Below are positions 1 to 64,000 of a stretch of DNA of 64,000 nucleotides, one piece after another. A program made the translations under genes and the position numbers. The notes below the pieces were generated by a model, which saw only the letters and a program-made list of their open reading frames with translations, was not told the DNA's origin and did no database searches. The DNA is from Streptomyces fagopyri (GTDB lineage Bacteria; Actinomycetota; Actinomycetes; Streptomycetales; Streptomycetaceae), in contig NZ_CP045643.1 in the NCBI RefSeq assembly GCF_009498275.1, forward strand, positions 5,332,001 through 5,396,000. The letters run 5' to 3'. How positions within the stretch are numbered: position 1 is the stretch's first letter; every line of letters begins with the position of its first letter.

Positions 1-51
1 CACGAAGCGGCTGCCGGCGAGGGTGTCGGCATTGACCTGCCACCACCCCAT
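1..51 (-). CDS. ArsR-family transcriptional regulator, N-terminal fragment (cut by window edge)
   Basis: Read on the minus strand from the ATG at 51, the frame runs open to the edge and gives 17 residues, MGWWQVNADTLAGSRFV. A GWW-x-V-x-ADTLA-x-SRFV start is what I remember of a Streptomyces ArsR/SmtB-type winged-helix family in which the N-terminus precedes the HTH. The gene is divergent from the MFS gene at 395, the usual layout of a regulator and the exporter it controls. Only 17 residues are visible, so the family is a recollection and not a demonstrated match. Confidence 0.45.
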   Translation of the reverse strand, partial: MGWWQVNADTLAGSRFV

Positions 52-394
52 GACCGCACCCCGTCCCTTCCGCCACGCCCGCCCGGCGTCCACGCCGGTG
101 TCCACCCCGGCATCCGCTCCGGCCCCGGGCCTCTTCCTGCCTGCTCCCTGTCCCCGGGCCCGTCCCCGGGGATGCCCTGCTCCTGTTCCCGCCCCGGGGA
201 TGTCCCTCCGGGCCTGCTCCTGCCCACGTGGCCGCTCCCGCACCCCTCCGGTCCCGGCATTCCTGCTGGTCCCCGGAGGTCCGGGCCACGGGTCACCCCA
301 GCGGATCCCCCGCCCGGCCGCCCCGGACCGCCCTCGCTTTCGCCACCCCGCGAAACAATAACGACGGCCCCGTACGCCGTCCGACACTGCGCCC
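52..394. other. Divergent intergenic region, ArsR / MFS
   Basis: This 343-bp gap is extremely C-rich, with repeated CCCCGGGG-like blocks between about 125 and 205. Open frames cross it, but they are Pro/Arg-rich and look like GC artefacts. The only AT-richer patch is near 349-363 and is the likeliest place for a promoter of the gene at 395. I see no clear operator or terminator. Confidence 0.4.
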
Positions 395-1666
395 ATGCGC
401 AGCTACTCCGACCTCTTCCGTACCCCGGAGTTCACTCCCCTCTTCCTGACGTCGGCGCTCCAGGGAGCGGCCTCGACGGTGGGCGGCCTGGCCCTGGGCA
501 CCCTGGTCTACCGGGCGACGGACTCGCCCCTGCTCTCCGCCCTGAGCATGTTCGGGCCGTCCCTCGCCCAGGTGCTGGGCGCGACCACGCTCCTGTCCGC
601 GGCGGACCGGCTGCCGCCGCGCGCGACGACGACGGGCATCGCCCTCGCCTTCGCCCTCGGTACGGCGGCGGTCGCGCTGCCGGGTCTCCCGGTGGCCGCG
701 ATCTTCGGCATCCTCTTCGCGCTCGGCCTGGTCGCCTCCCTGGGCGGCGGGGTCCGCTGGGGCCTCCTCAACGAGATCCTCCCCCGGGACGGTTATCTGC
801 TGGGCCGCTCCGTCTTCAACATGATGAGCGGGATCACCCAGGTCACGGGGTACGCGGCAGGCGGTGTCCTGGTGGCCGTCGTGTCCCCCCGCGTCGGACT
901 CCTGACGGCGGCGGCGCTGTACCTGGCGGCGGCGGCCGGCACCCGGCTCGGCCTGACGCGCCGCGCGCCCCGTGCCTCCGGCCGCCCGTCGATCGGCCGG
1001 ACCTGGCGCACGAACGCCCTCCTGTGGTCGTACGGCCCCCGCCGCACCGTCTATCTGCTCCTCTGGATCCCCAACGGCCTGATCGTCGGCTGCGAATCCC
1101 TCTTCGTCCCGTACGCTCCCGAGCACGCGGGTGTTCTCTTCGCCTCCGCGGCCTTCGGCATGCTGGTGGGCGACGTGACCACCGGCCGCCTCCTCGCACC
1201 GCGCGTCCGGGCACGGCTGGGCGTCCCGTTCCTCCTGCTCCTGGCCACGCCGTACCTCCTGTTCGCCCTCCACCCGGGCATCGCGGTGTCGGCGGCCTGC
1301 GCGGCCGTCGCCTCCGTCGGTTTCGGGTCGAGCCTGATCCAGCAGGAACGGCTGATGGCGCTGACCCCCGACGAACTCGGCGGCCACGCCCTCGGTCTGC
1401 ACTCCTCCGGGATGCTGACGTTGCAGGGGGCGAGCGCGGCCGTGGCGGGCTCGGTCGCCCAACTGACCTCACCCGGCGCCGCGATGACGGTGATGGCGAC
1501 GGCATCGATCGCCGTGACGGCGGCGGTCACGCTGGCGGGGTCGGGGTCTGGGTCGGGGTCTGGTTCAGGAACGGAGACGGGGACCGGGACGGGGACGGGT
1601 GACCGGGGGAGTGTCCCCGGATCCACGCCGGAGTCGACGCCGCACCAGGCGAAGCCCCTTTCGTAG
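395..1666 (+). CDS. MFS transporter
   Basis: The 423-residue protein has about 10-12 hydrophobic segments and begins with an LFRTPEFTPLFLTSALQG segment typical of compact MFS exporters of actinobacteria. It has charged loops after the second helix (AADRLPPR) and near the middle (RRTVYLLLWIP), as in MFS proteins. Role: proton-coupled export or uptake of an unknown small molecule in the cytoplasmic membrane. The start is the ATG at 395, with no convincing Shine-Dalgarno. The last 40 residues are Gly/Ser then Gly/Thr repeats encoded by simple DNA repeats, so the tail is probably unstructured. Its divergent ArsR-like neighbour may regulate it. The substrate cannot be read from sequence. Confidence 0.8.
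   Translation: MRSYSDLFRTPEFTPLFLTSALQGAASTVGGLALGTLVYRATDSPLLSALSMFGPSLAQVLGATTLLSAADRLPPRATTTGIALAFALGTAAVALPGLPVAAIFGILFALGLVASLGGGVRWGLLNEILPRDGYLLGRSVFNMMSGITQVTGYAAGGVLVAVVSPRVGLLTAAALYLAAAAGTRLGLTRRAPRASGRPSIGRTWRTNALLWSYGPRRTVYLLLWIPNGLIVGCESLFVPYAPEHAGVLFASAAFGMLVGDVTTGRLLAPRVRARLGVPFLLLLATPYLLFALHPGIAVSAACAAVASVGFGSSLIQQERLMALTPDELGGHALGLHSSGMLTLQGASAAVAGSVAQLTSPGAAMTVMATASIAVTAAVTLAGSGSGSGSGSGTETGTGTGTGDRGSVPGSTPESTPHQAKPLS
1537..1603 (+). repeat. Simple repeat encoding Gly-Ser / Gly-Thr tail
   Basis: GGGTC[G/T] and GGGAC units alternate here and translate as (GS)n followed by (GT)n at the C-terminus of the MFS protein. It looks like replication-slippage expansion and is likely to vary in length between strains. 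Confidence 0.7.
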
Positions 1667-1821
1667 GAGCGGGGACCGGGACCAGCCCCGTACGGCGTAC
1701 TCCGTACTGCGCGCCACTGCACACCCCACTCGGTACTCCGCCTCCCCCTGGGCGGTCACGCCCGGACTTCATAGAGTTCGCGGTGACGCGGATACGGATC
1801 CGCCGGGGAGGGGGACGTGGC

Positions 1822-2559
1822 ATGGGCGGCAAGCCGGATCAGGAGCGGGTGGACAGAGGGCCGGTGGACCCCGAGCAGGTGATCGCGGAGGCACGCAAGG
1901 CGTTCTTCGTGATGTTCGGGTTCCTCGCGGTCATCTGGCTGGTGCAGTTGGCCAACTCGACCGGTCACTACGCGCTTTCACGAGACTACGGAGTCGTCTC
2001 CGGCGACCTCGGGACACTCCCCGACATCCTCAGCGCACCTTTCCTGCACTGGAGTTGGGCACACATCGAGAGCAACTCCGGGCCATTGTTCGTGTTCGGA
2101 TTCCTCGCGGCGTACCGGGGCGTCGTCCGCTTTCTCGGGCTGAGCCTGCTCGTGGCGGTGACCAGTGGACTCACGGTGTGGTTCTTCGAAGGGGGCGGCG
2201 TCGACACGGTGGGCGCCAGCGGTCTGATCTTCGGGTACTTCGGTTACGTCGTCGTCCGCGGGATCTTCGACCGGCACCTGATCGACACGTTGATCGGCAT
2301 CGTCATGGCGGCCTCCTTCGCCTACCTGCTCACCGTGGCCGTACCCGGGACGCCGGGGGTGAGCTGGCTCGGTCACCTCGGGGGTCTGATCGGCGGCCTG
2401 CTCGGGGCCTGGCTCTTCCGGGACCGGCGCCGGGGGTCCCTCCCGACGGCCCCCTCCGGCGGCGCCGGCGGGGGAACCGTCCGCCGCGCACCCCGGGCGG
2501 GCGCCGACAGCCCGCGCGCGGACCTGCACAAGGAACTCGGCGACCTCGGCCTCCTCTAG
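1822..2559 (+). CDS. Rhomboid-family intramembrane serine protease
   Basis: About 245 residues with six hydrophobic segments. The rhomboid catalytic set is intact: HxxxN in the second segment (His81, Asn85 in HIESN), GASG with the nucleophile Ser133, and His185 in the GHLGG motif of the last helix. It should cleave membrane-anchored substrates within the bilayer; the natural substrate is unknown. I prefer the ATG at 1822, preceded by GGGGAGGGGGACG, over the in-frame GTG at 1783, which would add a basic N-terminal stretch. The C-terminus after the last helix is Gly/Arg-rich. It sits convergent with the acetyltransferase at 2766 and has no obvious operon partner. Confidence 0.85.
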   Translation: MGGKPDQERVDRGPVDPEQVIAEARKAFFVMFGFLAVIWLVQLANSTGHYALSRDYGVVSGDLGTLPDILSAPFLHWSWAHIESNSGPLFVFGFLAAYRGVVRFLGLSLLVAVTSGLTVWFFEGGGVDTVGASGLIFGYFGYVVVRGIFDRHLIDTLIGIVMAASFAYLLTVAVPGTPGVSWLGHLGGLIGGLLGAWLFRDRRRGSLPTAPSGGAGGGTVRRAPRAGADSPRADLHKELGDLGLL

Positions 2560-2765
2560 GGGCCGCGCCGGCCAGCGTTCGCCCCGTCGCGGCTCCGGCC
2601 GAGGCCGGCCGTGTGCCGTCGGCACTCGTGGTCGTCCCCGGTTCCGGGGCCCCGGCGCATCGGCGGGGCGGGCGGTGCGCCGCCCGCGTGGGGCGCCCCG
2701 TCCGGACCGCCGAAACCGCCATCGGCCGGTCGCTCCTCACCCCGGCCCCGTCCGGACGGCAGGCC

Positions 2766-3308
2766 TCAGCCCCTCGTGTCCGGCTTCCAGTCCTGGACCA
2801 GCAGCCCGAGCAGTACCTCGTCCAGGAACTCGCCCATCACCCAGGCCGAGGAGCGCAGCACGCCCTCGCGGACGAAGCCGTTGCGCTCGGCGGAGCGCAG
2901 CATCGCCGCGTTGTCCGACAGCGTCTCGATCTGCAGCCGGTGCAGGCCGCGCACGACGAAACCGTAGTGGCACAGGACCGCGACCACGTCGGTGCCGTAC
3001 CCCTGACCGCGGGACGACGGCAGCAGCCCCAGCCCGATGTGCGCGGACCGGTTGTGGTTGTCGATGTTCCACAGCACCGCGGTACCGACCAGCGTGCCGC
3101 CGTCCAGCTCCACCACGGAGAACGGGACGTGCCGTTCCTCCTTGTCGTCCACGATCAGCCGCGAGTCCTTCGAGCCGGGCGTGACCGGCCGCCAGGGCCG
3201 CACGTCCGACCGCGAGTGGTTGACCACGTCGTCGTAGAGCTCGGTCTGCAGGATCGGGATGTCGTCCTCGTGCCGGGCCCTGAGCCCGACCTTGCCGCCC
3301 TTTAGCAT
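2766..3308 (-). CDS. GNAT N-acetyltransferase, RimJ/RimL type
   Basis: 180 residues. It starts with the VGLRARHEDD segment common to RimJ/RimL-like GNATs and has the acetyl-CoA loop SSRGQGYGTD (motif A, about residues 99-108), followed by LHRLQIETLSDNAAMLRSAERNGF, which is motif B and the family hallmark. Expected chemistry is transfer of acetyl from acetyl-CoA to an amino group (protein N-terminus, polyamine or antibiotic). AGGAAA lies upstream of the ATG. It is a single gene with no functional context. Substrate unknown. Confidence 0.85.
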   Translation of the reverse strand: MLKGGKVGLRARHEDDIPILQTELYDDVVNHSRSDVRPWRPVTPGSKDSRLIVDDKEERHVPFSVVELDGGTLVGTAVLWNIDNHNRSAHIGLGLLPSSRGQGYGTDVVAVLCHYGFVVRGLHRLQIETLSDNAAMLRSAERNGFVREGVLRSSAWVMGEFLDEVLLGLLVQDWKPDTRG

Positions 3309-3570
3309 GCGAGTTTCCTATCCGACCGGGCCGGCCGGCGGCAAACGGATAAACCCCCGGGCGCGCACGGACCCGCGACGGCGTCCGGGCACCCGCGAAG
3401 CCTTGCCGCCTGTCATCCGGATGGAGCAACGGAAGCCGACTCACCCGTCCGGCCGACCTGACGTGCCATCGGCAGCCGCGCCCGGAAGCCTAGGATCCGC
3501 CACTAGAAGAGAGACGTCGCCTACCCCTGTCTGGCATCGGCGAGCCCACGTCATGACCGGAGGAGACGGG

Positions 3571-4194
3571 ATGCTGCACCGCGCCGGCAGGACCTCCTGG
3601 AAGCGCTTCGCCCGTGTTCTCGTCCCGAGTGTCCTGGCCGCCGCGGCCCTCGGTATCGGCATGGCGCAGGGAGCACTGGCCGCGTCGTTCCTCATCTCCG
3701 GGCAGAAGTTCCAGGTCGCCCTGGACACCCTGGAAGTCCGGGGCCTGAGCATCTACAGCACGGTGGACGTGACCCGGCAGGGCACCCTCGTGCCGGTCGC
3801 CGTCACCGGGGCCCGCCGCGCGGAGATCAGCGGGCTGTGCCAGTCCCTGGTGGTCCCGATCCCGGTCCTGGGCCCGTACACACTGAGGGTCACCGGCGGC
3901 GGACGCCGGCACATCGAGGCGAGGAACCTGTTCCTCGACGCGACGACCTTGACGAGCGGACAGGCGAACTTCAACGACCTGGAGATCGGCGTCGCGGCGG
4001 GAGCGGTCAGCAAGGGCCCGATCAGCCCGGGCGACAGGAACTCCCGCTTCTTCGACCCCAACGGCTTTGCCCAGCAGGCGGATTCAGCCCTGCTGCGAGA
4101 CGTGCGCTTCACCACGGTCGCGGTCTCGGCCGCCACGTTCAACGTCCCCGACCTCGATCTGCGAGTCAGGCAGGGCCGCCACGAGTGCTTCTGA
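3571..4194 (+). CDS. DUF6230 family exported/membrane-anchored protein
   Basis: 207 residues from the ATG at 3571, which follows GGAGGAGACGGG. A basic N-terminus leads into one hydrophobic segment (about residues 13-33) ending in ALAAS, so the protein is exported or signal-anchored. The rest is beta-rich (FQVALDTLEVRGLSIYSTVDV), with two Cys that could form a disulfide. This is the pattern I associate with DUF6230, a Streptomyces family of unknown function often mislabelled cholesterol esterase. A TAGGAT box at 3491-3496 may be its -10. It is followed after 77 bp by the DUF6114 gene, its usual partner. Confidence 0.75.
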   Translation: MLHRAGRTSWKRFARVLVPSVLAAAALGIGMAQGALAASFLISGQKFQVALDTLEVRGLSIYSTVDVTRQGTLVPVAVTGARRAEISGLCQSLVVPIPVLGPYTLRVTGGGRRHIEARNLFLDATTLTSGQANFNDLEIGVAAGAVSKGPISPGDRNSRFFDPNGFAQQADSALLRDVRFTTVAVSAATFNVPDLDLRVRQGRHECF

Positions 4195-4271
4195 TCGATC
4201 GGCACGAGACACGCGTCCGCCGCGCCCGCTCACCACGTACTCCCGCCCGCCGAACACCACGGAGAGCTCAC

Positions 4272-4751
4272 GTGTTCCTCCAGCGAAGCGGCGGACGCGA
4301 AAGCTTGCGCGTCGCCACCGACGCCCGACGGCGATTCAGGACCTGGCGGGGCGAACGCCCCTTCTGGGCAGGACTGTTCACCTTCGGGGCGAGCCTGCCC
4401 GTCATCTACTTCCCGTACGCGCACCTCACCTTCGGCGCCATCCCGCTGGCACTGTCGACCTCGGCCGGCGCCGGGTCGCTGATCATCGGGGTCCTGCTCA
4501 TGACCCTCGGCGTCACCCTCTGGTTCCAGCGGCAGACGCGCGTGTTCGCGGGGATCACGGTCATCCTGCTCTCCCTCGTCTCGTTCCCCCTGGCCAATCT
4601 CGGGGGTCTGCTCATCGGGCTGATCTCCGGCCTGATCGGCGGATCCCTGGCCTGCGCCTGGATCCCCCCGACCAACGCTCCCGAGCCGCAGCCCGCAACG
4701 GACCGTGCGCCGGCCCCGGCCTCCGTGGGCGAGGACCACGGTGGCGAGTGA
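4272..4751 (+). CDS. DUF6114 family integral membrane protein
   Basis: 159 residues from a GTG preceded by GGAGAG. It has an Arg-rich N-terminus (FRTWRGERPFWAG) and then four or so hydrophobic segments, ending in a Pro/Ala-rich cytoplasmic tail. The RPFW-x-G motif and membrane layout fit DUF6114, which travels with DUF6230. The function is unknown. Its stop overlaps the GTG start of the next gene by 11 nt, so the three genes 3571-5457 are likely one operon making a cell-envelope assembly. Confidence 0.75.
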   Translation: MFLQRSGGRESLRVATDARRRFRTWRGERPFWAGLFTFGASLPVIYFPYAHLTFGAIPLALSTSAGAGSLIIGVLLMTLGVTLWFQRQTRVFAGITVILLSLVSFPLANLGGLLIGLISGLIGGSLACAWIPPTNAPEPQPATDRAPAPASVGEDHGGE

Positions 4752-5457
4752 CGCCCTGACCGGCTGTGCGGGGGGCGGACCCGAGCCCGCGCCCTGCCGT
4801 CCGGCCGGTGCGGTGGCGAGCCGCCCGGCCGTCCGCGTACTGAGGCCCCTCGCCTGCGCGCCGGCGGTGGCCGCCCTGTCCTTGGTGCTGCAAGTCGCCA
4901 CACCGGCGGCCTTGAAGACGCTGCCGGCCCCTGGTGGTGTTCACGCGCCCGAGCCACCAGCAGGCGCCGGCGCGCCGGCCGCCCACATACCGGACCGTCC
5001 GGCGGACGTCCCCTGGGTGCTGCGCGCCGACAGGCTGGTGCTCCACGGCAGTACCTTCCGAGGCGTGGTCGTCGTCAGAACCGCGACCGGACCCGTACGG
5101 GTTCTGAAGTTCACCGCGCGGTCACTGGACTTCGCGGGCCTCGACCTGACAGCGGGCCGCGGCCGTACCGCCGCGCGCGTACGGGCCGGGCCCGCGACCA
5201 CGTCCACGCTCAAGGACGAGGGCGTGGTGACCCTGTACACCCAGAAGCTGCGCGGCACGCTCGTCGGCCTGGGTGGCGCCCCGCTCCCGGCGGACCGCAC
5301 CGTCACCGTCACGCCCGACGCGCTGCCCGCCTGGCTCCCCCATCCCGCCAGGCCGTCCCGGACGATCACCTTCGAGAACGTCACCGTTTCCCAAGCCACC
5401 CGGCTCAGCGGCGACATGACCGTCACGGGCCCGCCCCTCGGCGTCTCGGCCGGGTGA
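4741..5457 (+). CDS. Hypothetical exported protein, third member of the DUF6230/DUF6114 operon
   Basis: About 238 residues from the GTG at 4741, which has GAGGA at 4731-4735 and overlaps the upstream stop. There is one hydrophobic segment (about residues 35-57), a Pro/Ala-rich spacer, then a beta-rich domain with short repeated strand patterns (ADRLVLHGSTFRGVVVV, ITFENVTVSQATRLSGD). That domain resembles the DUF6230 extracellular part in style. I recognise no catalytic motif. An upstream in-frame ATG at 4705 is possible but has no good ribosome-binding site. Genomic coupling suggests it works with the two preceding proteins at the membrane exterior. Confidence 0.6.
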   Translation: MASDALTGCAGGGPEPAPCRPAGAVASRPAVRVLRPLACAPAVAALSLVLQVATPAALKTLPAPGGVHAPEPPAGAGAPAAHIPDRPADVPWVLRADRLVLHGSTFRGVVVVRTATGPVRVLKFTARSLDFAGLDLTAGRGRTAARVRAGPATTSTLKDEGVVTLYTQKLRGTLVGLGGAPLPADRTVTVTPDALPAWLPHPARPSRTITFENVTVSQATRLSGDMTVTGPPLGVSAG

Positions 5458-5722
5458 CGGCGGGGTGCCTGCCGCGCGGCGCACCCGGTCGGCTCGGGCG
5501 TCGTCGCCGACTTCCAGGTGACCGGCGTCGCTTCAGCCGCGGGCCGGCACTTGGTGTCGTCGGCGGGCCGGGAACGAGGCCGGGGGGCCATGAAGACACC
5601 GAGCGGCAGGGCCGTAGGGTGCGGCAGGCGAGACCGGCGCCGCTGATGCGTCGTAGCGGTCCGTTGCGACTGGTCGACCCGTCCCGCATCGGGTGCCCGA
5701 CGAACGACCAGGAGGTTGACCG

Positions 5723-6367
5723 GTGATCACTCTGGCCGCAGTCGGAGGGGTGGCCTCGGTCGAACTGGGCATGGCCCTGACTCCGGGGCCGAACATGATC
5801 CACCTCGCCTCCCGTGCGATCACCCAGGGCCGCAGGGCGGGCCTGGTGAGCCTCAGCGGGACCGCCGTGGGATTCGTGTGTTACCTACTGGCCGCGGCCG
5901 CGGGCCTGTCCGCGTTGTTCGCCGCCGTGCCGGTGGCGTTCATGGTGGTCAAGCTCGCCGGGGCCGCCTACCTGGCCCACCTCGCCTGGGGCATGCTCAA
6001 GCCCGGCGGCCGCTCACCCTTCGCCCCGGCCCGGGATCTGCCTCCGGTCTCCGACGCCCGCCTGTTCTCGATGGGGCTGCTGACCAACCTACTCAACCCC
6101 AAGATCGCTCTTGTGTATGCCGCCCTGCTGCCCCAGTTCCTGGACCCGCAGGCAGGTCCGGCCTGGGGGCAACTGCTCCAGCTCGGCGGTGCGCAGATCA
6201 TCGTGGGGATCTCCGTGAACGCTCTGATCATGCTGAGCGCGGCACGGGTGTCGGGGTTCCTGGCCACCAGGCCCCGCGCCATGACCGCCCAGCGGTTCAC
6301 GGCCGGCGGCCTGCTCGGCGCCTTCGCGCTGCGCACCGCCCTGTCCCGCACTCCTGTCTCCACCTGA
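5723..6367 (+). CDS. LysE/RhtB family amino-acid exporter
   Basis: 214 residues with about six hydrophobic segments. The family signature TPGPNMIHLASRAITQGRRAG lies near residues 20-41 (read here as TPGPN followed by a QGRRAG loop), and LLTNLLNPKIALVYAALLPQF is near the middle. These proteins export amino acids such as lysine, homoserine or threonine by proton antiport. The start is GTG at 5723 with AGGAGG eight bases before it. It stands alone. The substrate cannot be predicted from these motifs. Confidence 0.88.
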   Translation: MITLAAVGGVASVELGMALTPGPNMIHLASRAITQGRRAGLVSLSGTAVGFVCYLLAAAAGLSALFAAVPVAFMVVKLAGAAYLAHLAWGMLKPGGRSPFAPARDLPPVSDARLFSMGLLTNLLNPKIALVYAALLPQFLDPQAGPAWGQLLQLGGAQIIVGISVNALIMLSAARVSGFLATRPRAMTAQRFTAGGLLGAFALRTALSRTPVST

Positions 6368-6507
6368 GCCGGCCCGCGTCGTCGTGACGCCGGTCCTCCT
6401 GTGAGCGCCGATACGGGGACGTCGACGGCACCTGTGAATGTCGGTCACGGCCGATCGGGCACGACTTCGGAAGTCGTCGCGACCTCCGGCGTACGCGCCC
6501 GCCGACG

Positions 6508-7134
6508 TCAGATGGAGGCCTCAGGGGCAACGGACGCGCCGTCGCCGAGGAGGAGTTGGAGCAGGGCGGTGTCGTGGGGGCGCAGCCAGTAGATCTCGGT
6601 GCCGAGATCCACGGCTGCGGTGAATCCCATTCGGGCCTGGGCGGCATTCTGCTGCCGGCGCTCCTGACGTACGGCCACCGGGACCTGAAGGTCGATCGGC
6701 TGGTCGGTACCGCCCTTCCCGCGCTTGCGCCAGGCCAGCCCGACCTCGCCTTCCGGAGACTGGTGGAGGAGCACGTGGCCGAGGGTCTGACTACCGTCGC
6801 GCACGCCGTACGAGAGCATGCCGAGACGCGCTCCTCGCCGAAGCCGCTCGGCGTCGGCCTCGACAGTGCGGGAGGCTTTCAGTCCGAAGCGGTTGACCAG
6901 CTTTCCGGCCCAGCCACGGTACGAGGCACAGGTCGCCTGCGCCCCTCGCGGAGCCGGGAGGAAGGAGGCCGGAAGCAGTGCCCGCACCAACGGATCAAGG
7001 ACAATGAAGAAGATCAGCAGGTACAGCAGGCCGAGCGGCATCCCGCCCGACTCCAGGCCGGTGAACAACAGGCCGAGGCCGATGGCAATCGTGATCAAGA
7101 AGTGTATGTGGAGGCGGACGTTCATGGTTCCCAT
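6508..7134 (-). CDS. Hypothetical membrane protein
   Basis: About 208 residues from the ATG at 7134; a GTG at 7137 and an ATG at 7125 are alternatives, and GGGA is the only upstream purine run. The N-terminal third has two adjacent hydrophobic segments (FLITIAIGLGLLFTG and LGLLYLLIFFIVL). The rest is soluble, with a basic middle and the segment TAAVDLGTEIYWLRPHDTALLQLLL near the end. I recognise no family. Codon usage looks normal for the window. It is convergent with the LysE gene. Confidence 0.55.
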   Translation of the reverse strand: MGTMNVRLHIHFLITIAIGLGLLFTGLESGGMPLGLLYLLIFFIVLDPLVRALLPASFLPAPRGAQATCASYRGWAGKLVNRFGLKASRTVEADAERLRRGARLGMLSYGVRDGSQTLGHVLLHQSPEGEVGLAWRKRGKGGTDQPIDLQVPVAVRQERRQQNAAQARMGFTAAVDLGTEIYWLRPHDTALLQLLLGDGASVAPEASI

Positions 7135-7435
7135 CACTGTGTTTCCCGCTCCGGGCGGATGAAGCGGCAGGCTATCCGACGACAAGGTGTGTCGGCCATG
7201 GCGAAAGCAGCGATTTCCAGGGGGCGTTGAGGCCCTTGCCGGGCGCGACATCTGCGGCGCCGCCGCTGATCCGACCTCTGGCTGTCCGCCGGCCCCCAGT
7301 GCCCTTCCGGAAGGGACATGCCTCGGGGCGGGGTCTCCATCGCCGTCCTCCGCTCAGGGCGGACAATTCCCCTCTGGGCAGGGGCTGTTCCGGTCGGCGA
7401 GACTGTAAGGAGACCGGTCCGTTGTCCCGAACCCG

Positions 7436-8308
7436 GTGTCGGCCCGCGACCATGCGGACATGGATCATCCAACGGGCGGACGTGGCGGGGCGGGGACGCC
7501 GGCACGCGGATGCGTGGGGGCCGTGCTGGTCGCGGTCGGCGTGGTGTGCGCTCTGGTGCTCTGCGCGCTGTGGCAGATTCACCGCACCTTGGACCGCACG
7601 CCGCCCGATGTCGGCGCCTTCGCACACGCCGCCACCACCCGGACCGCCGACGCGGCCGCAGCGCGGACGAGTTCCGCGCGCCTGACGAGCCTGATGTCGG
7701 CGCTGCCCTGGGCCGTTGCGCTCGGCACATCGGTGGCGGACTCCTGCCGGACGGAGGACCAGAACCCGTTCATCGGCCCAGCGCGCTGGGCACCGATCAA
7801 CTGCGTCCGCAGCAGCGTCCTCTACGTCGCGTTCGACGGGGACATCCGCACGCACCTCCACCAACTCGACGCGGTGCTGGCCGAGCAGGAGTGGGTGGGC
7901 TCGGGTTCGTCCCCGAACACGCTGACCGGGATGGCGACCTGGATGAGTCAGGCCGGCGGTGACCCGTCCCCGGCCGCGTCGCGGCGGGGAAGCACCGAAC
8001 CTCCGGGTTCGCGGCCGATCTGCCTGTCCACGACGTACGGCCCGGCCACGCGGAAGCACGACATTCCGCACGGCGGGCCCGGAGTCCGGCTGCGAGTGGC
8101 GGTGGCGGAGCTTCCGTGCACGCCCAGCGCGGATACCGGCGACCTCCAGATGGGCGGCACACCGGAGAAGTTCACGGTCGACGGAACCGTCTACCTCGCC
8201 TGGCACCCCCTGTCGACCGACACGGTGAGCCGCTCCGCCCACACCGCGCACCGCTACGTGGCCGCCTTCTCCCTCGTCGACAGCTACGCCGTCCGGTCCA
8301 CCCCGTGA
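7436..8308 (+). CDS. Hypothetical protein with one N-terminal membrane anchor
   Basis: About 290 residues; an in-frame ATG at 7460 is an alternative start and neither has a clear ribosome-binding site. A hydrophobic segment (about residues 26-48, VGAVLVAVGVVCALVLCALW) is followed by a predicted extracellular domain with several Cys (DSCRTEDQNPF, INCVRSS, PICLSTTYG, ELPCTPS). These could form disulfides, consistent with an exported protein. No family recognised. It has no close operon neighbour. Confidence 0.5.
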   Translation: MSARDHADMDHPTGGRGGAGTPARGCVGAVLVAVGVVCALVLCALWQIHRTLDRTPPDVGAFAHAATTRTADAAAARTSSARLTSLMSALPWAVALGTSVADSCRTEDQNPFIGPARWAPINCVRSSVLYVAFDGDIRTHLHQLDAVLAEQEWVGSGSSPNTLTGMATWMSQAGGDPSPAASRRGSTEPPGSRPICLSTTYGPATRKHDIPHGGPGVRLRVAVAELPCTPSADTGDLQMGGTPEKFTVDGTVYLAWHPLSTDTVSRSAHTAHRYVAAFSLVDSYAVRSTP

Positions 8309-8427
8309 GGAGACCCTTCCTGACACCCGCGTCAAGGAGTTCGATCACCGCGCGGTGAAGGGTGCTGGAACGGCCTTGAACGGCTCGTCGGCGGTCCGGT
8401 CGTGGCGGCTGATGTCAGGTGGGGATG

Positions 8428-8688
8428 TCAGACGGACCGGGGGACGATGCTCACCGCGCGGTAGTCGTACCCGTCTTGCTTGAAGCCGGGCGCTTCCCAG
8501 ATGAGATCGACCCGCTGCCCTGGTGACAGTGTGCGGAAGCCGGGCGCCTGGATGTCGGCGTAGTGGCCGAAGCACCCTCCGGGAGTTTGAGGCGAGTCGA
8601 GGACACCCCAGCCCTCCTCGTCGCTCCACTCACGCACAGTCGCGGTCACGACCGTGGCGACCTTACGGGCCTCTCTGCGGCGACTCAT
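8428..8688 (-). CDS. Cold-shock-domain-like small protein
   Basis: 86 residues. The layout matches a cold-shock OB fold: TATVREWSDEEGWGVLDSPQ (compare the KWFN-x-EKGFGFI strand), then CFGHYADI (compare DVFVHFSAI), then FRTLSPGQRVDLIWE (compare the GFRSL-x-EGQ-V-F end of the fold). The RNP1-like aromatics are partly replaced (GWGVL, CFGHY), so nucleic-acid binding is possible but not certain. The C-terminal extension (FKQDGYDYRAVSIVPRSV) is common to a divergent Streptomyces subgroup of such proteins. It is about 200 bp from tRNA-Arg. Confidence 0.65.
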   Translation of the reverse strand: MSRRREARKVATVVTATVREWSDEEGWGVLDSPQTPGGCFGHYADIQAPGFRTLSPGQRVDLIWEAPGFKQDGYDYRAVSIVPRSV

Positions 8689-8842
8689 CCGTCTCTCCCC
8701 TCATCCATCCCACAGGTCACACAGGCCTGACCGCCCAGGTCGGCACGGTCCGCCGGCGCGAGACCATGAGCCACATGGACTGGCTGCCCAGGAAGCGCCC
8801 CGGCCGTCGGCGACCGTGCTCGTTGATGACAGAAGTGGATGC

Positions 8843-8878
8843 CAAAGGCCACCTAGGAACGTTCCTAGGTGGCCTTTG
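8843..8878 (-). terminator. Terminator of tRNA-Arg: perfect 36-bp palindrome
   Basis: An uninterrupted palindrome of 18-bp half-sites (core CCTAGGAACGTTCCTAGG) begins 3 nt after the encoded CCA of the tRNA on the minus strand. It would fold as a long hairpin immediately after the tRNA 3' end. A perfect palindrome this long without a loop is unusual for a terminator. Confidence 0.65.
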
Positions 8879-8881
8879 CCC

Positions 8882-8957
8882 TGGTGCCCCCGGCAGGATT
8901 CGAACCTGCGACACCCGCTTTAGGAGAGCGGTGCTCTATCCCCTGAGCTACGAAGGC
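8882..8957 (-). tRNA. tRNA-Arg(CCT)
   Basis: The minus strand folds as a standard cloverleaf. The acceptor pairs GCCTTCG with CGGGGGC (two G-U pairs), the D-stem is GCTC/GAGC, the anticodon stem CCGCT/AGCGG encloses the loop CTCCTAA, and the T-stem GCAGG/CCTGC carries TTCGAAT. The anticodon CCT reads AGG (Arg), a rare codon in this genome. The CCA end is encoded at 8882-8884. Total length is 76 nt. Confidence 0.95.
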
Positions 8958-9026
8958 GGGACGGATCTCTGTGAGGTCCGGCGACTAGCCTAGCGGATGC
9001 GGGCGGGCGTGGGTCGGGGCGTCCGG

Positions 9027-9230
9027 TCAGTGGGTGATTCGGGTTTCCAGGCCGTCCAGGACGCGGTCCGGGTCGTACCGGAAGTTCGTGTCGCGGGACG
9101 CGCGTGGGTCCTTGCCGCGTTGTTCGGCGTAGCCGTCGCGGAGGTGGGGGTGGGACTCAGTGGCCTCTTCGACGGTGGGCCGGACGTGGTCGACCCACTC
9201 CTGTTCGGTCCGGCCGTAGGTGGAGCGGGC
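9027..9230 (-). pseudogene. TetR-type regulator remnant (C-terminal domain only)
   Basis: The last ~66 codons encode TEQEWVDHVRPTVEEA, then SHPHLRDGY and FRYDPDRVLDGLETRI. This resembles the end of the tetracycline-repressor-type C-terminal domain, where a conserved F-x-(F/Y)-x-L-x-x-(L/V)-LDG(I/L)E helix closes the fold. The reading frame continues upstream into low-complexity sequence and 13-bp repeats. No helix-turn-helix is encoded in any frame nearby, so the DNA-binding half has been lost. The remnant lies 70 bp from tRNA-Arg, a likely site of past insertion or deletion. Confidence 0.5.
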
Positions 9231-9281
9231 CGTCCCCTCCGCGCCGGGCGCCCGGCGCGGACGCGAACCGCTGACAACGGC

Positions 9282-9360
9282 GTGAACCGGTGACGTGAAC
9301 GGGTGACGTGAACCGGTGACGTGAGCCGGTGACGTGAATCCGCCGGTGTGAATCGGTGAC
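9282..9360. repeat. Tandem 13-bp repeats (GTGAACCGGTGAC type)
   Basis: Six consecutive copies of GTGAACCGGTGAC with few changes occupy 9282-9294, 9295-9307, 9308-9320, 9321-9333, 9334-9347 (one base longer and diverged) and 9348-9360. ACCGGT inside the unit is itself palindromic. The array abuts the truncated TetR remnant. Confidence 0.85.
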
Positions 9361-9527
9361 GGTCCCGCGCGACGCCTGCCGCCCTCGTCCCGCCCCGCAG
9401 ACTCACCCGCCCGTGTCCGGACCACCTCCCGTGGCCGGGCACGGGCGTTTCACGTGGTCGCGTGCGTACGGGGGTGAACCCGCCCACCCGTTCCCTCACG
9501 GACTCGGAACCCGGCCGGGCCGTTCCC

Positions 9528-11489
9528 TCACATACCCGGTACCTGCCGGAATCGCCCCGCGACCCGTAGATCCGCCTCGATGCTCCCCGCCGTGGCCAGC
9601 AGCTCCGGCAGGACCTCGTCGACACACTGCGCGGACGTACGACGGCTGCTGTGCATCGCGACGTTGACGGCGGCCACCACCCGCCCGCCCCGCTCCCGCA
9701 CCGGGACGGCGATCGAGCGCAGCCCCTCCTCCAACTCCGCGTCGACGAAGGCGTACCCGTCCTCCCGTACGCGGTCCAGGACCGCCTTCAGCCGGCCGGG
9801 GTCCGTGATCGTGCGCGGGGTCAGGGGGCGCAGTTCGGTGGGCGGGGGTTCGGGCAGGTCCGCCAGCATCACCCGGCCCAGCGAGGTCGCGTACGCGGGC
9901 AGGCGGGTGCCGACGCTGATGTGGACGCTCAGGATGCGGCTGGTGGCGATGCGGGCCGTGTACTGGATCTCGTCGCCGGTCAGCACCGCCAGGGACACCG
10001 ACTCGTGCAGGCGCTGCGAGAGCCCGGTGAGGTGCGGGGCCGCGATCTCGGGGAGGGAGGTCCGGGAGAGCGGCGGGAAGCCGAGGCCCAGCACGCGGGG
10101 GGTGAGCCGGAAGACGTGGGCGTGCGCGGTGACGTATCCGAGGTGTTCCAGGGTGATCAGCGCGCGGCGGGCGGTCGCGCGGGCCAGCCCGGTGGCCCGC
10201 GCGACGTCGGTGAGGGTCAGCGCGGAGCGGCCCTCGCCGAAGGCGGTGATCACCATGAGACCGCGGGCCAGCGACTCGACGAACTCCCGGCCCAGCTCCT
10301 GTTTGCAGGCGCCGGTCCAGACGGCGAGGCCGGAAGGCGTGGCCGTCACGGCGGGTGCGTCGGGCGGGGTCTCGCTCAGCTCCCGTTCCATCGCGGTGAC
10401 GGCCGTCCGCAGCCGTGGCAGCAGGGTGTCGCGCAGATCGGCCGCGGTGTGCCGGCTGGTGTGGCTCACCACGCTCACCACGCAGGCGATCCGGCCCGCC
10501 TCCCGTACGGGCATGGCGATGGCGACCAGGCCCGGTTCGATCAGCTGGTCGTCCAGTGCCCAGCCGTCCTCCCGTGCCTCGGCCGTACGTGTCTCGAAGT
10601 CGTCGCCGAGCGTGGTGAGCGGGCCCCTCTCCGGGACGGGGGGTCGACCGGCGTCCGGTCCCACCGGTCCCACCGCTGGGACAGGTGGGACCAGTGGGAC
10701 GATCCCGCCGCCGTCCGTGGCGGTGCGCCGGCCGTCGTCCGTGGTGGAGGGCCGGTGGCCGTCGTTCCCGCCGGGGGTGAGGACCGGGGGCGTTCCGGGG
10801 ACCCGGTCGGCATACGGCGCGCCGGAGCCGTCCCGTCGCTCCGGGTCGGCCTCGATCGGGCGGCTGCGCGCCGGGACGGCCGGAAAGCCGCGGTCCTCGG
10901 GATCCGCGGCACGCCGCTCCCGCCAACGTGCCCACTCGCGTTCGCCCCACTCGGTGGCGAACAGCGGTCCCGGCGCGGTGCGCTCGGCGGGCAGCAGGTC
11001 GCCGATGCGGAAACTCAGCGACATGGCGCGGCGCCGGGTCGCCTGGTGGATGAAGCGGACGCCGTCCTGGTCGCCGACCGCGAGGGACACCGACTCGTCG
11101 AGGGCGTCGGCGAGGGCGTCGGCGTGCGCGTCGAGCAGGCGGGGCAGGCGCAGGGCGGCCAGGTAGGCGTTGCCGAGTTCCATCAGGCGGGGAGCCAGTA
11201 CCGCGTCCCGGCCGTCGAGACGTACGTACCCCCCGCGCGCCAGGGTCGCCGTGATGCGGTCGACGGTGGAGCGCGCGAGTCCGGTGGAGCGCTCCAGGCC
11301 GCTGAGGCTGGACACACCGTCGGACTCGGTCAGCCGCCGCAGCACCGCGATACCGCGGATCAGCGGGGTGACGGCCTCGACGGGCACGCCGCCCTCGGCC
11401 CCGCCCTCGCCCCCACCCTCGTCTCCCGGCCGCCCGGCCTGCTCGCTGCCGGTCCCGCTGCCCGGGGCCGCCCCGACGTTCGATGGCAT
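9528..11489 (-). CDS. Tandem (double) IclR-family transcriptional regulator
   Basis: About 653 residues, roughly twice a normal IclR protein. The first copy has an HTH (LRRLTESDGVSSLSGLERSTGLARSTVDRI, about residues 38-68) and an effector domain interrupted at about residues 195-285 by a Pro/Gly-rich linker. The second copy begins near residue 390, with its own HTH (LTLTDVARATGLARATARRAL) and a complete effector domain ending in VAAVNVAMHSSRRT. The second half resembles PcaR/PobR-type activators of aromatic-acid catabolism. The start is the ATG at 11489, with GGAGGG just before it; longer frames upstream lack this. No catabolic genes adjoin it here, so the target is unknown. Confidence 0.8.
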   Translation of the reverse strand: MPSNVGAAPGSGTGSEQAGRPGDEGGGEGGAEGGVPVEAVTPLIRGIAVLRRLTESDGVSSLSGLERSTGLARSTVDRITATLARGGYVRLDGRDAVLAPRLMELGNAYLAALRLPRLLDAHADALADALDESVSLAVGDQDGVRFIHQATRRRAMSLSFRIGDLLPAERTAPGPLFATEWGEREWARWRERRAADPEDRGFPAVPARSRPIEADPERRDGSGAPYADRVPGTPPVLTPGGNDGHRPSTTDDGRRTATDGGGIVPLVPPVPAVGPVGPDAGRPPVPERGPLTTLGDDFETRTAEAREDGWALDDQLIEPGLVAIAMPVREAGRIACVVSVVSHTSRHTAADLRDTLLPRLRTAVTAMERELSETPPDAPAVTATPSGLAVWTGACKQELGREFVESLARGLMVITAFGEGRSALTLTDVARATGLARATARRALITLEHLGYVTAHAHVFRLTPRVLGLGFPPLSRTSLPEIAAPHLTGLSQRLHESVSLAVLTGDEIQYTARIATSRILSVHISVGTRLPAYATSLGRVMLADLPEPPPTELRPLTPRTITDPGRLKAVLDRVREDGYAFVDAELEEGLRSIAVPVRERGGRVVAAVNVAMHSSRRTSAQCVDEVLPELLATAGSIEADLRVAGRFRQVPGM

Positions 11490-11886
11490 GTGCCCTCCGT
11501 TGCGGCTCTCGGTGGCGGCCCCTCGCGACTCCCACCCGGAACTCGGCTCGACTCGCGGGGAAGATTCGCTCATTGCGGCCCTCGGCAGGGAATCGGTCGG
11601 GATCTGACAGGGGGTTCGGAAGAGAACGAGGAGGCGGGAAGGGAACGAGGAGTCCGGAAGGAAAAGGAGCATGAGGCCCGGAAAGAACACGAGGTCGGGG
11701 AGGGAACTACGGGTTCGGAAGAGGTGCGAGGTGGACGGGATGCGGAAGGGACCCTCGGGGCTCTCCGTCGGCAGGGACCCGGAAGAGACACGGTAGTGCT
11801 TACCCGGTGTGCTCAGCAGGTCGGCGGCGTCCGCGCCCGGGGGCGGCGAGAGGCCGGTTCCGGGGGAGGGGGACGGCGCGGGGAGG
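11490..11886. other. Intergenic region upstream of the double IclR gene
   Basis: About 400 bp. The middle (11600-11720) is purine-rich on the plus strand with repeated GGGAACGAGGAG/GGAAGGAAAAGGAG runs, unlike the surrounding sequence. Open frames here continue from the IclR gene but have no ribosome-binding site and poor composition. I see no clear terminator for the protease gene that ends at 11887. Confidence 0.4.
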
Positions 11887-13161
11887 TCAGCGCCGTGTCA
11901 CGGACACCTGGTAGTCCCCCGCGGAATCCGTTCCCGTGACCGCGATCGTGACGCCGGTCGCGGGGTCCTTGAAGGACTCGCCGGGGGCGAAGGGCGCGTC
12001 GGACAGTTCCGCGTGGACGTTGGGGCTGCGCGTGCAGCCGCCGCTGTTCCTGTGGGAGTCGTAGACGGTGATGGGTCCGCTCCCGGTGTCGACGCCCGCG
12101 TCGACCTTGTAGACGAGGATGCCGGGGCGGCAGATCGTGGTGTCGTTGCCCCCGTGGGTGCGCAGTTCGAGGGCGAAGCCCGTCCGGGCGCCGGTGGGGA
12201 CGAAGACGAGCTTGGCGCCGCCGGGCCGGGACAGCGGGGTGAGCGTGTACCGCGTGGTCCCGGGCAGCGCGGCACAACTGACCTGCGAGTCGTCGAGCCA
12301 GCCCAGCTTCCATTTGTGCCAGCCGAGCAGGTCGTTGTCGGCGCCCCAGTCCTCGCTCATGATGTCCCAGTGGCCGACCGAGCCGCCGCCGTCCTGGGTG
12401 TAGAGGTCGGGCAGACCGAAGGTGTGCCCGTTCTCGTGGGGGAGGACCCGGAAACCGGTGTCGGGGTAGGAGCCGGATCCGTCGTCCTGGCGGCTGTAGA
12501 CGAAGGACGCGTTGGAGACCGGGACACCGTCGGCGACCGGGGCCTCGGCGTTGCCGGCGAAGGTGACGGACAGGACGGTGTCCAGGGCGGAGGGCCCGGC
12601 GTTCGGCGTCACCAGAACGTTCAGAAGGTCGTACGAGTGGAAGTCCACCTCGGGGTCGGCCGCGGCCACGATGTCCTGGACCAGACCGCGGTACCCGGGG
12701 TCGAAGGGGGCGCCGCGTTCTATGCCGTACGCGCTGAAGGTCTTCGGCATGCGCAGCCAGTGGCGTATGGGGGTCTCGGGGCGGTAGTCGAGGCGGCCGT
12801 AGGAACTGGTGCGGAACCAGTTCTGGGTCTGGGGGAAGAACTCGCCCAGCCGGTCGAGCGCGCTGCCCTGACCGGGGGCGTCGGAGAAGTCGACCATCAA
12901 GGTGAGGGCCCGGACCGTGCCGGTGGACCGGGCGTATCCGGGCAGGGTGGGTATCCCTTCCCCCATCTGTACGCCCTTCGGACCGCTGATCATGCAGGGA
13001 CCCAGCGCCGTCGAGCGGGCCAGCGCGGTGGAGCCCGCCCCCGTGGAGCCCAGCGTGAGGTGACCGGTACCGGCGGAGGTGCTGACCGCCAGCGTAAGGA
13101 GGGCAACCGTGGCGAGGGCGGCCACGCGGCGCCGGCGTATCCGGTGGCTGGTCGGCTGCAT
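11887..13161 (-). CDS. Secreted M6-family zinc metalloprotease
   Basis: 424 residues. A basic N-terminus and hydrophobic segment ending near AVSTSAGT form a signal peptide. The zinc site HENGHTFGLPD is at residues 242-252 (HExxH variant with His242, Glu243, His246), followed by DIMSEDWGADNDLLGWHKWKLGW, the met-turn and W-rich segment typical of M6 (immune-inhibitor-A-like) proteases. A beta-rich C-terminal domain follows. Role: extracellular proteolysis. It is monocistronic and divergent from the TetR gene at 13428, which may or may not regulate it. Confidence 0.85.
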   Translation of the reverse strand: MQPTSHRIRRRRVAALATVALLTLAVSTSAGTGHLTLGSTGAGSTALARSTALGPCMISGPKGVQMGEGIPTLPGYARSTGTVRALTLMVDFSDAPGQGSALDRLGEFFPQTQNWFRTSSYGRLDYRPETPIRHWLRMPKTFSAYGIERGAPFDPGYRGLVQDIVAAADPEVDFHSYDLLNVLVTPNAGPSALDTVLSVTFAGNAEAPVADGVPVSNASFVYSRQDDGSGSYPDTGFRVLPHENGHTFGLPDLYTQDGGGSVGHWDIMSEDWGADNDLLGWHKWKLGWLDDSQVSCAALPGTTRYTLTPLSRPGGAKLVFVPTGARTGFALELRTHGGNDTTICRPGILVYKVDAGVDTGSGPITVYDSHRNSGGCTRSPNVHAELSDAPFAPGESFKDPATGVTIAVTGTDSAGDYQVSVTRR

Positions 13162-13341
13162 GCAGGGGTCCTTCGCTCACGGCAGCCGCCCGGTCACCGA
13201 CTGCACCCTGTGCGATCACCCTGTGTCGATGGATGCGCGGACGCTCGCTGGAAGAGCCCGATCGTGGGTTTCTCGGCAAGGAAGGTGTGATGCGGGTCAC
13301 AGGAAATGAAGAGGAGTCGGGGAAATAACCGGGGATGGTTT

Positions 13342-13375
13342 CCCCGTTTGGCATAGGTGTCCGAGCGAAACGGGG
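13342..13375. promoter_or_regulatory. Candidate operator: inverted repeat CCCCGTTT-N18-AAACGGGG
   Basis: Eight-bp perfect arms (13342-13349, 13368-13375) lie about 55 bp before the TetR start and within the protease/TetR divergent region. A nearby GGTTTCCCCG at 13338-13347 overlaps the left arm. The placement fits a TetR operator used for self-control. Confidence 0.4.
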
Positions 13376-13427
13376 AGGGAATCCCCGGATCGCACCAGAG
13401 CCTTCACCTACTTCCGAGGAGCACGCC

Positions 13428-14072
13428 GTGGAGACCGCCACCCCCGTGAAGCGTCGGATGCCCCGGCCCCGAGCCGATGCGCTGCGCAACCGGGAGCGGA
13501 TCGTCGCCGCCGCGCGCGAGATGTTCGTCGAGTTCGGCCCCGAGGTGCCGTTCGACGAGATCGCCCGCCGCGCCGGTGTCGGCAACGCCACGGTGTACCG
13601 CAACTTCCCCGACCGCGACGCGCTCGCGCGGGAGGTCGTCTGTTCGGTCATGGACCGCACGTCGGAGTGGATCGAGGCGGCACTGGTCGAGGGCGGCGAC
13701 GCCTTCGACGCACTGAGCCGCTTCGTGCACTTCTCGGCGGACGAGCGGATCGGCGCCCTGTGTCCCATGCTCTCCGCGGCCTTCGACCAGAACCATCCGG
13801 ATCTGTACGCGGCGCGCGAACGGACCATGGACCTGATCGAAGCGCTGATGAGGCGTGCCCGCGAGGCCGGCCAGTTGCGCTCCGACGTCGAGTCCGGCGA
13901 CCTGATGGTCGCCGTCAGCCAGCTCACCCGGCCGCTGCCCGGCACCGCGTGTCAGGGCATCGACCGGTTCGTACACCGTCATCTGCAGCTGTTCCTGGAC
14001 GGTCTGCGGGCACCGGCCCGCTCCGTACTGCCCGGAGTGGCGGCCACCGTGGAGGGCCTGAGAACAGCCTGA
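13428..14072 (+). CDS. TetR/AcrR-family transcriptional regulator
   Basis: 214 residues from the GTG at 13428, preceded by GAGGAG. The N-terminal HTH is clear: RERIVAAAREMFVEFGPEVPFDEIARRAGVGNATVYRNFPDRDAL in the expected order (helices 1-3 end at VYRNFPDR, about residues 15-60). The C-terminal ligand domain contains RFVHFSADERIGAL and GIDRFVHRHLQLFLDGLRA. This type of TetR protein commonly represses a nearby efflux pump. The MFS gene at 14437, 360 bp downstream and in the same direction, is the obvious candidate target. Confidence 0.88.
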   Translation: METATPVKRRMPRPRADALRNRERIVAAAREMFVEFGPEVPFDEIARRAGVGNATVYRNFPDRDALAREVVCSVMDRTSEWIEAALVEGGDAFDALSRFVHFSADERIGALCPMLSAAFDQNHPDLYAARERTMDLIEALMRRAREAGQLRSDVESGDLMVAVSQLTRPLPGTACQGIDRFVHRHLQLFLDGLRAPARSVLPGVAATVEGLRTA

Positions 14073-14084
14073 CCGATCAGTACC

Positions 14085-14300
14085 GGGCGATGGGTCCGGC
14101 GCCCGGCGCCGGTCCACAGTCCGACAGCCGGCCCGTAGTCCGCAGCCCGTGATCCGTAGCCCGTGATCCGCAATCCGACATCCGCGACCTGTGATCCGTA
14201 GTCAGTGACCCGTAGTCAGTGACCCGGCATCCGTAGTCGGCCATCTCGTGGTCGGCCACCCGTCATCCGCGCGGCGCACTGTGCACTGTGTACCGCGCAC
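14085..14300. repeat. Degenerate short-repeat intergenic DNA
   Basis: The gap 14073-14436 between the TetR and MFS genes is filled, up to about 14300, with imperfect 8-14 bp units built on [A/G]TCCG[T/A]AGTC and GTGATCCGTAG. There is no ribosome-binding site or credible gene in any frame. After 14340 there is a less repetitive leader with a T-rich patch (14389-14406) and CGGAG 12 bases before the MFS ATG. Confidence 0.6.
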
Positions 14301-14436
14301 GGTGCCGGTGTACGGACCGTGGGTGCCGGACGTCGGATTCCGGGTTCCGGACCCCCCAAGCCTTCGGCCGTCGACGAGGACGAGCCGTTTCTTTCCCTCA
14401 CCTTTTTCACTGCGAAGTACCGGAGTGGGTATCCCC

Positions 14437-15981
14437 ATGTCTTCATCAGCAACACCGACAGCGACGGCGGCGGAAGCGGCCGACGCGCATTCCAACCGCT
14501 GGAAGGCCCTCGCCTTCATCGCGCTCGCCCAGCTGATGGTCGTCCTCGACGCGACCATCGTGAACATCGCGCTGCCCTCCGCCCAGCGTGACCTGGGGAT
14601 ATCGGACGGCAACCGGCAGTGGGTCATCACGGCCTACGCCCTCGCCTTCGGTGGCCTGCTCCTCTTCGGCGGCCGCATCGCCGACCTGTGGGGCCGCAAG
14701 CGCACCTTCGTCACCGGCCTGATCGGCTTCGCCGGCGCCTCCGCCCTCGGCGGCGCCGCACAGGGCGAGGCTCTCCTGCTCGGAGCCCGTGCCCTTCAGG
14801 GCGCGTTCGGCGCGCTGCTCGCGCCCGCCGCGCTCTCCCTGCTCGCCGTGATGTTCACGGACGCCAAGGAGCGCGCCAAGGCCTTCGGCATCTACGGTGC
14901 GATCGCCGGTGGTGGCGGTGCCGTGGGTCTGATCCTGGGCGGATTCCTCACCGAGTACCTGAACTGGCGCTGGACGTTCTTCGTGAACATCCCGTTCGCC
15001 ATCATCGCCGCCCTCGGCGCGTACTTCGTCATCCGTGAGCCGGCCGGTGGCCGCAACCGCTCGCCGCTCGACATCCCGGGCGTCGTCCTGTCCACCCTCG
15101 GTCTGGTCTCCCTCGTCTACGGCTTCACCCGCGCCGAGTCCGCCGGCTGGAGCGACTCCAGCACGATCGGCCTGTTCGTCGCCTCCGCGGTGCTGCTCGC
15201 CTCCTTCGTCCTCGTCGAGTCCAAGGTCAAGGCTCCGCTGCTGCCCCTGCGCGTGATCACCGAGCGCAACCGCGGCGGTGTCTACCTCTCGCTCGGCCTC
15301 GCGATCATCGCGATGTTCGGCCTGTTCCTCTTCCTGACCTACTACCTGCAGATCGTGAAGGGCTACTCGCCGGTCAAGACCGGCTTCGCCTTCCTGCCGA
15401 TGATCGCGGGCATGATCACGGGCTCCACGCAGATCGGTGCCCGCCTGATGACCCGGGTCCCGCCGCGGCTGCTCATGGCCCCCGGCTTCCTGACCGCCGC
15501 GATCGGCATGCTGCTGCTGACCCAGATGGAGATCGGTTCCTCGTACGCCGGTCTGCTGCTCCCGGCCCAGCTGCTGCTCGGCCTCGGCATGGGTAGCGCG
15601 TTCATGCCGGCCATGTCCCTGGCCACGTACGGTGTCCAGCCGCAGGACGCCGGTGTCGCCTCCGCGATGGTCAACACCTCGCAGCAGGTCGGCGGCGCGA
15701 TCGGTACGGCTCTGCTGAACACGATCGCCGCCTCGGCGACCACCTCGTACATCGCGGACCACATCGGTGGTGCCGCCTCCAAGCCGCAGCAGCAGCTGGT
15801 CCAGCTGCAGGGCCTGGTGAACGGCTACACCAACGCCATCTGGTTCGCCGTCGGCATCCTGGTGCTCGCCTCGGTGATCGCCATGACCCTCGTCAACACC
15901 GGCCGTCCGGACATGTCCTCGACCTCCGGCGCGGGCGAGGGCGCCGAGGACGAGATCAAGGTGCCGGTGATCGCCCACTGA
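14437..15981 (+). CDS. MFS drug-efflux transporter, DHA2 (EmrB/QacA) type, 14 TM
   Basis: 514 residues with about 14 hydrophobic segments. It carries the DHA2 hallmarks LMVVLDATIVNIALPSAQRDL in the first helix (motif D1), the loop GGRIADLWGRKRTF (motif A) and a motif-C-like GGGAVGLILGGFLTE segment. These pumps export lipophilic or cationic toxins or antibiotics by proton antiport. The TetR gene upstream probably represses it. The ATG at 14437 fits the family's usual N-terminus. A strong hairpin follows at 16048-16090. Confidence 0.9.
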   Translation: MSSSATPTATAAEAADAHSNRWKALAFIALAQLMVVLDATIVNIALPSAQRDLGISDGNRQWVITAYALAFGGLLLFGGRIADLWGRKRTFVTGLIGFAGASALGGAAQGEALLLGARALQGAFGALLAPAALSLLAVMFTDAKERAKAFGIYGAIAGGGGAVGLILGGFLTEYLNWRWTFFVNIPFAIIAALGAYFVIREPAGGRNRSPLDIPGVVLSTLGLVSLVYGFTRAESAGWSDSSTIGLFVASAVLLASFVLVESKVKAPLLPLRVITERNRGGVYLSLGLAIIAMFGLFLFLTYYLQIVKGYSPVKTGFAFLPMIAGMITGSTQIGARLMTRVPPRLLMAPGFLTAAIGMLLLTQMEIGSSYAGLLLPAQLLLGLGMGSAFMPAMSLATYGVQPQDAGVASAMVNTSQQVGGAIGTALLNTIAASATTSYIADHIGGAASKPQQQLVQLQGLVNGYTNAIWFAVGILVLASVIAMTLVNTGRPDMSSTSGAGEGAEDEIKVPVIAH

Positions 15982-16047
15982 TCACCCGCGTCACGGGTAC
16001 TTCGCGTACGGGCGCGGGGTGGGGACGCCTCGCCCGTACGAATCCCA

Positions 16048-16090
16048 GGGTCCGCCCCGGTTCCGACGTCATCGGAGCCGGGGCGGACCC
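16048..16090 (+). terminator. Hairpin terminator after the DHA2 MFS gene
   Basis: Nineteen-base arms (16048-16066 and 16072-16090), paired except for one G-T position, enclose a 5-nt loop about 65 bp past the MFS stop. There is no U-tract, as is common in Streptomyces. It may serve both directions, since the MarR gene ends at 16261. Confidence 0.65.
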
Positions 16091-16213
16091 GCGTCCGCCG
16101 TCCGCGTCCGCACCGGCGCCGTCCGCGTTCACTGCCGCGCCGTCCGCGTCCGCACCCGCGCGGACCGCGGCCTTTGCTGTCACACGCGCCGGCCCACGGT
16201 CACGATCCCCCCG

Positions 16214-16253
16214 CAGACCCGCAGACCCGCAGACCCGCAGACCCGCAGACCCG
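16214..16253. repeat. Five tandem copies of CAGACCCG
   Basis: An exact 8-bp unit is repeated five times between the hairpin and the 3' end of the MarR gene. Looser GTCCGC repeats precede it (16090-16160). Noncoding; likely slippage-generated. Confidence 0.85.
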
Positions 16254-16260
16254 CGGAGCG

Positions 16261-16770
16261 CTACCGCAGCCAGGGCAGGTCCGCGCCCGCGTCCTTCGGC
16301 TGGAGGCCCTCGGCGATGACGCGCATGGCGTCGCCGAGGGCCTGGTGCTGTTCGGGGGTGAGCCGGTCGAAGAAGGCCTGGCGCACGGCGCTGACATGGC
16401 CCGGAGCGGCTTTGCTCAGCATCTGGTGGCCCTGGTCGGTGAGCACCGCGAACTGGCCCCGCTTGTCGGAGGGGCAGTCCTCCCGGCGCACCCACCCGTT
16501 CTTCTCCAGGCGGGCGATCGCGTGCGAGAGACGGGAGCGGGTGATCTTGGCGTTCATGGCCAGCTCGGTCATCCGCAGGCGGCGGCGCGGTGCCTCCACG
16601 AGTTGGACGAGCAGCCCGTAGTAGACGTGCGGCATGCCCGCGTCGCGCTGCAGCTGACGGTCGAGATGGTCCTCGAGGAGGGTGGCAGCGTGCATGTACG
16701 CACGCCAGGTGCGCTGTTCCTCGTCGGTGAGCCAGCGCGGCTCTTCAGCGGGTGCGGATGCCGTGTTCAT
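16261..16770 (-). CDS. MarR-family transcriptional regulator
   Basis: About 169 residues from the ATG at 16770; a GTG at 16779 with AAGGAGAGG eight bases upstream is an equally good start. The winged helix is visible as RMTELAMNAKITRSRLSHAIARLEKNGWVRREDCPSDKRGQFAVLTDQG (recognition helix, then the wing with D-KRG). It is divergent from the dioxygenase at 16899, and the shared promoter region contains paired TTGAAG/CTTCAA motifs. It probably represses that gene until a phenolic or oxidant signal releases it. Confidence 0.88.
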   Translation of the reverse strand: MNTASAPAEEPRWLTDEEQRTWRAYMHAATLLEDHLDRQLQRDAGMPHVYYGLLVQLVEAPRRRLRMTELAMNAKITRSRLSHAIARLEKNGWVRREDCPSDKRGQFAVLTDQGHQMLSKAAPGHVSAVRQAFFDRLTPEQHQALGDAMRVIAEGLQPKDAGADLPWLR

Positions 16771-16793
16771 GTACTCCACTGTACGAGCCTCTC

Positions 16794-16848
16794 CTTGAAG
16801 ATTAAACAAGTCGGGGGTAGAGTCGTCGAATAGAGCTTGAGACTTCAA
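16794..16848 (+). promoter_or_regulatory. Promoter of the dioxygenase gene with candidate MarR operator
   Basis: TTGAAG (16795-16800), a 17-bp spacer, and TAGAGT (16818-16823) form a good vegetative-type promoter pointing to the dioxygenase. An inverted CTTG...CAAG pair (16794-16797, 16807-16810) sits on the -35, and CTTCAA at 16843-16848 mirrors TTGAAG across the transcription start. This fits operator control by the divergent MarR protein. Confidence 0.5.
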
Positions 16849-16898
16849 ATAACTGGCTGATCGGTCCTACGATGAATCCCTCGGAGGGAGAAGCCGCC

Positions 16899-17711
16899 AT
16901 GTCTGTCGCCCTGCCTGACGTCACCGAGGGGCGTGCCCCCACGGAGCGCATGCCCGCTCTCTATCTCGGTCATGGCGCCCCGCCGCTGGCCGACGACCCG
17001 GTCTGGCCCGGCCAGCTGGCCGCCTGGTCCGCCGAACTGCCCCGCCCCAAGGCGATCCTGATGGTCTCCGCCCACTGGGAGGAGGCCCCACTGGCCCTCG
17101 GCGCGGTGGAGACCGTGCCGCTGGTGTACGACTTCTGGGGCTTCCCCGAGCACTACTACCAGGTGCGGTACGCGGCCCCCGGCGCCCCCCGGCTCGCCGA
17201 GTCCGTACGGAAGCTGCTGCGCGCACCCGGCATCCCCGTCCAGGACATCCCGGACCGCGGCCTCGACCACGGCGCCTACGTGCCCCTGGTCGAGATGTTC
17301 CCCGAGGCCGACATCCCCGTCCTGCAGATCTCGATGCCGACGCTCGATCCGGTGAAGCTGATGGACATCGGACGCAAACTGGCCCCCCTCCGTGATGAGG
17401 GCGTCCTGATCGTGGGCTCCGGATTCTTCACGCACAATCTGGCGGCGCTGCGGCAGGGTGGCGTGCCGTCCTGGTCGGCCGAGTTCGACGACTGGGGTCG
17501 CCGGGCCCTGGACGCCCACGACTGGGACGCCCTGCTCGACTTCACCCGCAAGTCGCCGGCCGGGCTGCTGGCCCACCCCCGTACCGAGCACTTCGCCCCG
17601 CTGTTCGTGACGATGGGCGCGGCGGACGCCACGGGCGAGCTCGACGGGCAGAAGACCGTGATCGACGGCTTCTGGATGGGGCTGGCGAAGCGGTCGGTGC
17701 AGTTCGGCTGA
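16899..17711 (+). CDS. Class III extradiol ring-cleavage dioxygenase (DODA / LigB-like)
   Basis: 270 residues from the ATG at 16899 with GGAGGGAG eight bases upstream. Metal-ligand motifs of the DODA group are present in order: LYLGHGAPP (His), LMVSAHWEEAP (His), GLDHGAYVPL and GSGFFTHNL (His). These enzymes use Zn or Fe(II) and O2 on catechol-type substrates; bacterial members are often annotated 4,5-DOPA dioxygenase, though some act in quinone or oxidant detoxification. The MarR neighbour supports induction by an aromatic or redox signal. Actual substrate unknown. Confidence 0.88.
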   Translation: MSVALPDVTEGRAPTERMPALYLGHGAPPLADDPVWPGQLAAWSAELPRPKAILMVSAHWEEAPLALGAVETVPLVYDFWGFPEHYYQVRYAAPGAPRLAESVRKLLRAPGIPVQDIPDRGLDHGAYVPLVEMFPEADIPVLQISMPTLDPVKLMDIGRKLAPLRDEGVLIVGSGFFTHNLAALRQGGVPSWSAEFDDWGRRALDAHDWDALLDFTRKSPAGLLAHPRTEHFAPLFVTMGAADATGELDGQKTVIDGFWMGLAKRSVQFG

Positions 17712-17787
17712 GTCCCCTCGCCCGGCGGACGGAGCCGGGCGGCGGGGCCGGGCGGAGCCGGACGGTGGGAGCCTGGCGGCTGTCGGG

Positions 17788-18318
17788 TCAGAGTTCCTTC
17801 TCGTACCAGGCGACATCCCAGTAGCGGCCGAACTTCCGGCCCACCTCCCGGTACGTGCCGACATGCCGGAACCCGAAGCGTTCGTGCAGTCGCACGGACG
17901 CTTCGTTGGGCTGGGCGACGCCCGCGTACGCGCGGTGCAGGTCCTCGCCGGCCAGGGCCTCGAAGAGTGCCTCGTAGAGAAGCGTGCCGATGCCGCGGCC
18001 GCCCGCGTCGGGGGCGAGGTAGACGGAGACCTCGACCGAGGTGGCGTAGGCGGCCTTCGGGCGGAAGCCGCTGGACGTGGCGTATCCCAGAATCCGACCG
18101 GCCCCCGGTTCCGGGTCCGTGTCCGTGGCAACCATCAGGCGGTGCGGGCCGTCTTGCAGGTGGGCGAGCAGCCACGGACGGCGCTCCTCCGGAGTGAGGA
18201 CCACGGTGTCGAATGTGAGGGGCGTCTCACGCACGTAGTGGTTGTAGATCTCGGTGAGGAAACCGAGATCGCTCTCGACTCCGGCCCTGACCTGCACATC
18301 TGTACGTTCTGACGTCAT
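17788..18318 (-). CDS. GNAT acetyltransferase, phosphinothricin N-acetyltransferase type
   Basis: 176 residues from the ATG at 18318 behind AGGGGG. It has the PAT-type opening (LGFLTEIYNHYVRETPLTFDT), the VEVSVYLAPDAGGRGIGTLLYEAL acetyl-CoA motif, and the ending LHERFGFRHVGTYREVGRKFGRYWDVAWYEKEL that characterises the pat/bar/YncA subfamily. Known members acetylate phosphinothricin, methionine sulfone/sulfoximine or related amino acids. Which one applies here is not shown. It is divergent from hrdD. Confidence 0.87.
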   Translation of the reverse strand: MTSERTDVQVRAGVESDLGFLTEIYNHYVRETPLTFDTVVLTPEERRPWLLAHLQDGPHRLMVATDTDPEPGAGRILGYATSSGFRPKAAYATSVEVSVYLAPDAGGRGIGTLLYEALFEALAGEDLHRAYAGVAQPNEASVRLHERFGFRHVGTYREVGRKFGRYWDVAWYEKEL

Positions 18319-18379
18319 CTGACCCCCTGCTGTGGCGGCACAGGGTACTGCATGATCAGAAAAATAGGGGAACGGGTTG

Positions 18380-18405
18380 GGAATTCTGTCCGGATTCCAG
18401 TCGTT
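18380..18405 (+). promoter_or_regulatory. SigR-type promoter of hrdD (GGAAT-N18-GTT)
   Basis: GGAAT at 18380-18384 (preceded by G), exactly 18 bases, then GTT at 18403-18405, about 120 bp before the hrdD start. This is the published consensus for SigR, the thiol-oxidative-stress sigma factor of Streptomyces, and hrdD is a recognised SigR target in S. coelicolor. An upstream GGGAAC (18368-18373) could belong to a second ECF promoter, but I cannot assign its partner box. Confidence 0.8.
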
Positions 18406-18526
18406 GTTTCCTTCGGATGCCGGGCACTCGGATGAGTGGCCGAGCCGCCACCAGGACCCGCAAGCCCTCCCCGAGCTCTCGGCTCCGGCCCGAGCAGGGG
18501 GCACCTCCATACGCAAGGGAGCACGC

Positions 18527-19528
18527 ATGGCAACCCGTGCCGTCGCCCGTCGTCAGTCCGCCACCGGCGAGACCAGCGACGCGGCACGCAGTGTTCGCGC
18601 CGTAGGCGGCGAAATCGCCGACCGCGACCTGGTCGGCATGTACCTCGACGAGATCGCGCGCACACCCCTGCTCGACGCCGCCAAGGAAGTCGAGCTGTCC
18701 CAGACCATCGAGGCGGGTGTGTTCGCGCGGCAGATCATCGACGGCGAGGTGGATGCCCCCCAGGCGGAAGCGACCCGTGAGGAACTAGAGGCGCTCATCA
18801 CCGAGGGCGAGCGGGCCAAGGACGTCTTCATCCGCTCGAACCTGCGGCTGGTCGTCGCCGTGGCGCGCCGCTACCCCCGCAGCGGCCTCCCGCTGCTGGA
18901 CCTGATCCAGGAGGGCAACGCGGGCCTGGTGCGCGCGGTCGAGAAGTTCGACTACCGCAAGGGCTTCAAGTTCTCCACGTACGCGACGTGGTGGATCCGC
19001 CAGGCCATCACCCGTTCCATAGCCGACCAGTCGCGCACGATCCGCCTCCCCGTGCACCTCGTCGAGGAGCTGGGCCGGATCCGCCGTGTGCAGCGCGAGT
19101 TCAACCGGAAGAACGGCCGCGAGCCCGAGCACGCGGAGATCGCCGCCGAGCTGGACTCGACCCCGGCGCGCGTCGGTGACGTCCTGGACTGGGCCCGCGA
19201 CCCGGTCTCGCTGAACATGGCGGTGGACGACGCGGGCGACACCCAGTTCGGTGACCTGCTGGAGGACACCTCCGCCGTCTCGCCGGAGCAGTCGGTGCTG
19301 ACGCTGCTGCGCAGTGAGGAACTGGACGACCTCATCGGCCGCCTCGACCAGCGCACGGCCTCGATCATCAAGATGCGGTACGGCATCGACGACGGCCGCG
19401 AGCGCACGCTCACCGAGGTCGGCAAGGAGCACGGCCTCACCCGTGAGCGCATCCGCCAGATCGAGAAGCACGCTCTGCTCGAACTGAAGAAGCTGGCGCG
19501 CGACACCGGCTTCGACGCGGCGGCGTGA
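18527..19528 (+). CDS. hrdD: RNA polymerase principal-like sigma factor HrdD (group 2 sigma-70)
   Basis: 333 residues. Sigma-70 regions are in order: 1.2 (DLVGMYLDEIARTPLLDAAKE), 2.1-2.4 (RSNLRLVVAVARRYPRSGLPLLDLIQEG and FDYRKGFKFSTYATWWIRQAI), 3 (IRLPVHLVEELGRI) and 4.2 (TLTEVGKEHGLTRERIRQIEKHALLEL). There is no long N-terminal extension, which excludes HrdB. The N-terminus MATRAVARRQSATGE and the end LARDTGFDAAA match what I remember of HrdD. It directs transcription from vegetative-type promoters and is dispensable in S. coelicolor. The start ATG follows GGGAGCACGC. The SigR-type promoter upstream links it to oxidative stress. Confidence 0.93.
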   Translation: MATRAVARRQSATGETSDAARSVRAVGGEIADRDLVGMYLDEIARTPLLDAAKEVELSQTIEAGVFARQIIDGEVDAPQAEATREELEALITEGERAKDVFIRSNLRLVVAVARRYPRSGLPLLDLIQEGNAGLVRAVEKFDYRKGFKFSTYATWWIRQAITRSIADQSRTIRLPVHLVEELGRIRRVQREFNRKNGREPEHAEIAAELDSTPARVGDVLDWARDPVSLNMAVDDAGDTQFGDLLEDTSAVSPEQSVLTLLRSEELDDLIGRLDQRTASIIKMRYGIDDGRERTLTEVGKEHGLTRERIRQIEKHALLELKKLARDTGFDAAA

Positions 19529-19856
19529 CGCGGTCCGCGTGACGAGACCGGGCGACGAGACCGGGTGACGGCGGCGATGTGACGAGGGCGACGTGACGAG
19601 GACGACGTAATGAGTAGGCGCGATTCGCGCGGTTCGTGCGGTTCATACCGTTCCGCTCCGCGTATGGTTCGTAGGGATCCGAAGCACCCGTCCGGTACGT
19701 CCGGACGGTGCGGCTGATCCGTATTCGCTTGAGGTCGGCCATAACTCGACCGCACATGGCCATGTAACGCCGCTTCAAAATGCTGAGCTCTGGGCACAAG
19801 ACTTCAGGGCCCAGGGTTCAGGGTCCCGGGGCGAAGGCCCCAGACCCCCCAGAACC

Positions 19857-19950
19857 GAGTCCCGACGCACTCCCCCCCCCGCGCCGGGACTCTTCCAGAG
19901 CCGAGCTTCGGCGCCTTCCCCCCCCTGGCGCCGGGGCTCGGCTCCTTTTT
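19857..19950 (+). terminator. Two hairpins, the second with a T-tract (end of the hrdD region)
   Basis: GAGTCCCG...CGGGACTC pairs at 19857-19864/19885-19892. Then GAGCCGAGC (19898-19906) pairs with GCTCGGCTC (19936-19944), with an inner GGCGCC pair, and is followed by TTTTT (19946-19950). The second is a textbook intrinsic terminator. The rest of the 593-bp gap 19529-20121 holds imperfect GACGAG repeats (19535-19610) and the promoter/operator of the next gene, but no credible gene. Confidence 0.75.
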
Positions 19951-20085
19951 GTCCTCGTTTTCGGAGCCCTCGTCCGGCGTCTTCGTCCGGCGTCTTCGTC
20001 CGGGGAGGTGACGGGGAGCCGGATGGGTTCGGATTCCGGGCAGGCCGACGGGCCACCCCGTACCTGAACCCCGGGGTGACCCGGA

Positions 20086-20114
20086 TGGCAGAGTCTGCCA
20101 CAACGGCATAACCT
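20086..20114 (+). promoter_or_regulatory. Palindromic operator TGGCAGAGTCTGCCA and -10 box of the TetR gene
   Basis: A perfect 15-bp palindrome (20086-20100) lies where the -35 should be. A TAACCT -10 (20109-20114) is 7 nt before the GTG start at 20122, leaving no room for a ribosome-binding site. The mRNA is therefore probably leaderless and the gene self-repressed. Confidence 0.6.
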
Positions 20115-20121
20115 GCCGACC

Positions 20122-21090
20122 GTGACCGGTCCCGAACGCACGGCCCGCGCCGCCGCCCGTGCCTCTGCCGCCCACGCGGGGAATTCCCCGGCGCGGCGCA
20201 CCGGCGACGACGCCGGCGCCGGACCGGCTGTCCGTACCGGCACCGGTGCCGGACCGGGGGCCGTTACGGATTCCGCCGCCGTCGCCGGTCCCTCGCTGAC
20301 CGAGCGGCGGAAGGCCGCCACCCGGATGGAGATCGCCCGCGCCGCGGCGGAGCTCTTCATGAAGCACGGTCTGCGGGCCACCCGCGCCGAGGACATCGCC
20401 CGCGCGGCCGGGGTCGCGCCGCGCACCTTCTACCGCTACTTCGCGGGCAAGGAGGAGGCCCTCGGTCCGCTCTTCTCGGCGGGTGTCGAGAAATGGGCCG
20501 AGGCGGTACGCGACGCGCCGGCCGGCCTCTCCGTCCCCGACGCGTTGCGCCACGCCGTCGTCCAGACCCTCACGCCGGGTGCAGGGGTGCGGCCGGAGTC
20601 GATGGAGTGGGTCCGCTCCCTGCTCCGCCTGGCCGAAGGGAGCCCCGCCCTGCTCAGAGTGTGGGGCGAGGCGTGTCAGGGCGCGGAACGGACACTGGAG
20701 GGGGTGCTCGCGGCGCGGCTCTCCCACCGGGCTGAGGTCGCGGGCGATGGTGCGCCGCGCGGTGGGGAGTCGCGGGACGGCGAGCCGGGCGTCGGAGAGC
20801 CGGGTGATGAGGAGTCGTGTGGTGGTGCGGCGGGTGGTGGTCGTGCCGATCGTGGTGGTGCGGCGGGTGGTGGTCGTGCCGATCGTGGTGGTGCGGCGGG
20901 TGGTGTCGGGTCGCGGCACGTGACGGCTTCCGGGATCCGGCTCAGTGCCGCGGTCGCCGGCGCGGCGGTGCGCGTCGCGGTGGAGACCTGGGCCGCCGGG
21001 GACGATCCGGCCGACGGTCCCGCCGGACCGGTACCGCGCGCGCTGAGCCACCTCGAAGCGCTACGTGATTTCCCCTGGGGCACCGCCTGA
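20122..21090 (+). CDS. TetR-family transcriptional regulator (neighbour of hrdD)
   Basis: 322 residues, long for TetR. The first ~55 residues are Ala/Gly/Thr-rich and disordered. The HTH follows: RMEIARAAAELFMKHGLRATRAEDIARAAGVAPRTFYRYFAGKEEAL (about residues 68-115). The ligand domain is split by an insertion of Gly/Ala/Arg repeats (about residues 205-260) coded by 33-bp DNA repeats. It sits directly downstream of hrdD. A leaderless start with an operator over the -35 suggests tight autoregulation. The equivalent S. coelicolor gene (SCO3201 by memory of gene order) is a TetR gene known for broad effects when overexpressed. Confidence 0.85.
   Translation: MTGPERTARAAARASAAHAGNSPARRTGDDAGAGPAVRTGTGAGPGAVTDSAAVAGPSLTERRKAATRMEIARAAAELFMKHGLRATRAEDIARAAGVAPRTFYRYFAGKEEALGPLFSAGVEKWAEAVRDAPAGLSVPDALRHAVVQTLTPGAGVRPESMEWVRSLLRLAEGSPALLRVWGEACQGAERTLEGVLAARLSHRAEVAGDGAPRGGESRDGEPGVGEPGDEESCGGAAGGGRADRGGAAGGGRADRGGAAGGVGSRHVTASGIRLSAAVAGAAVRVAVETWAAGDDPADGPAGPVPRALSHLEALRDFPWGTA
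20821..20904 (+). repeat. 33-bp in-frame tandem repeats inside the TetR gene
   Basis: Two exact copies (20821-20853, 20854-20886) and a partial third (from 20887) encode GGAAGGGRADR twice and then GGAAGGV. Because the unit is a multiple of three, copy number can change without breaking the frame. Confidence 0.9.
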
Positions 21091-21167
21091 ACGACGCGCC
21101 GTTTCGACGGAGCGGCCGGACCGGCGAGCGGGGCCGGTGGACGGCGGGAGCGGTGGGCCGTGCCCGC

Positions 21168-21221
21168 GGGATCTACGGGATCTACGGGATCTGCGGGATC
21201 TGCGGGATCTGCGGGATCTGT
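21168..21221. repeat. Six tandem copies of a 9-bp unit (GGGATCTRC)
   Basis: GGGATCTAC occurs twice and is followed by GGGATCTGC three times and GGGATCTGT once, in the gap between the TetR and WYL genes. Noncoding, likely polymorphic. Confidence 0.88.
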
Positions 21222-21273
21222 GGAATCGGCGGAGTCCGAGGAGCCTGCGCGCCGACGCGACCCCCGGCGTACG

Positions 21274-22266
21274 TCACCCGATGACGGTGCCGAAGCCCTC
21301 CGTTCCCCCCGTCGCGCGCGTCAGGCGCTCTCCCAACTCTCTTATGTAGCCGATAAGTTCCGGCGGCCGATGGACCGTGAACTCGCAGTCGACCAGGGCG
21401 ATCCGCACGGCCAGCCACTCCACCGAGTCACCGGCGGAGGACCGCAGCCGGCAACTGTGCTCGTCGATCGGTTCGGGCGCGCCGAGCCAGTTGGGCAACC
21501 GGGCCGCGACGAACGCGGCGGGGGCGTCGAAGGTGACCTCGAAGTCGTACGTCTCCTGGCGTCGGTACATCGACTGGCGCAGATACTCCGCCGCGTTCCC
21601 CGTCGGCAGCTCGCGCGGTGTGAAACGCACGCCCGTCGAGAGGGGTTCGGTGACGCGGTCGACGCGGAACGTGCGCCAGTCGGCGCGGTCGAGGTCGTAC
21701 GCCACCAGGTACCAGCGGCGGCCGGTGGAGACGAGCCGGTAGGGCTCGGCCTGGCGCCGGGAGGGTGTTCCGTCCCCGGAGCGGTAGGCGAACCGCAGCC
21801 GCTCGCGGCCGGCCACCGAGGAGGCGATCACGGTCAGTGTCTCGGGTGCGATGGTCGCCCCGTCACCGCTGGTCAGCGGGGTGGTCGCGGCCTGCAGGGT
21901 GGATACGCGGTGCCGTAGCCGGGACGGCAGCACCTGCTCCAGTTTGGCGAGGGCCCGTACGGAGGCCTCGTCCACGCCCTCGACCGCGTGCCCTGCGCCC
22001 GCGCGCAGACCCACCGCGATGGCCACCGCCTCCTCGTCGTCGAGCACCAGCGGGGGCATCGCCTTGCCCGCCACCAGCCGGTACCCGCCGTCGGAGCCCT
22101 TCGTCGCCTGCACCGGGTAGCCCAGCTCGCGGAGCCGGTCGATGTCGCGGCGGACGGTGCGCCGGGAGACACCGAGCCGCTCGGACAGCTCACCGCCGGG
22201 CCATTCGCGGGGCGTCTGGAGGAGGGAGAGCAACTGGAGAAGCCGGGCCGGTGTGTCCGTCGTCAT
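21274..22266 (-). CDS. WYL-domain transcriptional regulator (DeoR-type HTH, PafC-like)
   Basis: 330 residues from the ATG at 22266 (22287 is possible). An N-terminal winged HTH (ARLLQLLSLLQTPREWPGGELSERLGVSRRTVRRDIDRLRELGYPV) is followed by a GGYRL wing. The central WYL module is marked by RRQAEPYRLVSTGRRWYLVAYDLDRADWRTFRVDRV, and a C-terminal WCX-like part contains FEVTFDAPAAFVAARL. WYL proteins sense nucleic-acid or small ligands, often under DNA damage. It is divergent from the MFS gene with only ~60 bp between them, so it probably controls that pump. Confidence 0.9.
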   Translation of the reverse strand: MTTDTPARLLQLLSLLQTPREWPGGELSERLGVSRRTVRRDIDRLRELGYPVQATKGSDGGYRLVAGKAMPPLVLDDEEAVAIAVGLRAGAGHAVEGVDEASVRALAKLEQVLPSRLRHRVSTLQAATTPLTSGDGATIAPETLTVIASSVAGRERLRFAYRSGDGTPSRRQAEPYRLVSTGRRWYLVAYDLDRADWRTFRVDRVTEPLSTGVRFTPRELPTGNAAEYLRQSMYRRQETYDFEVTFDAPAAFVAARLPNWLGAPEPIDEHSCRLRSSAGDSVEWLAVRIALVDCEFTVHRPPELIGYIRELGERLTRATGGTEGFGTVIG

Positions 22267-22328
22267 GTTTTCCAGAGTGCCGCACATCTAGGACATGAAC
22301 TGACCTAATGGTGGCCTACTTTTCTCCC

Positions 22329-23966
22329 ATGACCTCCACCGACACCCCTCCCATCGGCACCGCCGAGCAGGCGCGCGGCCCGGCCGGCGCGGCCGACCGG
22401 CGGCGCTGGTTCGCACTGGCCATCGTGATGACCGCGGCCTTCATGGACCTGGTCGACGTGACGATCGTCAACATCGCCATCCCGTCGATCCAGCGGGACG
22501 AGGGCGCCTCGTTCAGCCAGATCCAATGGATCACGGCCGGCTACGCGCTGGCCTTCGCCGCCGGGCTCATCACGGGTGGGCGGCTCGGTGACATCCACGG
22601 CCGCAAGCGGGTCTTCCTCCTCGGCATAGGGGGATTCACGGTCGCCTCGGCGCTGTGCGGCTTCGCCGCGAACCCGGAGATGCTCGTCGCCTCACGGATC
22701 CTCCAGGGCGGAATGGCCGCGATGATGGTGCCGCAGGTGCTGTCGATCGTGCACGCCACCTTCCCTGCGCACGAGCGGGGCAAGGTCTTCGGGCTCTTCG
22801 GCGCGATCATCGGTCTGGGAGCCGTGTCCGGTCCGCTCCTCGGCGCGCTGCTCACCCAGTGGAACCTGTTCGGCCTGGAGTGGAGGCCGATCTTCCTCAT
22901 CAACCTGCCGGTGGGTGTCGCCGCGCTGATCCTGGGACGGCGCTTCATCAGCGAGTCCAAGGCCCCTAAGGCCCTCAAACTCGACCTCGTCGGCGTGGCT
23001 CTCGTGACGCTGGCCCTGCTGATGCTGCTCTACCCGCTGACCCGCGGACGTGAGCTGCAGTGGCCGCTGTGGGGGTACGTGTCGATGGCCGGCTCCCTCG
23101 TCGTCTTCGCGGGGCTGGTGGCGTACGAGAGGCGGAAGGCCGCGCGGGACGGTTCGCCGCTGGTCGAGCTGTCGCTGTTCAGGGTGAAGAGCTTCGCGGC
23201 GGGTATCGCCGTGCAGACCGTCTTCGGGGTCGGCCTCGGCATCTTCTTCCTGGTCTGGACGCTGTACATGCAGGTCGGTCTGGGGTGGAGCGCGCTGCGG
23301 GCGGGGCTGACCGGGGTGCCGTTCTCGATCGCGGTCTCGGCCGCGGCGGGTATGTCGGTTCAGCTGCTCGTCCCGCGTTTCGGACGCAAGGTGCTCCAGG
23401 CGGGCGCGCTGATCATGGCGGTCGGCGTACTGCTCTACATCTGGGAGTCCGACCGGTACGGCATGTCCATCGCCTCCTGGCAGATGGCCCTTCCGCTGGT
23501 CGTCATGGGCGCGGGCATGGGCTTCATCGTGGCGCCGCTGACCGACGCGGTGCTGTCGGAGGTGCCGCGCGAGCACTCCGGTTCGGCGTCCGGGCTCATC
23601 AACACCGTGCAGCAGATGGGCAACGCGCTCGGCCTCGGGCTGGTCTCCGTGCTCTTCTTCGGCCGGATCGCCGACCGGCTCACCCCGGCCCAGGTGGGCC
23701 CGTCCTTCGTGAACGCCTTCCAGTACGCGCTGGTCTGGGTCGCGGCGGTCATGGCGGGCATCTTCCTCCTGATGTTCGCGCTGCCGAAGCGGCCGGCGCA
23801 GCATGTGGAGGGTGCGGTGGAGGAGTCCGTGACGTCGGATTCCGTGGCAGAGGACTCCGTGGGGAAGGACTCCGTGGGGGAGGGGTCCCCGTCCGCCGGG
23901 AGCGAGGGCGTGCGCTCGGCGGGGGGCACGGCGGTGTCCGACGGTGAGTCGGTGCTGACGGGCTGA
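22329..23966 (+). CDS. MFS drug-efflux transporter, DHA2 (EmrB/QacA) type
   Basis: About 545 residues and 14 hydrophobic segments. It has MTAAFMDLVDVTIVNIAIPSIQRDEG in helix 1 (DHA2 motif D1), GGRLGDIHGRKRVFLLG (motif A) and GAVSGPLLGALL (motif C region). The C-terminal ~60 residues are a soluble Ser/Asp/Glu-rich repeat tail (SVTSDSVAEDSVGKDSVGEG). The ATG at 22329 has no ribosome-binding site, but TACTTT (22317-22322) lies 6 nt upstream, fitting a leaderless message; an ATG at 22308 is the alternative. Likely regulated by the divergent WYL protein. Confidence 0.88.
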   Translation: MTSTDTPPIGTAEQARGPAGAADRRRWFALAIVMTAAFMDLVDVTIVNIAIPSIQRDEGASFSQIQWITAGYALAFAAGLITGGRLGDIHGRKRVFLLGIGGFTVASALCGFAANPEMLVASRILQGGMAAMMVPQVLSIVHATFPAHERGKVFGLFGAIIGLGAVSGPLLGALLTQWNLFGLEWRPIFLINLPVGVAALILGRRFISESKAPKALKLDLVGVALVTLALLMLLYPLTRGRELQWPLWGYVSMAGSLVVFAGLVAYERRKAARDGSPLVELSLFRVKSFAAGIAVQTVFGVGLGIFFLVWTLYMQVGLGWSALRAGLTGVPFSIAVSAAAGMSVQLLVPRFGRKVLQAGALIMAVGVLLYIWESDRYGMSIASWQMALPLVVMGAGMGFIVAPLTDAVLSEVPREHSGSASGLINTVQQMGNALGLGLVSVLFFGRIADRLTPAQVGPSFVNAFQYALVWVAAVMAGIFLLMFALPKRPAQHVEGAVEESVTSDSVAEDSVGKDSVGEGSPSAGSEGVRSAGGTAVSDGESVLTG

Positions 23967-24148
23967 TCCCCCGAGGTCCGGCAGCGAGCGGCCCCTGAGG
24001 GCCGGCGCCCAGGTCATGTGCCCGTTCTCCGTCGGCGGAGGGCGGGCACAGGGCGTTTCCCCCGCGGTCTCGGACCACCCACCGGCCTTCCCAAGCCGTC
24101 CTCGGGAAGATCGGATGCCTGTTTGTGTCTGTCTTGCGCCCGAACCTG

Positions 24149-24177
24149 TTTACTTTCTGGAAATCCGGGCGTAGCCT
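24149..24177 (+). promoter_or_regulatory. Candidate promoter of the fru operon
   Basis: TTTACT (24149-24154), a 17-bp spacer and TAGCCT (24172-24177) form the best vegetative-type promoter before fruR. The start point would be near 24184, giving a leader of about 40 nt. Confidence 0.45.
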
Positions 24178-24213
24178 CCGACTGAAACCACAGATTCGGG
24201 CATGAGTCGGAGG
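24175..24213 (+). promoter_or_regulatory. Inverted repeat CCTCCGACT-N21-AGTCGGAGG over the fruR leader
   Basis: Perfect 9-bp arms: the left overlaps the -10 and start region (24175-24183), the right covers the fruR Shine-Dalgarno GGAGG (24205-24213). It could be a FruR operator or, if transcribed, a hairpin that hides the ribosome-binding site. Confidence 0.45.
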
Positions 24214-24222
24214 CGAACGGAC

Positions 24223-24984
24223 ATGTACGCACCGGAGCGGCAGCAGGAGATCCTCCGGCTGGCCCGTGACGGCGGCCGGGTGGACGTCCTGTCGCTGGCC
24301 GAGGAGTTCCAGGTGACTGCGGAGACCATCCGGCGCGACCTGAAGACCCTCGATCGCGCGGGTCTCGTACGCCGGGTGCACGGCGGGGCCATACCCGCCG
24401 GGCGTCTGGACTTCGAGCCCGATCTCGCCGAGCGCGAGTCCACCGCGGCCGACGAGAAGGACCGGATCGCCCAGGCGGCCGTCGCCGAACTGCCCGGCGA
24501 GGGCACGGTGATCCTCGACGCGGGCAGCACGGTCGCCCGTCTCGCCGGCGACCTCCCGCTGGAGGCGACACTCACCGTCGTCACGCACAGCCTGCCGATC
24601 GCGGCCCGCCTCGCGGACCATCCCGGCATCCAGCTCCACCTGGTCGGCGGACGCGTCCGGCACCGTACGCGCGCCGCCGTGGACGCCTGGGCACTGCGGG
24701 CGTACGGCGAGATCCGCGCCGACGTCCTGTTCATCGCCGCCAACGGTTTCTCCGCCGAGCACGGACTGACCACCCCCGACCTCGCCGAGGCCGCCGTGAA
24801 GCGTGCGGCGGTGCGGGCGGCGCGCCGGGTGGTGCTGCTCGCGGACTCCTCCAAGCACGGCCAGGAGCACTTCGCCCGCTTCGGTGACCTGAGTGACGTG
24901 GACCTGCTGATCACCGACACCGGTCTGAGCCCGGAAGACGCCACCGACATCGAGCGCGGTGGCACGGAAGTGGTACGCGCATGA
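24223..24984 (+). CDS. fruR: DeoR-family repressor of the fructose operon
   Basis: 253 residues from the ATG at 24223 (GGAGG upstream). The N-terminal DeoR HTH is APERQQEILRLARDGGRVDVLSLAEEFQVTAETIRRDLKTLDRAGLVRRVHGGA. The DeoR sugar-phosphate sensor domain follows, with ILDAGSTVARLA, LTVVTHSLPIA and LLADSSKHGQEHFARFG. The likely ligand is fructose-1-phosphate or fructose-1,6-bisphosphate. It overlaps fruK by 4 nt (ATGA), so the repressor is made with the genes it controls. Confidence 0.9.
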   Translation: MYAPERQQEILRLARDGGRVDVLSLAEEFQVTAETIRRDLKTLDRAGLVRRVHGGAIPAGRLDFEPDLAERESTAADEKDRIAQAAVAELPGEGTVILDAGSTVARLAGDLPLEATLTVVTHSLPIAARLADHPGIQLHLVGGRVRHRTRAAVDAWALRAYGEIRADVLFIAANGFSAEHGLTTPDLAEAAVKRAAVRAARRVVLLADSSKHGQEHFARFGDLSDVDLLITDTGLSPEDATDIERGGTEVVRA

Positions 24985-25934
24985 TCCTCACCGTCACCCC
25001 GAACCCCTCCCTCGACCGTACGTACGAGGTCCCCTCGCTCGATCGCGGCGAGGTCAACCGGGCCACCGGCGAGCGCGTGGACCCGGGCGGCAAGGGCGTG
25101 AACGTCTCGCGCGCCGTCGCCGCGGCCGGGCGGCGCACGATCGCCGTACTGCCCCTGGGCGGCGCGCCCGGCGCACTCGTCGCCGAGCTGCTCGACGCGC
25201 AGGGCATCGAGGTCGCCCCGGTCCCGGTCGCGGGAGCCACCCGGTCGAACATCTCGGTCGCCGAGCCCGACGGCACCCTGACGAAGATCAACGCTCCCGG
25301 CCCCGAACTCTCCTCCGCCGAGGCCGAGTCGCTGCTGGAGACAGTGCGTCAGCAGTATCGTTCCGGCGACACCGACTGGATCGCCTGCTGCGGCAGCCTG
25401 CCGCGCGGACTCGGCCCCTCCTGGTACGCCGACCTCGTCGCCCGCGCCCACGCGGCGCGTGCCCGGATCGCCCTGGACACCTCGGGACCGGCGCTGCTCG
25501 CGGCGTTGCGCGAGCGGCCCGACGTGGTGAAGCCCAACGCCGAGGAACTCGCGGAAGCCGTCGGGCGCCCCCTGACGACCGTGGGCGACGCGGTCAAGGC
25601 CGCCGAGGAGCTGCGCGAGATGGGCGCGGGCGCCGTGCTCGCGAGCCTCGGCGCGGACGGGCAGCTGCTCGTGGACGGCTCCGGAGCCTGGTTCGGCAGC
25701 GCCCAGGTGGACGCCGTACGCAGCAACGTGGGCGCCGGTGACTCCTCGCTCGCCGGATTCCTGATCGCCGGCGGCCGCGGCCCGGACGCCCTCGCCTCCG
25801 CCGTCGCGCACGGTGCCGCCGCCGTGCAGTTGCCCGGCAGTGTCATGCCGGGACCGGCCGACCTCGACCCCTCCGGCGTGACCGTCACGACGCGGATCCC
25901 CGTGGACCGTGTCCTCACGGAGCCGGTGTCATGA
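24981..25934 (+). CDS. fruK: 1-phosphofructokinase
   Basis: 317 residues, normal for PfkB-type 1-phosphofructokinases. Motifs are MILTVTPNPSLDRTYEVPSL at the N-terminus, GGKGVNVSRAVAAAG (first PfkB signature), SLPRGLGPSWYADLV, KPNAEELAEAVG, and NVGAGDSSLAGFL, which holds the catalytic Asp near residue 254. It phosphorylates fructose-1-phosphate, the product of the FruA permease, to fructose-1,6-bisphosphate. Translation is coupled to fruR by the ATGA overlap. Confidence 0.93.
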   Translation: MILTVTPNPSLDRTYEVPSLDRGEVNRATGERVDPGGKGVNVSRAVAAAGRRTIAVLPLGGAPGALVAELLDAQGIEVAPVPVAGATRSNISVAEPDGTLTKINAPGPELSSAEAESLLETVRQQYRSGDTDWIACCGSLPRGLGPSWYADLVARAHAARARIALDTSGPALLAALRERPDVVKPNAEELAEAVGRPLTTVGDAVKAAEELREMGAGAVLASLGADGQLLVDGSGAWFGSAQVDAVRSNVGAGDSSLAGFLIAGGRGPDALASAVAHGAAAVQLPGSVMPGPADLDPSGVTVTTRIPVDRVLTEPVS

Positions 25935-26158
25935 CGGACACCGCCGCGCCGTGCCCGGCCGCGCGCCGGGGCACGCTCCCCGGACCGGCCGTGAAAGCGC
26001 CCCCCGAACCGGCTCTGAAGAGGCGGGGTTTCCCCGGCCCCGCCTCCGCCGCCACCCCCGCAGACCCCGCACCACCGGAGCCCTCCGCGTGCGGCACCCC
26101 CGTCCCCACCCCCGCCCACTCCCCACGGGCGATACGCGTGCGAAGGAGCCCGCGATGA
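25931..26158 (+). CDS. Possible small bridging ORF between fruK and fruA
   Basis: This 75-codon frame starts with an ATG that overlaps the fruK stop by 4 nt (ATGA) and ends with a TGA that overlaps the fruA ATG by 4 nt (ATGA). The encoded sequence is Pro/Ala/Arg-rich with no motif, such as random GC-rich DNA gives. A real coupled peptide, a frame kept only to carry ribosomes to fruA, and coincidence all remain possible. fruA also has its own GAAGGAG. Confidence 0.25.
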   Translation: MTDTAAPCPAARRGTLPGPAVKAPPEPALKRRGFPGPASAATPADPAPPEPSACGTPVPTPAHSPRAIRVRRSPR

Positions 26159-28275
26159 GCGAGATGATCACCGCGGACCTGGTCGATCTCGACCTGTCCG
26201 CCGAGACCAAAGAGGCGGCGGCACGCGCCCTCGCCGAGCGCATGGCAGCCAAGGGCCGGGTCACCGACCTCGACGGCTTCCTCGCCGACGTGGCCGCCCG
26301 CGAGGCGCAGATGCCGACCGGTCTCGACGGCGGCATCGGCATCCCGCACTGCCGGAGCGAACACGTCACCGAGCCGACGCTCGCCTTCGGACGCAGCGCC
26401 GCCGGGATCGACTTCGGGGCGCCCGACGGGCCCGCCGACCTGATCTTCCTGATCGCCGCTCCGGCGGGTGCCGACGACGCGCATCTGACGATCCTGTCGT
26501 CGCTGGCCCGCCAGCTCATGAACGCCGAATTCACCTCCGCGCTGCGGGCGGTGGACGACGCGACGGCAGCGGCCGCGCTCATCCGCGGCGACGAGTCCCC
26601 GGTGGCCGGGGCCACGAGCGCGGCCGCGCCCCCGGCGACGACCGCGACCGGCGTGACGTCCGCGACCGGGGCGGCAGCGGCGGCCGAGGACTCCCAGGAC
26701 TCCCAGGACTCCGTGGCGGTGTCGGCGGCGGCCTCCGCCGACACCGCCACGGGCACCACCGGCGAGCGTCCGTTCCGTATCGTCGCCGTCACCTCCTGCC
26801 CCACCGGTATCGCGCACACCTACATGGCCGCCGAGTCGCTGGAGAACGCGGGCCGTGCGGCGGGTGTCGAACTCGTCGTGGAGACCCAGGGCTCGGCCGG
26901 ATTCACCCGGCTCGACCCGGCGGTCGTCGCGGCCGCGGACGGCGTGATCTTCGCGCACGACGTGCCCGTACGGGACAAGGACCGGTTCGCCGGGAAGCCG
27001 ACCGTCGACGTCGGTGTGAAGGCCGGCATCAACCGGCCCACCGAGCTGATCTCCGAGGTCCGCGGCAAGGCGGAGCGCGGCGAGGTCACCGCGGGCGCCG
27101 CCCCCGGCACACCGGTGGAGCGGTCCGGCACCTCCGGTGAGGGCTACGGCACCATGCTCCGCAAGTGGCTCATGTCCGGCGTGAGTTACATGGTCCCGTT
27201 CGTCGCGGCCGGCGGTCTGCTGATCGCCCTCGGGTTCGCGATCGGCGGCTACCAGATCAACAAGGCGCCGTCGGTGATGGACCACTTCGTGTGGACCCAG
27301 GCCGACAGCTGGGGCGCGCTGCTCTTCCAGATCGGCGGCGTCGCCTTCGGGTTCCTCGTCCCGGTGCTGGCCGGCTACATCGCCTACGGCATGGCGGACC
27401 GGCCGGGTATCGTGCCCGGCTTCGTCGGCGGGGCGATCTCCCTCACCATCAACGCCGGGTTCCTCGGCGGCCTGGCGGCCGGTCTCATCGCCGGTGGTGT
27501 GGTGATCGGGATCCAGAAGGTGAGGATCCCGGCGGCCCTGCGCGGCATCATGCCGGTGGTGGTGATCCCGCTGATCTCCGCGGCGATCGTCGGGTTCCTG
27601 ATGTTCGTGGTCATCGGCAAGCCCATCGCCTCCGCCCAGAAGGGCATGACCGACTGGCTCAACGGCCTCACCGGCTCCAACGCCGTCCTGCTCGGCGCGC
27701 TGCTCGGCCTGATGATGTGCTTCGACCTCGGCGGCCCGGTCAACAAGGTCGCGTACACCTTCGCCACCGCCGGTATCGCGGTCGCGAGCCCCAGCGACTC
27801 GGCCATGAAGATCATGGCGGCCGTGATGGCGGCCGGTATGGTCCCGCCGCTCGCCATGGCCCTCGCCACGACGGTGCGCGGCAGGCTCTTCACCGCGACC
27901 GAGCGCGAGAACGGCAAGGCGGCCTGGGTCCTGGGCGCCTCCTTCATCTCGGAGGGCGCGATCCCGTTCGCGGCCGCCGACCCGCTGCGCGTCATTCCCT
28001 CCGCCATGGCGGGCGGTGCGGTCACCGGCGCCCTGTCGATGACCTTCGGCGCCACGCTGCGGGCCCCGCACGGTGGCATCTTCGTGGTCCCGCTGATCGG
28101 CAACCCGTTCCTCTATCTGATCGCCATCGCGGCCGGCGTCTGTGTCACCACCGCCCTGGTGGTCGTCCTGAAGGGCATGCGGAAGCAGGCTTCCGCCGAC
28201 CGTGGCGCGGGGGAGGGTGTCGCGGACGCTCCCATAGCGCCGAAGGCCGGTACCACGGAGCCGGTCGCGGCCTGA
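26155..28275 (+). CDS. fruA: PTS fructose transporter subunit IIABC
   Basis: 706 residues from the ATG at 26155 with GAAGGAG upstream. Order A-B-C: EIIA (about 1-145) with the phosphorylated His65 in GIPHCRSEH; a linker of Ala/Thr and DSQ repeats; EIIB with Cys215 in SCPTGIAHTYMAAE; and membrane EIIC (about 335-690) with about nine hydrophobic segments and FISEGAIPFAAADPLRVIPS. It imports fructose while phosphorylating it to fructose-1-phosphate with phosphate from HPr. A strong hairpin follows. With fruR and fruK it forms the complete fructose operon. Confidence 0.94.
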   Translation: MSEMITADLVDLDLSAETKEAAARALAERMAAKGRVTDLDGFLADVAAREAQMPTGLDGGIGIPHCRSEHVTEPTLAFGRSAAGIDFGAPDGPADLIFLIAAPAGADDAHLTILSSLARQLMNAEFTSALRAVDDATAAAALIRGDESPVAGATSAAAPPATTATGVTSATGAAAAAEDSQDSQDSVAVSAAASADTATGTTGERPFRIVAVTSCPTGIAHTYMAAESLENAGRAAGVELVVETQGSAGFTRLDPAVVAAADGVIFAHDVPVRDKDRFAGKPTVDVGVKAGINRPTELISEVRGKAERGEVTAGAAPGTPVERSGTSGEGYGTMLRKWLMSGVSYMVPFVAAGGLLIALGFAIGGYQINKAPSVMDHFVWTQADSWGALLFQIGGVAFGFLVPVLAGYIAYGMADRPGIVPGFVGGAISLTINAGFLGGLAAGLIAGGVVIGIQKVRIPAALRGIMPVVVIPLISAAIVGFLMFVVIGKPIASAQKGMTDWLNGLTGSNAVLLGALLGLMMCFDLGGPVNKVAYTFATAGIAVASPSDSAMKIMAAVMAAGMVPPLAMALATTVRGRLFTATERENGKAAWVLGASFISEGAIPFAAADPLRVIPSAMAGGAVTGALSMTFGATLRAPHGGIFVVPLIGNPFLYLIAIAAGVCVTTALVVVLKGMRKQASADRGAGEGVADAPIAPKAGTTEPVAA

Positions 28276-28367
28276 GCACGCGCCGCCGTCCGCCCGATTG
28301 GGGCGGTGGTGAGCCGTTCACCGCACCTGCGACAGATCTGCGCCTTCGCGGCATCTGCGATATACGT

Positions 28368-28396
28368 CACGGTCCGGGGCCAAGCCCCGGACCGTG
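28368..28396 (+). terminator. Terminator of the fru operon
   Basis: CACGGTCCGGGGC, a CAA loop, and GCCCCGGACCGTG form a perfect 13-bp stem about 90 bp past fruA, without a U-tract. It ends only 16 nt before the next start codon, so it may also affect that gene. Confidence 0.75.
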
Positions 28397-28412
28397 GTGT
28401 CTACTGGTGCGT

Positions 28413-28670
28413 ATGCCTGAGCATGTCTCGATCTCCCAGCTGATAGGCGTGGCCGTCCTCGCCCTCGTGACCGTCATCTGGGCCATCGGTCTGATCCGTC
28501 TGGCGCGACGGGCCCGTGCCGCGGGACTTCTGCGTCCCCGCGGAGCCGTGCTGCGGGCGATGCCCGACCAGCGCCGCTCCGGTCCCGTCGTCGAGTCCGT
28601 CCAGCTCACGCCCGAGGAACGTGCCGCGTTCGCGGGCCTGGTACGCCAGTTCAGCGACAGCCGCCCGTAG
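28413..28670 (+). CDS. Small single-pass membrane protein
   Basis: 85 residues. A short polar N-terminus (MPEHVSISQ) leads into one hydrophobic segment (LIGVAVLALVTVIWAIGLIRLARR, about residues 10-33) with positive residues after it, so the C-terminus is probably cytoplasmic. The tail ends in VQLTPEERAAFAGLVRQFSDSRP. The composition and the conserved-looking tail argue it is real. No known family or function recognised. Its start lies just after the fru terminator. Confidence 0.6.
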   Translation: MPEHVSISQLIGVAVLALVTVIWAIGLIRLARRARAAGLLRPRGAVLRAMPDQRRSGPVVESVQLTPEERAAFAGLVRQFSDSRP

Positions 28671-28982
28671 TCACGCACGTCCCGCGTCGCCGCACCGGGT
28701 CGGCGCCCCCTGCGGCACCTGGTCCACACCCACCCGTACGTCCGTGACCGCCGAGCCGCATGGCCGTGTCCGCGACCACCGGGCCGTACGCGGGTGTCCC
28801 CGACCCCCGGGCCCTGCCCGTACGTCCGCGACCATCGCCCCGCACCTGCGTGTCCGTGCGACAGGAGCGGAGAGCTGCACGCCAATGCCGGTGTTCGCGG
28901 CCCCGGGCCCACCCGCGCGTCCGTGACACCGACCGGGCCGTGGGCGCGTCGTACCCGTCCGGGCCGTCGCAGGCATCCCGCG
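28671..28982. repeat. Intergenic DNA with degenerate GTCCGYGACC repeats
   Basis: 312 bp with no credible gene. Imperfect ~50-bp blocks built around CGTACGTCCGTGACC / GTGTCCGCGACCACCGGGCC recur from about 28735 to 28970. No ribosome-binding site or terminator stands out. Confidence 0.55.
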
Positions 28983-29732
28983 TCAGCCGAGCCGTGCTGC
29001 CCGGCGTTCCATCGCGGCGCGGGCCGCGTCCTCCGTCGGATAGACCTCGCACATGTGCCGGCCGTCCGGCGTCGCCGTGTGCTCGACCTCCCACAGGGAG
29101 ATCTCCCGGCCGTCACGGAGCAGGAACGCGTGCTCGTAGAGCGAGAAGCACAGGCCCACCTGGCCGGCCCGGCAGGGGCGGCCGAAGGCCTGGGTGATCT
29201 GGTGCGCGAACGCGGTCCGCAGCAGCAGCCTCGCGAGGTCGGGACCCGGCCGGTCCGCGTTCTCCGCGCGCCGCAGCAGACGCCGCGCGTGATCCGCCGA
29301 ATCGTCGGGCACGTACGCGTGCCGCGGCTCGGGGACCGGCGGCAGACCGACCGTCACCGGCAGTTCGAAGTCCGGCGCGTCCGGCGGCAGCGGCAGCCGC
29401 GCCGTGGCGGCACGCAGCTCCTCCTCGTCCACATACACCTCGTGCTGCGGCTCGCTTCCCGGCGCCGTGTTGTGCACGAGCTCCCACAGCGTGACCGCGG
29501 AGCCGTCGGCGAGCAGCCAGCTGTGCCGGTACGTCTCCCGGTGCAGTCCCGCGCTGTGGTGCGCGGAGTGCAGGGAACTGTCGTGCGCCAGCGCGCAGTC
29601 GAGCCGTCGTATCGCCTCGTCGGGCAGCTCGAAGGAGTTCAGGGCACGGCCGAGGAGTCGCGCGAGGTGCTCCTCCGGAGACTCGGGCGACTCGGGTGGT
29701 TCGTACGCTGCTGTCTCGTACGGAACGCTCAA
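28983..29732 (-). CDS. Conserved actinobacterial protein, DUF6227-like
   Basis: 249 residues, soluble. It has two related halves: SWLLADGSAVTLWELVHNTAP...HEVYVDEEELRAA and AFLLRDGREISLWEVEHTATP...CEVYPTEDAARAA. An internal duplication of a small alpha/beta unit (LLxDGxxxxLWExxH then EVYxxE) is therefore visible. I associate this with DUF6227, a Streptomyces family of unknown function, from memory. It lies downstream of the L,D-transpeptidase but is separated from it by a strong terminator. Confidence 0.65.
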   Translation of the reverse strand: MSVPYETAAYEPPESPESPEEHLARLLGRALNSFELPDEAIRRLDCALAHDSSLHSAHHSAGLHRETYRHSWLLADGSAVTLWELVHNTAPGSEPQHEVYVDEEELRAATARLPLPPDAPDFELPVTVGLPPVPEPRHAYVPDDSADHARRLLRRAENADRPGPDLARLLLRTAFAHQITQAFGRPCRAGQVGLCFSLYEHAFLLRDGREISLWEVEHTATPDGRHMCEVYPTEDAARAAMERRAARLG

Positions 29733-29833
29733 GGTTTCTCCCGGCGTTGCTGCATGTCACCTTGTGGGTGCATACCGTAGCCCCTCGGTCCGACATCATT
29801 CCTGGGAACCGAGAAAACGTACGCACACAAAAA

Positions 29834-29872
29834 CGAGCGGGCCGCGCGGCAAGTTCCCACACGGCCCGCTCG
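29834..29872 (-). terminator. Intrinsic terminator of the L,D-transpeptidase gene
   Basis: On the minus strand, an 11-bp stem (CGAGCGGGCCG with CGGCCCGCTCG) is followed by GTTTTTG, about 20 bp past the stop at 29891. Stem plus U-tract makes this one of the clearest intrinsic terminators in the window. Confidence 0.85.
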
Positions 29873-29890
29873 GGCGTCAACGGCCCCGCG

Positions 29891-31117
29891 TCACGCGGCA
29901 CTTCCCGCGGTCCACGCGCTCCACGACATGTTCCAGCCGTTCAGCCCGTTGTCGGGCGCGACCGTCTTGTCGGGCGAGTTCCTCACCGTCACGACGTCCC
30001 CGACCAGGGAGTTGTCGTAGAACCACTTGGCGGTCGTGTCCCCCTGCGCGCCCTGCACATCGGCCATTCCCACGCAGCCGTGGCTGGTGCCCTGCCGGCC
30101 GAAGGGCGGATTCCCGCGGTTGTACCAGTAGTTGCCGTGGACGAACGTCCCCGACGACGTCAGGCGCATCGCGTGCGGCACGTCCGGGATGTCGTACTCG
30201 CCGCCGTAGCCCACCGTCGAGCCGTTCATCCGCGTCTGCGCGAACTTCTCCGAGATCACCATCTGCCCGTTGTACGTGGTGTGCTCCGGGCTGCCGGCCG
30301 AGATCGGCACCGCCTTGAGGGTCTTGCCGTCCCGCACCACCGTCATGGTCTGCGTGTTGACGTCGACCGTCGAGACCTGCGAGCGGCCGATGGTGAAGGC
30401 GACCGTCTTCTTCTGGACGCCGTAGACGCCGTTCGCGCCCTCGACGCCGTCCAGGTCGATCTTCATCGTCACCTTGGAGCCGGCCTTCCAGTACTCCTCG
30501 GGCCGGAAGTCGAGCCGCTGCGCGCCGAACCAGTGCCCGACCACCCGCTGCCCGCTGCTGGACGTGACGCTGATGTGCGACTGCACGGCATTCTGCTTGT
30601 TGATCGCCTTGTCGAAGGTGAAGGAGACCGGCATCCCGACGCCGACCGTGCTGCCGTCGTCGGGCGTGTACGTACCGATGAAGCTGTTGCCCGAAGAGAC
30701 CGTCGTGAAAATGGAGTTGGCGGCCGCCGTGCGCCCGCTCGTGTCCTTCGCGGTCGCCGAGATCTCGTACTTCGTCCCGCGCTCCAGCTGTGCCTTCGAC
30801 CGCCAGCTGCCGCCGTCCGCGGCTATCGCCCCCGGCACGGCGGCCCCGCTCCCCGACACCGTCATCCTCACGTCCGTCAGCTTGCCGTCGCTGACCTTCA
30901 CGCCGGTCGCGTTGATGGACGCGCTCGTCGAACCGTCCTTGGCCGAGATGGCGATCTTCGCCGTGGACGTCCTGGCCGAGCCGCTGCCGCTCTTGCCGCC
31001 CTTGCGGTCGGTGTCGGCACTGGCGTTGCCGCCGCAGGCGGTGAGGGCGAGGGCGCCGACCATCAGGGCGGCACAGGCCCCCAGTGCGCGCCGCGCTGCT
31101 GAGTTCGGCGTATTCAC
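29891..31117 (-). CDS. L,D-transpeptidase lipoprotein (YkuD domain, Ig-like N-terminal domains)
   Basis: 408 residues from the GTG at 31117 with GGAGAAGCCC upstream. A lipoprotein signal ends at Cys28 in the lipobox LTAC-GG. Two Ig-like beta domains (about residues 50-250) precede the YkuD catalytic domain, with FVHGNYWYNRG and SHGCVGM, where Cys348 is the nucleophile. A C-terminal WNMSWSAW segment matches the mycobacterial LdtMt2-type layout. It makes 3-3 peptidoglycan cross-links outside the membrane and is relatively insensitive to most penicillins. It is followed by a strong terminator. Confidence 0.92.
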   Translation of the reverse strand: MNTPNSAARRALGACAALMVGALALTACGGNASADTDRKGGKSGSGSARTSTAKIAISAKDGSTSASINATGVKVSDGKLTDVRMTVSGSGAAVPGAIAADGGSWRSKAQLERGTKYEISATAKDTSGRTAAANSIFTTVSSGNSFIGTYTPDDGSTVGVGMPVSFTFDKAINKQNAVQSHISVTSSSGQRVVGHWFGAQRLDFRPEEYWKAGSKVTMKIDLDGVEGANGVYGVQKKTVAFTIGRSQVSTVDVNTQTMTVVRDGKTLKAVPISAGSPEHTTYNGQMVISEKFAQTRMNGSTVGYGGEYDIPDVPHAMRLTSSGTFVHGNYWYNRGNPPFGRQGTSHGCVGMADVQGAQGDTTAKWFYDNSLVGDVVTVRNSPDKTVAPDNGLNGWNMSWSAWTAGSAA

Positions 31118-31339
31118 GGGCTTCTCCAGTTCCTTGTGATGTGGGTGATCCGCTCCGGTGCGTGGAGAAAGAGCGAGCGGTGCGGAGATGGGTTCCCGCG
31201 ATCTCCGTCTGACGCCATCCGGTGACAGAACCCGGACAATCGCCCCCTTCGTGGGCACCCCCGGACCACCGGCCACGGGTTGTCGACCACCGTCACCGGC
31301 CACCGGTTGCCGACCACCCCACTGACCACCGACAGTCGC

Positions 31340-32371
31340 CTACCGACTCCCGTACAACTCCTCGTACGACGGCCACGTCCCGCCGGGACCGTCCACCGAC
31401 CCGGCCGCCCGCACCGCCCGCACGATCGCCCGTGTCACCAGGTCCGCGCCGGCCGCCAGAATCTCGTTGAGCGCGAGCGGGTCCCCGGCGGTGAGCGGCC
31501 GGACGCCGGTGGCCAGCGCGAACACCGTGTCCCCGTCGTTGAGCAGATGCACCGGCCGCACCGCGCGGGCGATGCCGTCGTGTGCCGTCCCGGCGAGTTT
31601 GTGCGCCTGTGCCCGGGTGAGGACGGCGTCGGTCGCGACGACGGCGAGCGTGGTGTTCAGCGGCGGCGGCGTGTTCCTCGCGGCGGCCGCGGCGAGCCGC
31701 CTTCGAGCCACCTCGTGGACCCCGGCCCCGGGATACTTCGCCCGGCCGCCCCCCAGCAACTCCCCGTACAGCGCTCCCGTCTCCGGATCCATCGCCGATC
31801 CCGCGGCGTTGGCCACCACCAGCGCGGCCACCGTGATCCCCGAGTCGAGCACGCTGCTCGCCGATCCGACCCCGCCCTTGACCGCCCCGACCGTCGCCCC
31901 CGTACCGGCGCCCACGCACCCCTCCGCCACCGGGGCTCCCGGCCCGCTCGCGTCGGCCGCCTCGACCGCGTCCCGGCCCGTGGCCGCGTCCGGCCGCGCC
32001 CGGAAGTCGCCGCCGCGGCCCAGGTCGAAGACGCAGGCGGCGGGCACCACCGGTACGACGTGTGCCGGATCGACACCCACCCGCACGCCACGGCCCCGCT
32101 CCTCCAGCCAGGCCATCACCCCCGACGCGGAGTCCAACCCGTACGCGCTGCCGCCGGTCAGGACGACCGCCTCGACCTTCTGCACCAGGTTGCGCGGGTC
32201 GAGCGCGTCGGTCTCCTTGGTGCCGGGTCCACCGCCGCGCACGTCGACGGCCGCGACGGCGCCGCCCGGGGGAGCGAGCACCACGGTGGTACCGGTGAGC
32301 CAACCGCCGCCGGTGCGTGTCGCGTGCCCCACGCGCAGCCCCGCGACGTCTGTCAGAGCGTCAACTGTCAT
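31340..32371 (-). CDS. P1-family (S58, DmpA/NylC-like) N-terminal-nucleophile aminopeptidase/amidase
   Basis: 343 residues. Family motifs include GLRVGHATRTGGGWLTGTTVV, VVLTGGSAYGLDSASGVM, GAGTGATVGAVKGG and LNTTLAVVATDA. The likely autocleavage site is Asn239/Thr240, giving an N-terminal Thr as in NylC, rather than the Gly/Ser of DmpA. Members hydrolyse N-terminal amino acids from peptides, beta-peptides or nylon oligomers. The protein would mature into two chains. It is cytoplasmic by the absence of a signal peptide. Natural substrate unknown. Confidence 0.88.
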   Translation of the reverse strand: MTVDALTDVAGLRVGHATRTGGGWLTGTTVVLAPPGGAVAAVDVRGGGPGTKETDALDPRNLVQKVEAVVLTGGSAYGLDSASGVMAWLEERGRGVRVGVDPAHVVPVVPAACVFDLGRGGDFRARPDAATGRDAVEAADASGPGAPVAEGCVGAGTGATVGAVKGGVGSASSVLDSGITVAALVVANAAGSAMDPETGALYGELLGGGRAKYPGAGVHEVARRRLAAAAARNTPPPLNTTLAVVATDAVLTRAQAHKLAGTAHDGIARAVRPVHLLNDGDTVFALATGVRPLTAGDPLALNEILAAGADLVTRAIVRAVRAAGSVDGPGGTWPSYEELYGSR

Positions 32372-32622
32372 GGGCCCAGTCTTTCCACCGCCCCGCCCTC
32401 GACGCCCCCTCCCCGTCCGGCGCTCACCGCGCGCCTACCATCCGCGTGTGGCCGCCTCCCCTACTCGCCGCCCGCCTGTGTCTGTCTTTGCCTGGACCTG
32501 CTTCTGCCTGCGTCCGCCTCTATCCGGCCGTCTGCCTCTGTCCTTCGCCTGCCTCTGCCCGAGTCCGACTCTCCCCGCCCGTCCGCCCGCCCGCGCTCGT
32601 GCCCGTGATGCCCGCCCGGCCC

Positions 32623-33855
32623 CTACGCGGCCCCCGCCGTCTCCCGCTTCTCCGGCGTGCTCGTCCGCGTGGCCAGAACCACTCCCACCGCCACCGCCAG
32701 GGTCGCCGCGATTCCGGCCACGAGCACCGCCCACTCGCCGAGGAAGGTGCACAGGATCATCAGCAACGCGGCTGTCGGCAGCACCACTTGCTGAGCGGTG
32801 CCCACCTTGAAGTGGCGTGCGTGCAGGAGCCACACCATGAGGAAGTACAGCGCCGCCGGCAGTGTCACCGTCGCGGACGCGGCGAGTGTCGAGATGTGCG
32901 CCTTGCCGACCGCCTCCTCCACCGCGACCTCCAGGCCCGCGCCGATCGCGGCCGCCGACGAGAAGATCAGGTAGTGGCCGTACCCCCACAGGAACGACTG
33001 CCTGTTGGACCGCAGGAAGCCGTGGATGGGCACCGCGAAGTAGATCCACCACGCGGCGAAGACGATCAGCAGTCCACCCACGGCGATCGGGAGCAGGTGG
33101 CCCAGCGCGTCGTGCTCGTCCACGCCCGTCTTCACCGCGACCGTGGCCGCGGAGATCGACTCGCCGAGCACGATGATCGTGAACAGGCCGAACCGCTCGG
33201 AGATGTGGTGCGCGTGCCACGAGGTGACGAAGTCCTTCTCCGCGTACAGCGGGACGCACATCTCCAAGGGTGCCATCACCAGGAACACCCAGGCGCGGCC
33301 GGAGTCCGGCAGGACCAGCAGCCCGAGCCAGCCGACCTGGCACAGCAGCACGCCGACCGCGTACCGCAGTGCCATCGTGCGCTCGGCGCCCCCGGCGGAG
33401 CGAGCCACTCGCAGCCACTCGGTGATCAGCGCCAACCGCATGATCACGTAGCCGAGCCAGACAGCCAGGAAGACGTGGTCCTCGAATGCTCGCGACACCC
33501 CGGCGGCGAGCACCAGCACACCGGCGATCTGCACCAGCGTGACCACTCGGAAGAGCACGTCGTCGTTGTCGTACGCCGAGGCGAACCATGTGAAGTTCAT
33601 CCACGCCCACCAGATGGCGAAGAAGATCATCACGTAGTTGAGGATGCCCTCGCCCGCGTGGCCCCCGGCCATGGAGTGCATCAGCTCGGCACCGGCCTGG
33701 GCGATCGCCACGACGAAGCACAGGTCGAAGAAGAGCTCGAGCGGCGTCGCGACCCGGTGCGTCTCGTCCCGCCCTCGGGCGGTCATCCTGCGCAGGGGCC
33801 CGAGCCGGGACGTGTCGGGCGTCGGTGCGGGTTCGGAAGCGGAACTGGACGTCAT
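32623..33855 (-). CDS. LtrA (low temperature requirement A) family membrane protein
   Basis: About 410 residues from the ATG at 33855. It has the LtrA signature VATPLELFFDLCFVVAIAQAGAELMHS near residue 35, NFTWFASAYDNDDVLFR after the third helix, ERFGLFTIIVLGESISAAT in the middle, and about 11-12 hydrophobic segments. LtrA was named for low-temperature growth of Listeria; its molecular function is not established. The 250 bp between it and the P1 peptidase are pyrimidine-rich CTGCCT-type repeats with no gene. Confidence 0.85.
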   Translation of the reverse strand: MTSSSASEPAPTPDTSRLGPLRRMTARGRDETHRVATPLELFFDLCFVVAIAQAGAELMHSMAGGHAGEGILNYVMIFFAIWWAWMNFTWFASAYDNDDVLFRVVTLVQIAGVLVLAAGVSRAFEDHVFLAVWLGYVIMRLALITEWLRVARSAGGAERTMALRYAVGVLLCQVGWLGLLVLPDSGRAWVFLVMAPLEMCVPLYAEKDFVTSWHAHHISERFGLFTIIVLGESISAATVAVKTGVDEHDALGHLLPIAVGGLLIVFAAWWIYFAVPIHGFLRSNRQSFLWGYGHYLIFSSAAAIGAGLEVAVEEAVGKAHISTLAASATVTLPAALYFLMVWLLHARHFKVGTAQQVVLPTAALLMILCTFLGEWAVLVAGIAATLAVAVGVVLATRTSTPEKRETAGAA

Positions 33856-33958
33856 GCGGCCAAGCACAGCAGAAAAGAACCCGGAACGCCCACGTGGGGG
33901 GCCTGATCTCCCGATCGTGGCGTGCGGGGCCGGCACGCCCTCGGCGTACCCTGAAGGC

Positions 33959-34189
33959 ATGAGTGGCACCCCCGCGCCCGAACCGCGCGACACCCCGGAA
34001 CCGCGCACCGAGTCGTCCGGGGAGGCACGTCCCGCGCCGCGGAAGCCGACGCTGGTCTTCGACGACCCGCTGAGCCAGCAGTCCTCCGACGACACGGACC
34101 AGGGGTGGGGCGAGCGGTCGGGCGGCGACGGCGACAGCGCGGCGGACCTGAAGCGCTTCCTCGACGAGAAGCCGCCCCACCACATCTGA
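33959..34189 (+). CDS. Small acidic conserved protein
   Basis: 76 residues, Pro/Glu/Asp/Ser-rich with no membrane segment and probably disordered. The central KPTLVFDDPLSQQSSDDTDQGWGER and the end DLKRFLDEKPPHHI look constrained rather than random. TACCCT (33947-33952) lies 6 nt before the ATG, so the mRNA is probably leaderless; a GAAGG is too close to act normally. It is divergent from LtrA. Function unknown. Confidence 0.55.
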   Translation: MSGTPAPEPRDTPEPRTESSGEARPAPRKPTLVFDDPLSQQSSDDTDQGWGERSGGDGDSAADLKRFLDEKPPHHI

Positions 34190-34266
34190 GCCGGGCAGTG
34201 GGGCCGCCGACAGCGGCCCCCGCCCCGTCGGGACCGGCCCCCCGCCGGTCCCCGCGGCTTCGTGAA

Positions 34267-34737
34267 CTAGTCGGGCCGCTGCCCCGAACCGCGCTGAGCC
34301 AGCAAGGCGTCGCGGATCTCCTTGAGCACCTCCAGCTCGGACACCTCGATGACCTCCTGCGTGCCCTCCTTCGCCTTCTGGCGGGCGGCCTGCCGGGCCA
34401 GGAACTTCGACATCGGCAGGACCATCAGGAAGTAGACGACGGCCGCGGTGATCACGAAGCTGAGCGTGGCGCCCAGCACCGAACCCCACATCATGCGGAC
34501 GCCCGTGGCGGTGTCCCCGCTGCCGTGGCACGGCCCCTTCAGACAGGAGGTGTAACTGTCCAGGTTCTTCGTGCCGACCGCGCTCACCAAGGGGTTGATG
34601 ATGCCCTTCACCACCGAGTTGACGATGTTGGTGAAGGCGGCTCCGATGACCACCGCGACGGCCAGATCGATGACATTGCCCCGCATGAGGAAGGTTTTGA
34701 AACCCTCCCAGACGCCGGGTTGCTGCTTCTCGCTCAC
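34267..34737 (-). CDS. mscL: Large-conductance mechanosensitive channel MscL
   Basis: 156 residues from the GTG at 34737 (AGAGGGG upstream). The N-terminal WEGFKTFLMRGNVIDLAVAVVIGAAFTNIVNSVVKGIINPLVS is the canonical S1/TM1 segment lining the pore. TM2 is LSFVITAAVVYFLMVLPMSKFLARQAA, followed by the C-terminal helix with ELEVLKEIRDALLAQ. The periplasmic loop has a Cys pair (SCLKGPC), unusual for MscL. The homopentamer opens under membrane tension to release solutes on osmotic downshift. Confidence 0.95.
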   Translation of the reverse strand: MSEKQQPGVWEGFKTFLMRGNVIDLAVAVVIGAAFTNIVNSVVKGIINPLVSAVGTKNLDSYTSCLKGPCHGSGDTATGVRMMWGSVLGATLSFVITAAVVYFLMVLPMSKFLARQAARQKAKEGTQEVIEVSELEVLKEIRDALLAQRGSGQRPD

Positions 34738-34863
34738 CAAGAGGCCCCTCTGCACAAGTTGCGGAACAAACAGCTCCGCAACCTACGGCAGGACATGCGG
34801 GAGCTGTCCAATTCCGTAGCTCCGGTGTGGGACTTGACACTGATTCGATATCAGGCGGAGTCC

Positions 34864-35547
34864 TCAGCACAGTGTCACCGCCAGCCGTGAGGTGATGCCC
34901 GCGCCCGCCAGCCGTGCCCCGGCGGGCCGGGGTACGGACAGCACGACCAGCGCACCGGGTTCGGTACTTCCGGAGTCCGGCACCGCGCTCACCCGGGCCC
35001 CTGCCGCGACCACGCGCCCCTGACCGCGGCCGTCCGACGCGACCACGTCGACGCGGTCCCCCGGCCTGAGCAGCCGCACCGTGGCCGCGTCGGCGATCCG
35101 CACCGGCGCCGCCACCATCTCGCCCCCGCCGGTTCCCCGTACGGCACCGGAGGCGGAACGGGAGGGTGAGGAGGGGAACGACGAGGAAGCGGAGGAGGAA
35201 GCGGACGCGGGTGGGGCCGACGGCGAGGCGGAGGCCGGGGACGCCGGGTGACCGCGCGCCCGCTCCACGGCTCGGGGGCCGGCCGCCACGAGGGCCGCCG
35301 CGGTGACCGCGAGACCAGCGGCCACCGCCCGCCGCCGGTGCCGGGTGAGGCGCCGCAGCCCGTACCGCCCGCCGCGTACGCGAACGGGCGGGAACTGCGG
35401 CACTTCGCAGGTCGGGGGCGCGTCCACGCTGGGCGGACGCTGCTCGTACACGTCATAGGGGTCGGGCGGGCCCGAGGGGACCACCGCGTCCCAGGGGAGG
35501 ACGGGAGCCGTGGGGAGCGGCCGGACGGAAGGAGAGAGCTGGGCCAT
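34864..35547 (-). CDS. SAF / RcpC-CpaB-like domain membrane protein
   Basis: 227 residues. A cytoplasmic Pro-rich N-terminus (residues 1-65) leads to one hydrophobic segment (AAGLAVTAAALVAAGP), a Ser/Pro/Ala-rich linker, then a C-terminal domain MVAAPVRIADAATVRLLRPGDRVDVVASDG...ALVVLSVPRPAGARLAG. This is the pattern of the RcpC/CpaB C-terminal domain found in Flp pilus assembly proteins. No tad/flp pilus genes are nearby, so a pilus role is not supported. It probably sits on the outer membrane face. Confidence 0.75.
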   Translation of the reverse strand: MAQLSPSVRPLPTAPVLPWDAVVPSGPPDPYDVYEQRPPSVDAPPTCEVPQFPPVRVRGGRYGLRRLTRHRRRAVAAGLAVTAAALVAAGPRAVERARGHPASPASASPSAPPASASSSASSSFPSSPSRSASGAVRGTGGGEMVAAPVRIADAATVRLLRPGDRVDVVASDGRGQGRVVAAGARVSAVPDSGSTEPGALVVLSVPRPAGARLAGAGITSRLAVTLC

Positions 35548-35832
35548 GGGGAACCACCACCTGCGACGAGGGACCGGGCTTGCGATCCCACGATGAGGCC
35601 TCGCGGCGGATCCCGTCGGAGCCGGTGGATCCCCGACGAGTTGTGGACAACTCCCTCACCCGAACGAGGAGTTCCACCCGTCCGGACGGGTCTCCCGACC
35701 AGTCCCTCCAAGCCCCTTCACCGGCATCCGCGCCAGCCTCCGCACCGGCTTCTTGACCGGCTTCTCCACCAGCCTCTCCACCGGTTCGTCCTCACCGGCC
35801 CGTCCCCCCGGCTCCTCCCCGCGCGCCGACCG

Positions 35833-36711
35833 TCACGGCAGGTCGAACCCCGGATCCATGCCGCCCATCGCCGTCGTGCACAGGCAGTCCCGCGTCCCGT
35901 TCTCCGGCAGCCCCGCCACCACGTCGAACAGCACGTCCCGCAGCCGGTCCACGTTGGCGGCGAACACCTTGAGGACGTCGTCGTGCGAGACGCCCTCGCC
36001 GGCCTCCGCGCCCGCGTCCAGGTCGGTGACCAGGGTCAACGACGTGTAGCAGAGCTCGAGTTCACGAGCGAGCGCGGCCTCGGGATGGCCGGTCATGCCC
36101 ACCACCGACCAGCCCTGCGCCTGATGCCACAGCGACTCGGCGCGGGTGGAGAACCGCGGCCCCTCGACCACCACGAGCGTGCCGCCGTCCACCGGCTCCC
36201 AGTCCCGCCCGCGCGCCGCCACCAGAGCGGCCTCGCGGCCGACAGGGCAGTAGGGGTCGGCCATCGACACGTGCACCACGTTCGGCACCGTGCCGTCCGG
36301 CAGCGGCAGTCCGTCGAAGTACGTCTGCGCGCGCGCCTTCGTCCGGTCGACCAGCTGGTCCGGCACGAGCAGCGTCCCCGGCCCGTACTCGGGGCGCAGA
36401 CCGCCCACCGCGCAGGGCCCGAGGATCTGCCGGGCGCCGACGGAGCGCAGCGCCCACAGGTTGGCCCGGTAGTTGATGCGGTGCGGCGGCAGATGGTGGC
36501 CGCGGCCGTGGCGCGGCAGGAAGGCCACCCGTCGCCCGGCGATCTCGCCGAGGAACAGGGAGTCGCTGGGCGGCCCGTAGGGGGTGTCCACCTGTATCTC
36601 GGTCACGTCGTCGAGGAAGGAGTAGAAGCCCGAGCCGCCGATGACGCCGATCTCAGCCGCGGCCGGCTGCTGCTCCCCGGCCGGGTTCAGTGGGTTCTCC
36701 GTGTTCGCCAT
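35833..36711 (-). CDS. mtnP: S-methyl-5'-thioadenosine phosphorylase
   Basis: 292 residues. PNP/MTAP-family motifs: IGVIGGSGFYSFLDD at the N-terminus, PYGPPSDSLFLGEIAGRRVAFLPRHGRGHHLPPHRINYRAN (phosphate-binding RHGRGH), and VVVEGPRFSTRAES and VGMTGHPEAALARELELCY, the purine/ribose pocket. It splits methylthioadenosine into adenine and methylthioribose-1-phosphate for methionine salvage. TAGGGT (36719-36724) is 7 nt before the ATG with no good Shine-Dalgarno, so the message is probably leaderless. It ends about 120 bp upstream of nothing recognisable except short repeats (35705-35820). Confidence 0.93.
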   Translation of the reverse strand: MANTENPLNPAGEQQPAAAEIGVIGGSGFYSFLDDVTEIQVDTPYGPPSDSLFLGEIAGRRVAFLPRHGRGHHLPPHRINYRANLWALRSVGARQILGPCAVGGLRPEYGPGTLLVPDQLVDRTKARAQTYFDGLPLPDGTVPNVVHVSMADPYCPVGREAALVAARGRDWEPVDGGTLVVVEGPRFSTRAESLWHQAQGWSVVGMTGHPEAALARELELCYTSLTLVTDLDAGAEAGEGVSHDDVLKVFAANVDRLRDVLFDVVAGLPENGTRDCLCTTAMGGMDPGFDLP

Positions 36712-36832
36712 GAACCGCACCCTAGCCGGGGCCGGGGCCGGGGCACACCGAAGACCCCGCCGTCGGCTGACGGCAGGGCCTGGTGGAAATCGCGTCCCGC
36801 GTGGCGGACCGCACCGCGTCCCGCGTGGCGGA

Positions 36833-37156
36833 CTAAGCGGCGGAGCTGCTGGACGAACCGCTGCCCGACGACTTCGACTCCGAGGACGACGAGGTCGTCG
36901 AAGACGAGGACGAGGACGAAGAGGACGACGCCGGTGAGGACGTCGACGGCTTGGACGCCGGCGAGCTCGTCGACGAGGAGCCGCGGCTGTCATTGCGGTA
37001 GAAACCGGAGCCCTTGAAGACAATGCCGACGGCCGAGAACACCTTCTTCAGGCGGCCACCGCAGTTGGGGCACTCGGTCAGGGCATCGTCGGTGAACTTC
37101 TGCACCGCCTCGAGGCCCTCGCCGCACTCGGTGCACTGGTACTGGTAGGTCGGCAC
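36833..37156 (-). CDS. FmdB-type zinc-ribbon protein with Ser-rich tail, Ruc-like redox chaperone candidate
   Basis: 107 residues from the GTG at 37156, preceded by AGGAGG. Residues 1-40 form a zinc ribbon with four Cys (8, 11, 29, 32 in CTEC and CPNC). Residues 41-55 are VFSAVGIVFKGSGFY, the FmdB core. The rest is a disordered tail of almost pure Ser with Thr, Lys and Glu. This matches Mycobacterium tuberculosis Rv0991c (Ruc), a HrcA-controlled, redox-activated chaperone of similar length and layout. Supporting this, a CIRCE element and a SigR-type promoter lie immediately upstream, and fau, galU and moeA lie nearby, as in mycobacteria. Chaperone activity here is inferred. Confidence 0.85.
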   Translation of the reverse strand: MPTYQYQCTECGEGLEAVQKFTDDALTECPNCGGRLKKVFSAVGIVFKGSGFYRNDSRGSSSTSSPASKPSTSSPASSSSSSSSSSTTSSSSESKSSGSGSSSSSAA

Positions 37157-37167
37157 TTGTCTTCCTC

Positions 37168-37194
37168 CTGGCACTCTCACTCAGTGAGTGCTAA
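37168..37194 (-). promoter_or_regulatory. CIRCE element (HrcA operator) before the FmdB/Ruc-like gene
   Basis: On the minus strand: TTAGCACTC-N9-GAGTGCCAG. The left arm is a 9/9 match and the right arm 7/9 to the consensus TTAGCACTC-N9-GAGTGCTAA. It ends at the ribosome-binding site AGGAGG, so bound HrcA would sit on the transcription start. Confidence 0.85.
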
Positions 37195-37218
37195 CGACGG
37201 TCCATACTGACGTATTCC
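37193..37218 (-). promoter_or_regulatory. SigR-type promoter (GGAAT-N18-GTT) of the FmdB/Ruc-like gene
   Basis: On the minus strand, GGAAT (37218-37214), exactly 18 bases, and GTT (37195-37193). The GTT overlaps the first bases of the CIRCE element, so SigR transcription would begin inside the HrcA operator. Confidence 0.7.
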
Positions 37219-37224
37219 GAGAGA

Positions 37225-38487
37225 TCAGTCCACTGTCACCGGCACTCGGTGACCGACGCCACGTGCGACGGTGCGGCCGGCGGGTCGTGTCGCGAGCCGT
37301 GAGCGCAGGGCCAGCAGGGTGATCAGCGCCAGGGCCGTACCGCCCATCGGCACCAGGAATCCGGCGCCGTCCCACAGGCGGTCCTCCATCTGCCCGGCCA
37401 CCGTGACGGCAGCGGCCTGGCCGAGGGCGACGGCGCCGGTCAGCCAGGTGAAGGCCTCGGTGCGGGCGCCGGCCGGCACCAGCCCCTCGACCAGTGTGTA
37501 GCCGGTGATCAGGGCCGGAGCGATGCACATGCCGACCAGGAGTCCGATGCCGACGAGCGTGGCCACGGAGTGGGCGGCCCACAGTCCGGACGCGGTGAGC
37601 GTGAGGGCTGCGTAGCCGACGACCAGGCGCCTGCGGGGGGCCACCTTCCAGGCGATGGCGCCGCAGACGACGCCCGACAGCATGTTGCCCGCGGCGAAGA
37701 CGCCGTACAGGACGCCGTTCATACCGGGCTCGCCGATGGACTCGCTGAACGCGGCGAGCGAGACCTGCATGCCGCCGAAGACGGAACCGATGCCCAGGAA
37801 GGTCACGATCAGTACGCGCACCCCGGGGATCCGCAGCGCGGAACCGTGCTCCACGCGCGCGTGGCCCTCGCGGGCGGTGGCGGGCTGGGTGCTCTTCTGC
37901 GCGGCGAACAGGAGGCCGCCGACCAGGGTGAGCGTGGCCTCGGTCAGCAGGCCCGCCGCCGGGTGCACGGTGGTGCACAGGGCGGTCGCGAGCAGCGGGC
38001 CCAGGACGAAGGTCAGCTCGTCCGTGACGGACTCGAAGGCCGCCGCGGTGCTCATCAGGGGCGAGTCGTGGAGCTTCACGCCCCAGCGGGCGCGCATCAT
38101 GGGCCCGATCTGCGGCACCGAGGCGCCGGTCGGCACGGCGGCGAGGAAGAGGGCCCACAGGGGGGCGTCCGACAGGGCCAGGGCCGTCAGGCAGAGGGCG
38201 GCCAGCACGTGCACCAGCACGCCGGGCAGCAGGACGGCCCGCTGTCCGTGGCGGTCGGCGAGACGGCCCGTGAAGGGCGCGAACAGCGCCATGGAGACAC
38301 CGGTGGCCGCGGCGACGGCGCCGGCGGCCCCGTACGAGCCGGTGGTGTGCTGGACGAGGAGCACGAGGGAGATGGTCAGCATCGCGAACGGCTGGCGCGC
38401 CGCGAAGCCGGGAAGCAGGAACGTCCAGGCGCCGCGGGTGCGCAGCAGCTGTCCGTACCCGGGGCGGGAGGTGACCGTGGATGCCAC
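37225..38487 (-). CDS. MFS transporter (12 TM)
   Basis: 420 residues with about 12 hydrophobic segments. An MFS loop GRLADRHGQRAVLLPG lies between helices 2 and 3, and TGRLADRHG is the motif-A core. GAWTFLLPGFAARQPFAMLTIS at the start is typical of an actinobacterial MFS group of unknown substrate. GAAAGG precedes the ATG. It ends just upstream of the FmdB/Ruc promoter and is transcribed in the same direction; read-through into that gene is possible because I see no terminator between them. Confidence 0.87.
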   Translation of the reverse strand: MASTVTSRPGYGQLLRTRGAWTFLLPGFAARQPFAMLTISLVLLVQHTTGSYGAAGAVAAATGVSMALFAPFTGRLADRHGQRAVLLPGVLVHVLAALCLTALALSDAPLWALFLAAVPTGASVPQIGPMMRARWGVKLHDSPLMSTAAAFESVTDELTFVLGPLLATALCTTVHPAAGLLTEATLTLVGGLLFAAQKSTQPATAREGHARVEHGSALRIPGVRVLIVTFLGIGSVFGGMQVSLAAFSESIGEPGMNGVLYGVFAAGNMLSGVVCGAIAWKVAPRRRLVVGYAALTLTASGLWAAHSVATLVGIGLLVGMCIAPALITGYTLVEGLVPAGARTEAFTWLTGAVALGQAAAVTVAGQMEDRLWDGAGFLVPMGGTALALITLLALRSRLATRPAGRTVARGVGHRVPVTVD

Positions 38488-38752
38488 GGCCCGTGCCTTT
38501 CTGCCGCCTGGTAGCGCGCCCGTGCGGGGGCGCCGAGAGCTGTCCTCTTGCGCGGAACTGCGGTAGATGCCGCGCCGCCCACTGCGAGGGCACCGCGACC
38601 GCCATACGGTCGCGCCAGCTCTGCGTCAGGCAGAGTTGGTTCGATCAAAGTATGCCTTCATGGTACAGGGGGAGATGCGTGCGGTACCTGTGAAAGCGAG
38701 CACCACCGTGCCGCTCGCCTGTGAATGCGCAACGGGGTGGATTCCCGGCGTC

Positions 38753-40258
38753 TCAGCGTCCGCTGCCGCCGCCCAGGGGGCCCAGCCAGTCCGCGAGCTT
38801 GCCGCCCTGGCCCACCGCGCGCAGCCGCCGTTCGGCCGCGTCGCGGACCGGGTCGGTGGCCACCACCAGCAGTTCGTCGCCGCGCCGCAGCACCGTCGTG
38901 GGCATCGGTACGAAGGAGGTCCCCTCGCGTACGACGAGGGTGACGGCCGCGCCCGCGGGCAGGCGCAGCTCGGCGACCTCGACGCCGTGCATGCGCGACC
39001 CCTTGGGGATCGCCACGGACAGCAGGTGCCCCCGCAGTCGCTCCAGGGGCGCGGATTCGATGCCCAGGTCGGCGGGGCCCGTGGACTCGCCCAGCCGCAG
39101 CGTGCGGGCCAGCCAGGGCAGCGTGGGGCCCTGGACGAGGGTGTAGACGACGACCAGGACGAAGACGATGTTGAAGATCCGGCGGCTCTCCTCGATGCCG
39201 CTCACCATCGGGATGGTCGCCAGGATGATGGGCACGGCGCCGCGCAGCCCCGCCCAGGACATCAGCGTCTGTTCCTGCCAGGGGATGCGGAAGGGCAGCA
39301 GGGCGGCGAAGACGCTCAGGGGCCGGGCCACCACGGTCAGCGCCAGGCCGATGACGAGCGCGGGCCAGATGTCGTCGCCCATCTCGTGCGGTGTGACCAG
39401 CAGGCCGAGCAGGACGAACATGCCGATCTGGGCGATCCAGCCGAGTCCCTCGGCGAAGCCCCGGGTGGCGGGCCAGTGCGGCAGCTTGGCGTTGCCGAGC
39501 ATCATCGAGGCCAGGTAGACGGCGAGGAAGCCGCTGCCGTGCGCGAGGGCGCCGGCCGCGTAGGCGGTGACGGCGATCGCCATCACGGCGATCGGGTAGA
39601 GGCCGGAGGCGGGCAGCGCCACGTGCCGCAGCCCCCAGGAGCCGAGCCAGCCGACCGCGAGGCCCATGGCCGCGCCGATGGCCAGCTCCAGGGCTATCTC
39701 TCCCACCAGTACGTACCAGTGCTCGACGGGGCCGGCCGTGCTGAACGCGACGACGAGGATGACCACCGGGGCGTCGTTGAAGCCCGACTCGGCCTCCAGG
39801 ACGGCCGTCACGCGGGAGGGGAGGGGGATTTTGCGCAGCACCGAGAAGACCGCCGCGGCGTCCGTCGAGGACACCACCGCGCCGATGATGAGCGCCTGCC
39901 GCCACTCCAGGTCGATCAGATAGTGGGCGGCGGCGGCCGTGACGCCCACGCTCGCCGCGACGCCGACCAGTGCCAGCGAGGCGGCGGCCGGAAGGACCGG
40001 CTTGATCTCCTTCCACTTCGTGCCGAGGCCGCCCTCGGCCAGGATCACGACCAGGGCCGCGTATCCGATGACCTGGGTCAGCTCGGCGTTGCTGAAGTGG
40101 ATGTCGCCGACGCCGTCCTGGCCCATGGCCATGCCGATGCCCAGGTAGACGAGCAGGCTGGGGAGCCCGCTGCGCGAGGAGATCCGAACCGCTGCCACCG
40201 CGACGAGCAGGACGAGCGAGCAGACGAGCAGGAGCTGGTTGAGGTGGTGGACAGTCAG
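38753..40258 (-). CDS. K+/H+ (or Na+/H+) antiporter, CPA1/NhaP2 type with TrkA-C domain
   Basis: About 501 residues. Twelve or so hydrophobic segments carry SGLPSLLVYLGIGMAMG, VVSSTDAAAVFSVLR (the functional Asp of CPA1 antiporters) and SWAGLRGAVPIILATIP. The C-terminal ~120 residues form a TrkA-C ligand domain (VAELRLPAGAAVTLVVREG, RRGDELLVVAT). It exchanges monovalent cations for protons. The family N-terminus is MTVHHLNQ; here that position (40258) is CTG with GAAGGGAA upstream, so a CTG start is likely. The only conventional alternative is a GTG at 40288 with no ribosome-binding site. Confidence 0.88.
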   Translation of the reverse strand: MTVHHLNQLLLVCSLVLLVAVAAVRISSRSGLPSLLVYLGIGMAMGQDGVGDIHFSNAELTQVIGYAALVVILAEGGLGTKWKEIKPVLPAAASLALVGVAASVGVTAAAAHYLIDLEWRQALIIGAVVSSTDAAAVFSVLRKIPLPSRVTAVLEAESGFNDAPVVILVVAFSTAGPVEHWYVLVGEIALELAIGAAMGLAVGWLGSWGLRHVALPASGLYPIAVMAIAVTAYAAGALAHGSGFLAVYLASMMLGNAKLPHWPATRGFAEGLGWIAQIGMFVLLGLLVTPHEMGDDIWPALVIGLALTVVARPLSVFAALLPFRIPWQEQTLMSWAGLRGAVPIILATIPMVSGIEESRRIFNIVFVLVVVYTLVQGPTLPWLARTLRLGESTGPADLGIESAPLERLRGHLLSVAIPKGSRMHGVEVAELRLPAGAAVTLVVREGTSFVPMPTTVLRRGDELLVVATDPVRDAAERRLRAVGQGGKLADWLGPLGGGSGR

Positions 40259-40513
40259 CGGCCGTTCCCTTCTCGCCGATCCGGGCACGGGATCCGAGCT
40301 TGTCGATCCGAACGCCGGAAGTCGGTACAGCGGTCCAAGTACTTCGTTACCTTACCTAACTCTTGACGCTTTCTTGACGCTCCTGAGGCCGAGATCAAAC
40401 GCTCGGCCGTCCGGGTACCCGACTCCGCGTCAAGGCGCGGTGGGCCCTGCGCCTATGGTTGCTCCAGCACTCCAGGACCGCCTGCCGCTCGCGTTAGGAC
40501 AGCAAGGACAGCG

Positions 40514-43285
40514 ATGCCCCCGAACACCACCGCCTCTTCCGGCCAAAAGCCCGGCAAGTCCGGCAGGAAGAAGGGGCGCCGAGCCCGTCTGATCCTGATC
40601 GTCCTGGTTCTGGCCCTGATCGGAGGCGTGGCCTACGGGGGGTACTGGGGAGTCAGCACCGTCCGTGCCTCCTTCCCGCAGACCAAGGGCTCCCTCACGC
40701 TCGAAGGGCTCTCCGGGCCCGTCGACGTGAAGCGGGACGGCTACGGGATCCCGCAGATCTACGCGTCCTCCGACGAGGACCTGTTCATGGCCCAGGGCTA
40801 CGTCCAGGCGCAGGACCGGTTCTACGAGATGGACGTGCGCCGCCACATGACCTCGGGCCGGCTGTCCGAGATGTTCGGCAAGGGCCAGGTCAAGAACGAC
40901 GAGTTCCTGCGCACGCTGGGCTGGAACCGGGTCGCTAAGGAGGAGTACGACACGAAGCTGTCGGCCTCCACGAAGAAGTACCTCCAGGCGTACGCCAAGG
41001 GAGTCAACGCCTACCTGAAGGGCAAGGACGGCAAGGACATCTCCCTGGAGTACGCGGCCCTCGGTTTCACCAACGACTACGCGCCCGAGGCGTGGACCCC
41101 GGTCGACTCGGTGGCCTGGCTCAAGGCGATGGCGTGGGACCTGCGCGGCAACATGCAGGAGGAGATCGACCGCTCCCTGATGACCAGCCGCCTGGGCCCG
41201 AAGCAGATCGCCGACCTGTACCCGGAGTACCCGTACGACCGGAACAAGACGATCACGCAGAACGGCGCGTACGACAGCGTCACGCAGTCGTACGTCCAGG
41301 GCGGCTCGGCGGGCACCGGTGGTACCGGCCAGTCGGTGGCGGGCACCGGGCTGGCCGGCGACACGACGGCGCCGGGCGGTCTGCAGAGCCAGCTCTCCAA
41401 GCTCTACGACGTCCTAGACGACGTGCCCACGGCCGTCGGCGTCAGCGGCAACGGCATCGGCTCCAACTCCTGGGTCGTGTCCGGCGAGCACACCATCACC
41501 GGCAAGCCGCTGCTGGCCAACGACCCGCACCTGTCGGCCTCGCTGCCCTCCGTCTGGTACCAGATGGGCCTGCACTGCACCGCGGTCTCCAGCAAGTGCT
41601 CGTACGACGTCTCCGGCTACACGTTCGCCGGCATGCCCGGCGTGATAATCGGCCACAACCAGAACATCGCCTGGGGCATGACCAACTCCGGGGTCGACGT
41701 CACCGACCTGTACCTGGAGAAGATCACCGGCGACGGGTACCAGTACGACGGCAAGGTGAAGCCCTTCACCACCCGCAAGGAAACGATCAGGATCGCGGGC
41801 GGCGGCAGCAAGACGATCGTCGTGCGCACCACCAACAACGGACCCCTCCTGTCCGACCGTGACGACGAACTGGTCAAGGTCGGCAAGAAGGCCACCGTCG
41901 ACTCCGCGGCGCCCGACCGCGGCGACGGCTACGCCATCGCGCTGCGCTGGACCGCGCTGGACCCCGGCACCTCCATGGACGCCGTCTTCCGGATCGACAA
42001 GGCGGCGGACTGGAACGAGTTCCGCAAGGCGGCCGAGTCCTTCGAGGTGCCCTCGCAGAACCTGGTCTACGCCGACGGAAAGGGCCCCAAGGGCCACATC
42101 GGCTACCAGCTGCCCGGCAAGATCCCGACCCGCCCCAAGGGCGACGACGGTTCGCTCCCCTCGCCCGGCTGGGACCCCAAGTACAGGTGGACCGGCTACA
42201 TCAAGCAGGCCGAACTGCCCTACGAGTACGACCCGAGGCGCGGCTACATCGTCACCGCCAACCAGGCCGTCGTCGACAAGGACAAGTACCCGTACACGCT
42301 CACCACGGACTGGGGCTACGGCGCGCGCAGCCAGCGGATCACCGATCTGATCACGACGAAGACCGGCGGTGGCGGCAAGATCTCCACCGACGACATGCGG
42401 CAGATGCAGCTGGACAACAGCAGCGAGATCGCGAAGCTGATCGTGCCCAAGCTGCTCAAGCTGGACATCGCCGACAAGAACGTCCGTGAGGCGCAGAAGC
42501 TCCTGGAGGGCTGGGACTACACCCAGGACGCCGACTCCGCGGCGGCCGCCTACTTCAACGCGGTCTGGCGCAACATCCTCAAGCTGGCCTTCGGCAACAA
42601 GCTGCCCAAGGAGCTGCGGGTCAAGGGCCAGTGCCTGTACGTCGACCCGGTCGACAACACCGGTCCCGCGGACGACGACCGTAAGGTCCTGGAATGCGGT
42701 CAGCGTGACGCCGACCAGGCGCAGCCGGACGGCGGCGACCGCTGGTTCGAGGTGGTCCGCAAGATCATCGACGATGAGCACAACGACTGGTGGAAGGCGC
42801 CCAAGACGCGCCTCGACAGGGCGATCGACACCCGTGACGAGCTGTTCGTGCGGGCCATGAAGGACGCCCGCTGGGAGCTGACCGCCAAGCTAGGCAAGGA
42901 CCTCGACACCTGGAGCTGGGGCCGGCTGCACCGCCTGTTCCTGAAGAACCAGACCCTGGGCACCGAGGGACCCGCCTTCCTTAAGTACATGCTCAACCGC
43001 GGCCCCTGGAAGCTCAGCGGCGGCGAGGCGACGGTCAACGCGACCGGCTGGAACGCCGCGGGCGGCTACGGAGTGGTCTGGGTGCCGTCGATGCGCATGG
43101 TGGTCAACCTCGACGACCTCGACAAGTCGAAGTGGATCAACCTCTCCGGGGCGTCCGGGCACGCCTACAGCGCGCACTACACCGACCAGACGGAAAAGTG
43201 GGCGGAGGGTGAGCTGCTGCCGTGGGCCTTCTCGGCGAAGGCGGTCGACAAGAGCACGAGCGACACCCTGGTGCTCAAGCCGTGA
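40514..43285 (+). CDS. Penicillin acylase family (Ntn hydrolase), membrane-anchored
   Basis: 923 residues. A basic N-terminus and one hydrophobic segment (LILIVLVLALIGGVAYGGYWG, about 26-46) anchor it outside the cell. The alpha-chain motifs YGIPQIYASSDEDLFMAQGYVQAQDRFYEMDVRRH are followed by a spacer, and then GIG-SNSWVVSG, where autocleavage before Ser317 creates the N-terminal Ser nucleophile. The beta chain has IAWGMTNSGVDVTDLYLE and ATGWNAAGGYG. Family members hydrolyse amide bonds of penicillins, acyl-homoserine lactones or lipopeptides; the substrate here is open. AAGGA precedes the ATG, and TATGGT (40454-40459) may be the -10. Confidence 0.9.
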   Translation: MPPNTTASSGQKPGKSGRKKGRRARLILIVLVLALIGGVAYGGYWGVSTVRASFPQTKGSLTLEGLSGPVDVKRDGYGIPQIYASSDEDLFMAQGYVQAQDRFYEMDVRRHMTSGRLSEMFGKGQVKNDEFLRTLGWNRVAKEEYDTKLSASTKKYLQAYAKGVNAYLKGKDGKDISLEYAALGFTNDYAPEAWTPVDSVAWLKAMAWDLRGNMQEEIDRSLMTSRLGPKQIADLYPEYPYDRNKTITQNGAYDSVTQSYVQGGSAGTGGTGQSVAGTGLAGDTTAPGGLQSQLSKLYDVLDDVPTAVGVSGNGIGSNSWVVSGEHTITGKPLLANDPHLSASLPSVWYQMGLHCTAVSSKCSYDVSGYTFAGMPGVIIGHNQNIAWGMTNSGVDVTDLYLEKITGDGYQYDGKVKPFTTRKETIRIAGGGSKTIVVRTTNNGPLLSDRDDELVKVGKKATVDSAAPDRGDGYAIALRWTALDPGTSMDAVFRIDKAADWNEFRKAAESFEVPSQNLVYADGKGPKGHIGYQLPGKIPTRPKGDDGSLPSPGWDPKYRWTGYIKQAELPYEYDPRRGYIVTANQAVVDKDKYPYTLTTDWGYGARSQRITDLITTKTGGGGKISTDDMRQMQLDNSSEIAKLIVPKLLKLDIADKNVREAQKLLEGWDYTQDADSAAAAYFNAVWRNILKLAFGNKLPKELRVKGQCLYVDPVDNTGPADDDRKVLECGQRDADQAQPDGGDRWFEVVRKIIDDEHNDWWKAPKTRLDRAIDTRDELFVRAMKDARWELTAKLGKDLDTWSWGRLHRLFLKNQTLGTEGPAFLKYMLNRGPWKLSGGEATVNATGWNAAGGYGVVWVPSMRMVVNLDDLDKSKWINLSGASGHAYSAHYTDQTEKWAEGELLPWAFSAKAVDKSTSDTLVLKP

Positions 43286-43301
43286 GGCGCTGACGGCATC
43301 A

Positions 43302-43343
43302 GCGCGAAGGGCCCTCCACGCACGCGTGGAGGGCCCTTCGCGC
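43302..43343. terminator. Bidirectional hairpin between penicillin acylase and fau
   Basis: Twenty-bp perfect arms (43302-43321 and 43324-43343) are separated by 2 nt, centred between two convergent genes. There is no U-tract. It can serve both transcripts. Confidence 0.8.
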
Positions 43344-43408
43344 GTCCCGCGGGCCCGCCGGGCCGCCCGCACCCGGCCGGGCCGCCACGGGGCACGTCAC
43401 GGGGCACG

Positions 43409-44023
43409 TCACCGGAAGCGCCGAACCCCCGAAGGCGTCACCACCGCGTGCACCGGACGGTCGTGCGGATCGCGCGGGACGTCCTCGACGACCTCGGTGT
43501 CGTACAGGAGCACCACCAGGGCCGGATCGGCCCCCGCGCGCTCCAGACGGGCCAGTACGCGGTCGTACGAGCCGCCGCCGCGCCCCAGACGCAGTCCGCG
43601 CCGGTCCACCGCGAGGCCGGGCAGCAGGACGGCGTCGGCCTCCTGGACGGACTCGGGGCCCAGGCGCTCACCCGCGGGCTCCAAGAGGGCCATCCGCCCA
43701 CCGTGTTGGACCCGGGTGAGAGAGCCCTCGCCCGTGTACGCGCCCCAGTCCAGGTCGTTGTCGGCCATGAGGACCGGCAGCAGGACACGCACGCCGCGGG
43801 CGTGCAGGGCGTCCAGGAGCGCGCGGGTGCCCGGCTCACTCCCCATGGATACGTATGCCGCCACCGTGCGCGCCTGCGCCAACTCCGGCAGCTCCAGCGC
43901 GCGCACGGCCAGGGCTTCGGCCGTCTCCCGCAGGTCACCGGCTGTCAACCTGCTTCTCACCGCCAGGAATCCTTGGCGCAACATTCGCTTGTCAGGCTCG
44001 GCCTCACGTCCGGCGTGATGCAC
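43409..44023 (-). CDS. fau: 5-formyltetrahydrofolate cyclo-ligase
   Basis: About 204 residues from the GTG at 44023, preceded by GGGGAGCG. Motifs are KRMLRQGFLAVRSRL at the start, AYVSMGSEPGTRALLDALHARGVRVLLPVL, and the ATP/Mg signature LLPGLAVDRRGLRLGRGGGSYDRVL near residues 135-160. It converts 5-formyl-THF to 5,10-methenyl-THF with ATP, returning folate to the one-carbon pool. It is divergent from galU with about 90 bp between them, an arrangement shared with mycobacteria. Confidence 0.9.
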   Translation of the reverse strand: MHHAGREAEPDKRMLRQGFLAVRSRLTAGDLRETAEALAVRALELPELAQARTVAAYVSMGSEPGTRALLDALHARGVRVLLPVLMADNDLDWGAYTGEGSLTRVQHGGRMALLEPAGERLGPESVQEADAVLLPGLAVDRRGLRLGRGGGSYDRVLARLERAGADPALVVLLYDTEVVEDVPRDPHDRPVHAVVTPSGVRRFR

Positions 44024-44116
44024 AGATCGCTCCCCGTGGTTCTTTATCTGCTCATATGAGAGCCAACTGACCGGAGCCACAGATTCTGCTCATAGCCACC
44101 GGATATGGTTACGGGC

Positions 44117-45028
44117 ATGACTGAGTCGCACCCCAGGATCAGCAAGGCTGTCATCCCCGCAGCAGGCCTCGGCACGCGGTTCCTGCCTGCCACCAAGGCC
44201 ACTCCCAAGGAGATGCTGCCGGTCGTCGACAAGCCGGCGATCCAGTACGTGGTCGAAGAGGCCGTGTCGGCGGGTCTCGACGACGTCCTGATGATCACGG
44301 GCCGCAACAAGCGCCCCCTCGAGGACCACTTCGACCGCAACTACGAGCTGGAGTCGGCCCTCCAGAAGAAGGGCGACGCCAGCCGGCTCGCCAAGGTCCA
44401 GGAGTCCAGCGACCTCGCGACCATGCACTACGTGCGCCAGGGCGACCCCAGGGGTCTCGGTCACGCGGTTCTGTGCGCCGCCCCGCACGTCGGTCACGAG
44501 CCCTTCGCGGTGCTCCTCGGCGACGACCTGATCGACCCCCGCGACCCCCTGCTGGCCCGCATGGTCGAGGTCCAGGAGCAGCACGGCGGCAGTGTCATCG
44601 CGTTGATGGAGGTCGAGCCCGAGCAGATCCACCTCTACGGCTCCGCCGCCGTCGAGAGCACCGGTGAGAGCGACCTGGTCAAGGTCACCGGCCTGGTCGA
44701 GAAGCCGGACCCGGTGGACGCGCCCAGCAACTACGCGATCATCGGACGCTATGTCCTCGACCCCCACATCTTCGACATACTGCGCAAGACCGAGCCGGGC
44801 CGCGGCGGCGAGATCCAGCTCACCGACGCCCTCCAGCAGCTCGCCGCCGACGAGAAGGTCGGCGGTCCGGTGCACGGCGTCGTCTTCAAGGGCCGCCGCT
44901 ATGACACCGGGGACCGCGGCGACTACCTGCGTGCCATTGTCAGACTCGCGTGCGAACGTGAAGACCTGGGCCCGGACTTCCGGACCTGGCTTCGCAGTTA
45001 CGTAGCCGAGGAGATGCAGGGATCTTGA
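44117..45028 (+). CDS. galU: UTP-glucose-1-phosphate uridylyltransferase
   Basis: 303 residues from the ATG at 44117; an ATG at 44105 would lie inside the apparent -10. Nucleotidyltransferase motifs are KAVIPAAGLGTRFLPATKATPKEMLPVVDKP at the N-terminus, AVLLGDDLIDP, and VEKPDPVDAPSNYAIIGRYVL. It makes UDP-glucose for cell-wall and storage glycans. TATGGT (44104-44109) is 7 nt before the start with no Shine-Dalgarno, so the mRNA is likely leaderless. It overlaps the next gene by 4 nt (TTGA). Confidence 0.93.
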   Translation: MTESHPRISKAVIPAAGLGTRFLPATKATPKEMLPVVDKPAIQYVVEEAVSAGLDDVLMITGRNKRPLEDHFDRNYELESALQKKGDASRLAKVQESSDLATMHYVRQGDPRGLGHAVLCAAPHVGHEPFAVLLGDDLIDPRDPLLARMVEVQEQHGGSVIALMEVEPEQIHLYGSAAVESTGESDLVKVTGLVEKPDPVDAPSNYAIIGRYVLDPHIFDILRKTEPGRGGEIQLTDALQQLAADEKVGGPVHGVVFKGRRYDTGDRGDYLRAIVRLACEREDLGPDFRTWLRSYVAEEMQGS

Positions 45029-46347
45029 GCAGCGCCGCCGCCCGCACCACCGGCCAGGACCGCCTCTGGTCGGTGGACGACCACCTGGAGGACATCCTCG
45101 CGACCGTCCGCCCCCTCGAACCCATCGAGCTGCAACTCCTCGACGCCCAGGGCTGCGTCCTGGTCGAGGACGTCACGGTGCCGGTCTCCCTGCCGCCGTT
45201 CGACAACAGCTCGATGGACGGGTACGCGGTGCGGGTCGCGGATGTCTCGGGCGCCGGCGAGGAGTACCCGGCGGTGCTCACCGTCGTCGGCGATGTCGCG
45301 GCTGGCGTGGGCGAGCTGCCGCACGTGGGTCCCGGGCAGGCCGCCCGCATCATGACCGGTGCCCCGCTGCCGCCCGGCGCCGAAGCCGTCGTCCCGGTGG
45401 AATGGACCGACGGAGGGCTCGGCGAGGGCCCGGTCTCCGGGATGCGCGCCCACAGCGCCGCCCCCGAGGGCGCCTCCGGCCAGGTGCGGGTGCACCGACC
45501 GGCCGAAGCACGCGCCCACGTGCGCGCGAAGGGCAGCGACGTGCGGGCGGGCGACCTCGCTCTCGGAGCGGGCACGGTCCTCGGCCCCCCGCAGCTCGGC
45601 CTGCTGGCCGCGATCGGCCGCGGCACCGTCCGCGTGCGCCCCCGCCCGCGCGTGGTCGTCCTGTCCACCGGCAGTGAACTGGTCCAGCCGGGCGAGCCGT
45701 TGGACACCGGCCAGATCTACGACTCGAACAGCTTCGCCCTGTGCGCCGCCGCCCGCGACGCCGGGGCCATCGCCTACCGCGTGGGCGCGGTCGCCGACGA
45801 CGCCGAGACGCTCCGCTCCACCATCGAGGACCAGCTCATCCGCGCCGACCTGGTGGTCACGACCGGCGGTGTGAGCGTCGGCGCGTACGACGTCGTCAAG
45901 GAGGCCCTGTCCTCGGTGGGCGACGAGGACGAGGAGGGCGCCGGCGTCGACTTCCGCAAGCTCGCCATGCAGCCGGGCAAGCCCCAGGGCTTCGGCTCCA
46001 TCGGCCCCGACCACACCCCGCTGCTCGCCCTGCCAGGCAACCCCGTGTCGTCGTACGTCTCCTTCGAACTGTTCGTCCGCCCCGCGATCCGCACGCTCAT
46101 GGGCGTGGACGACGTCCACCGTCCCACCGCCAGAGCGACCCTGGAGACCGAGAAGGCGCTGACCTCGCCCTCGGGCCGCCGGCAGTTCCTGCGGGGGACG
46201 TACGAGGACGGCAGGGTGACACCCATCGGCGGCGCCGGATCCCACCTGGTCGCGGCCCTCGCGCACGCCGACGCGCTGATCGTCGTGCCCGAGGACACCA
46301 CCTCGGTCGAGCCCGGCACCGAGGTCGAAGTGGTTCTGCTCGGCTGA
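45025..46347 (+). CDS. moeA: Molybdopterin molybdotransferase MoeA / gephyrin-like Glp
   Basis: 440 residues from a TTG that overlaps the galU stop. Domains run in MoeA order: N-terminal ([22 protein letters not shown], then [14 protein letters not shown]), the MPT-binding MogA-like domain ([69 protein letters not shown]) and a C-terminal beta domain. Enzymatically it inserts molybdate into molybdopterin. In Corynebacterium the paralogue at this locus (Glp) binds FtsZ and the membrane receptor GlpR. A GlpR/SepX homologue four genes downstream supports a possible division role here too. Confidence 0.9.
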
Positions 46348-46442
46348 CCGGCCGCGGCCCCGGAGGGTCCTGCCCGGCTGCCCGCCCCGAGTTGGCGGTA
46401 CCGTGTCGCGCACAACAGGCCCGACCGGGAGCGCTGCCGCAC

Positions 46443-46922
46443 ATGAGTACGCAGGACCGACTGACCCACATCGACGAGGCGGGCGCCGCCCGCATGGTCG
46501 ACGTCTCCGGGAAGGACGTGACCGCGCGCACCGCCCGCGCGAGCGGCCGTGTCCTGGTCTCCCCCCGTGTGGTCGAACTGCTGCGCGGCGGGGGAGTGCC
46601 CAAGGGCGACGCCCTGGCGACCGCGCGCATCGCGGGCATCATGGGCGCCAAGCGCACCCCGGATCTCATCCCGCTGTGCCACCCGTTGTCGGTGTCGGGT
46701 GTCAAGATCGACCTGTCGGTCGCGGACGACGCCGTCGAGATCCTCGCCACCGTGCGGACCACCGACCGTACGGGCGTCGAGATGGAGGCCCTCACCGCGG
46801 TGAGTGTGGCGGCCCTGACCGTGATCGACATGGTCAAGGCGGTCGACAAGGGGGCGGTCATCACGGACGTACGGGTCGAGGAGAAGACCGGCGGGAAGTC
46901 GGGCGACTGGAGCCGGGCATGA
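46443..46922 (+). CDS. moaC: Cyclic pyranopterin monophosphate synthase MoaC
   Basis: 159 residues, typical length. Motifs are [64 protein letters not shown] (the active-site K/R and His of LCHPL) and [31 protein letters not shown]. With MoaA it makes cPMP from GTP, the first step of molybdenum cofactor synthesis. GGGAG precedes the ATG by 8-12 nt. A TACCGT at 46400 could give it an extra promoter. It overlaps moaB by 4 nt. Confidence 0.94.
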
Positions 46923-47431
46923 CGTCACCGTCGTACCGCGCCCTCGTGGTCACCGCCTCCAACCGGGCCGCCGCGGGTGTCTACGCGGACCGGGGCGGGC
47001 CCCTGGTCGCGGAGGGGCTCACGGCGTACGGCTTCACCGTCGACGGCCCCCGGGTCGTGCCCGACGGCGACCCCGTGGAGGCGGCGCTGCGCTCCGGCGT
47101 GGAAGCCGGGTACGACGTCATCGTGACCACCGGTGGCACGGGGATCTCGCCCACCGACCGGACGCCCGAGGCGACCCGGCGGGTAGTGGATCACGAGGTG
47201 CCGGGCATTCCTGAGGCCATCAGGGCGTTCGGAAGAGAGAAGGTCGCGACGGCGGCGCTGTCCCGGGGGCTCGCCGGAGTCGCGGGACGGACGCTGATCG
47301 TCAACCTGCCGGGTTCCACCGGCGGGGTGAAGGACGGTCTGGCCGTCCTGGAGCCCCTGTTGGTCCACGCCGTGGAGCAGATCCGCGGCGGCGACCACCC
47401 CAGACCCAGCGGCAGTGGGGGTGCGAGCTGA
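46919..47431 (+). CDS. moaB: Molybdenum cofactor biosynthesis protein MoaB/Mog
   Basis: 170 residues from an ATG that overlaps the moaC stop (ATGA). Motifs are [27 protein letters not shown] and [33 protein letters not shown], the MPT-binding TTGGTG loop, and [23 protein letters not shown]. It adenylylates molybdopterin before molybdate insertion by MoeA. It is coupled to the following acetyltransferase. Confidence 0.92.
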
Positions 47432-48066
47432 ACAGCCCGTCCTGGCCCGTCGAACTGGTGGACGGCGACGTCGTCCTCCGGCCGATAAAGGTGCGCGACC
47501 AGCGGGCATGGCGCGAGGTGAACCGGCGCAACCGCGACTGGCTGCGGCCCTGGGAGGCGACCATTCCGCCCCCCACCCCCAGCGGGCCGATAGCGCACCG
47601 GCCGACCTACCGGCAGATGGTCCGCCATCTGCGCGCCGAGGCGAACGCGGGCCGGATGCTGCCCTTCGTGATCGAGTACCAGGGCCGTCTGGTGGGCCAG
47701 CTGACCGTCGCCGGGATCACCTGGGGCTCGATGTGCTCGGGGCACGTCGGCTACTGGGTGGACCAGGCGGTGGCGGGGCGCGGGGTGATGCCGACGGCCG
47801 TGGCGCTGGCGACCGACCACTGCTTCCGCACGGTGGGACTGCACCGTATCGAGGTCTGCATTCGCCCGGAGAACGGACCCAGCCGCCGCGTCGTGGAGAA
47901 ACTCGGATTCCGCGAGGAAGGGCTCCGGCCGCGTTATCTCCACATCGACGGGGCCTGGCGCGACCATCTCGTCTTCGCGCTCACCGCGGAAGAGGTGCCC
48001 GAGGGGCTTCTCGGACGCTGGCAGCGGGCACGCTCACAGAACCGGAGCAGGCCGAGTACCCAGTAA
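47428..48066 (+). CDS. GNAT acetyltransferase, RimJ type
   Basis: About 212 residues. RimJ-type motifs are VVLRPIKVRDQRAWREVNRRNRDWLRPWEAT, LVGQLTVAGITWGSMCSGHVGYWVDQAVAGRGVMPTAVALATDHCF, and LHRIEVCIRPENGPSRRVVEKLGFREEGLRPRYLHIDG. Homologues start [10 protein letters not shown] or similar; here that position is CTG at 47428, overlapping the moaB stop as CTGA, so a CTG start with translational coupling is likely. The first normal start is the GTG at 47458. It probably acetylates a protein N-terminus. It lies between molybdopterin genes and sepX, as in other actinobacteria. Confidence 0.85.
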   Translation: MNSPSWPVELVDGDVVLRPIKVRDQRAWREVNRRNRDWLRPWEATIPPPTPSGPIAHRPTYRQMVRHLRAEANAGRMLPFVIEYQGRLVGQLTVAGITWGSMCSGHVGYWVDQAVAGRGVMPTAVALATDHCFRTVGLHRIEVCIRPENGPSRRVVEKLGFREEGLRPRYLHIDGAWRDHLVFALTAEEVPEGLLGRWQRARSQNRSRPSTQ

Positions 48067-48276
48067 ATGAAATGCGTGTTCGAAATTGATCGGTCGGCGA
48101 TCACCTCGGAACCATCTCGGTGCCTCTCGGAGTCGTCCCACGGCATTAAATTCACGCGTCCCGGCGGCCTGCTGATCGCATCGGTCACAAAAAAAGCTCG
48201 AAATATCAGCCAGATCGTGCGACACACCGACTCAATTGGCAGATGGCCTCACGCAAACCCCTCTACCGTGTGAGGC
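48067..48276 (+). promoter_or_regulatory. AT-richer promoter region of sepX/glpR
   Basis: This 210-bp gap is clearly lower in GC than its surroundings (for example 48145-48240). TACCGT (48264-48269) is 7 nt before the GTG at 48277 with no ribosome-binding site, so transcription may start at the start codon. A short frame (48067-48273) exists but has no ribosome-binding site and is probably not a gene. Confidence 0.45.
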
Positions 48277-49530
48277 GTGAGCAGCAGCGGCCTCATCTAC
48301 GCAGTCATCGTCGGGGCCTGGGCCGCCTACTTGGTGCCGATGTGGCTCCGTAGGCAGGACGAGCTGAACGAAGCCCGTCCGACGGAACGCTTCAGCACCG
48401 CCATCCGGCTGCTGTCCGGACGGGCGGGGATGGAGCGCCGGTACGCCAAGGACCTGCGGACGCGCTCCACCGAAGAGGGGGAGCCCAGCGCAGCCCCGGG
48501 CGGCGCCACCGATTCGGTGGACGTCCGGGCCTTCGCCATGCCTCCGGCCCGGGAACACACCAAGGCCCAACTCCCGCAGTCCGCCGAGCCGGAGCCCCAG
48601 CAGGCACCGCAGCCGGCCGCCCGGCAGAGCGCCCCGCAGGGCTCCGCCGCGACCGCCAGACCGGTGCCGCAGCAGCCGGCGCACCCCGAACCCCTGCCCG
48701 CGGCATCGTCGCCGTCGGCCTCCGGCGCGGCCGCGGCCTCGCGGGTCGCCGCCGAGCGGAGGGTCTCCGCGGCGGAGGCCGCAGCACGCGCCCGGCGCTC
48801 GAAGGTGCTCGCGCGCCGGCGGCGCACGACCGTCATGATCTTCCTCGCCTTCACCTGCGGCGCGATCGTGGCGGCCGTCGGGGGACTCGCGTTCCTGTGG
48901 GCTCCCGGCGTGCCCGCCGTGATGCTGAGCTCGTACATCGTCTATCTGCGGGCCCAGGAGCGGCGACGCTTCACCTATGTCATGGACCGCCGCCGGGCCG
49001 AGGTCGCCGCGCAGCGGCTGCGCGAGCGGCAGCCCCGCCGGCGCGCCGTCCTCGACGCGGGCGTCGACGACCAGGACGAGGGCCCCGAGCCGGAGACCGA
49101 CCCCGGTCTGTCCGCGCTCGCGGCCGACCGCCGCGCCCTCGTCGAGCAGACCGACCACGCCGAGTGGGTCGACCAGCAGCGCGAGCGCCGGCGTGGCCCC
49201 GGCCGCGGTGACAGCTGGGACCCGGTGCCGGTACCGCTGCCGACGTACGTGACCGCGCCCGTCGCACCGCGGGCCACCTCCAGCGTCGACCTGGGGGCGC
49301 CGGACACGTGGAGCTCCGCGCGCTCCAGCGCGGTCGAGCCGGCCGAGCCGGAGGGTGAGCCCGCAGAGGAGGGCGGACCAGCCGAGGCCGCCGAAGGGGC
49401 CGAGGCCGACGGCGACGGTCGCAGCGACGCGCGGCGCGCCGCGTCCGCCCGGCGGGCCCGCGAGCGCGGACGCACCCCGCTGTTCGACCAGTACGAGGAC
49501 GGCGAGCGGCCGCGCGCCGCCAACGAGTGA
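48277..49530 (+). CDS. sepX: SepX / GlpR-type cell-division membrane protein
   Basis: 417 residues. There is one N-terminal hydrophobic segment (SGLIYAVIVGAWAAYLVPMWLRR) with a conserved cytoplasmic stretch after it (DELNEARPTERFSTAIRLLSGR), then a long Pro/Gln/Ala-rich disordered linker. Two hydrophobic segments follow at about residues 180-225 (TVMIFLAFTCGAIVAAVGGLAFLW and VPAVMLSSYIVYLR), then a charged tail ending TPLFDQYEDGERPRAANE. This is the layout of SepX, needed for septation in Streptomyces, and of corynebacterial GlpR, the receptor of the MoeA-like Glp. The moeA/glp gene upstream supports the assignment. Confidence 0.85.
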   Translation: MSSSGLIYAVIVGAWAAYLVPMWLRRQDELNEARPTERFSTAIRLLSGRAGMERRYAKDLRTRSTEEGEPSAAPGGATDSVDVRAFAMPPAREHTKAQLPQSAEPEPQQAPQPAARQSAPQGSAATARPVPQQPAHPEPLPAASSPSASGAAAASRVAAERRVSAAEAAARARRSKVLARRRRTTVMIFLAFTCGAIVAAVGGLAFLWAPGVPAVMLSSYIVYLRAQERRRFTYVMDRRRAEVAAQRLRERQPRRRAVLDAGVDDQDEGPEPETDPGLSALAADRRALVEQTDHAEWVDQQRERRRGPGRGDSWDPVPVPLPTYVTAPVAPRATSSVDLGAPDTWSSARSSAVEPAEPEGEPAEEGGPAEAAEGAEADGDGRSDARRAASARRARERGRTPLFDQYEDGERPRAANE

Positions 49531-49538
49531 CCCCGGGC

Positions 49539-49570
49539 GCGGGCCGCGCGGCCCCGGGCGCGCGGCCCGC
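49539..49570 (+). terminator. Hairpin after sepX
   Basis: GCGGGCCGCGCG pairs with CGCGCGGCCCGC across an 8-nt loop, 9 bp past the stop. GC-only stem with no U-tract. Confidence 0.65.
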
Positions 49571-49660
49571 GGTGACCGTCTGTTCGGGAGCCCCGGCTGA
49601 CCAGCCAGGAACGGATTTCCAAGCACCCGGATGAGGATGCTAGAGTTTCACTCGTTGCAA

Positions 49661-49734
49661 GGGCCTGTGGCGCAGTCTGGTAGCGCACCTCGTTCGCATC
49701 GAGGGGGTCTGGGGTTCAAATCCCCACAGGTCCA
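49661..49734 (+). tRNA. tRNA-Ala(CGC)
   Basis: A full cloverleaf: acceptor GGGCCTG with CAGGTCC, including the G3-U70 pair that identifies alanine; D-stem GCGC/GCGC; anticodon stem CCTCG/CGAGG around TTCGCAT; T-stem TGGGG/CCCCA with TTCAAAT. Anticodon CGC reads GCG. CCA is not encoded (CCG follows the discriminator A). Length 74 nt. Confidence 0.95.
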
Positions 49735-49744
49735 CCGCAATTCA

Positions 49745-49776
49745 GAAACCCCGCCGGATTCGTCCGGCGGGGTTTC
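49745..49776 (+). terminator. Terminator of tRNA-Ala
   Basis: A perfect 14-bp stem with a TTCG tetraloop (GAAACCCCGCCGGA, TTCG, TCCGGCGGGGTTTC) begins 11 nt after the tRNA. The GGTTT on the 3' side supplies a short U-run. Confidence 0.85.
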
Positions 49777-49836
49777 CGCGTGTTCGGGATGCCGCGGGAT
49801 GTCGCGGATGCTTCGGCGCGACCCCGGCGCCCCGGC

Positions 49837-50322
49837 TCAGGACGTGGACAGCGGTTTGGCGAAGCACATGCTCAGGTCGTGGAACCGGTAGTAGCCGAAC
49901 TTGACGCAGGGCGCGTAGCCGCTGGAGGTGTAGAGGGCGACCGCCTCGGGCTGCTTGGCGCCGGTCTCCAGGACCATCCGGGTGCGGCCGGCCGCGCGGG
50001 CGTCGTCCTCCAGGGCGGCCAGGATGCGGCGGGCGAGGCCGAGACCGCGGGCCTGCGGGACGACGTACATGCGCTTGAGCTCGGCGTCGCCGTCCGTGTA
50101 CCCCTCGTCGTTCTCGTCCTGACCGCGCCAGCCGCCCGTCGCGACCGGGCGGTCCCGCTCGTCGTACGCGAGGAGGTACAGGCCGAGCGGCGGCTTGAAC
50201 ATCGACGCGTCCAGCGGTGTGACATCGCCCTCGTCTCCGTAGCGCTCGGCGTATTCGGCCTGCACCTGGTCGTTGAGCTTGACGGCGTCGGGGTGGTCGA
50301 AAGGGACCGGGTGGATATGCAT
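49837..50322 (-). CDS. GNAT N-acetyltransferase
   Basis: 161 residues. GNAT motifs are LYLLAYDERDRPVATGGWRG, ELKRMYVVPQARGLGLARRILAALEDDARAAG (acetyl-CoA loop QARGLG) and MVLETGAKQPEAVALYTSSGYAPCVKFGYYRF. Substrate unknown. The ATG at 50322 has no ribosome-binding site; TACGAT (minus strand, 50335-50330) lies 7 nt upstream, so the mRNA is probably leaderless. It is divergent from xthA and shares its promoter region, with an inverted repeat covering this promoter. Confidence 0.87.
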   Translation of the reverse strand: MHIHPVPFDHPDAVKLNDQVQAEYAERYGDEGDVTPLDASMFKPPLGLYLLAYDERDRPVATGGWRGQDENDEGYTDGDAELKRMYVVPQARGLGLARRILAALEDDARAAGRTRMVLETGAKQPEAVALYTSSGYAPCVKFGYYRFHDLSMCFAKPLSTS

Positions 50323-50374
50323 ACTAAAGATCGTACATGTATGCATGCGGGGAGCGGAACGGATTAAGTATCGT
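50317..50374. promoter_or_regulatory. Back-to-back leaderless promoters with inverted repeat ATGCATAC-N14-GTATGCAT
   Basis: Perfect 8-bp arms at 50317-50324 and 50339-50346 span the start codon and -10 (50330-50335) of the GNAT gene. The xthA -10, TATCGT (50369-50374), lies 6 nt before its GTG. A protein bound to the repeat would block the GNAT gene and could affect xthA. Confidence 0.5.
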
Positions 50375-50380
50375 GCCCGG

Positions 50381-51184
50381 GTGCTGACTGTCACCTCTGT
50401 GAATGTGAACGGGCTCCGGGCCGCCGCGAAGAAGGGTTTCGTGGAGTGGCTCGCGGAGACCTCCGCGGATGTCCTGTGCCTCCAGGAGGTGCGGGCGGAG
50501 CCCGGACAGCTGCCCGAGGAGGTGCGGGCGCCCGAAGGGTGGCACGTCGTGCACGCCCCGGCCGCCGCCAAGGGCCGCGCGGGCGTGTCCCTGTACACCC
50601 GCCGCGAACCCGACCGGGTCCAGGTCGGATTCGGCTCCGAGGAGTTCGACACCTCCGGCCGGTACGTCGAGGTGGACCTCCCGGGCGTCACCGTGGCCAG
50701 CCTCTACCTGCCCTCGGGGGAGGTCGGCACCGAGCGGCAGGACGAGAAGACGCGGTTCATGGGCGAGTTCCTCACCCACCTGAAGGGCCTGCGCGAGCGT
50801 GCGGCCGCCGACGGGCGCGAGGTCGTGGTGTGCGGCGACTGGAACATCGCCCACCGGGAGGCCGACCTCAAGAACTGGCGGGCGAACAAGAAGAACTCCG
50901 GTTTCCTGCCCGAGGAGCGCGAGTGGCTGGGCCGGGTCCTGGACGCGTCCGACGGCGGATACGTCGACGTCGTACGGGCTCTGCACCCGGACACCGAGGG
51001 TCCGTACTCGTGGTGGTCGTACCGGGGGCGGGCCTTCGACAACGACAGCGGATGGCGCATCGATTATCAGATCGCGACCCGGGGACTCGCCGACAGGGCG
51101 GTGAAGGGCTTCGTGGAGCGGGCGGCCACTCACGCGGAGCGCTGGTCGGACCATGCGCCGGTGACCGTGGTCTACGACCGGTGA
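50381..51184 (+). CDS. xthA: Exodeoxyribonuclease III
   Basis: 267 residues from a GTG. Exo III (AP endonuclease family 1) motifs are present in order: SVNVNGLRAAAKKGFVEWL (Asn), VLCLQEVRAE (catalytic Glu, Mg binding), VVVCGDWNIAHREADLKNW (Asp/Asn), WWSYRGRAFDNDSGWRIDY and the terminal SDHAPV (catalytic His). It cuts abasic sites and trims 3' ends in base-excision repair. A leaderless start is likely, with TATCGT 6 nt upstream. Confidence 0.93.
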   Translation: MLTVTSVNVNGLRAAAKKGFVEWLAETSADVLCLQEVRAEPGQLPEEVRAPEGWHVVHAPAAAKGRAGVSLYTRREPDRVQVGFGSEEFDTSGRYVEVDLPGVTVASLYLPSGEVGTERQDEKTRFMGEFLTHLKGLRERAAADGREVVVCGDWNIAHREADLKNWRANKKNSGFLPEEREWLGRVLDASDGGYVDVVRALHPDTEGPYSWWSYRGRAFDNDSGWRIDYQIATRGLADRAVKGFVERAATHAERWSDHAPVTVVYDR

Positions 51185-51308
51185 CCGTGGTCGGCGGCTG
51201 AACGCGGTCTTCGACCGATGACCGTGGTTCTTCGGTCGCCGCCCATGGTCTGCGGCCTGTAGTAGTGGTCCACGACCGGTGGTCGGGGGTGCGGCTCGTG
51301 ACGGTGGA

Positions 51309-51968
51309 CTAGGGCCGCTGGTCCCGCTGGTCCCGTAGCCGCCGGTCCAGGGCCATCGACAGTTCCGCCTCCACCACGCTCTTCGCCAGGGGGCGCAGCC
51401 GGGTCAGGTCCTCCGTCGTGCGGTTCTCGCTCAGGACGATGCCGGCGAAGAGGTCGGCGAGCGCCTCGGCGTGGTCGCGGACGCGGCGGGCCGTGGTCAG
51501 GACGTCGGCGAGCGGGATGCCCTCGCGGACCAGGGCCGCCGAGACGTCGAGCAGACGGCGGCTGATGTGGACGATCTCGCCGCCGTCGGTGCCGAGGTAG
51601 CCGAGGTCGAGGGCGGCGGCGAGGTTCTCCGGAGTGGCCTGGCCCGCGAAGACGTCGGCCAGTTCCTCGGGGGAGAGGCGGACCGGGGTCTCCTCGGTGG
51701 GCTCACCCAGGCCGAGGAGCTCGCCCACGTCGCGGCCGTGGTCGAAGGCCTCGGCCAGTTCCGCGATGCCGTTGAGCGTGTGGCCGCGCTCCAGCAGCGC
51801 CGAGATCGTGCGCAGACGGGCCAGGTGGGTGTCGTCGTACCAGGCGATGCGGCCCTCGCGGCGGGGCGGCGGTATCAGCTTGCGCTCCCGGTAGAAGCGC
51901 AGGGTGCGCACCGTGATGCCGGCTTCCTCGGCCAGCTCCTCCATCCGGTACTCACGCTTCTCCGCCAC
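51309..51968 (-). CDS. MerR-family transcriptional regulator
   Basis: 219 residues from the GTG at 51968. The MerR winged HTH is YRMEELAEEAGITVRTLRFYRERKLIPPPRREGRIAWYDDTHLARLRTISALLERGHTLNGIAEL (residues 6-70). A helical effector domain of ~140 residues without the Cys of metal sensors points to an organic ligand or a ligand-free function. TAGGGT (51975-51980, minus strand) is 6 nt before the start, so the message is probably leaderless. It is divergent from the BVMO operon and is its likely regulator. Confidence 0.88.
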   Translation of the reverse strand: MAEKREYRMEELAEEAGITVRTLRFYRERKLIPPPRREGRIAWYDDTHLARLRTISALLERGHTLNGIAELAEAFDHGRDVGELLGLGEPTEETPVRLSPEELADVFAGQATPENLAAALDLGYLGTDGGEIVHISRRLLDVSAALVREGIPLADVLTTARRVRDHAEALADLFAGIVLSENRTTEDLTRLRPLAKSVVEAELSMALDRRLRDQRDQRP

Positions 51969-52039
51969 GTGCGCACCCTACGTCGTACCCCCGGTAACTT
52001 TCCCGGTCGCGACCCCTACCCATCAGTACGGAGCTGCTC

Positions 52040-52071
52040 TACGCTCCCCATTGCGCCAGTGTTCACTGGCG
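52040..52071 (+). promoter_or_regulatory. Candidate promoter and 18-bp palindrome of the BVMO operon
   Basis: TACGCT (52040-52045) is a possible -10. The perfect palindrome CGCCAGTG-TT-CACTGGCG (52054-52071) would lie over the transcription start, 29 bp before the BVMO ATG. It is a good candidate operator for the divergent MerR protein or another regulator. Confidence 0.5.
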
Positions 52072-52099
52072 GGGTCGTGCGGGCTAGGGAGGCGTCGGG

Positions 52100-53692
52100 A
52101 TGACCGAGCACGAACATGTACGCGTGGCGGTGATCGGGTCCGGGTTCGGTGGGCTGGGGGCGGCGGTGCGACTGCGCCGTGAAGGCATCACCGACTTCGT
52201 CGTCCTGGAACGGGCCGGCGGCGTGGGCGGCACCTGGCGGGACAACAGCTACCCCGGGTGCGCCTGCGACGTACCGTCCCATCTGTACTCGTTCTCGTTC
52301 GCGCCGAACCCCGACTGGCCCCGCACCTTCTCCGGGCAGGAACACATCCGCGCCTATCTGGAGCACGTCACCGACGTCTTCGGGCTCCGCCCCCACCTGC
52401 GCCTCGACTCCGAGGTGAAGCGGATGACGTGGGACGGCGAGAAGCTGCGGTGGGACATCGAGACCAGCAGCGGGTCCCTCAGCGCCGACCTCGTCGTGTC
52501 CGCCACCGGACCGCTCTCCGATCCCAGGATCCCGGACATCCCGGGGATCGACTCCTTCCCCGGCAAGGTCTTCCACTCGGCCCGCTGGGACCACGACTAC
52601 GACCTGCGCGGCAAGCGCGTGGCGATGGTCGGGACCGGCGCCTCGGCCATCCAGATCGTGCCCGCCGTCCAGCCCGAGGTCGCGCGCCTCACCCTCTTCC
52701 AGCGCACCCCGCCCTGGGTGATGCCCCGCGTCGACCGTGCCATCAGCGGACTCGAACGCGGACTGCACCGCGTACTCCCGTTCACCGCCCAGGCCCGTCG
52801 CGGAGTTCTCTGGGGCATCCGTGAGCTTCAGGTCCAGGCGTTCACCAAGCGGCCCGACGAACTGGGCCTGATCGAGCGGCTGGCCAGGCGCAACATGGCG
52901 CGGGCCGTCAAGGACCCGGAGCTGCGCGCGAAGCTGACGCCGGACTACCGGATCGGCTGCAAGCGGATCCTGCTCTCCAACGCCTACTACCCCGCGCTCA
53001 CCCGCCCCAACGTGGACGTGGTGGCCTCCGGGCTCGACCGGATCGAGGGGTCCACGCTCGTCGCGGCCGACGGCAGCACGGCCGAGGTCGACGCGATCGT
53101 CTTCGGTACGGGCTTCCACGTCACGGACATGCCGATCGCCGACCGGGTGGTGGGCGCGGAGGGCAGGACCCTCGCCGAGGCGTGGCAGGGCGGGATGAGC
53201 GCCCTGCGCGGAGCTTCCGCGGCCGGCTTCCCCAACTGGATGACGATCATCGGGCCCAACACCGGTCTCGGGAACTCCAGCATGATCCTGATGATCGAGT
53301 CCCAGCTGAACTACATGGCCGACTTCGTACGGCAGTTGGGCGTGCTCGGCGGACGGGTGGCCCTCGACGCGCGGCCCGCCGCGGTGGCGGACTGGAACCG
53401 CAAGGTCCAGGAGCGCATGAAGCGCACGGTGTGGAACACCGGCGGCTGCACCAGCTGGTACCTCGACGCGCAGGGCCGCAACACGACGGTCTGGCCGGGC
53501 ACGACGACCGAGTTCCGCACGGCCACGCGCCGGTTGGACCTGGGGGAGTACGAGGTGCTGCGGGCCCCGGGACCGCGCCCGGCGGGTGGCGCCGGGCGCG
53601 ACGACGACGCCGGGCAGGAGCGGCCGGGGGAACAGGGGCGGCGGCAGGGCGAGCGGCCGGGGAACCAGACGAAGGCGGAGGCCGGGGCGTGA
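52100..53692 (+). CDS. Flavin-containing Baeyer-Villiger-type monooxygenase
   Basis: 530 residues with GGGAGGCG before the ATG. The FAD Rossmann motif GSGFGGLG is at residues 13-20, followed by GGTWRDNSYPGCACDVPSHLYSFSF. The BVMO fingerprint F-x-G-x-x-x-H-x-x-x-W (FPGKVFHSARWD) starts at residue 153, and the NADPH Rossmann motif is VGTGASAIQI. It inserts oxygen next to a ketone to give an ester or lactone. The C-terminal 40 residues are Gly/Arg/Glu-rich and dispensable-looking. First gene of a three-gene operon with hydrolase and SDR, joined by 4-nt overlaps. Confidence 0.9.
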   Translation: MTEHEHVRVAVIGSGFGGLGAAVRLRREGITDFVVLERAGGVGGTWRDNSYPGCACDVPSHLYSFSFAPNPDWPRTFSGQEHIRAYLEHVTDVFGLRPHLRLDSEVKRMTWDGEKLRWDIETSSGSLSADLVVSATGPLSDPRIPDIPGIDSFPGKVFHSARWDHDYDLRGKRVAMVGTGASAIQIVPAVQPEVARLTLFQRTPPWVMPRVDRAISGLERGLHRVLPFTAQARRGVLWGIRELQVQAFTKRPDELGLIERLARRNMARAVKDPELRAKLTPDYRIGCKRILLSNAYYPALTRPNVDVVASGLDRIEGSTLVAADGSTAEVDAIVFGTGFHVTDMPIADRVVGAEGRTLAEAWQGGMSALRGASAAGFPNWMTIIGPNTGLGNSSMILMIESQLNYMADFVRQLGVLGGRVALDARPAAVADWNRKVQERMKRTVWNTGGCTSWYLDAQGRNTTVWPGTTTEFRTATRRLDLGEYEVLRAPGPRPAGGAGRDDDAGQERPGEQGRRQGERPGNQTKAEAGA

Positions 53693-54612
53693 GCCGACCG
53701 ACGCATGTGACGAGCGGCCCCTACGCGCCGCCCGCCCCCGCCCGCGAGCTGACCGCGGTCTCCGCCGACGGCGCCCGGCTGCACGTCGAGGTGCACGGAC
53801 CCGCGGACGCCACGGTGCCCACCGTGGTTCTCGCACACGGGTGGACCTGCTCGACCGCGTTCTGGGCGGCGCAGATACGGGACCTCGCCGCCGACCACCG
53901 GGTGATCGCGTACGACCAGCGCGGGCACGGGCGCAGCCCCGCGAGCGACGCGTGCGGCACGGACGCGCTCGCCGACGACCTGGAGGCCGTGCTCGCCGCG
54001 ACCCTCCGGCCGGGCGAGAAGGCGGTGCTGGTGGGGCACTCCATGGGCGGGATGACACTGATGGCCGCCGCGACGCGACCGCGGTTCCGGGAGCACGCGG
54101 TGGCGGCCCTGCTGTGCAGCACGGGCAGTTCACGGCTGGTGGCCGAGGCGCGCGTGCTGCCGCTTCCCGCGGGGCGGCTGCGTACCGGGATCACCAAACG
54201 GGTCCTCGGGTCGCGGGCGCCGCTCGGGCCTATCACGCCGGTCGCCCGCGCGATCCTCAAGTACGCGACCATGGGCCCCGGTTCGTCGCCGGGCATGGTC
54301 GAGGCGTGTGCGCGGATCGTGCACGCCTGTCCGCGCGCGGTGCGGCACGCCTGGTCGCAGGTGCTCGATCTGCTCGACCTCGACCACGGGGTGCGGGAGC
54401 TGACGGTGCCGACGGCGGTGGTGGCGGGGACGGCGGACCGGCTGACGCCCCTGGCGCACGCGCGCGCCCTGGTCGCGACGCTGCCGAACTGTGTCGGCCT
54501 CACCGAGCTGACCGGACTCGGGCACATGACACCCGTGGAGGCTCCGGACGTGGTGACCGGACGGATACGTGAACTCGTCGCCGACTACGCACAGATCAAG
54601 GAGGGCGCATGA
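53689..54612 (+). CDS. Alpha/beta hydrolase
   Basis: 307 residues from a GTG overlapping the BVMO stop (GTGA). Motifs are VVLAHGWTCSTAFWAAQI (oxyanion region), DQRGHGRS, the nucleophile elbow GHSMGG with Ser118, AGTADRLTPLAHA (catalytic Asp) and GLGHMTPVEAP (catalytic His). It is an esterase/lactonase candidate that would hydrolyse the ester or lactone made by the upstream monooxygenase. It overlaps the SDR gene by 4 nt. Confidence 0.88.
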   Translation: MSRPTHVTSGPYAPPAPARELTAVSADGARLHVEVHGPADATVPTVVLAHGWTCSTAFWAAQIRDLAADHRVIAYDQRGHGRSPASDACGTDALADDLEAVLAATLRPGEKAVLVGHSMGGMTLMAAATRPRFREHAVAALLCSTGSSRLVAEARVLPLPAGRLRTGITKRVLGSRAPLGPITPVARAILKYATMGPGSSPGMVEACARIVHACPRAVRHAWSQVLDLLDLDHGVRELTVPTAVVAGTADRLTPLAHARALVATLPNCVGLTELTGLGHMTPVEAPDVVTGRIRELVADYAQIKEGA

Positions 54613-55487
54613 GCAGGGTGAGCCTGGAGGGACAGGTCGCGGTCGTCACGGGGGCCGCGCGGGGGGTCGGTGAGCTTCTCGCCCGCAAGCTGTCCGCGCG
54701 GGGCGCCAAGGTCGCGCTCGTCGGCCTGGAACCGGACGTGCTCAAGCAGGTCTCGGAGCGGCTGCTCGGCGAGAGCGACCACTGGTACGCCGATGTCACC
54801 GACCACGAGGCGATGACCCGGGTCGCGGGCGAGGTGAAGGAACGGTTCGGGAAGGTGGACATCGTCGTCGCCAACGCCGGTGTCGCGAACGGCGGTCCGT
54901 TCGTGGACTCCGATCCGGTCGCCTGGCGCCGGGTCATCGAGGTCAACCTCATCGGCTCGGCCGTCACCGCCCGTGCGTTCCTGCCCGTACTCATGGAAAG
55001 CCGGGGGTACTTGCTGCAGATCGCGTCGCTCGCGGCGATGACGCCGGCGCCCATGATGACCGCGTACTGCGCCTCCAAGTCGGGTGTCGAGGCGTACGCG
55101 CACAGCCTGCGCGCGGAGGTCGGCCACAAGGGGGTGCGCGTCGGCGTCGGGTATCTGTCCTGGACCGACACCGACATGGTGCGCGGGGCCGACCAGGACG
55201 ACGTGATGCGCGAACTGCGGCAGCGGCTGCCCTGGCCGTCCAACAAGACCTATCCGCTCGGACCGGCCGTCGACCGGGTCGTCGCCGGGATCGAGCGGCG
55301 GTCGAGCCATGTGTACGCGCAGTGGTGGCTGCGCGGCGTGCAGGGCCTCCGCGGTTACCTGCCCGGGGTCATCGGGGCGGTCGGACAACGGGAGATGCGG
55401 CGGTTCGAGCCACGGCTGGGGAGCGTCGGCAAAGGACTCGTAGGAGCCGGCGGGGCAGCCGACGACGGACGAGAACAGGGCACCTGA
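54609..55487 (+). CDS. Short-chain dehydrogenase/reductase
   Basis: 292 residues from an ATG overlapping the hydrolase stop (ATGA). Classical SDR motifs are VAVVTGAARGVGE (NAD(P) binding, about residues 12-22), VVANAGVANGG, QIASLAAMTP with the catalytic Ser, and TAYCASKSGV with Tyr153 and Lys157. A ~60-residue C-terminal extension follows the core. In context it could oxidise a secondary alcohol to the ketone that the BVMO uses, or act on the product. Substrate unknown. Confidence 0.88.
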   Translation: MSRVSLEGQVAVVTGAARGVGELLARKLSARGAKVALVGLEPDVLKQVSERLLGESDHWYADVTDHEAMTRVAGEVKERFGKVDIVVANAGVANGGPFVDSDPVAWRRVIEVNLIGSAVTARAFLPVLMESRGYLLQIASLAAMTPAPMMTAYCASKSGVEAYAHSLRAEVGHKGVRVGVGYLSWTDTDMVRGADQDDVMRELRQRLPWPSNKTYPLGPAVDRVVAGIERRSSHVYAQWWLRGVQGLRGYLPGVIGAVGQREMRRFEPRLGSVGKGLVGAGGAADDGREQGT

Positions 55488-55603
55488 CCTCGGGTTATTC
55501 GCCCCGCATCACTGTGGGTTACTGATCGAAATGCGTGCGTAGTGTCCCCGTGTAAGTCTGGTCGAGCCCGATCCCCTCACCCACAACATGGGAGTGAAAC
55601 AGC

Positions 55604-55948
55604 ATGGGCAAGAAGGACCAGATGCAGAACAAGGCGGAGCACATGAAGCAGCAGGGCAAGAAGAAGATGGACCAGGAGATCAGCGAGCCGGGACGGCGTT
55701 CTCCGCAGCAGTCCGGCCAGCACTCTCCCCAGGGGACGGGCCACCGGGCCCCGCAGGAGGGCTCGGCCCAGCGTTCGCCGCAGGCGGCGGGCCAGCGTTC
55801 GGCGCAGGGTTCGGCCCAGGGTTCCGCCCAGGGTTCGGCCCAGCGTTCCACGCAGGGTTCGGCCCAGGAGCGTGACCGCTCCATGCCGGAGAACGAGCGC
55901 GTGCGCCGTGAGGCGCAGGACCGCTTCGACCAGGACTACGACGCCTGA
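55604..55948 (+). CDS. Small hydrophilic repeat-rich protein
   Basis: 114 residues, GGGAG before the ATG. The N-terminus (GKKDQMQNKAEHMKQQGKKKMDQE) is a charged helix. The middle is low-complexity Ser/Gln/Ala/Gly made of SAQG-type repeats encoded by 12-bp DNA units (about 55760-55870). The end RSMPENERVRREAQDRFDQDYDA is again charged and looks constrained. There is no membrane segment, so it is probably intrinsically disordered. The conserved-looking ends and a good ribosome-binding site argue for a real gene. Function unknown. Confidence 0.6.
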   Translation: MGKKDQMQNKAEHMKQQGKKKMDQEISEPGRRSPQQSGQHSPQGTGHRAPQEGSAQRSPQAAGQRSAQGSAQGSAQGSAQRSTQGSAQERDRSMPENERVRREAQDRFDQDYDA

Positions 55949-55981
55949 CGTCAGAGGTCTGCTTGAAGCTTGAAGTCTGAG

Positions 55982-56009
55982 TGGGGCGCCCCGACTTCGG
56001 GGCGCCCCA
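55982..56009 (+). terminator. Hairpin after the repeat-rich small protein
   Basis: TGGGGCGCCCCGA, a 2-nt loop, and TCGGGGCGCCCCA form a 13-bp stem 34 bp past the stop. Confidence 0.7.
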
Positions 56010-56140
56010 TTCGGCTGCGCGTCGTTCGGCGACCAGAAGCCGGTCTGCGGGCGGGTGTCGGCCGGCGGGCATGAAGCCGGTCCGTGGGCTGGTGTCGGCC
56101 GGTGGCCGGACGCCGGTGAAGGGGCGAAGGCGTCGGTCGA

Positions 56141-56190
56141 TGGCCGGTGGCCGGTGGCCGGTGGCCGGTGGACGGTGGACGGTGGCCGGT
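56141..56190. repeat. GGCCGGT / GGACGGT 7-bp tandem repeats
   Basis: About seven consecutive heptamers of GGCCGGT and GGACGGT run up to the tricorn stop codon at 56190. Looser copies start near 56060. Noncoding. Confidence 0.8.
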
Positions 56191-59100
56191 CAGCGGGTGC
56201 GCGGCGGCAGCTTCGGGCGGGTGCGGTCCGGTACGTCCGAGAGGTCGGGCGGCGAGGCCGCCGGGTGGGTGCTCAGCAGGTCCAGGGCGAGTTGGATCGC
56301 GGTGTCCATCTCGGCGTGACGGCCCTCGGCCCAGTCCAGCGGGGTGCGCAGGACCTCCAGGTCCGGGGCGACACCCCGGTTCTCGACGGACCAGCCGTAC
56401 GCGTCGAACCAGGCCGCGTTCATCGGGACCGTGATCACCGTGCCGTCGCCGAGCTGGTGCCGGCCGGTCATGCCGACGACCCCGCCCCAGGTGCGCTGGC
56501 CGACCACCGGACCGAGCCCGAGCAGCTTGAAGACGGCCGTGATCATGTCGCCGTCGGAGGAGGTCGCCTCGTCGGCGAGGGCGACCACCGGGCCGCGCGG
56601 GGCGTTCGAGGCGTACGACACCGGCTGGGCGTTGCGCGTCAGGTCCCAGCCCAGGATCCTGCGCGTCAGCTTCTCGACGACGAGTTCGCTGATGTGGCCG
56701 CCCGCGTTGCCGCGTACGTCGACGAGGAGCGCCGGGCGCGAGACCTCCAGACGCAGATCACGGTTGAACTGCGCCCAGCCCGAGCCGCCCATGTCCGGGA
56801 TGTGGAGGTAGCCGCAGCGGCCGCCGCTCAACTCCCTGACCACCTCACGGCGTTTGGCCACCCAGTCCTGGTAGCGCAGCGGCCGTTCGTCGATCAGCGG
56901 CACCACCGCCACCCGGCGCGAGGGTCCCTCGCCCGACGACGGGACGAACGTCAGCTCCACCGTCGTACCGCCCGCGCCCGCGAGCAGCGGGTACGGGCCC
57001 GTCACCGGGTCCACCGGGCGGCCGTCGATGTGGGTGAGCACCGAGCCCTCGCGGATGCCGGTGCCGGCCAGTGGTGAGCGGGCCTTGGAGTCGGACGAGT
57101 CGCCCGGCAGGATCCGCTTCAGTGTCCAGCAGCCGTCCCGGCGGACGAAGTTGGCGCCCAGCAGGCCCTGCCAGCGCTGGTAGTGACCGGGTCCCTCGTT
57201 GCGGCGGGCGGCGGCGACGTAGGCGTGGGAGGTGCCCAGTTCGCCGAGGACCTCACGCAGCAGGTCGGCGAACTCGTCCGGCGACGCGACCCGTTCGACC
57301 AGCGGGCGGTACTGGGCGAGCACGGCGTCCCAGTCGATGCCGCACATGTGGGGTTCCCAGAAGTAGGCGCGGATGATGCGGCCCGCCTCGTCGTACGCCT
57401 GGCGCCACTCGGCGGGCGGGTCCACCTCGTGGAGGATGCGGCGCAGGTCGATCCAGACCGTCGAGTCGCTGTCTCCGGGCTCGGTCGAGGGGACGGCGCG
57501 CAGATCGCCCTCGTCGACCACGACCAGCCGGGAGCCGTCGCCGCTGACCGCGAACCAGTCCAGGTGGCCGACGAGTTCGGACTTCTTCGCCTTGCAGATG
57601 TTGAAGTACTCCAGGGTCGGACGCCCCGAGGTGTCGTCGGGGTTGGCGAAGGTCTCGCCGAGCGCGCCGGAGATCGGCCAGCGCAGCCAGACCAGGCCGC
57701 CGCCCGCGACCGGGTGGAGCGCCGAGTACTTGGAGGCGGTGACGGGGAAGGGGGTGACCCGGCTCTCCAGGCCCTCCAGTTCGACGCTGACGGCGCCGTC
57801 GGCGCCCTCGTCCTCGACCGGGTCCAGGCCTCCGGCGACCGGCCGTCCGTCGGGGTTCAGGGCGAAGGGCGAGGGGGTGGCGGAGGACAGGGGGACGAGA
57901 TACGGGCGGCAGCCCAGCGGGAAGGAGAGGTCGCCGGTGTGGACGTCGTAGACGGGGTCGAAGCCGCGCCAGGAGAGGAAGGCCAGATAGCGGCCGTCCC
58001 TGGTGAAGACCGGGTTCTCGTCCTCGAAGCGCCCGTTGGTGACGTCGACGACGAGCCGGTCCTTTATCCGCGCCATCTTGATCTGGCGCAGGGACCGTCC
58101 CACCCCCGGGTGCGACCAGGTCAGCCAGGCTCCGTCCGGGGAGAACGCGAGATCCCGGACCGGTCCGTTGAGGGAGCGGATCAGCTCCGTGACCTCGCCG
58201 CCCCCGTGTTCCGCCCGGCCGGTCCCGCGGGATTCCCCCGCCTCCTCGGCCTCCTCGGCGCCCTTGCCCTCCTCCGCCGCAGTGCCCGCAGTGCCCGCCG
58301 TCGTCCCGGTGGCCTCTTCCGCGGCCTCCGCCGCGTCCGTCTCCTGCGTCGCTCCTGCTTCTCCTGTCCCCCCTACCTCTTCTGTCTCCTTTGTTTCTCC
58401 GGCCCCCTCCGTCGTCCCCTCCGCTGCCCCGTCCGTTTCTCCCGCGTCCTCCGTCGCGTCGAGGAGCAGCAGCCGTCCGTCGTTCGAGGCGATGGCGAGC
58501 CGTTCGCCCTGGGGGTCCGAGACCAGCTCCAGGACGCAGCCCAGCTCGCCGGAGGCCAGACGGCGTGGCTCGCGGGCGCCGGAGGCCCGCGGCAGATAGG
58601 CGATCTCGACGGCGTCCTCTCCGTCCGCGTCCGTCACATAGGCGACCTGGCCGCCCGAGCCGAGCATCTCGGGGAGCCGGACCCGTACCCCCGGGGTGTC
58701 GGCGATGGTGCGGGCGGGCCCGTCGCGGTGGGTGAGCCAGTACAGGCTGCCGCGGACGACGACGGCGCCGGCCCGCCCGGTCTCGTCCACGGAGATGGCG
58801 TCCACGTGCTGGGCCGCGGGCACCTGGTAGGGGCGCCGTCCCGCGCGCTGCCCGCCGAGGCGGACGTCGAGCCGGCGCGGCAGCGAGTCGGGGGACAGGT
58901 CGTCGACGATCCACAGGTCCCCGGCGCACTGGTACACGACCCGGCTGCCGTCGCTGGAGGCGTTGCGCGCGTAGAACGCGTCGTGGTCGGTGTGCCGGCG
59001 CAGGTCGGAACCGTCGTACGCGCACGAGTACAGGTTGCCGATGCCCTCGTGGTCGGAGAGGAACGCGATCCGGCCGCCGACGAACATGGGGGAGTCGAGG

Positions 59101-59711
59101 TGGCCGTCGATGTCGGCGAGCAGACGCCGTCCGTGCAGCCACAGCCGGCCCATGGCGCCGCCCCGGTAACGCTTCCAGGAGGCGGGATCGTGCGGCGGGG
59201 TGCCGGTGAGCAGCAGGGTCCTGCGTTCGCCGTCGATGTCGGCGACCGCGATGTCCGAGACCGGTCCCCAGGGCAGGTTGCCGCCGGGGTCGCCGTCGGT
59301 CGGGACGCTGTGGGCCCAGGTGAAGTAGGAGAAGGGCTGCCCGTGCGAGGCGACGGCGAGGATGTCGCCGTCGGGGGACCAGCCGCAGACCCGGGTGTCC
59401 GCGCTGCCCCAGTAGGTGAGGCGGCGGCCCGGGCCGCCGTCGACCGGTGCCAGATGGATCTCCGGCACCAGGCTGCGCCAGCTCGTGTACGCGATGTCTC
59501 TCCCGTCGGGGGAGAAGCGGGGGTGTCCGGCCTTGGTGCGGTCCACGGTGAGCCGCCAGGCCCGTCCCGGCCCGTCCAGCGGTGCCACCCACAGATCGTC
59601 CTCGGTCACGAAGCACAGCCGGTCGCCGCTCAGGTGCGGGAGGCGCAGGTATCCGGCGGTGTGGTCGGTGGTGTCCTTGTCCGCGGTCGCCTTCTCGTAC
59701 TCGTCGCTCAC
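56190..59711 (-). CDS. Tricorn protease homologue (S41 family)
   Basis: About 1173 residues from the GTG at 59711. Tricorn order: a beta-propeller of WD/PD40-like blades (GHPRFSPDGRDIAYTSW, VCGWSPDGDILAVAS, residues 20-390), a second propeller (about 505-760), the C1 helical domain, a PDZ domain (IREGSVLTHIDGRPV) and the C2 S41 core. The catalytic set is complete: Ser828-His829 (GTSHAYV), nucleophile Ser1052-Asp1053 (ATSSDGD) and Glu1110 (SVENRG). It degrades proteasome or other peptides into small pieces in the cytosol. Residues ~415-505 are a Glu/Thr/Gly/Ala-rich insertion between the propellers. Confidence 0.92.
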   Translation of the reverse strand: MSDEYEKATADKDTTDHTAGYLRLPHLSGDRLCFVTEDDLWVAPLDGPGRAWRLTVDRTKAGHPRFSPDGRDIAYTSWRSLVPEIHLAPVDGGPGRRLTYWGSADTRVCGWSPDGDILAVASHGQPFSYFTWAHSVPTDGDPGGNLPWGPVSDIAVADIDGERRTLLLTGTPPHDPASWKRYRGGAMGRLWLHGRRLLADIDGHLDSPMFVGGRIAFLSDHEGIGNLYSCAYDGSDLRRHTDHDAFYARNASSDGSRVVYQCAGDLWIVDDLSPDSLPRRLDVRLGGQRAGRRPYQVPAAQHVDAISVDETGRAGAVVVRGSLYWLTHRDGPARTIADTPGVRVRLPEMLGSGGQVAYVTDADGEDAVEIAYLPRASGAREPRRLASGELGCVLELVSDPQGERLAIASNDGRLLLLDATEDAGETDGAAEGTTEGAGETKETEEVGGTGEAGATQETDAAEAAEEATGTTAGTAGTAAEEGKGAEEAEEAGESRGTGRAEHGGGEVTELIRSLNGPVRDLAFSPDGAWLTWSHPGVGRSLRQIKMARIKDRLVVDVTNGRFEDENPVFTRDGRYLAFLSWRGFDPVYDVHTGDLSFPLGCRPYLVPLSSATPSPFALNPDGRPVAGGLDPVEDEGADGAVSVELEGLESRVTPFPVTASKYSALHPVAGGGLVWLRWPISGALGETFANPDDTSGRPTLEYFNICKAKKSELVGHLDWFAVSGDGSRLVVVDEGDLRAVPSTEPGDSDSTVWIDLRRILHEVDPPAEWRQAYDEAGRIIRAYFWEPHMCGIDWDAVLAQYRPLVERVASPDEFADLLREVLGELGTSHAYVAAARRNEGPGHYQRWQGLLGANFVRRDGCWTLKRILPGDSSDSKARSPLAGTGIREGSVLTHIDGRPVDPVTGPYPLLAGAGGTTVELTFVPSSGEGPSRRVAVVPLIDERPLRYQDWVAKRREVVRELSGGRCGYLHIPDMGGSGWAQFNRDLRLEVSRPALLVDVRGNAGGHISELVVEKLTRRILGWDLTRNAQPVSYASNAPRGPVVALADEATSSDGDMITAVFKLLGLGPVVGQRTWGGVVGMTGRHQLGDGTVITVPMNAAWFDAYGWSVENRGVAPDLEVLRTPLDWAEGRHAEMDTAIQLALDLLSTHPAASPPDLSDVPDRTRPKLPPRTR

Positions 59712-59820
59712 CTCCCCATGCTTTTCCCCTCGGAGGGCCCCGGCAACTTGTGCGGGGGACGCGTTCGGCGCGGGGTGCGCGTGAGGGTGCGCCCGACGGC
59801 GTGCGTGACCCAGCACACGT

Positions 59821-59835
59821 ACGAAACGGTTTCGT
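59821..59835. promoter_or_regulatory. Palindrome ACGAAACGGTTTCGT, candidate TetR operator
   Basis: A perfect 15-bp palindrome with a partial extra half-site (TTTCG, 59835-59839) lies 110 bp after the tricorn start and 107 bp before the TetR ATG. GAAAC-N-GTTTC sites are typical TetR operators in actinobacteria. It could control both the TetR-MMPL pair and the divergent tricorn gene. Confidence 0.55.
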
Positions 59836-59941
59836 TTCGCTGATGGTCGGGGTATCTTGAAAAACGTACGAAGACGAAGAAGACGCCGTACGACGATGAC
59901 GTACAGAACCGGGTCGTTCTGAGCGGGAGATGGTGAGTGGG

Positions 59942-60529
59942 ATGACTGAAGCCGCAACGGTGCGTCGCAGTCGGATCACGCCCGAGCGCGAGGCCGAGCT
60001 GTACCGGGCCGTGCTCGACCTGCTCAGGGAGGTCGGCTACGACGCCCTGACCATGGACGCCGTCGCCGCTCGCACCAAGTCCAGCAAGGCCACCCTCTAT
60101 CGCCAGTGGGGCGGCAAGGCCGAGCTGGTCGTGAAGGCGCTGCGGCACGAGAAGCCGAGTGCCGGCGACGTCGACACGGGATCCCTGGCAGGCGACTTCC
60201 ACGCGTTGGTGATGCGTGAGGACGACTGCCGTATGGAGCAGAATTCCGCGCTGATGCGGGGTCTGGCCATGGCGCTGCACGGGAACCCCGACCTTCTGAA
60301 GGCCTTCCGGGAACTGATCATCGAACCGGAGACCGTTGAGCTGCGCCGCGTACTGGAGCGTGCCGTCGCCCGGGGCGAGATCCGTCCGGACAACCCCGCG
60401 CAGGAGTACGTGTTGCACATGCTGATCGGTGCCTTCGCGGTGCGCGGTGTCATCGACCAACGGCCACCGACCCGTGCCTTCCTCACCTCGTACGTGGATG
60501 CCGTGATCCTCCCCGCACTCGGCGCCTGA
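59942..60529 (+). CDS. TetR-family transcriptional regulator
   Basis: 195 residues from the ATG at 59942 (59930 is an alternative). The HTH is ITPEREAELYRAVLDLLREVGYDALTMDAVAARTKSSKATLYRQWGGKAELVVKAL, with the TLYRQWGGKAEL variant of a TetR_C_16/AcrR-like actinobacterial group. The ligand domain contains NSALMRGLAMALHGNPDLLKAFRELII. It lies 137 bp upstream of the MMPL transporter in the same direction and is its probable repressor. Confidence 0.9.
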   Translation: MTEAATVRRSRITPEREAELYRAVLDLLREVGYDALTMDAVAARTKSSKATLYRQWGGKAELVVKALRHEKPSAGDVDTGSLAGDFHALVMREDDCRMEQNSALMRGLAMALHGNPDLLKAFRELIIEPETVELRRVLERAVARGEIRPDNPAQEYVLHMLIGAFAVRGVIDQRPPTRAFLTSYVDAVILPALGA

Positions 60530-60665
60530 TCCCGGACACCTCCGGGACGCCCCCTGTATCCGTACCTGACGCGACCGCTCACGTCGTCGGGCTGATCTCC
60601 CCTGCCCCCACCGGGTGACCTCACCAGCCCCTGCCGTCCCACGACCTGACCGGGAGTACGCCCTC

Positions 60666-62879
60666 GTGGCCACATTCCTCTACAAACTCGGCCGATTCGC
60701 CTTCCGGCGACGGCATTTCGTCGCCCTGATCTGGGTGGCGCTGCTGACGCTCGCGGGAGTCGGCGCCGCCAACGCGCCCGCCGCCGGCGCCAGCTCGTTC
60801 TCCATACCCGGCACCGAGGCGCAGAAGGCCTTCGACCTGCTGGAACAGCGCTTCCCCGGCATGAGCGCCGACGGAGCGACCGCGCGCGTCGTCTTCAAGG
60901 CGCCCAGCGGCGAGAAGATGGCGGACAAGGCCAACAAGGCGACCGTCGAGAAGACCGTCAAGGCGCTCGGGGACGGCTCGGAGGTCACCTCCGTCACCGA
61001 CCCGTTCAAGGCCGAGGCCGTCAGCAAGAACGGTTCGATCGCCTACGCGTCGGTGAAGTACAAGGTCTCCGGAATGGAGCTGAAGGACTCATCGAAGGAC
61101 GCCCTGGAGGCGGCCGCGCAGCAGGCGCGGGACGCCGGGCTGACCGTCGAGGTGGGCGGTGACGCGCTCCAGGCCACGCCGGAGACCGGTTCCACCGAGG
61201 TCATCGGTATCGCGATCGCCGCGGTCGTCCTCGTCATCACCTTCGGTTCGCTGATCGCCGCCGGGCTGCCGCTGCTGACCGCGCTGATCGGCGTCGGCAT
61301 CGGCGTCTCGACCATCACCGCCCTCGCCAACGCGCTCGACCTGGGCACCACCACCTCCACGCTCGCGATGATGATCGGCCTCGCGGTCGGCATCGACTAC
61401 GCGCTGTTCATCGTCTCGCGCTACCGCGCCGAACTCGCCGAGGGCCGCGAGCGCGAGGAGGCGGCCGGACGGGCCGTCGGCACGGCGGGCTCCGCGGTGG
61501 TCTTCGCCGGCCTGACGGTCGTGATCGCGCTCGTCGGCCTGTCGGTCGTGAACATCCCGATGCTGACGAAGATGGGTGTCGCGGCGGCCGGTACGGTCGC
61601 CATCGCGGTCCTGATCGCGCTCACGCTGATCCCGGCCCTGCTGGGTTACGCGGGCCGCAAGGTCCAGCCGGCCGGCCGGAAGAGCAGGCTGCTGGGCGGC
61701 GGCCGGGCCGCGAAGAACGCGGGCCGGCCCAACATGGGCACCCGCTGGGCGAGCTTCGTCGTCCGTCGCCCGCTCGCCGTGCTGCTGCTCGGTGTGGTCG
61801 GTCTCGGCGCCGCCGCCGTGCCCGCGGCCTCGCTGGAACTGGGCCTGCCCGACGACGGTTCGCAGCCGGCCTCGACCACCCAGCGCAGGGCCTACGACCT
61901 GCTGTCCGACGGTTTCGGTCCCGGCTTCAACGGTCCCCTGATGCTGGTCGTGGACGCCAAGGCGAGCGACGACCCGAAGGGCGCGGTCGCCCGGGTCCAC
62001 GACACGGTCAAGGACCTCAAGGGTGTCGTCTCGGTGACTCCGGCGACGTACAACAAGCCCGGGGACACCGCGATGATCACCGTGATCGCCAACTCGAATC
62101 CGTCCTCGGTGAAGACCGAGAACCTGGTGCACGCCATCCGCGACGCGGGCGGCGGCATCAAGGCGGGCACCGACGCCGAGGTGCTGGTCACCGGCAGCAC
62201 GGCGATGAACATCGACTTCTCGCAGAAGCTCAACGACGCGCTGATCCCGTATCTGGCGCTGGTGGTCGGCCTCGCCTTCCTGCTCCTGATCGTGGTCTTC
62301 CGCTCGATCCTGGTCCCGCTGAAGGCGGCACTCGGCTTCCTGCTGAGCGTGATGGCCGCGCTCGGCGCGGTGGTCGCGGTCTTCCAGTGGGGCTGGCTCG
62401 CGAACCTCATCGGTGTCGAGCAGACCGGCCCGATCATGTCGATGATGCCGATCTTCATGGTGGGTGTCGTCTTCGGCCTCGCGATGGACTACGAGGTCTT
62501 CCTCGTGACCCGGATGCGCGAGGCGTACGTGCACGGGGGGAAGCCCGGCCAGGCCATCGTGACCGGCTTCAAGCACGGCGCACGGGTGGTGACGGCCGCG
62601 GCCGTCATCATGATCGCGGTGTTCTCCGGCTTCATCGGTTCCAGCGAGTCGATGATCAAGATGATCGGCTTCGGTCTCGCGATCGCCGTCTTCTTCGACG
62701 CGTTCGTCGTCCGCATGGCGCTCGTCCCGGCGGTCCTGGCGCTGCTCGGCAAGAAGGCCTGGTGGCTGCCGAGGTGGCTGGACCGGGCACTGCCGAACGT
62801 GGACGTCGAGGGCGAGGGGCTGCGCAAGCTGGGTGACGGTCGCAAGAACGACGACGACCGCGAGCTGGTGCGGGTCTGA
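60666..62879 (+). CDS. MMPL family transporter (RND superfamily)
   Basis: 737 residues from a GTG with GGGAG nine bases upstream. Two repeats of six hydrophobic segments are each preceded by a large extracellular domain. The MMPL motifs are MMIGLAVGIDYALFIVSRYRAELAEG in the first half and MVGVVFGLAMDYEVFLVTRMREAYVHG in the second, with the proton-relay Asp-Tyr pairs (D-Y in each). It uses the proton gradient to export lipids or hydrophobic compounds. Controlled, probably, by the preceding TetR protein. Confidence 0.92.
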   Translation: MATFLYKLGRFAFRRRHFVALIWVALLTLAGVGAANAPAAGASSFSIPGTEAQKAFDLLEQRFPGMSADGATARVVFKAPSGEKMADKANKATVEKTVKALGDGSEVTSVTDPFKAEAVSKNGSIAYASVKYKVSGMELKDSSKDALEAAAQQARDAGLTVEVGGDALQATPETGSTEVIGIAIAAVVLVITFGSLIAAGLPLLTALIGVGIGVSTITALANALDLGTTTSTLAMMIGLAVGIDYALFIVSRYRAELAEGREREEAAGRAVGTAGSAVVFAGLTVVIALVGLSVVNIPMLTKMGVAAAGTVAIAVLIALTLIPALLGYAGRKVQPAGRKSRLLGGGRAAKNAGRPNMGTRWASFVVRRPLAVLLLGVVGLGAAAVPAASLELGLPDDGSQPASTTQRRAYDLLSDGFGPGFNGPLMLVVDAKASDDPKGAVARVHDTVKDLKGVVSVTPATYNKPGDTAMITVIANSNPSSVKTENLVHAIRDAGGGIKAGTDAEVLVTGSTAMNIDFSQKLNDALIPYLALVVGLAFLLLIVVFRSILVPLKAALGFLLSVMAALGAVVAVFQWGWLANLIGVEQTGPIMSMMPIFMVGVVFGLAMDYEVFLVTRMREAYVHGGKPGQAIVTGFKHGARVVTAAAVIMIAVFSGFIGSSESMIKMIGFGLAIAVFFDAFVVRMALVPAVLALLGKKAWWLPRWLDRALPNVDVEGEGLRKLGDGRKNDDDRELVRV

Positions 62880-62889
62880 CCGTCCGACG

Positions 62890-63246
62890 TCAGTGAGTCA
62901 CCGGGGTGGCGGCCATGTAGGTACGGCGCAGGAAGCGCGTCAGGGCTTTCGAGTCGACCTGCACGACCGCCACCCCTTTGGCCGAGTGGAACTCCATGAC
63001 CGCCTGCACCCGGCCGCAGGGCCAGACGCGTACGTCGCCGTTGCTGACGGGGACCCGCAGGCCCTGCTCCAGCAGCTCACGGGGGAAGACCCACTCGTGC
63101 GGGCCGGGCAGGGTGATGCGCACCTGACGGGAGTCGGCCTCGGCGTCGTAGTGGAAGGCCACCGGAACAGCTCTGCCTTCGTCCTCGGGGGAGTCGGCCG
63201 TGTCCGTGACGATATGGGCGCGTGCGTACTGTTCGACGGCAGACAT
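62890..63246 (-). CDS. ssgE: SsgA-like sporulation/cell-division protein (SALP)
   Basis: 118 residues with AAGGAG before the ATG. Family motifs are VPVAFHYDAEADSRQVRITLPG, EWVFPRELLEQGLRVPVSNGDVRVWPCG (the WVF-x-R-(D/E)LL-x-EGL-x-P-x-G(D)VRVWP core of SALPs) and SKALTRFLRRTY. SALPs steer peptidoglycan synthesis and spore separation in Streptomyces. The short length and position next to cbiM point to SsgE by remembered gene order (SCO3158), which needs checking; the family itself is clear. Confidence 0.87.
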   Translation of the reverse strand: MSAVEQYARAHIVTDTADSPEDEGRAVPVAFHYDAEADSRQVRITLPGPHEWVFPRELLEQGLRVPVSNGDVRVWPCGRVQAVMEFHSAKGVAVVQVDSKALTRFLRRTYMAATPVTH

Positions 63247-63454
63247 GAACCGACTCCTTACGCTGCGTGACCTGTGCGGAATCTATGAAACCGTCACCTT
63301 TCCAATGTCGCACATTCCGTCGATTCCGCTCTTGGACTCCGGGTACCCCGGTGGGGCCCTCGCGACACGGCCCTGTGGGGCACGACACGTGACGGGACGT
63401 GCGGCGGGGCGCCCGGCGGTTCCTCGTGTGCGCGGCTCGCCGCACCCCCGACTG

Positions 63455-63490
63455 TTCATAGGTGTATCGCTATTCATAGGCGCATCGCTC
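63455..63490 (+). repeat. Two 18-bp direct repeats (TTCATAGGYGYATCGCTM)
   Basis: Adjacent copies at 63455-63472 and 63473-63490 differ at 3 of 18 positions and abut the Nur-like box. They lie just upstream of the -35 of cbiM on one face of the helix spacing for two protein molecules. Confidence 0.8.
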
Positions 63491-63507
63491 TTGCAAGCCA
63501 TTCGCAA
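63491..63507 (+). promoter_or_regulatory. Nur box before cbiM/nikM (TTGCAA-N5-TCGCAA)
   Basis: The site fits the Nur consensus tTGCaa-N5-ttGCAA at all but one position (TCGCAA for TTGCAA). Nur is the nickel-responsive Fur-family repressor of Streptomyces. Its left half overlaps the place of the -35 box. Confidence 0.75.
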
Positions 63508-63515
63508 CAAGGCAC

Positions 63516-63521
63516 TATCAT
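63516..63521 (+). promoter_or_regulatory. -10 box TATCAT of cbiM/nikM
   Basis: TATCAT lies 6 nt before the GTG at 63528. There is no ribosome-binding site, so the message is probably leaderless. TTGCAA at 63491 would be a -35 with a 19-bp spacer and lies inside the Nur box. Confidence 0.55.
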
Positions 63522-63527
63522 CGAACG

Positions 63528-64000
63528 GTGCATGTGCCTGACGGATTCATCAACGCCCCGGTCTCCGCCGCCACCGGACTGGTCGCCGCCGGCGCCGTCG
63601 CGGTGAGCCTGCGAGGCGCCCGCCGCGAACTCGACGAGAGGACCGCGCCGCTCGCCGGCCTGGTCGCCGCCTTCATCTTCGCCGTACAGATGCTGAACTT
63701 CCCGGTCGCGGCCGGGACCAGCGGTCATCTGCTCGGCGGCGCGCTGGCGGCGATACTCGTCGGCCCCTTCACCGGGGTCCTGTGCGTCTCCGTGGTCCTG
63801 CTGATGCAGGGCATCCTCTTCGCCGACGGGGGCCTCACCGCGCTCGGCGTGAACATCACCGACATGGCGATCGTCACCACCGTCGTCTCCTACGCCGTCT
63901 TCCGCGGCCTGCTGAGGGTGCTCCCGAGGAGACGGCGCTCGATCACCGTGGCCGCCTTCGTGTCCGCGCTGCTGTCCGTCCCGGCCGCCGCCGTCGCCTT
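63528..64000 (+). CDS. cbiM: Nickel/cobalt ECF transporter substrate-binding membrane subunit (CbiM/NikM), 3' end beyond window
   Basis: The first ~157 residues are visible. It begins V-H-V-PDGFINAPVSAATG, where the N-terminal His-x-His after removal or retention of the start residue is the metal-binding ATCUN-like site of CbiM/NikM. Then come hydrophobic segments with FIFAVQMLNFPVAAGTSGHLLGGALAAILVGPF and LLMQGILFADGGLTALGVNITDMA, both family signatures. It captures Ni2+ or Co2+ for the CbiMNQO/NikMNQO pump. The Nur box upstream favours nickel. Confidence 0.92.
   Translation, partial: MHVPDGFINAPVSAATGLVAAGAVAVSLRGARRELDERTAPLAGLVAAFIFAVQMLNFPVAAGTSGHLLGGALAAILVGPFTGVLCVSVVLLMQGILFADGGLTALGVNITDMAIVTTVVSYAVFRGLLRVLPRRRRSITVAAFVSALLSVPAAAVA

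Follow-up and report, generated by a model that had tools for sequence, protein, structure and literature searches.

Organization of the region upstream of the ruc-like gene

The locus studied here raises the question of how a Ruc-like redox chaperone gene is controlled when a promoter of the SigR thiol-stress type runs directly into a CIRCE operator, the binding site of the repressor HrcA, and whether its full expression in Streptomyces needs both disulfide stress and protein-folding stress, as the first-pass annotation of this DNA had proposed. The gene lies on the minus strand of a 64,000-nucleotide stretch of the Streptomyces fagopyri genome, which was analysed at its full length and is referred to below as the window. 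The succession of GGAAT-N18-GTT, CIRCE, AGGAGG and a GTG start described in that annotation was confirmed element by element, and the complete order on the minus strand reads TGGACT-N8-GGAAT-N4-CAGTAT-N8-GTTAGCACTC-N9-GAGTGCCAGGAGG-N7-GTG, with the start codon at 37156. The features are as follows:

37227–37232, minus strand: putative housekeeping-type −35 element, TGGACT, overlapping the final codons of the transporter-like gene upstream
37214–37218, minus strand: SigR −35 element, GGAAT, matching the SigR consensus GGAAT-N18-GTT (PMC2375139)
37204–37209, minus strand: putative housekeeping-type −10 element, CAGTAT (CANNAT)
37193–37195, minus strand: SigR −10 element, GTT, its TT common to GTT and the CIRCE left arm
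37168–37194, minus strand: CIRCE operator (HrcA site), TTAGCACTC-N9-GAGTGCCAG, assigned by consensus match and conservation
37164–37169, minus strand: Shine–Dalgarno sequence, AGGAGG, overlapping the end of the CIRCE right arm
37154–37156, minus strand: GTG start codon
36833–37156, minus strand: ruc-like gene, 107 aa, an FmdB-family CxxC/CxxC zinc ribbon plus a 57-residue tail
36833–36835, minus strand: ruc stop codon

The SigR-type promoter thus spans 37218–37193 with a spacer of 18 nt, and the TGGACT hexamer forms part of the stop region of the upstream gene (GTG GAC TGA).

The encoded protein scored well above the cut-offs of two FmdB models, PF09723 (58.1 bits, cut-off 34.4) and TIGR02605 (74.2 bits, cut-off 31.3), and 37 of the 57 tail residues are Ser or Thr, in agreement with the earlier description of a four-Cys zinc ribbon with a Ser-rich tail. 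The tail is hydrophilic and, judged from its composition, probably without structure. A search for solved structural relatives gave none that was convincing (best E 0.87). The gene upstream (37228–38487) is transporter-like, all of its profile matches lying below curated cut-offs, and downstream of ruc are an S-methyl-5′-thioadenosine phosphorylase gene (NF005876, 450.5 bits, cut-off 306) and, further on, mscL (TIGR00220, 73.8 bits, cut-off 71). Two copies of a direct repeat, TCCGCCACGCGGGACGCG, occupy 36815–36832 and 36791–36808, between the ruc stop codon and the phosphorylase gene. By gene order the S. coelicolor ruc would be approximately SCO3187, a few loci from SCO3190 (MscL) and SCO3202 (hrdD). 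The same S. fagopyri genome contains a second FmdB-family paralogue, shorter than the Ruc-like protein, whose 3.1-kb locus lacks a CIRCE core and, upstream of the gene on its strand, a SigR site; the sole GGAAT..GTT match there lies inside the gene and on the opposite strand.

Significance of the motifs and their regulators in the genome

With up to three mismatches allowed, CIRCE was matched once in the window against 0.01 expected. At ruc, 16 of the 18 arm positions agree with the consensus TTAGCACTC-N9-GAGTGCTAA and two are off, and the right arm GAGTGCCA(A/G) recurs at the hrcA and groES sites of the same genome. The pattern GGAAT-N17..19-GTT taken alone is not significant, with two matches in the 64-kb window against 1.01 expected and with 26 of 100 shuffles reaching two, and because CIRCE itself contributes the TT of GTT the SigR −10 match is partly free. 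The significance of the SigR site therefore derives from its composite with CIRCE and from the conservation of that composite, not from the motif alone.

The genome encodes one SigR orthologue above the curated cut-off (TIGR02947, 359.5 bits, cut-off 251.55), directly followed by RsrA (TIGR03988, 102.8 bits, cut-off 62.5), as well as HrcA, whose match starts at 6201459; hrcA has its own perfect CIRCE core at 6201391–6201411, which ends 47 nt before the match. Genome-wide we found five perfect GCACTC-N9-GAGTGC cores, two before groES-groEL1 and one each before groEL2, hrcA and ruc (the gro genes being named by eye), and it is the ruc core alone that GGAAT-N18-GTT directly precedes. The groES-groEL1, groEL2 and hrcA promoters of this genome therefore share CIRCE with ruc, but have no such promoter attached to it.

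The targets of SigR include hrdD. The other match to the SigR pattern in the window (GGAATTCTGTCCGGATTCCAGTCGTT, 18380–18405, plus strand) gives a further SigR-type promoter, located 121 nt ahead of a gene for a 333-aa sigma factor of the principal type, which is probably hrdD by gene order (sco3202 in PMC6767563).

Conservation of the SigR–CIRCE composite in Streptomyces

A ruc match was present in 150 of 151 Streptomyces genomes, and the composite GGAAY-N16..20-GTTNGCACTC-N9-GAGTGC occurred once each in 144 of the 151 (its adjacency to ruc being judged by eye from coordinates, and in part from sequence, rather than scripted for all 144), whereas the reversed pattern gave no matches in the same genomes. 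Both motifs, whose conservation had been proposed as a check on the first reading, are thus conserved in Streptomyces. Among the seven misses, G030 has no ruc match, G089 and G135 carry one extra T before AGCACTC, and G138 reads GGAAAT in place of GGAAT. G020, G025 and G123 have no GGAAT, and retain CIRCE together with a −10-like hexamer.

Upstream of ruc, G020 and G123 (L048 and L051) have different DNA, with TAGTAT or TACCAT in place of the CANNAT hexamer, as if compensating for the missing GGAAT; the changes in these two genomes are alike and may represent one event. We also observed, within the region 37171–37191, a further copy of GAGTG in the CIRCE loop at ruc in 41 of 46 distinct Streptomyces sequences, which may offer the left arm two pairing sites. 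This extra copy is also found in genera g107, g109, g114 and g117, and is absent in g104, g112 and g115.

Conservation in the Streptomycetaceae and the wider class

A pattern combining CIRCE with the start of ruc was matched in 106 of 121 Streptomycetaceae genomes and in 16 of 17 genera, figures that are minimum values, given the strictness of the pattern in its coding part: of the 15 genomes missed, eight belong to Streptomyces and do carry the composite. We read 18 sequences, one from each of 16 genera and two additional ones, and found GGAA[TC]-N17..19-GTT in 12 of the 16 genera. Genera g103 and g106 have no SigR site, and their CACCAT directly adjoins the CIRCE arm; in g116 both SigR boxes are altered; and the g108 representative reads GGAAA, yet a count by eye gave GGAAT at eight of 23 g108 loci. 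Mean pairwise identity, calculated over 14 genera with g103 and g106 left out, was 98% in TGGACT compared with 40% in the 20 nt upstream, and 94% in GGAAT compared with 38% in the 6 nt between these two elements. Within the SigR spacer, identity was 71% in the 4 nt after GGAAT and 75% in the 8 nt before GTT, with the four fixed bases of CANNAT at 100% and its NN at 47%, and further downstream the values were 95% for GTT, 100% for AGCACTC, 56% for the CIRCE loop and 100% for GAGTGCCAG.

In the class as a whole the zinc-ribbon family is present in 293 of 295 genomes and 101 of 102 genera, and hrcA in all 295 genomes. The upstream region of the best match was read for 66 non-Streptomyces genera, one each, from the matches listed (approximately 100 genera match), and CIRCE (at least 14 of 18 positions) precedes ruc in 49 of them. 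The other 17 belong to families f19 (six), f26 (four, one of them at 13/18), f25 (two), f29 (two), f23, f35 and f5, and HrcA control is therefore not universal among these listed ruc matches, some of which may be paralogues; a missing hrcA as the cause was ruled out by its presence in 295 of 295 genomes. Many other families of actinomycetes (L087, L091, L102, L111 and others) have TTAGCAGTC or TTGGCAGTC as the CIRCE left arm at ruc, where Streptomyces and most Streptomycetaceae genera read have TTAGCACTC.

A SigR-type site was found within 70 nt upstream of CIRCE in ten of the 49 CIRCE-bearing genera (300 shuffle rounds: mean 0.12, maximum 2). TGGACN-N16..18-YANNRT likewise occurs in ten of the 49, nine of these ending on the first CIRCE base (shuffle mean 0.06, maximum 2, a post hoc figure), and in none of the 49 do the SigR-type site and the TGGACN pair occur together.

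A putative housekeeping-like promoter around the SigR −35 element

In all 16 Streptomycetaceae genera read, the pair TGGACN-N17/18-CANNAT is present around the position of the SigR −35 or, in g103 and g106, without a SigR site. HrdB promoters of S. coelicolor retain an A at −11 and a T at −7 in the −10 element and have weakly conserved −35 elements (PMC6344877), and under an assumed start CANNAT has both of these bases in the 16 genera. The putative nested −35, TGGAC(T), differs from a TTGAC-like element by G in place of T at position 2, in a part of HrdB promoters that the same source describes as weakly conserved. Coding constraint may account for part of the conservation of TGGACT in the many Streptomyces where this hexamer reaches into the end of the upstream gene; several other genera retain it though no stop codon follows.

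To follow these elements into named genomes, we scanned a single genome of each GTDB species for the pattern GGAAY-N17..19-GTT-N1..3-GCASTY-N9-GAGTGCYA, which matched at least 118 stretches; 80 loci were listed, and the counts given refer to these loci and are not frequencies. Composites precede ruc at 57 of the 80, of which 37 are from Streptomycetaceae (Streptomyces together with a Kitasatospora, Streptacidiphilus and Mangrovactinospora), 13 from the Mycobacterium group (GGTTCTAGCACTT; one placed by its sequence), two from Rhodococcus (GTTGGCACTC) and five from Amycolatopsis and Prauserella (GTTAGCACTC). The TGGAC pair is found at 37 of 37 listed Streptomycetaceae loci and at none of the 13 mycobacterial-type, two Rhodococcus or five Amycolatopsis/Prauserella loci. 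In this last group CA..AT is present in four of the five listed SigR spacers, and a different pair, TTG(A/C)-N19/20-YANNNT, encloses GGAAT at all five listed loci (shuffle mean 0.04, maximum 2), although the shuffle figures for nested pairs are post hoc because the pairs were first seen by eye in the very sequences later used to count them. The TTG-type pair was found at none of the 13 listed mycobacterial-type and neither of the two listed Rhodococcus loci.

On the basis of these sequences, we marginally favour a reading of the Streptomycetaceae ruc promoter as a three-input device, in which SigR elements would be nested within a housekeeping promoter and both would share an HrcA gate. The same reading would derive it from an older actinomycete housekeeping −10 fused to CIRCE, with the promoter now shifted upstream by approximately 10 bp, or one helical turn, and the SigR elements occupying the space that this shift freed. 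Amycolatopsis and Prauserella would then have a comparable nested design with the TTG-type pair, and mycobacteria SigH over CIRCE with no recognizable pair.

An RNA role of the CIRCE hairpin was also considered, in which a housekeeping transcript would carry the hairpin beside the ribosome-binding site and a SigR transcript would be free of it. Folding from three assumed ruc 5′ ends was unremarkable (z −0.27, −0.13 and −1.25), and this candidate was rejected.

Relation to M. tuberculosis ruc and other known systems

Ruc (Rv0991c) of M. tuberculosis is an oxidation-activated chaperone whose gene is directly repressed by HrcA and induced by SigH on heat, as the first-pass annotation had correctly stated for HrcA and for oxidation (PMC7448276). 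The same paper reports that the SigH and HrcA sites upstream of ruc overlap, suggesting competition, that Ruc is abundant at 37 °C in an hrcA mutant and more so at 45 °C, and that a second transcription start lies 19 nt upstream. In addition, Rv0991c appears in a table of SigH-dependent genes adjoining SigH binding sites (PMC4803200), HrcA is described as repressing groES, groEL1, groEL2 and Rv0991c (PMC8223512), and SigH is 72% identical with SigR (PMC4921905). The M. tuberculosis and Streptomyces genes are thus alike, as far as these accounts go, in combining an ECF sigma factor of the SigR/SigH type with HrcA, at overlapping sites and before the same kind of gene. M. tuberculosis has its second reported start upstream, and Streptomyces a putative housekeeping-like pair around the SigR −35; none of the 13 listed mycobacterial-type loci has such a nested pair, despite the two starts reported for M. 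tuberculosis. The gap between GTT and GCACTT is 3 nt in the mycobacterial-type loci read, among which the M. tuberculosis sequence itself was not included, compared with 1 nt in Streptomyces.

Overlap of a SigH promoter with a heat-shock repressor operator is also described at M. tuberculosis clpB (PMC4803200), where the repressor is HspR rather than HrcA and the gene a different one. The promoter consensus of the S. coelicolor SigR regulon is the same GGAAT-N18-GTT as at S. fagopyri ruc (PMC2375139, PMC4921905). Streptomyces HrcA is listed in PMC2687793 as controlling groES/EL1 and groEL2, ruc not being mentioned in that listing, and the authors of PMC9205884 suggest that some SigR targets were possibly missed owing to negative regulation in vivo. 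Our literature search, with the full SigR target lists outside its scope, found no description of SigR plus HrcA control of Streptomyces ruc; the gene may already be among the SigR targets published by Kim et al. (2012) and Kallifidas et al. (2010).

The proposal that this dual architecture was undescribed consequently does not hold, given the overlap of SigH and HrcA sites at M. tuberculosis ruc (PMC7448276) and the similar fusions at ruc in the named Mycobacterium, Rhodococcus, Amycolatopsis and Prauserella loci. What the present analysis adds is breadth across actinomycetes, with the same or nearly the same fusion in several families, and, as a new element, a putative housekeeping-like promoter nested in the composite in Streptomycetaceae and in Amycolatopsis/Prauserella. 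Coupling of thiol stress and folding stress at ruc accordingly recurs across actinomycetes and is not a peculiarity of M. tuberculosis. The ruc promoters also hint at a stepwise promoter evolution readable across genera, and Streptomyces offers a genetically tractable and harmless host for studying how approximately 65 bp could accommodate a repressor gate together with two sigma factors.

Probable control logic of the Streptomyces ruc promoter

At the level of sequence, a SigR-type promoter and CIRCE share bases before the Ruc-like gene, and TGGACN-N17/18-CANNAT lies around the SigR −35. Taken as a whole, these features are best explained as the Streptomyces form of the M. tuberculosis ruc promoter, with a repressor gate over two promoters, a reading to which we assign a probability of roughly 0.8. 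In calm conditions, HrcA bound to CIRCE would cover the SigR start, lie immediately downstream of the housekeeping start and block both promoters. Protein-folding stress would free CIRCE and allow basal-to-moderate expression from the housekeeping promoter, and thiol oxidation, by inactivating RsrA and freeing SigR, would add strong transcription that is largest with HrcA off. The Ruc protein would then be activated by oxidation of its own cysteines, so that a single kind of stress would both induce the chaperone and activate it. Such a gate would be graded rather than a strict AND. In evolutionary terms the housekeeping promoter and CIRCE would be the older part, with the SigR/SigH input laid over them, probably more than once.

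The first-pass annotation had instead envisaged that SigR alone transcribes ruc and that HrcA must be off, with disulfide and folding stress both required. The bases shared by the SigR −10 and CIRCE speak for this, since bound HrcA should exclude the SigR holoenzyme, as does the finding that the nested pair is missing from the 13 listed mycobacterial-type loci. However, M. tuberculosis has abundant Ruc at 37 °C when hrcA is its only mutated regulator (PMC7448276), which indicates that the logic there is a repressor gate plus a stress boost; a strict SigR requirement is made still less likely by the conserved housekeeping-like promoter within the Streptomycetaceae element, and the three Streptomyces without GGAAT retain CIRCE and a −10-like hexamer, two of them as TAGTAT/TACCAT. 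By analogy with M. tuberculosis and from these sequences, a strict need for both stresses in Streptomyces is unlikely, and of the original interpretation the part that stands is a conserved SigR-type promoter abutting an HrcA operator before a Ruc-like gene. Still less probable is that the SigR match is fortuitous and HrcA acts alone: GGAAT-N17..19-GTT by itself is near chance level per 64 kb and CIRCE supplies its TT, but 144 of 151 Streptomyces genomes carry a single copy of the composite, the reversed-pattern control gave no match, GGAAT is 94% identical over 14 genera against 38% between TGGACT and GGAAT, and SigH control has been shown at the orthologous M. tuberculosis gene (PMC7448276, PMC4803200).

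A more serious alternative, although still a doubtful one, is that TGGAC...CANNAT is no promoter and owes its conservation to coding constraint in the upstream gene together with an extended SigR or HrcA contact. TGGACT does fall within the GTG GAC TGA stop region in the window, the pair was found post hoc, other stretches of the SigR spacer are also 71–75% identical, and S. coelicolor HrdB −35 elements are weakly conserved (PMC6344877). Against this, the pair keeps its spacing of N17 or N18 in 16 of 16 genera, even where no stop codon follows, and it is present in the SigR-less g103 and g106 and in other families, ending at the edge of CIRCE. Furthermore, a different, TTG-type pair encloses GGAAT at all five listed Amycolatopsis/Prauserella loci, and CANNAT is absent from the 13 listed mycobacterial SigH-type spacers and is therefore not a general part of the SigR spacer. 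We thus retain the gate over two promoters as the preferred reading.

Composites at other genes

The 23 listed composites that do not precede ruc include groES-, groEL-, hrcA- and hsp20-like genes from several phyla (named by eye), and their matches may be due to chance. The search of the class also gave composites at hsp20-, groES- and groEL-like genes (again named by eye), several of them with GGAA only, and such GGAA-only cases may be chance because CIRCE supplies the TT. Before hsp20-like genes (named by eye) of other actinomycetes, CIRCE lies beside a GGAA-type box at L056, L057, L058, L062, L063, L232 and L272, and two of these loci, L062 and L063, have the full GGAAT-N18-GTTAGCACTC layout.
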